The translations under genes and the position numbers were made by a program. Positions 1-41,443 of a stretch of DNA of 41,443 nucleotides are shown in pieces; position 1 is the first letter of the stretch, and each line of letters starts with the position of its first letter. This DNA comes from Acidobacteriota bacterium (GTDB lineage: Bacteria > Acidobacteriota > Terriglobia > UBA7540): positions 1-41,443 of the forward strand of contig PLSX01000020.1 of the NCBI GenBank assembly GCA_003165315.1, given 5' to 3'. The notes below the pieces were generated by a model. It did no database searches, was not told the origin of the DNA, and saw nothing but the letters and a program-made list of their open reading frames with translations.

Positions 1-186
1 GTCCCGCAGATTGTTATAAGTCGTACCCCTTGAAGAGCGTGGATCCGCACGATTCACGGCTTCGAAGATTTCCGCAGCCGTGGGGTGATTGTTGTGCTCC
101 AACAAGAATGCCATCACAGCATAGCGCTGGGGAGTGCACCGCAACCCGCTGTCTTCGAGTGAGCGTTTAATGGCCTGGGGGTCCAT
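1..186 (-). CDS. Fur/PerR-family transcriptional regulator (N-terminal part, cut by window edge)
   Basis: Reading the minus strand from the ATG at 186 gives 62 codons that run off the window. The segment has the start of the Fur-family winged helix: GLRCTPQRYAVMAFLLE, then HPTAAEIFEAV, then a TTYNNLRD recognition-helix end, which resembles PerR more than classical Fur. The dimerisation domain and metal-binding histidines and cysteines lie outside the window, so PerR versus Fur versus Zur cannot be settled. It is divergent from the fatty-acid oxidation genes. No clear Shine-Dalgarno site precedes the ATG. A palindromic site starts 8 bases upstream of the start codon and suggests autoregulation. 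The family call is firm; the metal or peroxide specificity is inference. Confidence 0.85.
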   Translation of the reverse strand, partial: MDPQAIKRSLEDSGLRCTPQRYAVMAFLLEHNNHPTAAEIFEAVNRADPRSSRGTTYNNLRD

Positions 187-193
187 GAGTTGT

Positions 194-217
194 TTAGACT
201 ATTTCTAATCTTAGATT
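194..217. promoter_or_regulatory. Candidate PerR/Fur-type operator, overlapping palindromes
   Basis: TTAGACTATTTCTAA (194-208) is an inverted repeat of TTAGA and TCTAA separated by 5 bases. It matches 11 of the 14 defined positions of the PerR box TTATAATNATTATAA. AATCTTAGATT (207-217) is a second perfect 5-1-5 palindrome that overlaps it. The site is in the divergent region, right beside the start of the Fur-family gene. Repression of that gene, and possibly of the fad cluster, is inferred. Confidence 0.55.
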
Positions 218-393
218 TTGTCAAGCCTTATGCATTTAAGGCTTCTGGGCCAAGAATACTAGCGTTTGCTGCATTGAATATTCTCATGGAGTGGCCGCGT
301 TGCTACCCTTTTCTGTTTCCGCATAACTTGACCGTCTTAGGGGCATTCGCGATAATGACATTCTCTTCAAACAGCAATCGGCGGGGGCAACAG

Positions 394-2808
394 ATGCGCG
401 ACATCCGCAAGGTGGCCGTTCTGGGCGCGGGAACAATGGGCTCGCGCCTTGCCGCCCAACTTGCCAACGCGTCAGTTCCCTGCCTGCTATTGGACATCGC
501 TCCCAGCCAATTAACATCGCAAGAACAAGCCAGAGGGTTGGGGCTTGACGCGCCACAAGTTCGCAATCGCATGGCGGGCGCGGGCCTGGATGCGGCGCTA
601 AAGTCCCGCCCTGCGGCATTCTTTGTCCCTGAGGCTGCTCGCCTGATTACAGTCGGCAACTTTGAGGACGACCTCGCCAAACTCAAGGATTGCGATTGGA
701 TCATTGAAGCGGTGATGGAGGATCTCAACGTCAAGCGCGCGCTGCTGGAGAAGGTCCAGGCCTTCCGCTCGCCGAACTCCATCGTCAGCTCGAATACATC
801 GGGAATCTCCATTTCGTCTTTGTGCGCCGGATTCAGCGAGGATTTTCGCCACCACTTTCTGGGCGCGCACTTTTTCAATCCTCCGCGCTACCTGCACTTG
901 CTGGAGATCATCCCCCAGCCGGAAACACTTCCGGCTGTCGTGGAGGCAATCTCGCACTTCGGCGACTACGTTTTGGGCAAAGGCATCGTCATCGCCAAGG
1001 ACACGCCCAACTTCATTGGCAATCGAATCGGAATTTTCGTTACCCTGGCCGTACTCCGCATCATGCAGGAGGACGGATACTCCATTGAGGAGATCGATAC
1101 GCTGACCGGCCCTGTCCTGGGAATGCCGAAGTCGGCCACGTTCCGCACCCTCGATATCGTTGGCCTGGATGTGCTGGCACATGTCGTGAAAAACCTGCAC
1201 GAGTCACTACCCCAGGACGAGCGCCGCGACCTCTTCCACCTTCCCGACTTTGTGGAGGAGATGCTCGGGCGAGGTTTGCTGGGAGATAAGACGGGCCAGG
1301 GCTTCTACAAGAAGGTTAAGGGGAAAAGCCCTGATGAAAGCGAAATCCTGACCCTGGACCGCACAACCTTTGAATTTCGCGCCCGCCAGCGCGCTGCGTT
1401 CCCTTCCCTGGAAATGGCGCGCAATGTGGACGATCTGCGCGAGCGGGTCAAGATTCTCTTCCAAGCCACTGACCGCGCCGGAGATTTCTATCGCAAGTTG
1501 TTTTCAGACGTCTTCCACTACGCTGCCATGCGCGTTCCTGAAATTGCCGACGACATCCTCTCCATCGACAACGCCATGAAGTGGGGATTCGGGTGGGAAA
1601 TGGGACCGTTCGAGTTGTGGAGCGCCTGGGGCATCGAGCGGGTCGTCGAAAACTGGGTCAGCGAGAGCCGGCCCGTCCCACTGATCGTGGAACAGTTGCG
1701 TGCCACAGGCGGAAAATCCTTTTACGTTCAGGAGGACGGGACAAGGACCTTCTTTGACGGGCAATCCGGCAGCTATCACCCGATTCCGGAGCGGTCGGGA
1801 GTCATCCTGCTTCCTGCCCTGAAGTCCCGGAAGAAGGAAGTAAAGAGAAACGCCGGGGCAAGCCTGATCGATTTGGGCGACGGAGTGCTGTGCCTGGAAT
1901 TTCATTCCAAGATGAACACCATTGGCGGCGATACGGTCCAGATGGTCCACGCTGGCCTGAAGGCGCTGGACGCGAGCTTCGATGCGATGGTGATCGGAAA
2001 CCAGGGACCAAACTTCTGCGTCGGCGCCAATTTGATGCTGGTCCTGGCCGCAATTCAAGAGGGCGATTGGGATGAGGTCAATCTCGCCGTTCGCGCTTTC
2101 CAAAACGCCAACATGGCTCTGAAGTACGCGCCAAAACCCGTGGTGGCCGCGCCATTTGGAATGACGCTGGGCGGCGGGACGGAAATGTGCCTGCACACCG
2201 CCCGCGTGCGCGCCGCGGCGGAAACCTACATGGGATTGGTGGAAGCCAGTGTTGGACTGATCCCCGCGGGCGGCGGATCGAAAGAGATGCTGCTGCGCTC
2301 GATTGACCGCGTGCCGGCGGATCCCGATGCCGACCCCTTCACCTACTTGAAGGAAGTGTTTCTGAATATCGGCATGGCCAAGGTCTCCACCTGTGCCCAG
2401 GATGCACGTCGGCTGCACTATCTGTCTCCACGGGACTCGATCAGCATGAATCGCGACCGGCAGCTTGCCGATGCCAGGCAATTGGCGCTCGATCTGTTCC
2501 ACTTGGAATATCGCCCAGGGCAACCACGAAATGACGTTCGCGCCCTCGGCCAATCTGCGTTTGCCAAGATGAAGCTTGGGCTCCACCTGATGCGCCGCGC
2601 CGAATACATCTCCGATTACGACGTGGTGGTGGGAACGCAGCTCGCCAAGGTGCTATCCGGGGGCGGCGAATTTACCTCGCCTCAATTTGTTTCCGAACAG
2701 TACTTGCTCGATCTCGAGCGCGAGGCCTTCCTCAGCCTCTGCGGGCAAAGAAAAACAGTGGAGCGAATTCAGTTCACCTTGAAGAAGGGCAAGCCGTTGA
2801 GGAATTGA
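394..2808 (+). CDS. fadN: 3-hydroxyacyl-CoA dehydrogenase / enoyl-CoA hydratase (FadN type)
   Basis: This bifunctional beta-oxidation enzyme of 804 residues has the dehydrogenase first and the hydratase second, as in Bacillus FadN and opposite to FadB. The Rossmann motif GAGTMG lies at residues 11-16. The dehydrogenase C-domain contains KTGQGFYKK. The crotonase fold covers roughly residues 490-690, with oxyanion-hole segments GPNFCVGANL and GMTLGGGTE and a second glutamate in VEASVGLIPAGGG. The reading frame is open back to a TTG at 190, but that extension has no family similarity and covers the operator. The ATG at 394 has a G-rich Shine-Dalgarno run (383-387) and starts directly at the NAD-binding strand. 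With fadA and fadE downstream it forms a fadNAE-like unit. Confidence 0.92.
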   Translation: MRDIRKVAVLGAGTMGSRLAAQLANASVPCLLLDIAPSQLTSQEQARGLGLDAPQVRNRMAGAGLDAALKSRPAAFFVPEAARLITVGNFEDDLAKLKDCDWIIEAVMEDLNVKRALLEKVQAFRSPNSIVSSNTSGISISSLCAGFSEDFRHHFLGAHFFNPPRYLHLLEIIPQPETLPAVVEAISHFGDYVLGKGIVIAKDTPNFIGNRIGIFVTLAVLRIMQEDGYSIEEIDTLTGPVLGMPKSATFRTLDIVGLDVLAHVVKNLHESLPQDERRDLFHLPDFVEEMLGRGLLGDKTGQGFYKKVKGKSPDESEILTLDRTTFEFRARQRAAFPSLEMARNVDDLRERVKILFQATDRAGDFYRKLFSDVFHYAAMRVPEIADDILSIDNAMKWGFGWEMGPFELWSAWGIERVVENWVSESRPVPLIVEQLRATGGKSFYVQEDGTRTFFDGQSGSYHPIPERSGVILLPALKSRKKEVKRNAGASLIDLGDGVLCLEFHSKMNTIGGDTVQMVHAGLKALDASFDAMVIGNQGPNFCVGANLMLVLAAIQEGDWDEVNLAVRAFQNANMALKYAPKPVVAAPFGMTLGGGTEMCLHTARVRAAAETYMGLVEASVGLIPAGGGSKEMLLRSIDRVPADPDADPFTYLKEVFLNIGMAKVSTCAQDARRLHYLSPRDSISMNRDRQLADARQLALDLFHLEYRPGQPRNDVRALGQSAFAKMKLGLHLMRRAEYISDYDVVVGTQLAKVLSGGGEFTSPQFVSEQYLLDLEREAFLSLCGQRKTVERIQFTLKKGKPLRN

Positions 2809-2819
2809 TTAGGAAATTC

Positions 2820-2912
2820 GTCAGTTGTCAGTTGTAAGTCGCCAGTGGTCAGCCAAGACAGCCAAAGGCATCTAGTCGAAGCGCGACACTCGAGAACTCA
2901 AGACTGATGACT
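2820..2912. repeat. Degenerate heptad-phased intergenic tract
   Basis: The gap between fadN and fadA is written in seven-base steps, for example TCAGTTG TCAGTTG TAAGTCG CCAGTGG TCAGCCA, and later TGATGAC TGATGAT. Similar seven-base phasing occurs in several other gaps of this window. The function is unknown. Confidence 0.55.
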
Positions 2913-2949
2913 GATGATTTCAACCAAGGCGTTGTACCGGGAGAAACTT

Positions 2950-4173
2950 ATGCGGGAAGCCGTCATCGTTTCCATTGCGCGCACGGCGGTGGGCAAGGCG
3001 CCGCGCGGTACGCTTCGTTCAACGCGGCCCGATGACATGGCGGCCGCCGTCATCCGAGAAGCCCTGCGGCGTGCACCAAGCCTGGACGCGGGCGATGTGG
3101 AGGACGTCATTCTGGGCTGCGCGATGCCGGAGGCCGAGCAGGGGAACAATGTGGCCCGTGTCGCTTCGCTGCGTGCCGGCCTTCCTGTGACAGTCCCGGC
3201 TATGACCATCAATCGCTTCTGTTCTTCCGGACTTCAAGCCATCGCCCTTGCTTCCGAGCGCATCCTTGCTGGGGCCGCCGAGGTAATCATCGCCGGTGGC
3301 ACGGAGACCATGAGCATGATCCCCATCGGCGGCTACCATTTCTCGCCAAATCCATTCCTGATGGACCAATACCCCGATACCTATCTCGGCATGGGGCTGA
3401 CTGCGGAAAATCTGGCGGTGAAGCATGATATTTCGCGGGAAGAGCAGGATCGGTTCTCGTGGCGCAGCCATCAGCGGGCCTCAGCAGCCATCGAGCAGGG
3501 AAAATTCCGGGACGAAATTGCGCCACTGGAAGTCATCGACGTCAGCATGAACGGCGGACGAAAACCCACGACACGCAAGGTAATCTTCGAGACTGACGAG
3601 GGGCCGAGGCGCGATACTTCTCTTGAAGCGCTGGCGAAGCTCAAACCCGCATTTCATGCGCACGGAACTGTGACGGCGGGCAATGCCTCGCAAATGAGCG
3701 ATGGCGCGGCGGCGGCAGTGGTGATGTCACTCGACCGTGCGAAGGCGCTGGGCCTTGCGCCGTTGGCGCGATTTGTTAGTTACGCAACGGCGGGCTGCCC
3801 CCCGGAGGAGATGGGCGTGGGTCCCGTTTACGCCATTCCCAAGGCATTGAAATTGGCCGGGCTGGGACTCTCCAATATTGATCTGATTGAACTCAACGAG
3901 GCCTTTGCCGCACAGGCGCTCACGGTCATCAAACTCGCAGACCTCGATTTGGAAAGAACCAATGTGAACGGCGGCGCCATCGCCTTGGGCCATCCTCTGG
4001 GATGCACGGGCGCAAAGCTCACGGCCACGCTGTTCGGCGAAATGAAGCGCCGTAAAGCTCGCTATGGCTTGGTCACCATGTGCGTGGGCGGCGGGATGGG
4101 CGCCGCGGGTATTTTTGAAAACTTGCAAGAGCCAAATGCGATCCTTGAAGTGGCCGAACGTGTTGCCTCATGA
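2950..4173 (+). CDS. fadA: Acetyl-CoA C-acyltransferase (3-ketoacyl-CoA thiolase)
   Basis: A thiolase of 407 residues, which performs the last step of beta-oxidation: 3-ketoacyl-CoA plus CoA gives acyl-CoA plus acetyl-CoA. The nucleophile is Cys91 in NRFCSSGLQA. The second active-site region GGAIALGHPLGCTGAK supplies His348, and Cys378 in CVGGGMG is the acid/base. The length is normal for the degradative thiolases. The frame is open to an ATG 36 bases upstream, but the ATG at 2950 has a GGGAGA ribosome site about 7 bases away and begins exactly at the conserved REAVIVSIART segment. It follows fadN and probably shares its transcript. Confidence 0.93.
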   Translation: MREAVIVSIARTAVGKAPRGTLRSTRPDDMAAAVIREALRRAPSLDAGDVEDVILGCAMPEAEQGNNVARVASLRAGLPVTVPAMTINRFCSSGLQAIALASERILAGAAEVIIAGGTETMSMIPIGGYHFSPNPFLMDQYPDTYLGMGLTAENLAVKHDISREEQDRFSWRSHQRASAAIEQGKFRDEIAPLEVIDVSMNGGRKPTTRKVIFETDEGPRRDTSLEALAKLKPAFHAHGTVTAGNASQMSDGAAAAVVMSLDRAKALGLAPLARFVSYATAGCPPEEMGVGPVYAIPKALKLAGLGLSNIDLIELNEAFAAQALTVIKLADLDLERTNVNGGAIALGHPLGCTGAKLTATLFGEMKRRKARYGLVTMCVGGGMGAAGIFENLQEPNAILEVAERVAS

Positions 4174-4185
4174 TAAGACGTACGG

Positions 4186-4201
4186 GCGGTTCGCGAACCG
4201 C
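4186..4201. repeat. REP-like 16-bp perfect palindrome, copy 1
   Basis: GCGGTTCGCGAACCGC is a perfect palindrome in the 59-bp gap between fadA and the VOC gene, preceded by GGG. A near-identical copy with TC at its centre lies at 14973-14988. In RNA it would form a seven-pair hairpin. Two copies in gaps suggest a dispersed intergenic element. Confidence 0.55.
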
Positions 4202-4232
4202 AGCTACTATCCATCATCAAAGGAGACAAGCA

Positions 4233-4619
4233 ATGGAGCGAGTTACGGGTCTGGGCGGTTTGTTTTTCAAAGCAGAAGATCCTGAAGCATTATACGCATG
4301 GTACGAAAAGCATCTGGGGATAAAGCGCGGGCCGGAGGGGGCCGTGTCATTCATCTGGCGTGAAAATAATGACAAGGCAAAAGATGGAAGGACTGTTTGG
4401 GCAATTTTCCCCAAAAAGACCACCTACTTTCAACCCAGCAGCGCGAACTTCATGATGAACTTCCGCGTCGCCGATCTCGATGGACTCCTCGCAGCGCTGA
4501 AGGAAGAAGGAGTGGAGGTTGACCCGCACCGCGAGGATTTCGACTTCGGGCGCTTTGCTTGGATCATGGACCCCGAGGGAAATCGGATTGAGCTTTGGGA
4601 ACCAGCGGCGGGCAGTTGA
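4233..4619 (+). CDS. VOC-superfamily (glyoxalase/dioxygenase-like) protein
   Basis: A small protein of 128 residues with one vicinal-oxygen-chelate fold made of two beta-alpha-beta-beta-beta halves. The N-terminal half contains the signature FFKAEDPEALYAWYEKHLG, and the C-terminal half ends in MDPEGNRIELWEP, whose glutamate is the usual metal ligand. AAGGAGA precedes the ATG at good spacing, so the ATG at 4233 is chosen over an in-frame start 63 bases upstream. The substrate cannot be read from sequence. The family includes glyoxalase I, epimerases and resistance proteins. Its place between thiolase and acyl-CoA dehydrogenase suggests handling of a CoA ester or a reactive by-product, which is only inference. 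Confidence 0.85.
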   Translation: MERVTGLGGLFFKAEDPEALYAWYEKHLGIKRGPEGAVSFIWRENNDKAKDGRTVWAIFPKKTTYFQPSSANFMMNFRVADLDGLLAALKEEGVEVDPHREDFDFGRFAWIMDPEGNRIELWEPAAGS

Positions 4620-4687
4620 AAATGCGGTCTGCCGACCGATCGCGGCAGGTCATCATCGTACGGAACCAGAAAGCAATGGGGGCAAGT

Positions 4688-6496
4688 ATGGCAGAACCAA
4701 GTGCACCTGCGTCGCAGCGAATCAAGGGCGGCAGCTTTTTGATTGAATCGCGCACGCCCCAGGAAGTGTTCACGCCCGAGGACATGACGGACGAACATCG
4801 CTTGATTGCCCAGACGGCGCAGGACTTCATCGACCAGGAAATCGTGCCCCGCTTGACTGAGATCGAAGGAAAGAGGCCGGGATTGCTGCGCGAACTGTTG
4901 AAGAAAGCAGCCGAACTTGGCTTTTGCGCCACCGATGTTCCGCAGAGATTTGGCGGGTTGGAACTGGACAAAATCTCTTCCATTCTTGTGGCGGAAAGAA
5001 TGGCGCGCGACGGCTCCTGGGCCACCACGGTTGGGGCGCAGGCGGGAATCGGCATCCTTCCCATCACATTCTTTGGCACGGAAGAGCAGAAAGCCAAATA
5101 TCTACCTAAGCTCGCGAGCGCCGAGTGGGTGGGCGCTTACTGCCTGAGCGAGGCATCCTCGGCCTCCGACGCGCTCAACTGTAAAACGCGAGCCACGCTC
5201 GCTGCGGACGGAAAGCATTACCTCCTGAATGGCGCCAAGATGTGGGTCACCAACGGCGGCATCGCGGACATTTACCTGGTGTTTGCCAAAATCGACGGCG
5301 AAAAATTCACGGCCTTTATCGTGGACCGTAATTTTGCCGGAGTCATGCCCGGGGCGGAAGAACATAAGATGGGAATTCGCGGCTCCTCCACAACGTCGCT
5401 GACTCTTGAGAACGTCCCTGTCCCCGTTGAAAATGTCCTGGGTGAGATCGGCAAGGGACATTTGATTGCCTTCAACATTCTGAACATGGGCCGCTACCGA
5501 TTGGGCGCAGGGTGTGTGGGAGGCAGTAAATATCTTCTGATCGATGCGCTGAAATGGGCCGGAGAACGCAACGCCTTTGGACGTAAAATTGCCGACTTTG
5601 GATTGATCAAAGAGAAGCTCGGTGAGATGGTGGCGCAGATTTACGCCCTGGAGAGCATGTCCTATCGAACCAGCGGAATGATCGACGCGATGCTCAAGGG
5701 GATTGACCGGGGTTCGGCCACGACTCCGAAGCAGACCTTGGAAGCTTTACAGGAGTGTGCCGTTGAGTGCTCCATCTTAAAGGTTATCGGCACGGAGACG
5801 CTGGATTTCATGGCCGATGAAGCAGTGCAAATCTTCGGTGGGTATGGCTTCTGCAGCGGGTACGATGTTGAGCGCGCCTATCGCGACCAGCGCGTCAATC
5901 GAATCTTTGAGGGCACCAACGAAATCAATCGGCTGCTGATCACCGACATGCTGATGAAGCGCTCTCAAAAAGGTCAGTTGCCCTTACTCGCCGCCGCGCA
6001 AAAACTGACCGATGAAATCCTGGGAACGGCGCCCATTGAGGAGGCAGACGACGATGACCCGTTTGCCGGGGAGATCCGGTTGGTGCAGGGCGCAAAGAAG
6101 GTTTTTCTGCTGGTGGCTGGAAGCGCAGTCCAGCGTTTTATGCTGGGGCTTGAGCAGGAGCAGGAAGTGGTGGGCGTGATCAGTAACCTGGTGATGGCGG
6201 TCTACGCCATGGAAAGCGTCCTGCTTCGCTCCCAAAAGGGTATTTCGCATGATTCTGCATCGGCAGGAGAAATCCGAATTGCCGTGGCGCGCATCTGCAT
6301 CCAAGAGGCGGCGGATCGGATTGAAACAGAAGCACGCCGGGCACTCGCCCGCATAGCCGACGGCGAAACGCTGCGTACTCAACTCTCTGTTTTGAGGAGA
6401 TTCCTGCGACGGATACCACCGGATTCGATCGGCTTGAAACGGCAACTGGCGGATGCTGCCATGGAGAAGAATCGCTATCCTTTTGGATGGTGGTAG
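4688..6496 (+). CDS. fadE: Acyl-CoA dehydrogenase (FadE type)
   Basis: A flavoprotein of about 602 residues that catalyses the first step of beta-oxidation, acyl-CoA to trans-2-enoyl-CoA. The order is the N-terminal helical domain, a beta domain containing YCLSEASSASDA and WVTNGG, the C-terminal helical domain with FGGYGFCSGYDVERAYRD and FEGTNEI near residue 407, and then a C-terminal extension of about 170 residues. That extension is seen in the long FadE of Bacillus (about 594 aa), so the fadN-fadA-fadE set is consistent. In-frame starts exist at 4595 (overlapping the VOC gene), 4676 and 4688. I chose 4688 because it gives the usual length and has GGGGG just upstream. The start is uncertain by a few codons. 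Confidence 0.92.
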   Translation: MAEPSAPASQRIKGGSFLIESRTPQEVFTPEDMTDEHRLIAQTAQDFIDQEIVPRLTEIEGKRPGLLRELLKKAAELGFCATDVPQRFGGLELDKISSILVAERMARDGSWATTVGAQAGIGILPITFFGTEEQKAKYLPKLASAEWVGAYCLSEASSASDALNCKTRATLAADGKHYLLNGAKMWVTNGGIADIYLVFAKIDGEKFTAFIVDRNFAGVMPGAEEHKMGIRGSSTTSLTLENVPVPVENVLGEIGKGHLIAFNILNMGRYRLGAGCVGGSKYLLIDALKWAGERNAFGRKIADFGLIKEKLGEMVAQIYALESMSYRTSGMIDAMLKGIDRGSATTPKQTLEALQECAVECSILKVIGTETLDFMADEAVQIFGGYGFCSGYDVERAYRDQRVNRIFEGTNEINRLLITDMLMKRSQKGQLPLLAAAQKLTDEILGTAPIEEADDDDPFAGEIRLVQGAKKVFLLVAGSAVQRFMLGLEQEQEVVGVISNLVMAVYAMESVLLRSQKGISHDSASAGEIRIAVARICIQEAADRIETEARRALARIADGETLRTQLSVLRRFLRRIPPDSIGLKRQLADAAMEKNRYPFGWW

Positions 6497-6553
6497 GTCG
6501 CGGGCGGTCTGCACATCTCACACATGTAATTTACCCCAAGGAACCACCTCCAA

Positions 6554-6946
6554 CTATAATCCCCGCAGCGCCTTGGCCGCTCCCACGACATCTGAAACTG
6601 ACAAGATAAGGTCCGCCTTCTTGTCGCCTGTGGGGATGCTGGCGTAAGAATACTCGATGTTGATGTTTTCCGCCCCCAGTCGCGTTCCAACCTCTCCCAG
6701 AACGCCCGGCTTGTCTGCCAAGGTCACGCGGAGTACCTCTTCCTCCGTAACACGCACTCCGAGTTCTTGAAGAACTCTTTTCGCTTTCGCCGGACTACTG
6801 ACCAGGAGATGGACGGGGCTTTCATTGCCAGTATTCCAGCTGGTGATAGCTGAAATATTGACCTTGGCCTTGCCTAATGCAGTGGTGATCCGGCCAAGTT
6901 CACCAGGCTTGCTATCGATCCAGGCGGAAATCTGTTTAACTCTCAA
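6554..6946 (-). CDS. Tandem ACT-domain protein
   Basis: About 130 residues made of two ACT domains: VKQISAWIDSKPGELGRI to about residue 65, then VLRVTLADKPGVLGEVGTRL to the end. Both carry the pattern in which a strand is followed by a proline-glycine turn and a helix, which binds small ligands, often amino acids. There is no catalytic domain, so a regulatory or sensor role is likely. The best start is a TTG at 6946 with GGGAGAG 4 bases upstream. In-frame ATGs at 6988 and 6970 would add residues outside the fold and have poor ribosome sites. It is convergent with fadE and lies 74 bp downstream of the DUF4380-like gene. The ligand is unknown. Confidence 0.85.
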   Translation of the reverse strand: MRVKQISAWIDSKPGELGRITTALGKAKVNISAITSWNTGNESPVHLLVSSPAKAKRVLQELGVRVTEEEVLRVTLADKPGVLGEVGTRLGAENINIEYSYASIPTGDKKADLILSVSDVVGAAKALRGL

Positions 6947-6979
6947 TGGACTCTCCCAAACCCCTTGCATGTCTCCATT

Positions 6980-7028
6980 TACCACCAACTACCTACCACC
7001 TGCTATCCATGATCCACCATCTACCACC
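6980..7028. repeat. Degenerate heptad-phased tract
   Basis: On the plus strand the sequence reads CCAACTA CCTACCA CCTGCTA TCCATGA TCCACCA TCTACCA. It fills the gap between the ACT gene and the DUF4380-like gene and overlaps the stop codon of the latter. Confidence 0.5.
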
Positions 7029-8481
7029 GGGGCCGCAGAATGAAGTTCCCAAGGAAACCGCGATTTTCGCCGTCGCGATCCAGTGCCGCCACGCTGACGC
7101 GGAAGGCATCGGCAGGGCATGAAATTGTCTTGTCCAACCGCACCACTTCGCGGGGGTCAACCGTCTGGAGAGAGACATGGCCCAACTCCTCACCCATGGC
7201 GCTGAAGAATTCGGCCTGAATTGTTCCGGGCGAAAAAACTCCGAATGTGCCTTTCAATGTGACATTAGCTCCGTCAATCGTTCCGCTAAGGGCTTCACTC
7301 GCGACTCCGCCCGAAGTCGGATCGCTGGAAATTGGATAAGGCACCCGCGTCGGTGACCAGAAGATGGGGTAGGAGAATTCCTCGCCCGGCTCCAATCGCG
7401 CATAGGGGCTCATCCCTTCGGTCTCAAAGAAGTAGGGCGTCTTACTCGGATCATTTTCCAGGACTTGGTTAAAAGGCCCGCGTGAGAATGTTCCTGGTCC
7501 GTCGTTCCACTGCTCCACCGAGGCTCCGTCAGGATATTCCTGGTCGGGAAAGTATTTGAAGTTCTCTACAAAGCCGATATTCTTTTGCCCGTTTACCACT
7601 GCATACCAGCCGGCGTTGGAGTCGGCGGCAGCCTTGCACATCCAATACATATAGTGGACGCGAAGGATTTTCCCCCCTTGAATGACCTCGTAGCTGGGGT
7701 GGCGCGCATCTCCGTAAGGTTTGTAATATCCCTCCGGGTATTTGCTGTGTGGATTGAGGGGAATATACATATAAAGCTCAGGATTGGGCTTGGAAGGATC
7801 GGTCGCATCCGCGGCGTCGTTCTGAATCAGGTGCCAGATACCCCAGCGAATCTGCCGTCGACTGATGTTTCGCAGTACCTGGTCTACCTTGACCCGTGTG
7901 GTGTCCGCATAAACATGGTAAGTGCGAATAAACTGTACACCGGTGCGGGGATCCTCCGGGCTGGTGACGCGGACAGCGACTTGGGCAGGAGTGTCGGTTA
8001 CAACTTCAGCTTTGAATGTGGATCCGTCCAGAATGTAGTAAGGAATGCTTGGCCACTCACCATCGTTCATCCAACCTTCGGGGCCCGGCCAGACCTTGTC
8101 TCCGCCATAATTTGCCCAGCCGGCCTTGAGGTTGTTCTCCGACTCCGGCAGGACCTTGCCCTCAAGAGCCTTGTTCACAAAGAAAAACTCTTGATCGCCC
8201 AACTCAAGCTGGATCGCACGTCCCCCCAGTTCAGGGGCCACATAAAGTGAGACAAGACCGTTGGTGAGCTTGTAAACATTCCACTTCCGGTATTGGGTTT
8301 GTTCGACCTTTGCGGAGTAAGACGGTGCAGGCGCTGCCATTACGGACCTCACAGTAATAAAGGGGATGATGGACTTAGTCCAACCGGCAAGGTGGGTGTG
8401 TTGTGGAGATGGGGCAACAGCCACGCCCAGGAGGATGGCGATAACACTCAGCGTGGTAAACTGCGGCATTAGTCGTTTCAT
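7021..8481 (-). CDS. Exported DUF4380-like (aldose-epimerase-fold) protein
   Basis: A 486-residue protein with a hydrophobic N-terminal segment (about residues 10-24) that would act as a signal peptide or anchor. The body contains GLVSLYVAPELGGRAIQLEL, WPGPEGW, an aromatic-rich middle (WGIWHLIQ) and EPGEEFSYPIFWSP. These features are typical of DUF4380 proteins, which resemble galactose-mutarotase and hydrolase beta-sandwich folds. It probably binds or modifies a carbohydrate outside the cytoplasm. It is the last sugar-related gene of a minus-strand run with xylulokinase, a dehydrogenase and an isomerase. A C-run/G-run hairpin overlaps its ribosome binding site. The family call rests on motif recognition and is moderately sure; the activity is unknown. 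Confidence 0.7.
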   Translation of the reverse strand: MKRLMPQFTTLSVIAILLGVAVAPSPQHTHLAGWTKSIIPFITVRSVMAAPAPSYSAKVEQTQYRKWNVYKLTNGLVSLYVAPELGGRAIQLELGDQEFFFVNKALEGKVLPESENNLKAGWANYGGDKVWPGPEGWMNDGEWPSIPYYILDGSTFKAEVVTDTPAQVAVRVTSPEDPRTGVQFIRTYHVYADTTRVKVDQVLRNISRRQIRWGIWHLIQNDAADATDPSKPNPELYMYIPLNPHSKYPEGYYKPYGDARHPSYEVIQGGKILRVHYMYWMCKAAADSNAGWYAVVNGQKNIGFVENFKYFPDQEYPDGASVEQWNDGPGTFSRGPFNQVLENDPSKTPYFFETEGMSPYARLEPGEEFSYPIFWSPTRVPYPISSDPTSGGVASEALSGTIDGANVTLKGTFGVFSPGTIQAEFFSAMGEELGHVSLQTVDPREVVRLDKTISCPADAFRVSVAALDRDGENRGFLGNFILRPRW

Positions 8482-8567
8482 GATCGTGCCCCCAGGGGGG
8501 GGATGTCCAGTTTAGGCCAGTCGTTTTGGTTAGGGGATTCGCCCACTCTGGCTGGGCCCCCTTAGAA

Positions 8568-10109
8568 TCAAACCTCGCCCGCTCCCAACTTTGCCAGAGT
8601 GTGCGAAAGGTCCTGCACCGCCGGATAAAGGTCGCGATAGACTTGATAATATTTTTCGTAAGTCGCAACGTTTTCCGGCTTGGGCGACATGGACTCTTTC
8701 ACCTGAATGGCTTCCTGAGCGGACTCTTCCACCGAGGAGTAGATCTTGGCGCCAACTCCCGCCAACAATGCGGCGCCGAGGGCTGATCCTTCCGATGTTC
8801 GTAAAGTGACAAGTTCCTTGCCATAGATGTCTGCCTGAATCTGGCGCCACAGAAAACTACGAGAACCCCCGCCCGAGGCGCGAATCTGTTCAACAGGAAT
8901 GCCCAACTCTTTGAAGATTTCCAGAGAGTCGCGCAGGCTGAATGCCACGCCTTCCAGGATTGAGCGGACCAGATGCGATCGCGTGTGCGCCGCCGTCATG
9001 CCGAACCACATGCCTCGGGCCTGCGAATCCAGGTGGGGAGTCCGCTCGCCCATCAAATAAGGCAGCCACAGCAAACCATCGCTGCCCGGGCGGATTCTTT
9101 CGGCCTCGCGAATAATCAGTTCATAAGGGTCCACATCAGCTTGTTTTCCATACCACGACTCTGTGTAGCCAAAGTTGTCGCGGAACCAGCGCAGGGAGAG
9201 TCCCGCGCCTTGAGTAACGCCCATTACGTGCCATTTTCCCGGAACCGCGTGGCAGAAAGTGTGGATACGCCCTCGCGGGTCAAGTTTGGGCGCATCAGTA
9301 TAGGTGAAGATCACCCCCGAAGTGCCCAGAGTTGCCGAAGTCAGACCTGGCAGCACGATGCCATTGCCGACAGCGCTGGCGGCCTGATCGCCTGCACCGC
9401 CTACCACCGGGGTTCCGGCGCTGAGGCCGGTGAGTACGGCCACCTCTTGCGTGATTTCGCCCGTAATCTCTGGGGACTCGAAGGCCTTGGGCAGAATTTG
9501 CGCGTCAATTCCCAACGCGCTGAGCATTTCCGCCGACCAGCGACGGTGGGTAACATCGAAAAGTAAAGTCCCCGAGGCGTCGGAAACGTCCGTGGCAAAC
9601 TCCCCTGTCAACCGGTAACGAACAAAGTCCTTGGGGAGCAAGAAATGGGCGACTCGCTCGTAAACTTTGGGCTCATTATCACGAACCCAGAGAATCTTCG
9701 GAGCACTAAAGCCGGTGAGCGCGGGGTTGGATGTGTATTGTATAAGCTGTGCCGCTCCCACTTTGTTGGTGATCCAATCGCATTGCGCCTGGCTGCGTTG
9801 GTCGCACCAAATCAGTGAGGGACGAAGGACAGCGCGCGATTTATCGAGCAGAACAACGCCATGCATCTGCCCGGAAAAACCCACAGCGGCGATTTCCGAG
9901 CCCTTAACCCCGGTCTCTTCAAGCGCGCTGCGAATGGCCACCAGCGTCGCCTGCCACCAGTCTTCCGGATCCTGTTCAGCCCAGCCGGGCCTGGCCATCC
10001 GCATCGGTTGATGGTCGCCAGTCGCGGCGCCCACCACGTGCCCATCCGGGCGAACAATCACGGCTCGCGTGCCAGTAGTGCCAACATCGATTCCCATCAT
10101 ATAAGACAT
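8568..10109 (-). CDS. xylB: Xylulokinase (FGGY-family carbohydrate kinase)
   Basis: A cytoplasmic kinase of 513 residues. The N-terminal ATPase strand is GIDVGTTGTRA (6-16). GFSGQMHG (78-84) carries the Met-His pair that contacts xylulose in E. coli XylB, and GGAGDQAAS supplies the catalytic base Asp241. The C-terminal ATP site includes ASGGGSRS. These residues favour D-xylulose over glycerol or gluconate, although related ketoses are possible. The ATG at 10109 is preceded by GGGGG at 5 bases. No xylose isomerase of the XylA type is nearby. Instead a TIM-barrel isomerase and an NAD-dependent dehydrogenase lie upstream, so the phosphorylated ketose may come from another route. Confidence 0.9.
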   Translation of the reverse strand: MSYMMGIDVGTTGTRAVIVRPDGHVVGAATGDHQPMRMARPGWAEQDPEDWWQATLVAIRSALEETGVKGSEIAAVGFSGQMHGVVLLDKSRAVLRPSLIWCDQRSQAQCDWITNKVGAAQLIQYTSNPALTGFSAPKILWVRDNEPKVYERVAHFLLPKDFVRYRLTGEFATDVSDASGTLLFDVTHRRWSAEMLSALGIDAQILPKAFESPEITGEITQEVAVLTGLSAGTPVVGGAGDQAASAVGNGIVLPGLTSATLGTSGVIFTYTDAPKLDPRGRIHTFCHAVPGKWHVMGVTQGAGLSLRWFRDNFGYTESWYGKQADVDPYELIIREAERIRPGSDGLLWLPYLMGERTPHLDSQARGMWFGMTAAHTRSHLVRSILEGVAFSLRDSLEIFKELGIPVEQIRASGGGSRSFLWRQIQADIYGKELVTLRTSEGSALGAALLAGVGAKIYSSVEESAQEAIQVKESMSPKPENVATYEKYYQVYRDLYPAVQDLSHTLAKLGAGEV

Positions 10110-10130
10110 GTTTCCCCCAGGAGAATTCTA

Positions 10131-10262
10131 AATTAATGGTGAATGCCGACTTGTGAATGGTGAACACTCACTGTGGTTTCGCGGTCGTCCGAGCCCTTGC
10201 CGCGATGCCTCGGGGCCGGAGATCCAACGGGAGGCGATGCTTCCAATCACAAATCACCAATT
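10131..10262. repeat. Short heptad-phased runs in the xylB upstream gap
   Basis: The 174-bp gap between xylB and the dehydrogenase gene has GTGAATG CCGACTT GTGAATG GTGAACA near 10139-10166 and CCAATCA CAAATCA CCAATTC near 10245-10265. The seven-base phase is the same as in other gaps. Confidence 0.4.
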
Positions 10263-10283
10263 CCGCGTGGCTCGTAAGCGTTC

Positions 10284-11441
10284 TTAGGCCTTCACTTTTT
10301 CCCAGCGCCCCGATTTCGACGAACGTTCGATAGTATCAAGGACGGTTTGATTGCGCGCGCCATGGCGGAAGTTCGGCTCCGGCAAACGGTCTTCGTCGAT
10401 GGCCGTCAGGAAATCGTGGATGCCATGAACGAACGTGTGTTCGTAACCAATGATATGCCCCGGGGGCCACCAATTGCCGACATAGGGATGTTCCGGCTGC
10501 GTCACAATGATGTTCTTGTAACCCTGCACTTCAGAAGGTTCAGTGCGATCGAAAAACTCCAGTTCGTTCATGCGCTCCATGTTGAAGGCGATACTCCCCT
10601 TGCTTCCATAAACCTGAAAAGTGTTGTGATTCCTGCGGCCACCGGCAAAACGGGTTGACTCAAAAACCCCGACGCTGCCGTTCTTGAATCGGGCCAGGAA
10701 GTTCGCATCGTCATCAACGGTAACTTTACCTTTGCCACCCTGGCCTTTGGCTCCCCACGCACCCGATCCCTGGGCAACGAGAGGCCGCTCCTTAATGAAA
10801 GTCGTCAACTGGCCCGTTACCGTTTGAATTTCACCGATCAGGAATTCGGCAAGATCCGTAGCATGCGCACCGATATCACCCAAGGCGCCGCTGCCGGCGT
10901 ATTTCTTTTCCAGCCGCCAAACCAGGGGGAAATCCGGATCCATGATCCAATCCTGTAAATAGGCTCCGTGATAGTGGTAGACCTCCCCAATTTTGCCTTC
11001 TTCAATCAATCGCTTGGCGAAGGCGACGGCAGGCACCCGGCGATAATTAAAATTGACCATGTGCATCACGCCGGCTTTTTCAACGGCTTTCAGCATGGCC
11101 TTAGCCTCCGCCAGTGTATTGGCGAGCGGCTTTTCGCAGAAAATGTGCTTGCCTGCCTGGGCGGCGGCAATAACCATAGGATGGTGGAGATAACCGGGCG
11201 TAGAGACATCGACAATGTCGATATCTTTACGCTCCACAACGCGCTCCCACTCGCAATCCGACTCTTCCCAACCAAATTGGCGGGCGGTTTCTTCCAATTC
11301 TTCATTGCACGCCTTCCCACACAAAACCTTCATGCGCGGAACCAGATTCCCCGGAAAGAATTTCCGCACCTGCCGGTAAGCATTGGAATGCGCCTTACCC
11401 ATGAACCTGTGACCAATAAGTGCAACATTAATTTCAGGCAT
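10284..11441 (-). CDS. Gfo/Idh/MocA-family oxidoreductase
   Basis: A 385-residue NAD(P)-dependent sugar or polyol dehydrogenase. The Rossmann motif is GHRFMGKAH (10-18). The conserved EKP is at 103-105 (FCEKPLAN), and the catalytic His193 lies in GDIGAHATDL. The stretch FNYRRVPAVAFAK, then AYLQDW and the AGSGALGD segment, recalls ThuB-like members, some of which make 3-keto sugars; that resemblance is from memory. The frame is open 30 bases further upstream, but the ATG at 11441 has GGGGGAT at good spacing. It is 93 bp downstream of the isomerase gene and is likely co-transcribed. The substrate is not determined. Confidence 0.88.
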   Translation of the reverse strand: MPEINVALIGHRFMGKAHSNAYRQVRKFFPGNLVPRMKVLCGKACNEELEETARQFGWEESDCEWERVVERKDIDIVDVSTPGYLHHPMVIAAAQAGKHIFCEKPLANTLAEAKAMLKAVEKAGVMHMVNFNYRRVPAVAFAKRLIEEGKIGEVYHYHGAYLQDWIMDPDFPLVWRLEKKYAGSGALGDIGAHATDLAEFLIGEIQTVTGQLTTFIKERPLVAQGSGAWGAKGQGGKGKVTVDDDANFLARFKNGSVGVFESTRFAGGRRNHNTFQVYGSKGSIAFNMERMNELEFFDRTEPSEVQGYKNIIVTQPEHPYVGNWWPPGHIIGYEHTFVHGIHDFLTAIDEDRLPEPNFRHGARNQTVLDTIERSSKSGRWEKVKA

Positions 11442-11495
11442 CCGTTTATCCCCCTTGAGTGGCACTTTCACCCGCCGCCGAAAGTCCTGATTGCT

Positions 11496-11528
11496 TGACT
11501 TCGGACTCCGGACTGCGGACCTCGGACG
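11496..11528. repeat. Heptad-phased tract between isomerase and dehydrogenase genes
   Basis: The sequence reads GACTTCG GACTCCG GACTGCG GACCTCG GACG, a clear seven-base tandem with drift. It occupies the 93-bp gap between the two sugar genes. Confidence 0.55.
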
Positions 11529-11534
11529 TTCTTC

Positions 11535-12494
11535 TTATGCCCACCACATTTCTTTGAGTTTCTCCTTGATAACAACCTGGTGGAGGAAGGCAGAACCTTT
11601 GCTCAGCCCTTGATCAACCGACATCAAACTATCCTCGTGCTCGATGGAAAGCACATCGTCGTACCCCACCATTTGTAACGTGGAGACCAAATCACACCAA
11701 AAATCTGCGTCATGACCATAACCAACAGTGCGGAATATCCAGGAACGATTTTTCTCATCGCTGTAGGGCTTGTAGTCCAAAACGCCATTGACCTTCACGT
11801 TGACGTCGTAAAGGCGCGTATCCTTGGCGTGAACGTGGAACACGGCGTCGCCCAGCTTCCGAATCGCCGTGCAAGGATCAATCCCCTGCCAGAACATGTG
11901 GCTGGGGTCGAAATTGCAGCCGACGGCAGGCCCAGCAGCCTCACGCAAGCGCAACATGGTCTCGGGATTGTAAACGACAAAGCCCGGGTGCATCTCAATC
12001 CCGATGCGCACGCCGTGGTCTTCCGCAAACTTTGCGTGCTTCACCCAATAAGGGATGACCTTCTTTTCCCACTGCCATTTTATGATTTCAAGAAAGTCAG
12101 GAGGCCATGCAGTAGGCGACCAATTGGGGTACTTGGATTTGTCCGAATCACCCGGGCAGCCGGAGAAGTCAATGACCGTCTTAACGCCCAGTTTTTCTGC
12201 CAGAAGGATCGTCTTTCTACTGGTGGCGGCATGGAGCTGCGCAATCGCCTTGTTGGGATGCAGCGGGTTGCCATGGGAACTCAAAGCGCTGATGGTGATT
12301 CCCGCGTCTGCCAGCTTCTGCTTGAATTCTTTCAGTTTGGAAGCCTGATGTAACCATTCAAGCTTGAGGTGCGGCTCGCCCGGATAATTCCCGGTGCCCA
12401 ACTCCAGTGCCTCTATTCCCAGTGGCTTAACTTTTTGAATCACTTCATCCAGGCTCAAATTGGCCAGAAGTGCCGTAAAGAGTCCTACTTTCAT
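11535..12494 (-). CDS. Sugar phosphate isomerase/epimerase (AP-endonuclease-2-type TIM barrel)
   Basis: A 319-residue TIM barrel of the xylose-isomerase-like superfamily. The metal ligands are visible: Glu167 in GIEMHPG, Asp196 in NFDPSHM, His222 in VHAKD and Glu285 in SIEHED. It starts with MKVGLFTALL. The ATG at 12494 has GGGGGAG 7 bases upstream, whereas the frame open to 12554 adds an unstructured basic stretch. It is the first gene of the minus-strand sugar cluster. Members act as ketose epimerases, hydroxypyruvate isomerases or 2-keto-inositol dehydratases, so pairing with the Gfo/Idh/MocA dehydrogenase suggests oxidation followed by isomerisation or elimination. The exact reaction is unknown. 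Confidence 0.88.
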   Translation of the reverse strand: MKVGLFTALLANLSLDEVIQKVKPLGIEALELGTGNYPGEPHLKLEWLHQASKLKEFKQKLADAGITISALSSHGNPLHPNKAIAQLHAATSRKTILLAEKLGVKTVIDFSGCPGDSDKSKYPNWSPTAWPPDFLEIIKWQWEKKVIPYWVKHAKFAEDHGVRIGIEMHPGFVVYNPETMLRLREAAGPAVGCNFDPSHMFWQGIDPCTAIRKLGDAVFHVHAKDTRLYDVNVKVNGVLDYKPYSDEKNRSWIFRTVGYGHDADFWCDLVSTLQMVGYDDVLSIEHEDSLMSVDQGLSKGSAFLHQVVIKEKLKEMWWA

Positions 12495-12641
12495 TTTGTA
12501 TCTCCCCCTTTTGGCGCCCGGAGATTGCTTCGGCCGAACTTGTTGGTCCGGCAACTCTCAACACGGCTGCCCGTCAGTTGTTTGCTCCACTTGAAAAGAC
12601 GCTAAATCTATCGTCCGCGCGTCCCGGCGTCAACTGGAAAG

Positions 12642-14624
12642 TTATTTCAGATGGTGATCGTACCATTCCAGGGTACGTTGCATGATGTCGCGGCGGTGCG
12701 CGGAGTCCGAAATCAGGTGCCCCTCGAAGGGATACACCACAAATTGATTCTCCACGCCCAGTGTCTCCAAAGCGTGCGAAAATTCAAAGGATTGCGGCGT
12801 TGGACACTCGCCGTCTCGATCACCCACCAGCGTGAGGACCGGTGTTTTAGCGCTCTTGATGAAGGTGATGGGCGAGCTTCTTGCGTACACCCCCGGGTCG
12901 TCATAAACCGACGCGCCAAAGAAGGGGATCATCCACTGGTCGATGTCGTTCTCCCCGTAGTAGCTCTGCCAATTGGCGATGCCCGCCCCGGCCACGGCGG
13001 CGTGGAAGCGTGTCGTCTGGGTGACGGCCCACATCGTCATGTAACCACCATAGCTCCAGCCGCCAATGCCGACGCGGTTGTTGTCCACGGGATAGTGCTT
13101 CACCACGTAATCGACTCCGGCGAGGATGTCCCGCAAGTCACCGTATCCAAAGTCTTTGACATTGCCGCGCGTAAAAGTTTCGCCCTGGCCAAAGCTTCCC
13201 CGCGGGTTGGGCCTCAGCACAAAGTACCCATAGTGGGTCAGCAGAGTGAAGTCAAAGAAGGTCGTGGGCCAAAGGGGTCGCGCCATGGCGCCGGGACCGC
13301 CGTGGACCTCCACCACCAGGGGGTAACTCTTGGAGGGGTCATAGTCCAATGGGTAGCTGAGCCAGCCCTGAACATTTAGTCCGTCATTTTGCCAGTGGAT
13401 ACTCTCGGCCCTCCCAAAATTAGGGCGAATAGCCCGGTGTATCCCGGTGATTTCCCGCCAATCCCCCATGTTCCCAGCCCACACTTCGGGGGGATTGGAG
13501 TAGCTTTCCCGCACCACGCCCCATATCTTCCCATCTTTGGCCAGAGAGAGGCCAAAGTTCCCCCCGCCGAGGGACAGGGTCTCCGGGCCGCTCCACAATT
13601 GGGTCAATTTGTCACTTTGGACGTCCACCGTCCCGATGCCGCTCGCACCATCCAAGCTTTCCAACAGGAGAATCTCTTCCCCGCCCTGCCGCCAAGCCAG
13701 TGAGCTGATGGACGCCTTGAGCCCGGGGGTCAAGTTGCGGACGGCGCCCCCCGCGGCTGGAATCAGGAAAACGTCGCCGCCCACTGAGCCCTCGTCGCTC
13801 ATCAACCCTCCGATAAACGCTACATTCTTCCCGTTGGGCGACCACCGTGGCACTGCAACTTGCAGTTCCGGCTTATAGAGGGCTTTCACCGCGCCGGAGT
13901 CCGCCTGAAGGGTGTAGATCTGCGCGGTCCACCAATTGGCATCGCCAGCGCCGTGAGCGGCGGTCATGGCAAATTGCCGGCCATCAGGCGACCAGTCGTA
14001 TTCATAGACATACATGTCAACCGGAGAAACCTGGCGAGCGTTTCCCGTGGCTGCATCTACGATGGTTAGGCGCTGTTCGTAAATCTTGCTGCCGATCACG
14101 CCCGAGGGAAGTGTCATGGGCTCCAACGGACCAGGCTGCCGTGGAGCGTTTTCAATGAAGAGCAAAGCCACCGACTTCCCGTCGGGCGACCAGGCCGGAG
14201 CGTCCAGCGTTCCCGTCAACTCCGTGATCTTGCGCGCGTCTCCCCCCGTAGCTTTGGCCACATAGAGCTGAACCTGATCGGGTGTCTGGGCATTTGAAAG
14301 GAAAGCCAATTGGCGGCTGTCGGGGGACCAGGCAATGGCATGTTCGTCGGAAGCTTCATCGCCGCTGCCCGCAGTGATATGCCGCTTGGTGGATTCGGGC
14401 GACTCCAGCGTGCAGACAAAGATCCCATGCGAGGAGGCGCCGTCTTCAACCCAGGCCACGCGTTGGCCATCCGGTGAAATGGCCACTTGGCGGATCTGGT
14501 GGGCGTTCCCAAGGGAATCCAGCAACGCGTCAAGTGAGGAATTCTGGGCGCTGGCACTGCCGGAAAGCGGGACGAAGAAAAGTGGAAGAATCAGGAGGAA
14601 GTTCCGCGCCACTCGGCGGACCAT
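12642..14624 (-). CDS. Exported S9-family peptidase (prolyl oligopeptidase family)
   Basis: About 660 residues. The N-terminus MVRRVARNFLLILPLFF ending in SASAQ is a typical signal peptide, so the enzyme is periplasmic or secreted. A seven-bladed beta-propeller follows, with repeated SPDG, SPDS and SPNG turns. The alpha/beta hydrolase domain has the nucleophile Ser524 in GGWSYGGYM, Asp604 in VGDRDGE and His636 in FEGHL. This fits the S9C acylaminoacyl-peptidase or dipeptidyl-peptidase group. An in-frame TTG at 14657 is possible, but the ATG at 14624 gives a cleaner signal peptide and has GGAG about 8 bases upstream. It stands alone and probably takes part in peptide scavenging. Confidence 0.92.
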   Translation of the reverse strand: MVRRVARNFLLILPLFFVPLSGSASAQNSSLDALLDSLGNAHQIRQVAISPDGQRVAWVEDGASSHGIFVCTLESPESTKRHITAGSGDEASDEHAIAWSPDSRQLAFLSNAQTPDQVQLYVAKATGGDARKITELTGTLDAPAWSPDGKSVALLFIENAPRQPGPLEPMTLPSGVIGSKIYEQRLTIVDAATGNARQVSPVDMYVYEYDWSPDGRQFAMTAAHGAGDANWWTAQIYTLQADSGAVKALYKPELQVAVPRWSPNGKNVAFIGGLMSDEGSVGGDVFLIPAAGGAVRNLTPGLKASISSLAWRQGGEEILLLESLDGASGIGTVDVQSDKLTQLWSGPETLSLGGGNFGLSLAKDGKIWGVVRESYSNPPEVWAGNMGDWREITGIHRAIRPNFGRAESIHWQNDGLNVQGWLSYPLDYDPSKSYPLVVEVHGGPGAMARPLWPTTFFDFTLLTHYGYFVLRPNPRGSFGQGETFTRGNVKDFGYGDLRDILAGVDYVVKHYPVDNNRVGIGGWSYGGYMTMWAVTQTTRFHAAVAGAGIANWQSYYGENDIDQWMIPFFGASVYDDPGVYARSSPITFIKSAKTPVLTLVGDRDGECPTPQSFEFSHALETLGVENQFVVYPFEGHLISDSAHRRDIMQRTLEWYDHHLK

Positions 14625-14840
14625 TGAACCACTCCAACGTGATTTTGTTCGTTTCAATATGAAAGTATTCCCTGCGGGGGCAGCCCCGGAGAGTCAAAAG
14701 CCCAGCGGACCATCGTACCGGATGGCGCATCCCGCGGCAAGCATGCCTGCCGAACCGCGCACAATAGAAGACAAAGGGTGGATTTCATGAGGACTTCGGG
14801 CATGGATTTTCGCGGATTTGCACGAACCACCAAGCACGGA

Positions 14841-14907
14841 AAGCAGTAGACAGTAGGTTATGTGCAGTTGGCAGTAAGGAGAAAGCAGGAGGTGGCAGGC
14901 AGCCTGG
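14841..14907. repeat. Heptad-phased intergenic tract
   Basis: GCAGTAG ACAGTAG GTTATGT GCAGTTG GCAGTAA GGAGAAA GCAGGAG GTGGCAG GCAGCCT: nine consecutive seven-base units with a GCAG-rich core. It lies upstream of both the S9 peptidase gene and the RND operon. Confidence 0.55.
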
Positions 14908-14972
14908 CACGGTCGTCGTGCAAGTGAAGGTGACACCGGCCGGATCAACGATGCCGGGTTAAAGCCGCAGGG

Positions 14973-14988
14973 GCGGTTCTCGAACCGC
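14973..14988. repeat. REP-like palindrome, copy 2
   Basis: GCGGTTCTCGAACCGC forms a seven-pair stem with a two-base centre. It differs from the copy at 4186-4201 by one base and, like it, is preceded by GGG. Confidence 0.55.
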
Positions 14989-15124
14989 ACGGTCGCGCAA
15001 TACAGAACTAAAACTCATCGCCATTCTATCGAAACTCCCCCAATCCCACGAAACGGATGACGAAAAGATAGGCTCTGGCTGGCCGAAAGATATCTTGCCT
15101 TGGAAGTATACATGCCCATTTCAG

Positions 15125-15151
15125 TATTTCTATATAAGACATATTTCTATA
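15125..15151. promoter_or_regulatory. AT-rich region with direct repeat TATTTCTATA
   Basis: TATTTCTATA occurs at 15125-15134 and 15142-15151, a 17-bp step, within an AT-rich island of several overlapping TATAAT-like hexamers. It lies about 360 bp upstream of the efflux adaptor gene. It is a candidate promoter or repressor site, but the true transcription start cannot be chosen. Confidence 0.3.
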
Positions 15152-15508
15152 AATAATATATCCTATATGCTTAACTTCCATAACTTCCTTGTGCCTTCCT
15201 TATGACTTCCGCATGAACGGACCTCTATCCTTGATTTCGTCGCCGCCAGGTGCGGGGCAATCGGATCACTCAGCCAATCGGGCCCGCATCAACGAGGTTG
15301 TCGCAGCCGGACAAAATCGCTGCGGCGTGTGCCTATGTGCTGCTACCGAGGCTTGAGGGCAGTGCCTGGAAGATAGGCCAGGGTGTCTGGAAGATAACTG
15401 GAAAAGGTTTTAGGCAGAGTCCTAACCTTATTGCTTGGTTCCACAGTGACGCCGTCTCATGGGTCCATCCAGTGATACTCAAATACCTCTGACGGTTGGA
15501 GGAAATCG

Positions 15509-16696
15509 ATGAAATTTCCGGTTCATTTTAAGAAAGGGATTGCGGTGGTGTTGGTGGCGGCCGCAGTTATTATAATTGCCACGGGACTTGCGCGCAGCCA
15601 TGGCCAATCGCCGGGGGCCGATCCAGATGCAGGAGCAGGACCCAACCATTCCGATGCGGCCCTGGATCTGACGCCCAATCAACTCAACACGATCAAGATC
15701 GTGCCGGTAGGCACCTACCTGTTTCCGGTTGAGAAGGAAGCAGTGGGCAGCATTGATTTTGACGAGGACCTGTCCGTGCAGGTTTTCCCCGATTACCAGG
15801 GGACCATCCTTGAAACCCTGGTGCAATTGGGCGCCGAAGTGCAAAAGGACCAGCCGCTTTACACCATCAAAAGCCCCGACCTCATTCAGGCGGAGTCAAC
15901 GCTGATTGGGGCGGCAGCCGTTTACGACCTCACCAACAAGGAACTTCTGCGCGTACAGGGACTGGGCGGAGTTGCCGAACGTGAACGGGAGCAGGCGACC
16001 TCCGACCAGCAGGCCGCCGATGGAGCGCTCAAAGCCGCGCGCGACGCCGTCCGGGTCTTCGGAAAGACCGGCGCGGAGATTAACCAGATAATTGCCTCAC
16101 GCAAGATCGATCCCGCCCTCGTGGTGCGCAGTCCGATTCACGGCCAGATTACGGCAAGAAATGCGCAGCCTGGGTTCCTCGTGCAACCCGGAAATCTGCC
16201 TGCTCCCTATTCCGTAGCCGACGTCACCATCAAATGGATGCTTGCAGAGGTTATGGAGAGCGACATTCCTCTATTTCATCTGGGCCAGCCAGTACAAGTC
16301 AAAGTTGTTTCCTATCCCGACCGTGTGTTTTCCGGGAGGGTGACAAAGATCTATGAAACGGTTGACCCCAATACCCACCGGGTAACGATCCGCTCCGAAA
16401 TTGCGGATCCCAAAAACGAACTACATCCCGGAATGCTGGCGAACTTTGTGATTCGCGTGCAGGCTCCAGCGCAATCCACTGCTCTGCCCGCGAACGGCGT
16501 AGTGCGCGAATCCGATGGCACGATGACGGCATGGATGACAAACGATCGCCATCATTTTGTGCAAAGGACCATTAAGACGGGACTGCGCAAGGACAACCAG
16601 GTTCAGATCCTCGATGGATTGCAACCCGGAGAGCTAGCCGTGGCGGATGGCGCTGTCTTTCTCGACAACATGTTGGAAGCGCCACCAAGCGACTAA
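15509..16696 (+). CDS. RND efflux periplasmic adaptor (membrane fusion protein, CusB/CzcB type)
   Basis: A 395-residue membrane fusion protein. A single hydrophobic segment (about 11-27) anchors or exports it. A lipoyl/barrel-sandwich half contains GTILETLVQLGAEVQKDQPL, then comes an alpha-hairpin rich in Ala/Glu/Gln, and then the second lipoyl half SPIHGQITARNAQPG. The beta-barrel and membrane-proximal domains end the chain (GMLANFVIRV). This architecture links the inner-membrane pump to the outer-membrane channel in heavy-metal efflux systems. TTGGAGGAAA precedes the ATG at good spacing. It is the first gene of the efflux cluster. There is no N-terminal His-rich metal domain as in some CusB proteins; only HSD and HGQ are seen. 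Confidence 0.9.
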   Translation: MKFPVHFKKGIAVVLVAAAVIIIATGLARSHGQSPGADPDAGAGPNHSDAALDLTPNQLNTIKIVPVGTYLFPVEKEAVGSIDFDEDLSVQVFPDYQGTILETLVQLGAEVQKDQPLYTIKSPDLIQAESTLIGAAAVYDLTNKELLRVQGLGGVAEREREQATSDQQAADGALKAARDAVRVFGKTGAEINQIIASRKIDPALVVRSPIHGQITARNAQPGFLVQPGNLPAPYSVADVTIKWMLAEVMESDIPLFHLGQPVQVKVVSYPDRVFSGRVTKIYETVDPNTHRVTIRSEIADPKNELHPGMLANFVIRVQAPAQSTALPANGVVRESDGTMTAWMTNDRHHFVQRTIKTGLRKDNQVQILDGLQPGELAVADGAVFLDNMLEAPPSD

Positions 16697-16698
16697 AA

Positions 16699-16855
16699 GG
16701 CAGTGGGTAGTGCCTGATGGTTAGTGGCTAGCGCCCTGAGTTAGAAGGTTGTTGGCAAAGTTAGCCCGCGAGCCGGGCGAGTCAAATCCTTGGCATGCAG
16801 TGGCTGGCGCCTGATGGTTAGTACTGTGATGCTTGCCACTAGCCACTAGCAACTG
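16699..16855. repeat. Heptad-phased tracts with exact 14-bp duplication
   Basis: The gap between the adaptor and pump genes contains GGCAGTG GGTAGTG CCTGATG GTTAGTG GCTAGCG and, further on, a second run ending CTTGCCA CTAGCCA CTAGCAA CTG. GCCTGATGGTTAGT is exactly repeated at 16712-16725 and 16809-16822. It lies inside an operon-like cluster, 5' of the pump gene. Confidence 0.55.
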
Positions 16856-16872
16856 CTTTTTGAGAACTCCCT

Positions 16873-18531
16873 ATGTTCAAATCTCTCATCGCATTTTGCC
16901 TGAGCCGCCGCCCGATTGTGGCGCTGGGGTTGGTGTTATTTACGCTCGCTGGGTTTATTGCCTTCAAGATGCTCAATATTGAGGCATATCCCAATCCCAC
17001 GCCCGTGATCCTGGAAATTACCGCCCAGGCGCCGGGCCTCTCGGCCGAGGAGATGGAACGTTACTACACCATCCCCATGGAAATTGGGCTCTACACCACG
17101 CCGGGTATCGATATCATCCGCTCCACCTCGTTCTATGGATTGTCGTTTGTGCGCGTCAGCTTTAAATATGGAGTGGACTACAACTTCGCCTATGCCCAGG
17201 CATCGGTGGCGCTGCAACAGAACGTCAGTCTGCCCAATGGCGTGGTGGCGGACATCCAGGCCAACAGCTCCACAGGGGAAATCTATCGTTATCAGGTCGT
17301 CGGCCCCAAGCACTTCGGAATTACCAATCTTCGTACGGTACAGGATTGGGTTGTGGCGCGCCGGATTCTGACCATTCCCGGAATCGCCGCCATCAACAGT
17401 TGGGGCGGTCCCACCAAGGAATTTGAAGTTTCAGTTGACCCACACAAGCTCGAAGCTTACGGCGTGACCATCCCTCAAATCCTAACGGCGCTGGGCAACG
17501 CCAACGTCAACGTGGGCGGTCGCGAAATCCAGATTGGCCAGCAATCCATCAACATCCGCGGTGTCGGGCTGATCGATGATGGCGGCAATGATGATCTGCA
17601 GCAGGGTTACAAGGTTGACGATATTGAGAACATTGTCCTGGCCCAGTCGAATGGCGTGCCGGTGTTGGTGAAAGATGTCGCCGAGGTGGGGGTCGGCATT
17701 CGCCCCCGGCTCGGTATTCTCGGCAAGGATAAAGATGACGACATCGTGGGATCGATTGTGGTCATGCGGCGGACGGAAAAGACCTCGGACATGATTCCCA
17801 AGGTCCAGGAGGCCATCGAAAAGCTGAATCACGATGGGACCCTACCGCCCGGAGTTAAGGTGGTTCCTTATTATGATCGCTCCTCCCTGATCGAACTCAC
17901 AACCCATACGGTTCTGCACAACCTGATTTTCGGGTGCCTCTTGGTCTTTCTGATCCAATGGATTTTCCTCGGCGACCTGCGCAGCGCCACCATCGTGGGA
18001 TTAAACATCCCGTTCGCGCTGTTCTTTGCCACCATACTCCTGGTGATGCAGGGTGAAAGCGCCAACCTTCTGTCCGTGGGGGCAGTGGATTTCGGCATCA
18101 TCGTGGATTCGGCCGTGATTCTGGTGGAGAACATTTTCAAGAACTTTCAGCACGACTCGTCAGAGAAGCAGAGTCTGCTCCATAGTCTGGCGGAAGGTGT
18201 CTGGGGGCCTGACCCGACCCGATCCGCGGAGGACTTCACGCCGATTCACGGATGGACGGACCGGCTGCGCCTGATCCTGATCAGCGCCATGCAGGTGGAC
18301 AAGGCGGTTCTGTTCTCGGCGTTCATCACTGTGGCCGGTTTCGTGCCCCTATTTACCATGCAGGGGGTAGAGGGTCAAATCTTTGGTCCCATGGCCCGCA
18401 CTTATGGCTACGCTCTGGCCGGCGCCTTAATCGCCACGTTCACCGTCACCCCTGTTATTGCCTCCTTTCTGCTCCCCAAAAACGTCAAGGAAGTCGAAAC
18501 TTTCCTTGTCCGCACCCTGCACCGGATCTAA
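16873..18531 (+). CDS. RND efflux pump, N-terminal half (heavy-metal type), ended by in-frame stop
   Basis: The first 552 residues of a CzcA/CusA-like inner-membrane proton antiporter. The N-terminus MFKSLIAFCLSRRPIV starts TM1, followed by the first porter loop, and TM2-TM6 lie near residues 340-540. The proton-relay signature DFGIIVDSAVILVEN is intact, with Asp406, Asp412 and Glu419 at the same spacing as in CzcA. The frame ends at TAA (18529-18531) right after TM6, in the linker to the second half. The following codons (NPALRFSLNHKAL) continue the normal family sequence in the same frame, so a single substitution explains the stop; a tyrosine codon there would restore the usual protein. 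This is either a nonsense mutation, a sequence error, or a split pump. Confidence 0.88.
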   Translation: MFKSLIAFCLSRRPIVALGLVLFTLAGFIAFKMLNIEAYPNPTPVILEITAQAPGLSAEEMERYYTIPMEIGLYTTPGIDIIRSTSFYGLSFVRVSFKYGVDYNFAYAQASVALQQNVSLPNGVVADIQANSSTGEIYRYQVVGPKHFGITNLRTVQDWVVARRILTIPGIAAINSWGGPTKEFEVSVDPHKLEAYGVTIPQILTALGNANVNVGGREIQIGQQSINIRGVGLIDDGGNDDLQQGYKVDDIENIVLAQSNGVPVLVKDVAEVGVGIRPRLGILGKDKDDDIVGSIVVMRRTEKTSDMIPKVQEAIEKLNHDGTLPPGVKVVPYYDRSSLIELTTHTVLHNLIFGCLLVFLIQWIFLGDLRSATIVGLNIPFALFFATILLVMQGESANLLSVGAVDFGIIVDSAVILVENIFKNFQHDSSEKQSLLHSLAEGVWGPDPTRSAEDFTPIHGWTDRLRLILISAMQVDKAVLFSAFITVAGFVPLFTMQGVEGQIFGPMARTYGYALAGALIATFTVTPVIASFLLPKNVKEVETFLVRTLHRI

Positions 18532-18570
18532 AATCCAGCCCTGCGGTTCTCCCTGAATCACAAAGCCCTT

Positions 18571-20109
18571 GTGGTGGGACTGGAACTCGCCCTCTCGCTG
18601 GGAACCTTCTTCTTTATTGCCCCAAAATTGGGCAGCGAATTCCTTCCACACTTGGAGGAGGGCAACTTTTGGATCCGCGCTTCCATGCCGATCACGCTCT
18701 CCCTGCAGGACGGCGAAGCAGCCACCAGGAAGATGCGCGAAATTCTTCTCCGCCACAAAGAAGTCCTGACGGTGGTTTCGCAGCATGGCCGGCCGGACGA
18801 TGGCAGCGACGCCTCGCCGTTCTCCAACGTCGAACTCTTCGCGCCCCTCAAGCCATTTGACCAATGGCCCAGGGGTCTGACCAAGGATAAGTTGACCAAT
18901 GAGATTCAAACGGAGTTCAACAATGAGCTGCCGGGCGTTGTCTTCAACTTCTCCCAATATATTGAGGACAACATCGAGGAAGGAATCTCGGGCGTCAAAG
19001 GCGTCAATTCAGTCAAGGTTGTCGGTCCCAATCTTCAAACTATCACCAGTCTTGCCGAGCAGATTCGCGACCAGATGAGCCATGTGAGGGGAGTCACCGA
19101 CCTCGGCATATTTCCTGTTCTCGGACAACCCAACCTGAACATCAAAGTGGACCGTGCCAAGGCGGCGCGCTACGGCCTGAATTCCGGCGACGTCAACATG
19201 GTGGTGCAGGCGGCCATGGGCGGAGCTGTGGCGTCCGAAGTTCTGGAAGGCGACCGCCAATTCGACCTGGTCGTTCGCTATGCGGGGGAATCTCGCGACA
19301 GTGTGGAAAAAATTCGCAACATTAAGGTTGGTTATCAAACTCCTTCCGGCGCCAATGCCTACATACCCTTAAGCGAACTGGCCACAATCACCATGGATAC
19401 GGGAGCGGCGTGGATTTATCACGAGGCCACACAACGCTTCATTCCGGTTAAATTCAGCGTCCGCGGCCGCGATCTGGGCGGCACAGTGGAAGAAGCGCAA
19501 AAGCGCATTGCCGACAACGTGAAGCTTCCGTCGGGATACCATCTGGTCTGGGCGGGGGAGTTCGGCGACCTTCAGGAAGCCAAGCAGCGTCTCTATATCA
19601 TTGTGCCGCTCAGCTTTGTGCTGATTGGCGGCATGCTCTATGGCTTGTTCAATAACTTGCGCGATTCTCTGTTGGCGCTCGCCGGAATTCCCGACGCGAT
19701 CGTGGGCGGCATTCTGGCACTGTACGTCTCCGGCCTTCATTTCAGCATCTCCGCCGCCATCGGCTTTGTCTCGCTGTTTGGCGTGTCGGTGATGGACGGC
19801 ATCCTGATGATTACCTTTTACGAACATGAAAGGGACAAGGGCTTTGCGCCCGTGGAGTCCATGTATCGCGCCGCAAGCAGCCGCATGCGGCCGTTGTTGA
19901 TGACGGCGCTCTCCGCCTGCATTGGCCTATTCCCCGCGGCCATTTCCACGGGCATCGGCAGCCAGGTGCAGCGACCGCTGGCCACGGTGATCGTGGGCGG
20001 CATGCTTGTTGGCCCCATCATGCTGCTGGTTGCTGTGCCCGCGCTGCGGATGCTTTTTATCGGTCAGGACCATGAGCACGATCGCAGAGCGGGGGTTCGC
20101 TCAGAATGA
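18571..20109 (+). CDS. RND efflux pump, C-terminal half, same frame after the stop
   Basis: This continues the pump in the same frame. The family sequence resumes directly after the stop at 18532, and the first candidate start is GTG at 18571, giving about 512 residues. TM7, the second porter loop (GSEFLPHLEEGNFWIRASMP) and TM8-TM12 are present through to a normal C-terminus, including GVSVMDGILM and the final VGGMLVGPIMLL. No Shine-Dalgarno site precedes the GTG, so independent translation would be weak unless ribosomes reinitiate after the nearby stop. Without the stop the whole protein would be 1078 residues, the normal length for this family. The sequence after the stop shows no decay, so any inactivation is recent. 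The stop codon overlaps the next gene in an ATGA. Confidence 0.85.
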   Translation: MVGLELALSLGTFFFIAPKLGSEFLPHLEEGNFWIRASMPITLSLQDGEAATRKMREILLRHKEVLTVVSQHGRPDDGSDASPFSNVELFAPLKPFDQWPRGLTKDKLTNEIQTEFNNELPGVVFNFSQYIEDNIEEGISGVKGVNSVKVVGPNLQTITSLAEQIRDQMSHVRGVTDLGIFPVLGQPNLNIKVDRAKAARYGLNSGDVNMVVQAAMGGAVASEVLEGDRQFDLVVRYAGESRDSVEKIRNIKVGYQTPSGANAYIPLSELATITMDTGAAWIYHEATQRFIPVKFSVRGRDLGGTVEEAQKRIADNVKLPSGYHLVWAGEFGDLQEAKQRLYIIVPLSFVLIGGMLYGLFNNLRDSLLALAGIPDAIVGGILALYVSGLHFSISAAIGFVSLFGVSVMDGILMITFYEHERDKGFAPVESMYRAASSRMRPLLMTALSACIGLFPAAISTGIGSQVQRPLATVIVGGMLVGPIMLLVAVPALRMLFIGQDHEHDRRAGVRSE

Positions 20110-20675
20110 GAACCACGCGTCTTCTTTTTCTGACGATCGCTTGGGCCGTATTAATGGTGGGGACAGCCGTTGGTTTCTCCTCTGATTCAGGCGCTCAACA
20201 AACATCTCCGCAGCGTTCAGCAGGCAATGAAAGTGGCCATCCGGGCGACGCCGGACGTAGCGCGACGCCCCCTGACGGAAGCCATCAGGCGAATGAAAGG
20301 GCATCCAGCGACATGCGGGGCCACAGAAAGGGGCCCGACACGACTCGAGCGGCCAGCCCAAGGAGCTTCCTCAAGGCGAACCGTCCGAAGGTGCTTCCGA
20401 ACAGCCGCGCAAGCTCCATACCTGGAAACGCCATGGTTCCTCATCAGCCGGGTCCCAATAAACCCGGTCATGGGGCAAAGATGGGACACATGACGAGCGG
20501 AATGGCGAACAATAGTTTTGAAGGTCGAATTTCAAGTGGCGCCCGGGCCGCTGTCCCAGCAATCAACAGTACACGCCATCGCAATCTCGCCCCGGTAGCT
20601 CTGGGTGGATCGACGAAATTTCATAAGAGCAACACCGGGACGCTGAACGGATCGCAGGTGGCCCGCAGGCGGTAG
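20106..20675 (+). CDS. Small exported protein of the efflux operon, His/Met-containing, unknown family
   Basis: 189 residues, overlapping the pump gene by the ATGA at 20106-20109, so it is translationally coupled. The N-terminus (about 1-30) is a signal peptide: a basic start, hydrophobic LLFLTIAWAVLMVG, then polar. The rest is disordered-looking, rich in Ser, Pro, Arg and Gly. A cluster at 119-133 (KPGHGAKMGHMTSGM) carries His122, Met126, His128, Met129 and Met133, a pattern that can bind copper or silver. The C-terminus repeats an INST/LNGS-like motif around a VALGG turn. I do not recognise the family. A periplasmic metal-carrier role similar to CusF is a guess from position and residues only; there is no CusF fold signature. 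Confidence 0.6.
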   Translation: MRTTRLLFLTIAWAVLMVGTAVGFSSDSGAQQTSPQRSAGNESGHPGDAGRSATPPDGSHQANERASSDMRGHRKGPDTTRAASPRSFLKANRPKVLPNSRASSIPGNAMVPHQPGPNKPGHGAKMGHMTSGMANNSFEGRISSGARAAVPAINSTRHRNLAPVALGGSTKFHKSNTGTLNGSQVARRR

Positions 20676-20733
20676 GAGGATGTAGCGCCGGCAGCTCCCC
20701 GGCGCACGAGGCACGTGCAGAGGAATCAGACCT

Positions 20734-22218
20734 ATGTTGCGCATTTACAAATCGCATTTCGCCCGCTTGATCCTGGGCTCAACCTTGCTGGTCAATCTCG
20801 GCTGCGTGGTGGGGCCCAATTTCAAAAAACCCGCCGCTCCTGACGTCAGCGGTTATTTTCCCACTCCGATCACCACCACTAGCAGCGCAGCCAACGTCAC
20901 CGCGGGGGAATCGCAGAGCTTTGTGGATGGCCGGGACATTCCGGGAGAATGGTGGACGGTGTTCCACTCGCAGCAGCTTGACGATTTGATTGAACGCGCG
21001 CTGAAAAACAGTCCTGACATCAAAGCAGCCCGCGCCGCCCTGCTTGTGGCCCGGGAAAATGCGCTGGCGCAACGCGGTTACTACTATCCCGGTGTTAATG
21101 GAAGTTTTACCGCCACCCGGGCGAGGACGGCAGAAGACCTTTCCCCCGCCCTCAATGCCAACGTTCAGAATTACAGCCTCTACACGCCGCAGGTTAGCGT
21201 GTCGTATGTCCCGGACGTTTTCGGCCTGAACCACAGAACCGTGGAATCGCTCGAAGCGCAGGCACAGCAGGCGCGGTTTGCGCTGATCGCAACACATATT
21301 ACCTTGAGCTCCAACATCGCCACCGGCGCAATCGGAGAGGCCTCCTTGCGGGGTCAGATTGAAGCCACCCGTGAACTCATCACCATCAACACCGACGAGT
21401 TAAATATCCTGCGCGCGCAATACCAAAAGGGGTATGCGGATGAGCTGGATGTGGCGGCGCAGGAATCGCAGCTCGCGCAAGTGGTGGCCACGCTGCCGCC
21501 GCTGCTGAAACAATTGGCTCAGCAGCGGGACATGCTGGCGGTGCTAGCGGGCGGATTTCCGCAAAAGGACTTTGCCGAGAAGTTTGAACTCTCCAGCCTG
21601 CAACTGCCCCAGGAACTGCCGGTGAGCCTTCCTTCCAAACTTGTTGGGCAGCGCCCTGACGTGCGTCAGGCTGAGGAGAACCTGCACGCGGCCAGCGCTC
21701 TGATCGGCGTGGCCATTGCCAACCGTCTGCCTTCGATTGTGCTGAGCGCAGATGCCGGCAGCTCGCCTGATCAAATCACCAAGATGTTCTCAGGCGGGAA
21801 CGGCTTCTGGGGCTTGACAGCGGGAATCACCCAGCCCATCTATGATGCTGGAACCCTGAAGCACCGGGATCGCGCCGCCCGGGCCGCCTACACCGAGGCC
21901 GAAGAACAGTATCGCAGCACCGTGCTCGCGGCATTTCAGAATGTTGCCGACACGCTGCACGCGCTGAAGCAGGATGCCGACGGCTTGCAGGCCGCGGCAG
22001 CCGCAAAAGAGGCCGCCCGCGTCACGCTCGACCTGACCAAAAAGCAGGTCCAAGCCGGTTATGCCAGTGAATTGGCATTGTTAAGCGCCGAAGAGATGTA
22101 TCAGCAAGCTGTCATCAACCTCGTGCAGGCGCAGACGAATCGTTATGCTGACAGCGCCGCCCTGTTTCAGGCACTGGGCGGGGGTTGGTGGAACCGCCCT
22201 GATATTCCAAGGAATTAA
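20734..22218 (+). CDS. Outer-membrane efflux lipoprotein (OprM/NodT/TolC family)
   Basis: A 494-residue outer-membrane channel that completes the tripartite efflux system. The signal peptide ends in a lipobox, LVNLGC, with acylated Cys24, followed by VVGPNFKKP, the typical start of this family. Two outer-membrane-efflux repeats follow, each with long Ala/Glu/Gln coiled helices; GQRPDVRQAEENLHAA opens the second. GAGG-like bases lie about 10 bp before the ATG. The order adaptor, pump, small protein, channel points to one operon. Confidence 0.92.
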   Translation: MLRIYKSHFARLILGSTLLVNLGCVVGPNFKKPAAPDVSGYFPTPITTTSSAANVTAGESQSFVDGRDIPGEWWTVFHSQQLDDLIERALKNSPDIKAARAALLVARENALAQRGYYYPGVNGSFTATRARTAEDLSPALNANVQNYSLYTPQVSVSYVPDVFGLNHRTVESLEAQAQQARFALIATHITLSSNIATGAIGEASLRGQIEATRELITINTDELNILRAQYQKGYADELDVAAQESQLAQVVATLPPLLKQLAQQRDMLAVLAGGFPQKDFAEKFELSSLQLPQELPVSLPSKLVGQRPDVRQAEENLHAASALIGVAIANRLPSIVLSADAGSSPDQITKMFSGGNGFWGLTAGITQPIYDAGTLKHRDRAARAAYTEAEEQYRSTVLAAFQNVADTLHALKQDADGLQAAAAAKEAARVTLDLTKKQVQAGYASELALLSAEEMYQQAVINLVQAQTNRYADSAALFQALGGGWWNRPDIPRN

Positions 22219-22284
22219 GTTGACGTAAATTTGGTTAGGGTATATCCCGTCATCCTGCACCGTAACCCGAAAAGGAGATGCTCC

Positions 22285-22932
22285 ATGACGTCGAAGGAAG
22301 TCCGTGCTCATATCCAGGAATCCGGCATTGTCGCCTCAGTTCGCATGTATTCGGCAGAGGAGGCTCTTTTTGCTGCTGAGGCAGTGGCCGAGGGAGGAAT
22401 CTCCGTGATCGAAGTCACCTTAACCATCCCCCGGGCGGCTGAGGTCATCGCGCAATTGGTGAAAACACTGCCGCATGTCGTGATGGGCGCGGGCGGGGTG
22501 ATGGACACTGTCCTCGCGCGTCAGTGTCTTGATGCGGGTGCGAAGTTCCTGACCAGTGACGGACTTCGTCCCGCCGTCATTGAATTCGCGGTCAAGCAGG
22601 ATGTTGTCGCATTTTCGGGGGCGCTAACCCCTACCGAGGTAATTAACGCGTGGGAGGCGCATTCGGATTTCGTCAAGGTTGTTCCCTGCGCCCAGATTGG
22701 GGGCGAAACCTACATTGGATCCCTGCATAGGATGTTTCCGCATATTCCCCTGATCGCCGCCGGGGGAGTAAGTCCAAAGAACGCATCCAAATTCATCTTC
22801 GCCGGAGCCACCGCACTCGGCATCGGCCGTGAACTTTTCCCGCCTGAGGCGTTGCGCCTCCGCCAGGCAGTGCGGATCAGCAATCTGGCCCGGCGATTCC
22901 TGGGTTTTGTGAAATCCGGCCGGGGACACTAG
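22285..22932 (+). CDS. eda: KDPG/KHG aldolase-family protein
   Basis: A 215-residue class I aldolase TIM barrel. Compared with E. coli Eda, the catalytic glutamate (Glu43 in VIEVTL) and the Schiff-base lysine (Lys131 in DFVKVVPC) are present. Arg49 of Eda, in EVTLRT, is replaced by Thr47 (EVTLTI), and the GAGTV loop is GAGGV, so substrate preference may differ. AAAGGAG stands 8 bases before the ATG at 22285, which is why this start is chosen over an upstream in-frame one. It lies 66 bp after the efflux channel gene but has its own strong ribosome site, so it may be a separate unit with the next small gene. Confidence 0.85.
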   Translation: MTSKEVRAHIQESGIVASVRMYSAEEALFAAEAVAEGGISVIEVTLTIPRAAEVIAQLVKTLPHVVMGAGGVMDTVLARQCLDAGAKFLTSDGLRPAVIEFAVKQDVVAFSGALTPTEVINAWEAHSDFVKVVPCAQIGGETYIGSLHRMFPHIPLIAAGGVSPKNASKFIFAGATALGIGRELFPPEALRLRQAVRISNLARRFLGFVKSGRGH

Positions 22933-23229
22933 ATGGCGCATGTGGATAGAAGACAATCCTCCGACCGGGGAACATACCAGGCTGTTGCCACATCCGTTTT
23001 GCTGGCAGTTACCAATGTGCTTCTGCTTGCAGGATTCGCCGGACCATCGGATTACTTCGTCCTCCCCAACCGCTCTGGCTGGCTTTATTTTGCCGCCGTC
23101 CTGGTCTTAGCCGCCGCGGCAATCGCCCTGCTGCACTCAGTAGATCCCAATCGTAAAAGGAAAAGGCTCCGCCGTTCACGTGCCGGGGGTGTAATAAATA
23201 AGGGTGGCGCTGAAAAAGTTCAGGGCTGA
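22933..23229 (+). CDS. Small membrane protein, two predicted helices
   Basis: A 98-residue protein whose ATG follows the aldolase stop codon directly, so translation is likely coupled. Two hydrophobic segments (about 17-36 and 50-66) are separated by an Asn/Ser-rich turn, and a very basic tail follows (RKRKRLRRSR). The positive-inside rule would put both ends in the cytoplasm. I do not recognise the family, and nothing links it chemically to the aldolase beyond position. Confidence 0.55.
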   Translation: MAHVDRRQSSDRGTYQAVATSVLLAVTNVLLLAGFAGPSDYFVLPNRSGWLYFAAVLVLAAAAIALLHSVDPNRKRKRLRRSRAGGVINKGGAEKVQG

Positions 23230-23377
23230 AAGACAGCCGTAGGGAGACGCCATAGCCTCATAGTAAATTGCCGCGAAGGGCACACTGGAGGCGCCCTCCG
23301 CGGGTGAAATCCGTTGGATGTTGAAGTTGCCCATCCAGGGAGAGAGGTGCCCACCAAACAATAAGAGAGTTCCTACC

Positions 23378-23587
23378 ATGATCTTTTATGACAATGGAGC
23401 TCTTGAGGGGGGGGAAGATCTTGCTTTCCAAATCTCCCGAACACCCATCGGCGCTGGCGACTACCAGAAGCGGTTGCTGGAGAATGCAACCCTTCCCACC
23501 GGCGCCGAGACTTTTGACCCGACGCAAGGAGTATTAAGTCGTTCAGTCGAACAAGTGAAGCAATACTACCGCTACCGTGCTCAATAG
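23378..23587 (+). CDS. Short hypothetical ORF, doubtful
   Basis: 69 residues beginning MIFYDNGALEGGED and ending QVKQYYRYRAQ. Composition looks protein-like, with acidic start and aromatic end, but there is no recognised motif. The upstream GAGAG is some 13 bases from the ATG, and no promoter stands out. It may be a real small gene or a remnant. It is convergent with the porin gene. Confidence 0.3.
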   Translation: MIFYDNGALEGGEDLAFQISRTPIGAGDYQKRLLENATLPTGAETFDPTQGVLSRSVEQVKQYYRYRAQ

Positions 23588-23696
23588 GAAGCTGATGGGC
23601 CAAGGGGCTATCCGAAGCCGGTGATTACTCCGTATACTTCAACCCCGAAGTGGGACAGAAGTGCTTCCCTTGGCGGCTTACCCTTCCCAGCCAAGA

Positions 23697-25064
23697 CTAC
23701 TTCTTCACGATATTGTCGCCAAACAGGAACCCGATTTCGATTACACCGCGCGGCTGGTCAGCGCTTGAGCCGTTGGAACTAAACGCGTAACCCGGCGTAG
23801 CACTGAAGGCGTGGACATAGGAGAAATCACCGCGAATAAAGAACCCTCCATACTGAAAGGTGGGCGTAACCGTAACCGTGGTCGCAGAACTTCCGGGTCC
23901 GAAAAGCAGATTCAGCGGTACATTCCCGCCGTCTCCATCATTCAAGTCAGGATTATAAGTTGTGCCCGAACCGCTCGTGAGGTATTCCCAGCGGCCCGCC
24001 AGCGAGAAGCCGTGCTTAAAGGCATGACTCACCAATACCGCTCCACCGGTGGTGGAAGCTCCCCGGGTGATGCCCACAGCCGTGTTGGTGGGAACATCGG
24101 TGTATTGGAAGTAAGGTTGAATGATCCAGGGCCCCTTGGTGAACGTGTAGATGACGTTGTAAATGCTGCCGTCATTCTGGATTGGGGTTGCGGGAGTGAA
24201 GTAGTTCTTCTCGTTGAAGTTTCCACCCGCCACGAATTCCAACGCATGCGCGCCTTTGGTGAAAGTCGCCGCCCCTGACAGCCATGTGTAGCGATTGGAA
24301 TAGAAACCATCATTCAAGCTGAACGAGAGGGCGAGGTATTTGCCAACAGCCTGGTTCAATTGAAGTCCGCGGCTGATGGCAGTCTCCTGGTTCCACAGCA
24401 AACCACGTTCAATGTTCATGTTCTCAAAGCTGAACGTGTACTCAGCCCCAATCAGCGTCGGCAGCTCGCCAATCAGGATGGATGTTGTCTTCGTCGGCAC
24501 CAGCTTCAAATAAGCGGTTGGAACCGGCCCATAGAGGTTGCTTATTTGATTGGAGGTGGAGACAAAGGAACTTCCCAACGCCTGGATGTTGTAAGCGCCT
24601 GCTTGCACGTAGAACTCCACGGGCCCGTCGGTCTTTTGGATCCATACCTGACCATTGCTCAGATCCGCTTGCCCGGTTTTGTCACCCGGAACAGCGTCGC
24701 CCTGTACCATTCCGAAACCACTGAGAACACCGTTAACGGAGAGCTTGCCAAGAAACCCCGCATCAAAGACGAGAGGAGGTGCTCCCGCCAACGGCCCGGT
24801 TATGGACGGCGACGGCAGCGGGGCCGGTGCCGCGGGCGCGGCCGCCGGAGCGGCAGGCGCCGGCGGAGTGGCCGGAGCTGGGGTCGGGGTCTGATCGGTT
24901 TGGACCGCCCCTTTCAAGGCATCGACCTCGTTGTGTTTTGCGGTAGCAGCGGGTGTTGCCTGTGTAGAATCGGTTGTGGTGGTTTGTGCCTTCAGGCCTG
25001 GTGAAACCAAGCAAGCCAAACAAAGCCCCAAAGCCAGTTCTGTAATCGGACGATAAATTTTCAT
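23697..25064 (-). CDS. Outer-membrane beta-barrel porin (BBP2-like)
   Basis: A 455-residue exported protein. The signal peptide runs to about residue 26 (LVSPGLKAQ). A Pro/Ala-rich low-complexity linker (about 60-90) follows and may span or touch the periplasm. The rest has the alternating aromatic/glycine strands of a porin: FYVQAGAYNIQALGSSF, GEYTFSF-like segments and WIIQPYFQYTDVPT, ending with a barrel strand EIGFLFGDNIVKK. The pattern matches beta-barrel porin-2 (OmpL-like) proteins, which are abundant in Acidobacteriota. It has its own promoter region with direct repeats. The substrate is unknown. Confidence 0.82.
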   Translation of the reverse strand: MKIYRPITELALGLCLACLVSPGLKAQTTTTDSTQATPAATAKHNEVDALKGAVQTDQTPTPAPATPPAPAAPAAAPAAPAPLPSPSITGPLAGAPPLVFDAGFLGKLSVNGVLSGFGMVQGDAVPGDKTGQADLSNGQVWIQKTDGPVEFYVQAGAYNIQALGSSFVSTSNQISNLYGPVPTAYLKLVPTKTTSILIGELPTLIGAEYTFSFENMNIERGLLWNQETAISRGLQLNQAVGKYLALSFSLNDGFYSNRYTWLSGAATFTKGAHALEFVAGGNFNEKNYFTPATPIQNDGSIYNVIYTFTKGPWIIQPYFQYTDVPTNTAVGITRGASTTGGAVLVSHAFKHGFSLAGRWEYLTSGSGTTYNPDLNDGDGGNVPLNLLFGPGSSATTVTVTPTFQYGGFFIRGDFSYVHAFSATPGYAFSSNGSSADQPRGVIEIGFLFGDNIVKK

Positions 25065-25149
25065 CGGTTCGTAAGTCCCCTTCTTCCCCCATCAGAGACA
25101 GGTCAGAGTCTCGCCTGCGAGATTTCCCGTCTCTGTAATATGTGAATTG

Positions 25150-25179
25150 AGCCTAGCGGGAACGAGGATGAACCGTCAA
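25150..25179 (-). promoter_or_regulatory. Candidate sigma-70 promoter of the porin gene
   Basis: On the minus strand TTGACG (25179-25174) is followed after 18 bases by TAGGCT (25155-25150). The -35 box matches 5 of 6 bases and the -10 box is weak. It lies about 85 bp before the ATG, directly downstream of two direct repeats. Confidence 0.4.
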
Positions 25180-25186
25180 AGTAATA

Positions 25187-25251
25187 GAATTTCTGGTACA
25201 GATAAAAATCGCTTGGCCAAATGAATTTTCTAGTGACCATAAAAATCGCTT
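25187..25251. promoter_or_regulatory. Two direct repeats upstream of the porin promoter
   Basis: ATAAAAATCGCTT is exactly repeated at 25202-25214 and 25239-25251 (37-bp step). Each copy is preceded by a GAATTTCT/GAATTTTCT element, so the repeat unit is about 28 bp (25187-25214 and 25223-25251). Read with the gene, both lie just upstream of the -35 box, as activator sites do. Confidence 0.5.
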
Positions 25252-25569
25252 TTATAGCTCACTAAGAAAGTGCAGGGCATGCCCTTGCAAGGGGCTGAAT
25301 TCGAGTGCTCTGCGCACCTCACGGCAAGCTTTGGCGAACAGGCTGGGGAAACAGAGGAAGGTGCTCCCTCGCTACGGGTGGACAAATGGAAATCCAGGAT
25401 AGCGGCCGCTCCTTGCCGCTTTTCATTACACGGCTCTTCGTCATGAAGGTCGGACCACTAACAGGCCGTCAGAAAGTGGGGCCAGATTCCAGCGCGCCGA
25501 AGCACTCTCTTGTCCGCCCCTCCTGACCGCGGCGTCAAGCTGCGGATGGAAGTCCTGGGCAATTATTCT

Positions 25570-26100
25570 TCAGGCGGAAAGGTTCCAGGAGCGCGGCTCC
25601 ATGTCTGGCGAATCCGCGTAAGGGGATTTCTTCGCCGCCGGCTCTGAGGGGAAATTCGGATTCCCGCGCTGCTCCTCAGAAGACATTTTCGGAAGGCTCC
25701 CACCGCTGGCGGACTTCGCACTAGAGGCAGACGGACGGTGATCCGCTTCGTACCATGCTTCCCGAACAGTGGCAAACTTCTCAACCAGCAAGCGAAGCAC
25801 TTGCGGGGAGTTTTCAATGTTGGCCTTCAGCATCTGCGCGCGAGCATAGACGTACAACGCCTTAAGCGTCTTGGCCACTTCGCCCCCAGCCTCAAAGTTC
25901 AGGGTCCCCTCGAGTTGAAGGATAATCGCCTGGGCGCGAGTCAGATGGGTGCATTTTTCGGAAATATCTCGAGCCTCGATCGCAACCGCCGCCCGCTGCA
26001 TCGCGGCGATGGCGCCGTCGTAAAGCATGACGACCAAGCCCAGGGGCGTCGAGCCCTGGACCGAGAATTGACGATAGGTATTAAGGGCCGGGTTGTTCAT
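25570..26100 (-). CDS. fliS: Flagellar export chaperone FliS, with long tail
   Basis: The flagellin-specific secretion chaperone. The first 120 residues show the family pattern: NTYRQFSVQGSTPLGLVVMLYDGAI at the N-terminus (the YR and LYDGA motifs) and helices ending in REAWYEA. The protein is 176 residues, about 50 longer than usual. The tail is Ser/Pro/Lys-rich and looks disordered. Its ATG overlaps the fliD stop as ATGA, so the two are translationally coupled. It should bind the C-terminus of the flagellin encoded upstream and hold it for export. Confidence 0.92.
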   Translation of the reverse strand: MNNPALNTYRQFSVQGSTPLGLVVMLYDGAIAAMQRAAVAIEARDISEKCTHLTRAQAIILQLEGTLNFEAGGEVAKTLKALYVYARAQMLKANIENSPQVLRLLVEKFATVREAWYEADHRPSASSAKSASGGSLPKMSSEEQRGNPNFPSEPAAKKSPYADSPDMEPRSWNLSA

Positions 26101-27632
26101 GACGATGAACTCGATGAGGGATTGAGAGCGCTCAATTGACTGTTGATCTGTTGGAGTGTCTGGGGCAGTTGCTCGAGCGTCGTGTTGATGGTGGTGTATT
26201 CCGCCATCAGTTGCGTCTGGGTGTTCTGGAGTTGTTGCTGGAAATCACTGATCTGACTGTTCAGGTCGGTCACTTGCGAATTGATGCCGTTGATGTCCAG
26301 GCTCAGCGGACCGGTGACTGGATCGGTCAGGGAGGTCAGCGCGTTGGTCAGCGTCTGCCCAACGCCATCCATGGACTGGAACAGGTTCTGGACGGCGGAA
26401 AAGTTGTTTTGCAGGGCGTTGTTCAGAGTCGTGCTGTCCACCGACAAGGTGCCGTCATCCTGCATGTCAATCCCAATCGATTGCAAATTGACGGCGCCGT
26501 TGTTTCCGGACATGCTGGAGCTGAGCGCCGACAGCAACTGCTCCTGCAGGCTGTCAACCGTGGAATCGCCCGATAAGGTGCCGGCCGCCCCCGTGCTGCT
26601 GTTGGTTTGCAGGCCGGAATTAATCGCCTGGATCAAAGTGTTCCAGCTCGTGACGAAATTGTTGATGTCGGTCGCCACCCCCGTCAGGTTGGGGGAGATT
26701 TGGAGGGTCACCGGGTTGCTCGGCTCCGCGGCGGAGGTCTGGGTTACACCCGACAAAGTCAAGGTCACTCCCGGAATAACCCCCGTCACCGTATTGCTGG
26801 CGCTGTCAATCGGGATGCCATCCACGGTGAGCGAGGCGTCCTTCCCATCCACCGCATCGGTGAAGCCCATGCCGTTGCCATTCGTCCCTGTGGTATCGCT
26901 CGAAAGGGTGATTTCGCCAGCCGCACCGGAAGTCTGACTCACCAGGGCCAGGCGGGAGCCGGAACTGTCGTTGATCACCGAGGCGTTGACCCCGAGATTT
27001 TGATTGTTGATGTAAGTCGCGAGACCCGTCAGCGTGTCAGTGTTGTCCGTGCTGTCGACGGGGATGGTCACCGCCGTATTTGAGCCCACTTGGAGTTGGA
27101 AGGAACCCGTGGGGAGCGCGGCGGTGGCCGACGAGAAGGAGGCGGAATAATCCGCGGAGGTGGTGGCGAGGTTCTGGACAGTAATCGTGTGCGTGTCCGC
27201 CTCCGTCCCATTGGCCGCCGTGGCGCTCACCACATCGTTGTTCGAGGAACTCACCGTCAGCGCGCTGAAATCCCCGGTAAAATCGGTCAGAGGCTCCAAG
27301 CTGCTCTGAAACGCCGTCAAGTTGGTTTGCAGGCTTTGCAGGGCGGAGATCTGGGAGTTGTCTGCGGACACCTGGGCGTCCATGGTTTCCTCGGGCTGGG
27401 CATCGGCCATCAGGATGGCGTCCACCGTCGAGGTCACGTCAATGCCGCTGCCGGACGTGTTGGTGGCGGAATTGATGATGGCATTCGCGGCGTCCTGGAG
27501 CGCTCCCGTGGCGCTCGAACTCGTCGAGTTGGAATTGGATGCACTGGATTGCCCCAGAAGCTGGGCCAGCGACTCGTTGGTGGAACTGGTACTCAAACTG
27601 GAGAGCAGCGAACCGATGGAACTCGTACTCAT
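26097..27632 (-). CDS. fliD: Flagellar filament cap protein FliD (HAP2)
   Basis: A 511-residue filament cap protein. FliD_N follows a Ser/Thr/Asn-rich head: GSGIDVTSTVDAILMADAQPE, then SQISALQSLQTNLTAF. The middle has flagellin-IN-type repeats (GVIPGVTLTLSG), and FliD_C ends in a coiled-coil (SQISDFQQQLQNTQTQL) with a Ser-rich tail. The N-terminal Ser/Asn-rich leader of about 55 residues before the conserved GIDV motif is longer than typical. The ATG at 27632 has AAAGGAG upstream, so an in-frame start 42 bases earlier is rejected. A sigma-28-like promoter lies about 115 bp upstream. Confidence 0.92.
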   Translation of the reverse strand: MSTSSIGSLLSSLSTSSTNESLAQLLGQSSASNSNSTSSSATGALQDAANAIINSATNTSGSGIDVTSTVDAILMADAQPEETMDAQVSADNSQISALQSLQTNLTAFQSSLEPLTDFTGDFSALTVSSSNNDVVSATAANGTEADTHTITVQNLATTSADYSASFSSATAALPTGSFQLQVGSNTAVTIPVDSTDNTDTLTGLATYINNQNLGVNASVINDSSGSRLALVSQTSGAAGEITLSSDTTGTNGNGMGFTDAVDGKDASLTVDGIPIDSASNTVTGVIPGVTLTLSGVTQTSAAEPSNPVTLQISPNLTGVATDINNFVTSWNTLIQAINSGLQTNSSTGAAGTLSGDSTVDSLQEQLLSALSSSMSGNNGAVNLQSIGIDMQDDGTLSVDSTTLNNALQNNFSAVQNLFQSMDGVGQTLTNALTSLTDPVTGPLSLDINGINSQVTDLNSQISDFQQQLQNTQTQLMAEYTTINTTLEQLPQTLQQINSQLSALNPSSSSSS

Positions 27633-27938
27633 TCCCCTGGCTCCTTTTGACCCCGGCAGCAGGTGCGGGGCCAACCGTCCGCGTCTTATCCCCTTGGGGC
27701 CGGATAAGTTCGTAGACCTCGAAAACAGGCCCGCACTACCTTCCCTATCGGCAAATTTGGGAATTCCTTGAGTCCGACGGTGGATTATGGATTGCCCCCC
27801 GACGGTCGTGGAGGGGAAAGCGAAAGATCATGTTCGGTGGGATTCAAAGCCCGGGTGCATGTGGCCCGGTTCGCTCCGCAGGAACACCAACGGCTTGAAA
27901 TGACAGACGCCTCGGACCGGACGGTCGCCGGCCTCCCC
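27633..27938. other. 306-bp gap between flaG and fliD with fliD promoter
   Basis: It contains the sigma-28-like fliD promoter (27745-27771). The rest (27780-27938) shows no gene and no convincing terminator. Confidence 0.45.
27745..27771 (-). promoter_or_regulatory. Sigma-28-like promoter of fliD-fliS
   Basis: On the minus strand TCAAGGAA, 11 bases, GCCGATAG. The -10 element matches 7 of 8 bases of the FliA consensus GCCGATAA and the spacer is exact. The -35 matches 4 of 8 of TAAAGTTT. Confidence 0.6.
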
Positions 27939-28274
27939 CTACGACTCCACGTCCACACCGTGAGCGCTCAAATCCCCGACAAGCGGTAGGTTCAGATTCT
28001 CCCCAATGGCGCGCAGGGCTTCCGGGGGAATCTCAAACAAAACGTCCCCGGTGCTCTGATCGACAAACTCGTAGTAAACCTGGTGCTGGCTATCGATGCG
28101 CATGTCGGTACTGAATTGGGAGGCGGAAGCAGCGGCAGGGGCAGACGGGGAATCGCTCGACGGTTTGGCGGCGCTGGCGGGCGCCGGATTCGAGGCATAA
28201 GCGGACTGGTCCGGGAATGCGGGTTTCTCGGCGCTTGCGACTTGCTGAATCAACAGGTCTGGGGAGGTACTCAT
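27939..28274 (-). CDS. flaG: FlaG-family flagellar protein
   Basis: 111 residues. The C-terminal half is FlaG-like: RIDSQHQVYYEFVDQSTGDV, followed by FEIPPEALRAIGE, the pattern of a two-stranded turn followed by an IPPE helix. The N-terminal 50 residues are Ala/Ser/Pro-rich and unstructured. FlaG proteins affect filament length and sit between flagellin and fliD in many genomes, as here. A terminator-like hairpin separates it from fliC, and GGGTGA about 8 bases before the ATG is a modest ribosome site. Confidence 0.82.
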   Translation of the reverse strand: MSTSPDLLIQQVASAEKPAFPDQSAYASNPAPASAAKPSSDSPSAPAAASASQFSTDMRIDSQHQVYYEFVDQSTGDVLFEIPPEALRAIGENLNLPLVGDLSAHGVDVES

Positions 28275-28299
28275 GACCGTTCACCCAAAAAGAGAACTG

Positions 28300-28326
28300 C
28301 GGAGGGGACCGTGAGGGTCCCCTCCG
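28300..28326 (-). terminator. Terminator-like hairpin after flagellin gene
   Basis: CGGAGGGGACC and GGTCCCCTCCG form a perfect 11-pair stem around a 5-base loop, 21 bp after the fliC stop. On the minus strand a T-rich stretch (TTCTCTTTTT) follows about 5 bases later. It probably ends most fliC transcripts and lets some read into flaG. Confidence 0.7.
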
Positions 28327-28347
28327 TCATCAATTGCCCTGCAGCCA

Positions 28348-29583
28348 CTACTGGAGCAGCTTTAGGACTGCCTGTTCTTGCTGGTTGGATTGGGCGAGAG
28401 CCGCAATGCCCGTCTGTTCGAGGACCTGGTACTTGGACATGTTGGCCACCACCTGCCCCATGTTTGCGTCCTGAATACCGCTCAGGGACGAGGACAGGTT
28501 TTGCGAGGTGTTGTTCATAACGGCGACCGCCGCGTTCATCTGATTGATGCCTGACCCGATGGCACCCCGGTCCGCGGCCACCGTGGAAATGGCCGACCCG
28601 ATGGCGGTCAAAGCAGTCGCTGCATCGACGGAACTGCTCAGATCAACTCCCGCCGCACCGCCGCCGAGGAAGCCGGTATTGCTGGTGGCAACAGTGCCGT
28701 GCGCCGGGGTCGCCAAATTCAAAGCGACCGCCACAAAGTTGCCGGTATGGTTGCCGGCCACTCCGGTGCCGGGTGTGGTGGCTTGGATTTCCGCCGAGCC
28801 GCCATTAACCCACGTAATGGTTGCCAGGGGATTGGCCACTGTGCCCGTTCCAATGGTGCTCCCCAGGTCGGCGGGAGTGCCTGCCACTGCCGATTGCAGG
28901 TTTTCCAGGGTATCCTGCACGGTGTTGCCGATCACCACGTCGTTGGCGTTGTTGGCGTTGCCCGCGGCCACAAACGTGTAAGTGTCCTGGCCAATTTGCA
29001 AGGTGTCCGCGGCCGCCGGGTTGGCGGTCAGGACCACAGTGGCGGAGGCCGTGGTGCCGAAACCCAACGACGTGGAAGTCAGGGTGGGCATATTGACGCT
29101 GATTGTGGGGCCGTTGGTTTCGTCGGTTTGCGAACCGTCACTGAGGAACACCTGGAGGGCGGCTCCCGAGAAGACCGAGGTGTTGTTGTAAGTGGTGTTC
29201 GTGCCAATCTGGTTGATTTCGGTCGAAATCGAGCTGAATTCATTCTGCAGGGCGTTCTGCTGGGACGAGGTAAGCCCAGTGTTAGCCGCTTCCGTCGCCA
29301 GGGTTACGGCGCGGTTGAGCAGGGTGGTTACCTGGCTCAGGGCGCCGTCGGCGGTCTGCAACATACCCACGCCGTCGGTGACATTCTGCGCGGATTGGGT
29401 GAGGGCGGAAATGTTCGCTTGCAACCCGTCGGCAATGGACAAGCCGGCCGGATCATCCGCACCGGAGTTGATCTTGGAACCCGAAGACAATTGGAACAAG
29501 GTATTTTGCAAATTCGAGTTGGTCATCGCCAACTCGTTCTGCGCTGCCAAGGAAGGGATATTACTTAAAATGCTCAGACCCAT
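28348..29583 (-). CDS. fliC: Flagellin (filament subunit)
   Basis: A 411-residue flagellin. The conserved N-terminal D0/D1 region runs to about residue 150: ILSNIPSLAAQNELAMTN, LSSGSKINSGADDPAGLSIA and LNRAVTLATEAANTG. The C-terminal D1/D0 ends in GIAALAQSNQQEQAVLKLLQ. Between them about 150 residues form the surface-exposed domain. This includes a stretch with DTYTFVAAGN and IGNTVQDTLENLQSAV that resembles a module found in some phage and surface proteins. The ATG at 29583 has GGAGAGGAG upstream; an in-frame start 54 bases earlier is unlikely. A near-perfect sigma-28 promoter is 125 bp upstream. A terminator follows. Confidence 0.95.
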   Translation of the reverse strand: MGLSILSNIPSLAAQNELAMTNSNLQNTLFQLSSGSKINSGADDPAGLSIADGLQANISALTQSAQNVTDGVGMLQTADGALSQVTTLLNRAVTLATEAANTGLTSSQQNALQNEFSSISTEINQIGTNTTYNNTSVFSGAALQVFLSDGSQTDETNGPTISVNMPTLTSTSLGFGTTASATVVLTANPAAADTLQIGQDTYTFVAAGNANNANDVVIGNTVQDTLENLQSAVAGTPADLGSTIGTGTVANPLATITWVNGGSAEIQATTPGTGVAGNHTGNFVAVALNLATPAHGTVATSNTGFLGGGAAGVDLSSSVDAATALTAIGSAISTVAADRGAIGSGINQMNAAVAVMNNTSQNLSSSLSGIQDANMGQVVANMSKYQVLEQTGIAALAQSNQQEQAVLKLLQ

Positions 29584-29707
29584 GTGAATCTCCTCTCCGT
29601 TTTGGTATCCGTCTTGGGCCGCAGAACCCTGGGCCATGAGGAGCGTCTTTCCAGGAGCCGGTGGTTCTTCTTTCCATCCGACGGAACCATTTCTCAGTCA
29701 CTGACCC

Positions 29708-29734
29708 TTATCGGCACAGCTTGCAAAAGCTTAA
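29708..29734 (-). promoter_or_regulatory. Sigma-28 promoter of flagellin gene
   Basis: On the minus strand TTAAGCTT, 11 bases, GCCGATAA. The -10 element is a perfect FliA match and the -35 matches 6 of 8. It lies about 125 bp upstream of the fliC ATG. Confidence 0.8.
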
Positions 29735-29793
29735 AATGTGAACCGTTTTTTCCGCACTGAATGCGTCCAATTGGATCTTATGCCATATGCTGA

Positions 29794-29831
29794 GGACCGG
29801 GGGCTAGGCATGGGTGATTGGGTTCTAGGAA
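29794..29831. repeat. Heptad-phased tract
   Basis: GACCGGG GGCTAGG CATGGGT GATTGGG TTCTAGG: five seven-base units, the same phase as the other gaps but with a GG-rich core. Confidence 0.45.
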
Positions 29832-29836
29832 GTCAA

Positions 29837-29992
29837 ATGACACCCACCATCTTATTAGTTGATGCCGCGCCCGGCGAAGAGGCCGCGGCCAACAAACTCT
29901 CGGAATTCCTGTTCTCTATAAAAGGGAAAAATGTCAGAATGTTCTGGCAGTGCAGGAGGCTTCAGGCTTGCGGACCCATCAGAGTGGCCTAA
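29837..29992 (+). pseudogene. Possible remnant of a receiver domain
   Basis: A 51-residue frame beginning MTPTILLVDAAPGEE looks like the first strand and acidic pocket of a response-regulator receiver, with the second aspartate replaced by alanine. After about 35 residues a change of frame would continue with NVLAVQEASGLR, also receiver-like, and then similarity is lost. No phosphorylatable aspartate region is present. It could equally be chance. Confidence 0.25.
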
Positions 29993-30319
29993 CCGAAATC
30001 GGTGAAATTAAAACCGGCACTTCGCGAGATACGGAATCACTAAATGGAACCCCGGCGGCAGGGATGAAGCATACTCCGGAATCTGTCCACTTTCTGCTTC
30101 CGCCCGGGGAGAGACGGGGGAATTACCCATTGGATTAGTCTTAAGAGCTGCTCAAGACTTAATTCCACTTTAATCCCATCCGCGTTGATAATCGACAAAT
30201 TCATTAATGATATCTAAGATTGTGCGCGGCGATTTTCCTCAAGATCGCAGCTGAATTCCCCACCGCAAGGCCATCTCGGCTTTAAATCAACAACTTCGAA
30301 GTGGCGGCCGCGGACGGGT

Positions 30320-30337
30320 CCCAGGTAAATGCCTGGG
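30320..30337. promoter_or_regulatory. Inverted repeat next to sigma-54 promoter
   Basis: CCCAGG and CCTGGG flank TAAATG, 7 bases upstream of the -24 element at 30345. It may bind a regulator or form a weak hairpin. Confidence 0.3.
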
Positions 30338-30344
30338 CTCTGCG

Positions 30345-30360
30345 TGGCATAAAAGTTGCC
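30345..30360 (+). promoter_or_regulatory. Candidate sigma-54 promoter
   Basis: TGGCATAAAAGTTGCC contains the -24 GG and -12 GC with exactly 10 bases between them and both flanking TGGCA and TTGC motifs. It points to the glycosyltransferase genes, whose first ATG is about 250 bp downstream. Confidence 0.6.
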
Positions 30361-30612
30361 TGTTCTGAATGCCAGGTTCGATCGGCTGGCGAAAAACCGG
30401 CACGATTTTCGGTGTTGAACGGAAACGTCATGATTATGATGCGCGCCCAAATGAATCGATCGGCAGATGCGGCAATTCGCCCCCCATCAACCGCTGCTTG
30501 CATTTACGAAGATTGTTGGGGAATGGCTGGCATTCCACAATGCTCACCGCGGATGACCTTCAATTTTCTTGTGAGCAGAAGGCAGAAAAAAGACGCTTAA
30601 TGAGCCAAATTG

Positions 30613-32439
30613 ATGTCCATTCAACTGACCCTCAACCCACGAGTTCGGAAACTGCTCAAGAAAGGTATCGCCCATCAACAGGCTGGGCGCAGGGGGAAGG
30701 CAGAGGCCTGCTACCGGTCAAGCCTCAAGTCCGACCCATTATGCCCGCAAACGCTCCACCTGTTGGGCTTGTTAGCCCAGCAAAGTGGGGAGTACCCGCA
30801 ATCCATCCGCTGGATCGAGCAGTCGCTGGCCCTGAATCCAGACGATCCTGACACGCTTAAAAGTCTGGCGGAGTCCTATGTAGGCCAGGGCCAGATTCAA
30901 CAAGCAAGCAACTGTTATCGACGCTTGGTTGAACTTCAACCACAATCGGCGGAGACAAATCACCAGCTTGGCAAAATGCAGGAACGCATTGGACATTGGG
31001 ACGCGGCGGCGGAATCCTATCGGCGCGCGCTTGCCATTCAGCCGGAATCACCTGATGTTCTCTGGAGTCTTGCAAGGTTGCAATCGAACCAAGGGGCTAA
31101 TGCAGAGGTGGTGGAGTCCTGTCGTCGAGCTCTGGCTCTGGATCCGACCCAGTGTGAGATCCTCACCCAGATGGCAAATGCCCTCATTGAGATGGGAAGC
31201 TTTGGCGCGGCGGTGGAAGCTCTTCGGAGTGCACTTGCCCTCAAGCCGGATTTCGCACCCGCCGTAATTGGATTGGGATACTTTTTTGAGCGCAACGGCG
31301 ACCTCCCCTCCGCCAAAACTTCATACTTGAATGCCCTGAAGCTCAACCCCCAATTGGGATCCGCGCATCTTCATTTGGGGACTATCCATCTTCTCCAGGG
31401 CGATTTGGGGAAAGCCGCAGGATATTTCGAACGACTTCTTAACTTAGAACCTGACTCTGCTGAGGCCCGTGCCTTTCTTGGCCTTATTCATCTGAAAAAA
31501 GGGGATTTCCGCCAGGGCTTCAGCGAATATGAGAGTCGTTGGGGTACCCCTTATGGACTGCGCTTTGGCCGAAAGCTTTCTCAACCACTTTGGAAGGGCG
31601 AACCCCTGGAAGGTTCGCGAATCTTACTTTATGCCGAACAAGGCATGGGCGACACGCTTCAGTTCGTCCGCTATGTTCCTCTTGTGGCAGCACGGGGAGC
31701 AAAGATAGTGTTGGAGATTCAAGCCCGATTGCATCGCCTGTTGGCGCGAACCCCGGGAGCGGTAGAAGTAATTTGCCGGGGCGAGACGCTTCCAGAATTT
31801 GACTGGCAGTGCCCTTTGCTCAGCCTGCCCCTGGCCTTGGGCACGGAATTAAGCACGGTTCCGGCAGAAATTCCCTACCTTTATGCCGATCCTACTCAAA
31901 TCGGGGCATGGCGACAACGATTGTCGGGAAGTTCGGTTCGCATCGGATTGGTTTGGGCTGGGAACCCCCTACACCCGCATGAGTCGTGGCGCTCCATTCC
32001 GTTGGAGCAACTCGCGCCACTCACCCGGCTTGAAGGTGCAACATTCTATTCTTTGCAGATGGGGGCGCCAGCGGATGAAGTGAAGCAAGGGGGACTCGAG
32101 GGGCGATTAATTGACCTTCAGGGGGAACAGAAGGACTTTGCCGACACGGCAGCGATTGTGACAAGCCTCGACCTGGTAATTTCCATCGACACTTCAGTAG
32201 CTCATCTTGCCGGAGCCATGGGCAAACCCGTCTGGATATTGCTTTGCAAATCATCGGATTGGCGCTGGATGCTCGAAGGAGAGAAAAGCCCTTGGTATCC
32301 CACAGCCAGGCTGTTTCGCCAATCTACGATAGGGAATTGGCGTGATGTGGTGACCCAAATCGAGCATGAATTACGCAAGCTTCTGGCAAATGTCGATGTT
32401 CCCTATGAAGGGGGAGGTCATCATGATTGGCACCAGTGA
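30613..32439 (+). CDS. TPR-repeat glycosyltransferase-like protein
   Basis: About 608 residues. The first 300 are consecutive tetratricopeptide repeats (for example LGKMQERIGHWDAAAESYRR). The second half is a GT-B-like glycosyltransferase domain with LLYAEQGMGDTLQFVRYVP (about 337-355) and IDTSVAHLAGAMGKPVW (about 526-542), the pattern shared with heptosyltransferase and OGT-like enzymes found beside flagellin genes. It is cytoplasmic, with no signal peptide. The ATG at 30613 is preferred to the adjoining TTG; the ribosome site is weak. Position between fliC and the stator genes suggests that it glycosylates flagellin, which is inference. Confidence 0.82.
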   Translation: MSIQLTLNPRVRKLLKKGIAHQQAGRRGKAEACYRSSLKSDPLCPQTLHLLGLLAQQSGEYPQSIRWIEQSLALNPDDPDTLKSLAESYVGQGQIQQASNCYRRLVELQPQSAETNHQLGKMQERIGHWDAAAESYRRALAIQPESPDVLWSLARLQSNQGANAEVVESCRRALALDPTQCEILTQMANALIEMGSFGAAVEALRSALALKPDFAPAVIGLGYFFERNGDLPSAKTSYLNALKLNPQLGSAHLHLGTIHLLQGDLGKAAGYFERLLNLEPDSAEARAFLGLIHLKKGDFRQGFSEYESRWGTPYGLRFGRKLSQPLWKGEPLEGSRILLYAEQGMGDTLQFVRYVPLVAARGAKIVLEIQARLHRLLARTPGAVEVICRGETLPEFDWQCPLLSLPLALGTELSTVPAEIPYLYADPTQIGAWRQRLSGSSVRIGLVWAGNPLHPHESWRSIPLEQLAPLTRLEGATFYSLQMGAPADEVKQGGLEGRLIDLQGEQKDFADTAAIVTSLDLVISIDTSVAHLAGAMGKPVWILLCKSSDWRWMLEGEKSPWYPTARLFRQSTIGNWRDVVTQIEHELRKLLANVDVPYEGGGHHDWHQ

Positions 32440-33310
32440 GCCACCGGCGATCATCAACATCATCCGCTTTCTGCAAACCAAGGCAGGAACCGTTTGCCGG
32501 CAGCCCCAGCCGAGCGATAGGGTTGGTTTTGCCTTAAGCAGCAAAGACCGCGTCTCATTCACACGCCAAACAGTTGAAGCCATGGATGCCGACGGCGGGT
32601 ACGACGTTGTTTGGAACGACGGAAGCGATCAGCCGGAAGCGCGGGAACTACCGAAGAAATTTCATTTCCGGAATGCTCATCTGGTGGAGGTGAATTGCAA
32701 CGTGAGAGGCGGGCCGGACCGGTCAATCTGCTTTGGTCTTGAACGTCTTCTCCATCTCGGCTACGACTACGTGGGGCTCCTCGAAAACGACATTGTGATG
32801 CAACCCGGCTGGTTCCACCGGTTGATGAACCTCTTTGAATTAGCCGCCAACGACGGCATCGTCTGTGGGGCTGCCACGGTCCGAAGCTACGAAGGCCGCG
32901 TGATCGAGCATCGTTCCGGGTACTCGGTTAATTGGGGAACAGGCGCCGGAATGATTTTATTCTCGCGGCCGGCGGCGGAAGTGATTCTCCGCCAGTACTC
33001 GAAACTGAGGATGTCGGTAGATTACCTGAACAGCTTCTATTCGAGGCTGTTTCGCCTTGACTTGAATATGCAGGTCCGGGATAACGCCGGTCAAAAAGTG
33101 GAGAGTCAGGCGTGGTTGACGCTTGACTGGGGCTACACACCCATGCTCTACCTGCATGGTTACACTTCCGTGGGAAGCATACCCTCACTGGCTCGCGACC
33201 TTGAGTTTCCGCCCGGGCATTTCCTTGTGAACGATTATGTCCGTCCCCATCGGTACGGCGCAGGACTTGTCCGGCCCAGATGCCCACTCCCCTATGCTCA
33301 ACACTCATAA
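32423..33310 (+). CDS. GT-A family glycosyltransferase (GT2-like)
   Basis: A 295-residue cytosolic glycosyltransferase. SSKDRVSFTRQTVEAM and YDVVWNDGSDQPEARE form the nucleotide-sugar binding N-part. LLENDIVMQPGWFHRLM (near 119-135) holds an acidic motif in the place of the DXD. The C-terminal half is less conserved. It overlaps the upstream gene by 17 bases, and GGGGGAGG is 5 bases before the ATG at 32423; an in-frame start 57 bases upstream lies deep in the previous gene. Translational coupling with the TPR glycosyltransferase suggests that both act on the same product. Confidence 0.75.
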   Translation: MIGTSEPPAIINIIRFLQTKAGTVCRQPQPSDRVGFALSSKDRVSFTRQTVEAMDADGGYDVVWNDGSDQPEARELPKKFHFRNAHLVEVNCNVRGGPDRSICFGLERLLHLGYDYVGLLENDIVMQPGWFHRLMNLFELAANDGIVCGAATVRSYEGRVIEHRSGYSVNWGTGAGMILFSRPAAEVILRQYSKLRMSVDYLNSFYSRLFRLDLNMQVRDNAGQKVESQAWLTLDWGYTPMLYLHGYTSVGSIPSLARDLEFPPGHFLVNDYVRPHRYGAGLVRPRCPLPYAQHS

Positions 33311-33660
33311 CCCGTCAATTCCAGGGGTTTTGCGGCGACATTATTTGACCATGCGCCCTCTTAGAAATTTCAGCCGAGTTCGAAACCTCGAATGTCCGCC
33401 AATCCACAGTCCCGCTGGAGCGTAGAGTCCAACTCTGGGGACAAGTACCCCGCATCCGGGCGCGGGGATTGGACCATTTCCGACACAGATCGGTGTTACT
33501 CGAACTCATTGCCCAAACAACATTCAGTGAATTGCCAGGATTCAATAGATTGAAAGTTCAATTTTCACGCAAGTCGCAAGGAAAAATGCCGATGGAATAA
33601 TACGGGACATTATCAAGCGCGGGAGATTGCGAGTTCCCGGCAGAACAGGATGCGCGAGTT
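33311..33660. other. 350-bp gap upstream of flbD
   Basis: A sigma-28-like element lies at 33569-33595. In the rest (33311-33560) I see no gene, no clear terminator and no recognisable element. Confidence 0.4.
33569..33595 (+). promoter_or_regulatory. Weak sigma-28-like promoter before flbD-motAB
   Basis: GCAAGTCG, 11 bases, GCCGATGG. The -10 matches 6 of 8 bases. It shares the AAG core of the -35 with the fliC and fliD promoters. Confidence 0.4.
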
Positions 33661-33927
33661 ATGATTCGCTTGACCCGGCTCAATAACCGGCCGCTGGTGG
33701 TCAACTCGGACCTCATCAAGTTCATCGAAAATGCACCCGACACAGTTATTACTCTCGTCTCCGGGGAAAAGATCGTTGTTCTTGAATCCGCCCAAGAAGT
33801 AATCACTCGCATTGTCGAATTCCGCCGACGACTTCGCCGGCCCCGCACGGTAACCGTCTCTTCAGATGATTCTGCTAGACAACACGTTGAGCCGGAGGAA
33901 CTTGAGGCACGGCATGAGGGCGAGTAA
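33661..33927 (+). CDS. flbD: FlbD-family flagellar protein
   Basis: 88 residues. The conserved core MIRLTRLNNRPLVVNSDLIKFIE and VITLVSGEKIVVLES is the short FlbD family found beside motA in spirochaetes, Firmicutes and acidobacteria. The tail is a basic stretch (RRRLRRPR) followed by acidic residues. The family function is not well established. The gene is 13 bp upstream of motA and surely in its operon. Confidence 0.88.
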   Translation: MIRLTRLNNRPLVVNSDLIKFIENAPDTVITLVSGEKIVVLESAQEVITRIVEFRRRLRRPRTVTVSSDDSARQHVEPEELEARHEGE

Positions 33928-33940
33928 GGGGATCTGAATC

Positions 33941-34720
33941 TTGGACAAGAGTAGTTTGGGGGGAGTGCTGATCGCGGTCGTCGGGATCCTGGCAGGCTTG
34001 CTGCTGGAGGGCGGAAGGCTCTCGCAGATCATCCAACCGACGGCAGCCATGATCGTTTTTGGCGGGACCATCGGTGCTGTCATGTTGCAGTTTCCCCTCA
34101 GCATCGTTCTTGCCAGCTTCAAACGATTAGGGAATGTCTTTTTCGATTCGCAAGGTGACCCGCAAGAACTTGTCAAAGAAATTGTCGGCTTTGCTCATAA
34201 GGCCCGTAAGGAGGGCATTGTGTCACTTGACCGTGACCTGGAAAATGTCAAGGAACCCTTCCTTCGTAAGTCCTTGATGCTGGCTGTGGACGGCACTGAA
34301 CCGCAGGAACTTCGCAAGATGATGGAACTCGAACTCGACAACCAGGCCGAGCACGAAGAACGCATCCCGCAGGTTTTCGAAGCGGCGGGTGGATTCTCCC
34401 CCACAATTGGGATCATTGGGGCGGTCCTCGGGCTCATTCAAGTCATGCAGCACTTGGATAACATCGATGAAGTCGGGCGTGGCATCGCGGTGGCTTTCGT
34501 CGCCACCATATATGGTGTGGGCGCTGCTAACCTGCTTTTCCTGCCTTCTGCCGGGAAGCTCAAGATTCGCATCCGGACCGAGCACCAGATGCGGGAGATG
34601 ATGCTGGAGGGTGTGATCTCTATCCTGGAGGGGCTGAACCCCCGGATGGTCGAGACCAAGCTCCAAGGCTTTCTGGCGGATTCCGCCACACTAGAGGGAT
34701 CAAGAGAGTCAAACTCATGA
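33941..34720 (+). CDS. motA: Flagellar stator protein MotA
   Basis: A 259-residue inner-membrane stator subunit. Four hydrophobic segments are visible: GVLIAVVGILAGLLLEGG, TAAMIVFGGTIGAVMLQFPL, AAGGFSPTIGIIGAVLGLIQV and IAVAFVATIYGVGAANLLFLP. A large cytoplasmic loop (ARKEGIVSLDRDLENV) would contact FliG. The start is a TTG at 33941, with AAGGGGA about 9 bases upstream. It overlaps motB by ATGA, so the two are coupled. With motB it forms the proton- or sodium-driven stator. Confidence 0.95.
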   Translation: MDKSSLGGVLIAVVGILAGLLLEGGRLSQIIQPTAAMIVFGGTIGAVMLQFPLSIVLASFKRLGNVFFDSQGDPQELVKEIVGFAHKARKEGIVSLDRDLENVKEPFLRKSLMLAVDGTEPQELRKMMELELDNQAEHEERIPQVFEAAGGFSPTIGIIGAVLGLIQVMQHLDNIDEVGRGIAVAFVATIYGVGAANLLFLPSAGKLKIRIRTEHQMREMMLEGVISILEGLNPRMVETKLQGFLADSATLEGSRESNS

Positions 34721-35523
34721 GCCGAAGGAGAAGAATTGCCGAGCATGTGAATCACGAACGTTGGTTGGTCTCCTACGCAGACTTCATCACGCTTTTATTT
34801 GCTTTCTTCGTAGTCCTTTTTTCCTCCTCTCAAGTGGACAAGCGCAAAGTGGGAAAGGTCTCGGTGGCGATGCAAGAGGCCTTTCAACAAATGGGTGTTT
34901 TCCAGACGGCAAATTCACGTGCTCCCCTGGTTACGGCCGATCCCCTTCCGTCGCAAGACATACAAATCATTGAAAGCAGGAAAGGGATTTCCGACCAGGG
35001 GAGGATGGCGCCACCCCTTGAAAAGATGATGGGCTCCCCAACCGTCCCGAATGATCTGGGTACCGTGCAAAAAGAACTTGCCCGTGCCCTGGCACCACAG
35101 ATTCAACGACGCGAAGTAGTGCTGACGCCAACGGGCGAAGGGTTGGTAATTAGCCTGAAGGAGATTGGGTTCTTCGAAAGCGGGTCGGCCGAGCTCCGGG
35201 CAACCTCCGAAGCCGCGGTGCAGCGGATGGCCGAAGTTCTAGGAGCGCAAACCAATAATATTCGGATTGAGGGTCATACGGACAAGATGCCCATTCATAA
35301 TGCTCAGTTTACTTCCAATTGGGAGCTTTCCACCGCACGGGCTACCGAAATGATCCGGCTGTTCATTACCCGTTACAACCTGCCGGCCACACGCCTTTCC
35401 GCCGCCGGGTATGCGGAATATCATCCAGTTGCGGACAACAACACACCTGAGGGCCGAGCCCAGAACCGGCGGGTGGACATCGTTATTCTCGCCTCCGCTC
35501 CCCAAAAGGCTGAAAGGCAGTAA
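34717..35523 (+). CDS. motB: Flagellar stator protein MotB
   Basis: 268 residues. A short basic cytoplasmic end is followed by one membrane helix with the ion-binding Asp22 in SYADFITLLFAFFVVLFS (Asp32 of E. coli MotB), then a plug region and an OmpA-like peptidoglycan-binding domain (IRIEGHTDKMPIHNAQ, NWELSTARA, GRAQNRRVDI). The ATGA overlap with motA is typical. The tyrosine next to the aspartate (YAD) is common in proton-type MotB and does not by itself decide the ion. Confidence 0.95.
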   Translation: MSRRRRIAEHVNHERWLVSYADFITLLFAFFVVLFSSSQVDKRKVGKVSVAMQEAFQQMGVFQTANSRAPLVTADPLPSQDIQIIESRKGISDQGRMAPPLEKMMGSPTVPNDLGTVQKELARALAPQIQRREVVLTPTGEGLVISLKEIGFFESGSAELRATSEAAVQRMAEVLGAQTNNIRIEGHTDKMPIHNAQFTSNWELSTARATEMIRLFITRYNLPATRLSAAGYAEYHPVADNNTPEGRAQNRRVDIVILASAPQKAERQ

Positions 35524-35818
35524 GCGAAGCATGGCGGGTGAGAGGGGGAATTACATACGCGCTCTATGGATTATTCCCCCGTCCTATTACGATCAACCGT
35601 GAAGGTGTGCTCTTCGACTCTTGGAATCATCGAACGGAGTGGAGCTTCATCCCAACAATCCACCCGCCCGGCACGGACACATTGATACTTCAAGGGGGCT
35701 GCCTCCAGAGAGACTATGATCTGATTGCTTTGTGTTCATGCTGCACTCCACGGACTGGGAATCGGCCTCATGTTGTGCCTCTTAATTGCCGATAGAACGA
35801 AGTGGTCCAAGGCCTGAT
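35524..35818. other. 295-bp gap between motB and the HDOD gene
   Basis: A GGGGGAAT/ATTCCCCC inverted repeat with a 21-base loop follows motB by about 24 bp. It could be a weak terminator, but no T-run follows. The rest holds only the promoter-like element at 35768-35795. Confidence 0.35.
35768..35795 (+). promoter_or_regulatory. Weak sigma-28-like promoter before the HDOD gene
   Basis: TCATGTTG, 12 bases, GCCGATAG. The -10 matches 7 of 8 and the -35 5 of 8, with one extra spacer base. It is 23 bp upstream of the ATG. Confidence 0.35.
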
Positions 35819-36712
35819 ATGACGCCCACACTACGAGAGCTCATTCGCGAACGAGTTGAACGGTTGAATTCCATCCCCACGGTTCCAGCCATAATTCGCC
35901 CCTTGTTGTTCTACCTTGAAAGGCCTATCGACCATGTCGAGGTGCAACGCATCGTCGACCTGGTTTCTTGCGACGAAGCAATTTCCGCCCAGTGTTTGCG
36001 GGTGGCCAATTCCGCCCTCTACTTTCAGTCCCGCGAGGTGAAATCCGTGCACGGCGCGATTGTCGTGCTCGGCGTGCGGCAAGTCCGTGAGATCCTTCTT
36101 TCTTGCAGCCTGCTCAATCTTCTACCCAAGCAAAACTGGGTTATTGATCCACTGGTCTTCTGGGAACATTCCCTGGGTTGCGGATTAGTAAGTCGTTTCT
36201 GTGCCCGCAAGGCACAATACGCGGAACCGGAACGCGCTTATCTGGCGGGGTTACTGCATGATCTGGGCGAATTGGTCAACATGATGTCTTTTCAGGAAGA
36301 ATTCCGCGCCGCAGCACAACTTGCCCGGTCCGACCAAATTCCACTGCATCGGGCGGAACGTTCAGCATTGGGCTTTACCCACTGCGACACTGGGAAAATC
36401 CTGGCTGAACACTGGCGCTTGCCGGAGGACATCACAGAAGTAGTGGAGCATCATCATGACGTTCAGCAGGCGAAGCTCCACCCTGTGCTGGTCGCCCTCG
36501 TCAGTTTGTCAGATCAACTCTGCCAAGAAAACGAACTGGGCTATGAAATCAATCAATCGCTCGATTGGAAGTTGGAGGAGGATCCATCTTGGGCAGTCTT
36601 GACGAGGGACTTTCCAACCCTCGCCAACGCTGAACCCGTCCGTTTCCTCACGGAGATGGAACAATTCATTCTGGAAGCACGCAAACTCGTGCGCTCCATT
36701 CTCCGGGCCTGA
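35819..36712 (+). CDS. HDOD-domain protein
   Basis: 297 residues. The HDOD (HD-related output) domain fills most of the chain: VERLNSIPTVPAIIRPLL, then CDEAISAQCLRVANSALY, and LAGLLHDLGELV with His147-Asp148 present, followed by VVEHHHD. Such proteins occur in signalling pathways, including chemotaxis and c-di-GMP responses, and most lack proven enzyme activity. The frame opens upstream at 35786, but the ATG at 35819 begins at the conserved helix. It lies between motB and cheA, so a motility-signalling role is likely but unproven. Confidence 0.85.
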   Translation: MTPTLRELIRERVERLNSIPTVPAIIRPLLFYLERPIDHVEVQRIVDLVSCDEAISAQCLRVANSALYFQSREVKSVHGAIVVLGVRQVREILLSCSLLNLLPKQNWVIDPLVFWEHSLGCGLVSRFCARKAQYAEPERAYLAGLLHDLGELVNMMSFQEEFRAAAQLARSDQIPLHRAERSALGFTHCDTGKILAEHWRLPEDITEVVEHHHDVQQAKLHPVLVALVSLSDQLCQENELGYEINQSLDWKLEEDPSWAVLTRDFPTLANAEPVRFLTEMEQFILEARKLVRSILRA

Positions 36713-37167
36713 CAATCCATCAGGCAGGAAATATAGGATCGACCCAAAATCCTTGGCCTGACAACCAGCGAGGGCGCCCACGACTTTTAAGGCTATCCCA
36801 GCGGCACGCAGATTGCGATCGCCGTTCCGATCATGGAATTTGGCCTAAGGGAGAACAAGCTCCCCGGGACACAACCTCTCGGGCAATTCCCCACAGCTCT
36901 CTTGACCAGGCGTCTGCCGTTTTATTGTTCGGTACCGAAAAAACCTTCATGACAAAAATCATTCCGCCGATAACAAGTGTGTCTGAAAAAAGAATCGCGT
37001 TCCATGCACATTAGGTGTTTTGGTGGCCGCGCTTGGCACGCTGGGAAATCTGAAGATGCCGGACCTGTAAAACAAGACTCCAGTAGCAGTCAAAAATCGT
37101 GAATCTACTGGGGTGGCTTCACCCAGAACGGTAAGTTGAGGTTCGCATTGAAGGGAGAATTTCACCA
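36713..37167. other. 455-bp gap upstream of cheA
   Basis: A short GCCTGA/TCAGGC inverted repeat overlaps the end of the HDOD gene. A sigma-28-like element is at 36947-36973. Otherwise I see no gene. Confidence 0.4.
36947..36973 (+). promoter_or_regulatory. Sigma-28-like promoter before cheA
   Basis: TCATGACA, 11 bases, GCCGATAA. The -10 is a perfect match and the spacer exact; the -35 is weak. It is 195 bp upstream of the cheA ATG. Confidence 0.5.
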
Positions 37168-39708
37168 ATGGACGACATGGATGACATAGTTAAAGATTTC
37201 CTCGTCGAGAGCAATGAGAACCTTGACCAGCTTGACCGCGATTTGGTGACACTGGAAAAGGATCCAACGGCCCGCGAGGTTCTGGCCAGCATTTTCCGAA
37301 CCATCCACACCATCAAGGGAACGAGTGGCTTCCTGGGCTTCTCCCGCTTGGGATCCGTTACGCATGTCGGTGAAAACCTCCTCAGCAGCATGCGCGATGG
37401 CCGCCTCAAGCTCGACGCGGAAATCACGTCAGCGCTCCTGGCGCTGGTCGATGCGGTCCGCCAGATGCTCGTCAACATTGAGAATTCGGGCCAGGAGGGA
37501 GAAGGAAACTACGATGCATTGATTGAAACGTTGACCCGCTTGCAGAAGGGTGAAAGGAATAAATCTGCTTCCGGATCATCAGCTTCGCCAGGTACCACTG
37601 CCATTCCAACGGCTTCCTGCCCTTCCCCCTTGCCTCCACGACCCGACCCACCGCCCCCTGCGATTGAATCATCGTCAGCCCCACCCGAACCCGTCGAAAC
37701 GAGAAATGACCCGGATGATCCCCTAGAAGTTGGACTGCATTTGGGTGAAATGCTGGTGCAAGCGGGTGAAACAAGTCCTTCACAGGTTCATGAGGCACTG
37801 AACCTCCAGCACGATGGGGATGTGCGCCGCTTGGGGGAAATACTGGTGGAAAAGGGGGCCGCCAAACCCGCTGCCGTACAGGAAGCTTTGCAGGGCCAGG
37901 CTGAAGCGCGTGCCTCAGCCCTATCAGAAAGCAACATCCGCGTCGACGTGGGGCTGCTCGATAAGTTGATGAACTTGGTTGGGGAGCTGGTCTTAGCTCG
38001 AAATCAGATCCTCCAATTCTCCTCGACCCAGCAAGACTCCACATTCCTGAACACGACGCAACGGCTAAACCTCATTACTACCGAACTACAAGAAGGGGTC
38101 ATGAAGACCCGCATGCAACCGATCGGAAATATTTGGAGCAAGTTCCCCCGAGTTGTACGTGATCTAGCCACTTCTTGTGGGAAACAGATTCGTTTGGAGA
38201 TGGAAGGCAAAGAGACGGAACTCGACAAAACCCTCATTGAGGCCATTAAGGACCCTCTCACCCATGTGGTCCGAAATTCGGTTGATCACGGCGTTGAGAT
38301 GCCTGAAAAGCGAGTGGCAGCGGGAAAGCCGGCAGAGGGACGCCTTTATCTTCGCGCCTTTCATGAAGGCGGACAGGTCAATATTGAAATCTCCGATGAC
38401 GGCGCGGGAATCGACATAGAGCGCGTCAAACAAAAGGCTCTAAATAAGAGTCTGATCACCCTAGACCAGGCGTCCCGCCTGAATGACCGCGAATTGATGA
38501 ACCTGATCTTCCTCCCTGGCCTCTCCACCGCGGAAAAAGTGACCAATGTTTCCGGTCGCGGTGTGGGCATGGATGTTGTTAAGACAAACATCGAAAAAAT
38601 CGGTGGGACAGTGGATATTCAAAGCCGCCTGGGTCATGGGACCACATTGAAAATCAAGATTCCTTTGACACTGGCCATAATTCCCGCCCTCGTCGTGACT
38701 AGCGGCGGCGATCGCTATGCCATTCCCCAGGTCAGCCTTTTGGAGCTCGTCCGCCTGGAAGGAGAGCAGGCTCGCAAAGGCATCGAGATGATCCACGGCG
38801 CGCCCGTGTATCGGCTGCGGGGAAAATTGCTGCCTTTGGCTTACCTGAATCAGCAGCTCTCGGTGGGCAAACGCAACGATGGAGCAAATCGGCATGTTCA
38901 GGCTGCCCAGACCACGCCCTCGTCTGCAGAGTCCACTACAGAGGGTACCAATCTCGTGCAAGGGACAGCAGCGGCCAATGCCGCCAATATCGTCGTATTG
39001 CAAGCGGATGATCGCCATTTTGGCCTTGTTGTTGACGAAATTAACGACACGGAGGAGATCGTGGTTAAGCCCCTGGGTAAACAACTTAAAGGAATCACAA
39101 CATTCGCGGGCGCAACTATCATGGGAGATGGTCAGGTAGCCCTGATTCTGGATGTTCTGGGACTGGCTCAACGTGCCAACGTGGTATCCGAGGTTCGAGA
39201 TCGGACCGTGAGCGAAAATACCGCGCCGACGGAATCACATAACGACGACGGAGAGTCGCTGCTTTTGCTGCGCGGACCGGACAATGGGCGGATGGCTATG
39301 CCCCTTTCCCTGGTGGCACGTCTGGAAGAGTTTAGCCGGAGCAGCATGGAAACAGCAGCTGGCAGGGACGTGGTCCAATATCGCGGTCAAATCCTGCCTT
39401 TAATCCACCTCTCGTCCGCAATTCCCGAACGGCGGGAAAAATCCCGCCGTGCGGACTCTTCTGCTCTAGATGCGGAAAACGAGAAAATTCAGGTCGTGGT
39501 CTACACGGATCAGGGCCGGAGTGTGGGCCTCGTTGTCGACCGCATCCTCGATATTGCACAACAGAAAATCAAAATTCAAAAACGATCGGGACGCCAGGGC
39601 ACATTGGGCTCAATGGTTGTGCAAGGCCGGGTAACGGAACTGCTCGATGTGAAAGGTATCATCCAATCAGCTGACGCCAGCTTCTTTGCGGAGCCCGCGG
39701 CGGCGTAA
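37168..39708 (+). CDS. cheA: Chemotaxis histidine kinase CheA, with extra domains
   Basis: 846 residues. Domains in order: HPt (1-125) with phospho-acceptor His47 in FRTIHTIKGTSGFLGF; a Pro/Ser-rich linker (130-185); two short repeats at about 190-245 (LGEMLVQAGETSPSQVHEAL and LGEILVEKGAAKPAAVQEAL), which look like the MshEN/GspE-N type; the dimerisation helices (256-320); the HATPase (355-500) with N-box HVVRNSVDHG, DDGAGID and GRGVGMD; and two CheW-like domains (about 505-665 and 695-840). No clear P2 CheY-binding domain is seen. AAGGGAGA precedes the ATG. cheW follows after 14 bp. It drives the receptor array that controls the flagella. Confidence 0.95.
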   Translation: MDDMDDIVKDFLVESNENLDQLDRDLVTLEKDPTAREVLASIFRTIHTIKGTSGFLGFSRLGSVTHVGENLLSSMRDGRLKLDAEITSALLALVDAVRQMLVNIENSGQEGEGNYDALIETLTRLQKGERNKSASGSSASPGTTAIPTASCPSPLPPRPDPPPPAIESSSAPPEPVETRNDPDDPLEVGLHLGEMLVQAGETSPSQVHEALNLQHDGDVRRLGEILVEKGAAKPAAVQEALQGQAEARASALSESNIRVDVGLLDKLMNLVGELVLARNQILQFSSTQQDSTFLNTTQRLNLITTELQEGVMKTRMQPIGNIWSKFPRVVRDLATSCGKQIRLEMEGKETELDKTLIEAIKDPLTHVVRNSVDHGVEMPEKRVAAGKPAEGRLYLRAFHEGGQVNIEISDDGAGIDIERVKQKALNKSLITLDQASRLNDRELMNLIFLPGLSTAEKVTNVSGRGVGMDVVKTNIEKIGGTVDIQSRLGHGTTLKIKIPLTLAIIPALVVTSGGDRYAIPQVSLLELVRLEGEQARKGIEMIHGAPVYRLRGKLLPLAYLNQQLSVGKRNDGANRHVQAAQTTPSSAESTTEGTNLVQGTAAANAANIVVLQADDRHFGLVVDEINDTEEIVVKPLGKQLKGITTFAGATIMGDGQVALILDVLGLAQRANVVSEVRDRTVSENTAPTESHNDDGESLLLLRGPDNGRMAMPLSLVARLEEFSRSSMETAAGRDVVQYRGQILPLIHLSSAIPERREKSRRADSSALDAENEKIQVVVYTDQGRSVGLVVDRILDIAQQKIKIQKRSGRQGTLGSMVVQGRVTELLDVKGIIQSADASFFAEPAAA

Positions 39709-39722
39709 ATAGGGGGGATTCT

Positions 39723-40172
39723 ATGGCTGGGAAAAAGCAGTTCTCGACGTTTGTTGTTGACCACCTCCTCTTTGGAGTTGAAGTGGAAAAGGTCCAGGAG
39801 GTCATTCGCTATCAGGAAATGACCCGAGTTCCACTTGCCCCCGCCGTGGTCAAGGGCCTCATCAATCTGCGTGGCCAGATTGTTACTGCCGTTGACCTTC
39901 GTTGCCGTCTGGGCCTGCTTGAACGCTCCGCTACCGATCTCCCTATGAACGTTGTAATCCGACACGAGGATGGAGCAGTAAGCTTGCTCGTCGATGAGAT
40001 TGGAGATGTCTTGGAGGTCGAAGAGCAGGCCTTCGAGCTGCCTCCCGGCACGCTCGAGAGAGAGATGCGAGACCTCATCCGCGGAGTTTATAAGCTGAAA
40101 GATGCACTACTAATTGCTTTGGATACGGACAAGATGTTGAACCAGGTAACGACTGCGGCAAGAGGCGTTTAA
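39723..40172 (+). CDS. cheW: Chemotaxis coupling protein CheW
   Basis: A 149-residue CheW/SH3-like adaptor. FVVDHLLFGVEVEKVQEVIR opens the first barrel, LINLRGQIVTAVDLRCRLGL is the core motif, and LLVDEIGDVLEVEE lies in the second barrel. The gene is 14 bp after cheA with AGGGGGG before the ATG. The protein should bridge CheA and the receptor encoded next. Confidence 0.95.
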   Translation: MAGKKQFSTFVVDHLLFGVEVEKVQEVIRYQEMTRVPLAPAVVKGLINLRGQIVTAVDLRCRLGLLERSATDLPMNVVIRHEDGAVSLLVDEIGDVLEVEEQAFELPPGTLEREMRDLIRGVYKLKDALLIALDTDKMLNQVTTAARGV

Positions 40173-40201
40173 CCAGGAAATCAAATCGGACGGAGGAAGA
40201 A

Positions 40202-41443
40202 ATGAAAAACGAACCCACTCTTAGAAAAAAAACCAAGGACTTGGACGAGTTGAGTGCCTTCGCGGCAGAATTGAGAGCAATGAGCGACGCGCACAATGCT
40301 GGGGACATCGATGTTGTCATGCCCGAGGAGAAGTTTGAGGGCATCTTTATGACGATGGCAAAGGGTATCAATGAAATGGTCAACGGCCATATTACCGTGA
40401 AGAAAAAGGCTATGGCTTGCGTCGCCGAGTTCGCCAAGGGGAATTACGACGCGGAACTCGAAAAGTTCCCTGGGAAAAAAGCGTTTATCAATGAAAATCT
40501 CGAACATCTGCGAGCTAACGTCAAGGCATTCATCGCCGATATGGAACGGATGTCCAAAGAACACAATGCGGGCGACATTGACGTCGTAATCCCTGAGGAT
40601 AGGTTTGAAGGCGCTTTCCGAATCATGGCCAAGGGCGTTAATGACATGGTCCTGGGCCACATCACGGTAAAGAAAAAGGCAATGGCCTGCATTGCAGAGT
40701 TCAGCAAGGGTAACCTTGACGCTGAACTCGAGAAATTTCCGGGGAAAAAGGTATTTATTAATGAAAACATTGAGGGTCTGCGTGCGGCAGTCAAAGCGCT
40801 GGTTACGGACGCGATCCTGCTCTCAAAGGCAGCGGTGGAGGGTAAGCTGGCGACTCGCGCCGACGCCTCCAAGCATCAGGGCGACTATCGTAAGATCGTG
40901 CAGGGGGTCAACGATACCTTGGACGCGGTCATCGGCCCTTTAAGGGTCGCCGCCAAGTATGTCGACCAGATCTCCAAGGGCGACATACCGCCCAAAATCA
41001 CGGACACTTACAAGGGCGACTTCAACGAGCTGAAAAATAATCTCAATACTTGCATCGATGCAGTCAATGCGTTGGTCGCTGATGCTGATCTGCTGTCAAA
41101 AGCGGCAGTGGATGGCAAGTTGGCGACACGCGCCGACGCCTCCAAGCACCAAGGCGACTACCGCAAGGTCGTACAGGGCGTGGACGATTGCCTCGATGCC
41201 GTCATTGGACCGCTGAACGTGGCTGCCAAGTATGTGAACCAGATCTCTAAAGGCGAAATCCCGGCCAAGATTACGGACACTTACAACGGCGACTTCAACA
41301 CCATAAAAAACAACCTCAATACCTGCATCGATGCCGTGAATGCGTTGGTGGCAGATGCAATGATGCTTTCAAAGGCGGCGGTGGAGGGTAAGCTGGAAAC
41401 CCGCGCCGATGCGTCAAAACACCAGGGCGATTTTCGCAAGATC
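40202..41443 (+). CDS. Poly-HAMP cytoplasmic signalling protein, probable chemoreceptor (cut by window edge)
   Basis: 414 codons are visible from ATG 40202 (AGGAAG upstream) to the end of the window, with no stop. There is no signal peptide or membrane helix. After 26 residues the chain is almost entirely repeats: two 90-residue units (from 27 and 117; AHNAGDIDVVMPEEKFEG, ITVKKKAMACVAEF) and then 91-residue units from 206, 297 and 388 (GKLATRADASKHQGDYRKIV, KITDTYKGDFNELKNNLN). Each unit seems to hold two HAMP-like domains, so about nine are visible. Such arrays occur in soluble chemoreceptors and in some histidine kinases. Following cheA and cheW, a receptor with a signalling domain beyond the window is most likely. 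Confidence 0.85.
   Translation, partial: MKNEPTLRKKTKDLDELSAFAAELRAMSDAHNAGDIDVVMPEEKFEGIFMTMAKGINEMVNGHITVKKKAMACVAEFAKGNYDAELEKFPGKKAFINENLEHLRANVKAFIADMERMSKEHNAGDIDVVIPEDRFEGAFRIMAKGVNDMVLGHITVKKKAMACIAEFSKGNLDAELEKFPGKKVFINENIEGLRAAVKALVTDAILLSKAAVEGKLATRADASKHQGDYRKIVQGVNDTLDAVIGPLRVAAKYVDQISKGDIPPKITDTYKGDFNELKNNLNTCIDAVNALVADADLLSKAAVDGKLATRADASKHQGDYRKVVQGVDDCLDAVIGPLNVAAKYVNQISKGEIPAKITDTYNGDFNTIKNNLNTCIDAVNALVADAMMLSKAAVEGKLETRADASKHQGDFRKI
40280..41443 (+). repeat. In-gene tandem DNA repeats (270-bp and 273-bp periods)
   Basis: The poly-HAMP gene carries two copies of a 270-bp unit (from 40280 and 40550) and at least two and a half copies of a related 273-bp unit (from about 40817, 41090 and 41363). 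Neighbouring units share long near-identical stretches, so copy number could change by recombination. Confidence 0.75.

Follow-up and report, generated by a model that had tools for sequence, protein, structure and literature searches.

HAMP modules are normally viewed as relays. Both poly-HAMP receptors and cytoplasmic MCPs that lack a sensory domain are already known, and in the available text of Airola 2013 (PMC3570549) canonical HAMPs, which carry a DExG motif and couple to a membrane segment, are distinguished from divergent HAMPs, which keep a single glycine and are packed in chains. The best match in both sequence and structure to the receptor studied here is Aer2 (McpB) of Pseudomonas aeruginosa, likewise cytoplasmic with concatenated divergent HAMPs. 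It differs in the haem PAS and five HAMPs described in Airola 2013 (PMC3570549), whereas no PAS is found in the 414 visible residues of the present protein or in its nearest relative, L031. That PAS is gas-sensing according to the same text, and the mention of Aer2 as a self-sensing array in an earlier, sequence-only reading of this DNA was therefore not borne out. FrzCD of Myxococcus xanthus is, in the accounts available, also a cytoplasmic MCP in which HAMPs connect a short N-terminus to the MCP domain; it has two HAMPs and a DNA-binding N-terminus, in contrast to the nine or more HAMPs and 17-residue tail of the present protein. The fungal group III hybrid kinases (Nik1, TcsC), as far as the consulted parts of the literature describe them, resemble it in not being membrane receptors and in having several HAMPs as their sensing module. 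Their output is a histidine kinase and receiver, and in TcsC 209 residues stand before the first HAMP, whereas an MCP output is probable here and the tail is short.

The window, by which is meant the whole stretch of DNA analysed (41,443 bases), is an entire contig (C200) of draft genome G000, which comprises 6.19 Mb in 285 contigs with a completeness of 92% and a contamination of 7%. Its features of interest are listed in Table 1. It can be observed that cheA, cheW and the receptor gene follow one another in that order on the same strand, with 29 nt between the stop of cheW and the ATG of the receptor. The receptor beside CheA/CheW described in the sequence-only reading is thereby confirmed, as is a genomic link to both genes, one of the criteria for an MCP. 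Farther upstream lie motA, motB and an HDOD gene (33941-36712), preceded on the opposite strand by fliS, fliD and flagellin (25570-29637).

Table 1. Features at the receptor end of the window (positions in the 41,443-base contig)
Feature	Coordinates	Strand	Basis or remark
cheA, 846 aa	37168..39708	+	Pfam: Hpt, dimerisation, HATPase and CheW-like domains
MshEN-like (c-di-GMP-binding type) domain in CheA, about residues 191-244	37738..37899	+	Between Hpt and dimerisation domain
cheW, 149 aa	39723..40172	+	Pfam CheW, E 1.1e-29
GGAGGA, likely ribosome-binding site of the receptor gene	40192..40197	+	Sequence
Receptor gene, first 414 aa	40202..41443	+	ORF from ATG 40202; 3' open, contig ends inside; headless poly-HAMP
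N-terminal tail, residues 1-17	40202..40252	+	Net charge +1; 11/17 identical in L031
Unit A1, residues 18-107 (90 aa), two HAMPs	40253..40522	+	Self-comparison, AlphaFold
Unit A2, residues 108-197 (90 aa), two HAMPs	40523..40792	+	Self-comparison, AlphaFold
Unit B1, residues 202-292 (91 aa), two HAMPs	40805..41077	+	Self-comparison, AlphaFold
Unit B2, residues 293-383 (91 aa), two HAMPs	41078..41350	+	Self-comparison, AlphaFold
Unit B3, residues 384-414, first HAMP only, cut by contig end	41351..41443	+	Self-comparison, AlphaFold

In the Pfam scan of the 414-aa ORF, HAMP_2 (254 bits, four stretches), HAMP_N3 (133 bits, two stretches), McpB_HAMP_2 (72 bits, two stretches) and HAMP (26 bits, cut-off 25) scored above their cut-offs, and no non-HAMP family did. 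Matches of MitMem_reg, TLN1-like_RS, SEP, DEK_C and TMV_coat to the arrays were set aside as helical-repeat noise, occupying no stretch of their own. Neither a membrane segment nor a sensory domain was found in the visible 414 residues, for which part the earlier description of a soluble protein with no recognised sensor holds. Comparison of the protein with itself gave peaks at offsets of 91 and 90 residues, corresponding to the double-HAMP units of 90/91 residues and two related types that had been proposed. Identity between A1 and A2 is 73% in residues and 69% in bases, between B1 and B2 86% and 78%, respectively, while the cut unit B3 shares 80% of its bases with B1 and 74% with B2. A search within the receptor gene for exact direct repeats of at least 21 nt returned none. 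At 69-80% DNA identity the units are thus not near-identical in DNA, contrary to the sequence-only reading, and a break of the assembly by near-identical DNA repeats is unsupported for this gene.

The array was modelled with AlphaFold, as the sequence-only reading had proposed, from a 51-row alignment comprising the window protein and 50 of 73 listed stretches. The model, with a mean pLDDT of 90.8 and a pTM of 0.56, displays nine connectors (residues 33-47, 79-90, 123-137, 169-180, 213-227, 259-272, 304-317, 350-364 and 395-409) joined by helices of 30-32 residues, the continuous joining helices being a mark of poly-HAMP proteins; residues 1-4 of the tail fall below a pLDDT of 50. The visible protein is accordingly predicted by the model to consist of eight complete HAMPs plus a truncated ninth, which agrees well with the roughly nine HAMP-like units first counted in the 414 residues. 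Nine units were also counted with HMMs, although these were built from an alignment that includes the window and are not independent. Among solved structures, only the Aer2 poly-HAMP entries 4i3m, 4i44 and 3lnr fall under a Foldseek E of 0.001 (E 1.6e-6 to 2.1e-5), the query being a monomer model whereas HAMPs are dimers. Their Z of 10.1-10.4 against the model lies in the range below about 13 that may reflect a common arrangement of long helices, but here the match by sequence agrees (phmmer, E 3.9e-18 to 6.2e-18). Entries such as PRC1 and dynein, ranking below the HAMP rows (VIA, Foldseek), look like common helical arrangements of this kind. A tree of 43 A-type units was also drawn, from which no claim is made.

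The junctions between connector and AS2 in the nine window units read FEG, FPG, FEG, FPG, HQG, YKG, HQG, YNG and HQG. The motif DExG is absent from all nine, while the glycine is kept in each, and on their sequence all the HAMPs of the window can be classed as the divergent, poly-HAMP type. It should be noted that one DExG occurs in the membrane-anchored relative L034 and none of exact form in L033; because the latter is also membrane-anchored, the motif is an imperfect marker.

The window protein was matched in 16 of the 61 genomes searched. Its nearest relative, L031:1537-3453 in genome G003 of the same genus, is 638 residues long and starts with MKNEPTL, as the window protein does. One A unit and one B unit are followed in it by more HAMP-like sequence and by MCPsignal at 404-570; apart from MCPsignal, its Pfam scan found only HAMP families and no PAS or other sensor, and no membrane segment was detected by a scan with a simple hydropathy rule. 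The frame allows upstream starts adding up to 54 residues, and the Pfam scan covered the 638-residue form. Since L031 ends in MCPsignal, an MCP output is favoured for the window receptor and a histidine kinase output disfavoured; the MCP end expected earlier is in this way supported by inference from the relative, and the window protein is in all probability a cytoplasmic MCP rather than a kinase. A PAS or globin domain farther on had been named as the finding that would speak against a sensor-free stack, and Pfam finds none in L031. For the same reason we consider it improbable that a sensor lies beyond unit B3, in the half that is missing. This arrangement would resemble the haem PAS of Aer2, which lies between HAMPs with three of them in front (Airola 2013, PMC3570549, as far as its text was available), and in relative L045 a PAS is matched at 660-701 with HAMP matches on either side, but L031 contains no such domain by Pfam. 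As regards the missing half itself, G000 yielded no other match to the window protein, nothing for PF00015 (MCPsignal) and nothing for CheB. In the same genus the gene order is cheA-cheW-mcp-cheB-cheR in L033 and L035, and cheW-mcp-cheB-cheR in L034, where cheW is not preceded by a cheA match. The missing matches in G000 are most simply explained if the remainder of the receptor and the genes downstream of it dropped out of the assembly.

Comparison with L031 also bears on how the frame evolves. Over 196 aligned codons pN is 0.124 and pS 0.693; as the two sequences differ at 69% of synonymous sites against 12% of nonsynonymous ones, the headless frame is under purifying selection. HAMP-like units number 5 in the whole of L031 and 9 in the half of the window protein that is visible, and a single A unit stands in L031 where the window has two, implying that unit number is variable, as anticipated, at least between species. 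The first part of this A unit is 81% identical to A1 of the window and 52% to A2, whereas the second part is 81% identical to A2 and 71% to A1, so that its junction looks like the product of recombination between A1 and A2. At its C-terminus L031 reads PTRLQ, which does not fit the pentapeptide x-[HFYW]-x2-[HFYW] and distinguishes it from those Aer2-like receptors with a C-terminal pentapeptide tether (96 of 130 in the part of the source available). In G003 the headless receptor is immediately followed by a 203-aa ORF (L031:3571-4182) with no convincing family match, which could be a partner.

Relatives in the genus and class differ chiefly at the front end. Within the genus, L033 and L034 have a 4HB head with membrane segments and L035 a protoglobin and PAS head, each by Pfam, and L036, whose ORF is cut, has two membrane segments; L032, of the same class, has a PAS head by Pfam. 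The first 200 residues of the window protein were matched in 22 of 399 sampled genomes of the class, and in the 6 of these 22 whose heads were checked by Pfam, protoglobin heads were found in G263, G334 and G328, PAS heads in G068 and G197, and two membrane segments with a PF00672-type HAMP in G265. The globin-coupled poly-HAMP MCPs of the class (L114/L133, L134, L120) share A-type HAMP units and an MCP end with the window receptor, the two A units of L133 being 67% identical to it over residues 15-197, but differ in the protoglobin head that precedes the first unit. Judged by domain assignments, the head is thus swapped among receptors on one HAMP chassis, being 4HB-transmembrane, protoglobin or PAS, or absent. 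In G306, on the same contig as L047 (Acidobacteriaceae), a further poly-HAMP gene (L137:5749-7679) directly follows cheA and cheW; it has no recognised head at its start and an early frame change, and the contig ends inside its array. PF00015 is present in 25 of the 61 genomes and in 5 of the 9 of the genus, with a maximum of two per genome (G007). In G003, which is 85% complete, L031 is the sole match, draft incompleteness limiting such receptor counts.

It follows with considerable confidence that the window receptor is a headless cytoplasmic MCP. If there is no head, the input can come from the stack or from the tail, or there may be none. We infer the following order of likelihood: the stack, then the tail, then a scaffold and lastly a hidden sensor. 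Taken as a whole, the favoured explanation, a headless cytoplasmic MCP whose stack reads a cytoplasm-wide condition, falls just short of an even balance of belief, and the component that makes the HAMP stack itself the reader of the signal is held more tentatively. According to this explanation, the visible protein would be the front part of a cytoplasmic MCP whose sensory head was lost or never present. Two chains would presumably pair to form a long rod of HAMP four-helix bundles stacked head-to-tail, at the far end of which the MCP signalling hairpin, an end seen in L031, would dock on CheW and CheA, with CheB and CheR resetting the receptor. Each HAMP would occupy one of two conformers of opposite output, so that the long stack may act as a balanced switch. 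A condition prevailing throughout the cytoplasm, such as pH, ionic strength or crowding, or temperature, would then tip the stack, changing CheA activity and, subsequently, flagellar behaviour. A stack of nine or more HAMPs is plausible as a balanced rod that sets the state of the MCP hairpin, because according to the available text of Airola 2013 (PMC3570549) the conformers adopted by Aer2 HAMPs are opposite in the signal they send.

Several precedents are consistent with sensing by the stack. In the accessible parts of the fungal literature, the sensing module of the group III kinases is made up of several HAMPs, TcsC is described as the osmotic pathway's major sensor, and deletion of all HAMPs from CaNik1p activates Hog1p without stimulus. 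For E. coli receptors, the HAMP is reported to be the site at which internal pH is sensed (PMC7542364, available in part). Other evidence points away from the stack: the region below the HAMP is where E. coli responses to non-ionic osmolytes have been mapped (PMC6062612), and TcsC, in the portion of its description available, needs the sequence before its first HAMP for the osmotic response, which speaks for the tail. Conservation of the HAMP units is no proof of sensing, because 4HB, globin and PAS heads precede the same units in relatives, and such arrays serve other outputs too, since the B units match the solved histidine kinase construct 9trk (E 2.9e-11). Furthermore, half of the protein is unseen, and L031 is not adjacent to cheA on its own contig and has fewer units than the window, all of which counts against the best explanation.

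In the second reading, which is possible though unlikely, the tail and first HAMP would be a docking site for a partner protein, a membrane-borne adaptor or DNA of the nucleoid, and the stack would only relay that event to CheA. The tail is conserved between the two species (Table 1). FrzCD offers a precedent, described in the part of the source available as a cytoplasmic MCP whose N-terminus binds DNA and is followed by two HAMPs, through which the affinity for DNA and the growth of oligomers are tuned, and the N-terminus of TlpT is reported to bind the ParA homologue PpfA (PMC3964821, available in part). The N-terminus expected of the FrzCD type is basic, disordered and DNA-binding. The tail of the window protein, however, with a net charge of +1, is shorter than the DNA-binding part of FrzCD before residue 31, and the tails of other headless receptors differ in sequence.

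That the receptor reads nothing is less likely again. As a signal-blind scaffold it would build the array and set the basal level of CheA, with input arriving elsewhere, e.g., as c-di-GMP on the MshEN-like domain of CheA. This domain, which the Pfam scan missed, comprises two 24-residue motifs with a 6-residue spacer, compared with 5 residues in the published pattern. NCBIfam NF053729.1 matches the window CheA at 36.3 bits (E 3.4e-9), just below the cut-off of 38, and the CheA of L033 (40.0 bits) and L035 (44.2 bits) pass, while that of L137 reaches 25.8 bits. A profile of four CheA inserts matched PilF (6f8l, E 3.8e-15) and, weakly, the c-di-GMP domain of MshE (E 0.017). CheA is named among MshEN partners in the available text of PMC5013675, so that the CheA-MshEN fusion is already known; our search found no literature test of its effect on chemotaxis. 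The scaffold is nevertheless at odds with several observations. The domain also occurs in the L033 and L035 operons with headed receptors and is therefore no substitute for a head, and the CheA near headless L050, L054 and L062 shows no match among the matches listed (22 of 22, 25 of 32 and 25 of 34, respectively). Moreover, under a relaxed form of the pattern of PMC5013675 (seen in part), both motifs are recovered in L033 and L035, neither in L137, and only the second in the window. Because its first motif, lacking the arginine and the hydrophobic pair, fails this pattern, c-di-GMP binding by the window CheA may be lost or weaker and the domain perhaps degenerate.

Headless receptors of this kind were also sought in a genome_contigs scan, in which the best 80 of 406 relatives, picked by likeness to the window, gave 77 loci titled as many bacterial groups and methanogenic archaea, the organism names being record titles, many of them of MAGs. 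After 98 ORFs were tallied and 34 cut by a locus end left out, 62 complete ORFs with an MCP domain were obtained from these best 80, 47 with and 15 without a membrane segment; having been selected for that domain, they are no independent evidence for an MCP end. Six of the 62 are clearly headless (L050, L054, L058, L062, L079 and L106), a share that is no unbiased frequency in a sample chosen by likeness to the window. Among the 15 ORFs without a membrane segment, L074 and L084 are probably headless, L037, L045, L066 and L067 contain PAS, and the N-terminus of L041 and L107 matches no assigned family. L105, listed alongside them, is a piece of a broken gene; like L100 it is a complete ORF without an MCP domain and stands outside the 62. 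Headless L050 (Spirochaetia) has the order cheA-cheW-mcp-cheB-cheR, as in L033; L054 (Acidobacteriaceae) and L062 (Bacteroidetes) likewise possess the full set of five genes, differently arranged, and L106 belongs to Methanolobus, an archaeon. Long arrays were also encountered: L074:4731-9431 (Methanomicrobiales) encodes 1567 aa with 24 HAMP-like units counted, an MCP end and no recognised sensor, and L066:4912-11616, an MCP of 2235 aa, combines an N-terminal PAS with 16 HAMP_2 stretches. Open frames of about 1,600-2,400 aa in G048:C2, G012:C137, G031:C443, G054:C151 and others match the B unit at about 18-29% identity; the genomes G012, G031 and G054 are without PF00015, and their long frames may be another poly-HAMP family, perhaps kinases. 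A limited literature search found no description of a long HAMP stack without a head as a receptor, perhaps the main one of a cell, and novelty is not asserted.

We consider it doubtful, although conceivable, that a stack-sensing MCP family extends over bacteria and archaea and that in this genus, through removal of a globin or PAS head, such a receptor may be the only chemoreceptor of the cell. The question of array sensing applies equally to the fungal group III kinases, in which the function of the HAMPs is still largely unknown according to the available text of the CaNik1p paper, and which are, in the accessible literature, required for the action of fludioxonil. The recurrence of headless receptors in other microbes makes stack-sensing testable, and the natural series of globin, PAS, membrane 4HB and no head on one chassis is a ready chimera set. 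With an input side that is all HAMP stack, in a receptor-poor genus, the present receptor would be a clean natural case for self-sensing by HAMP arrays.
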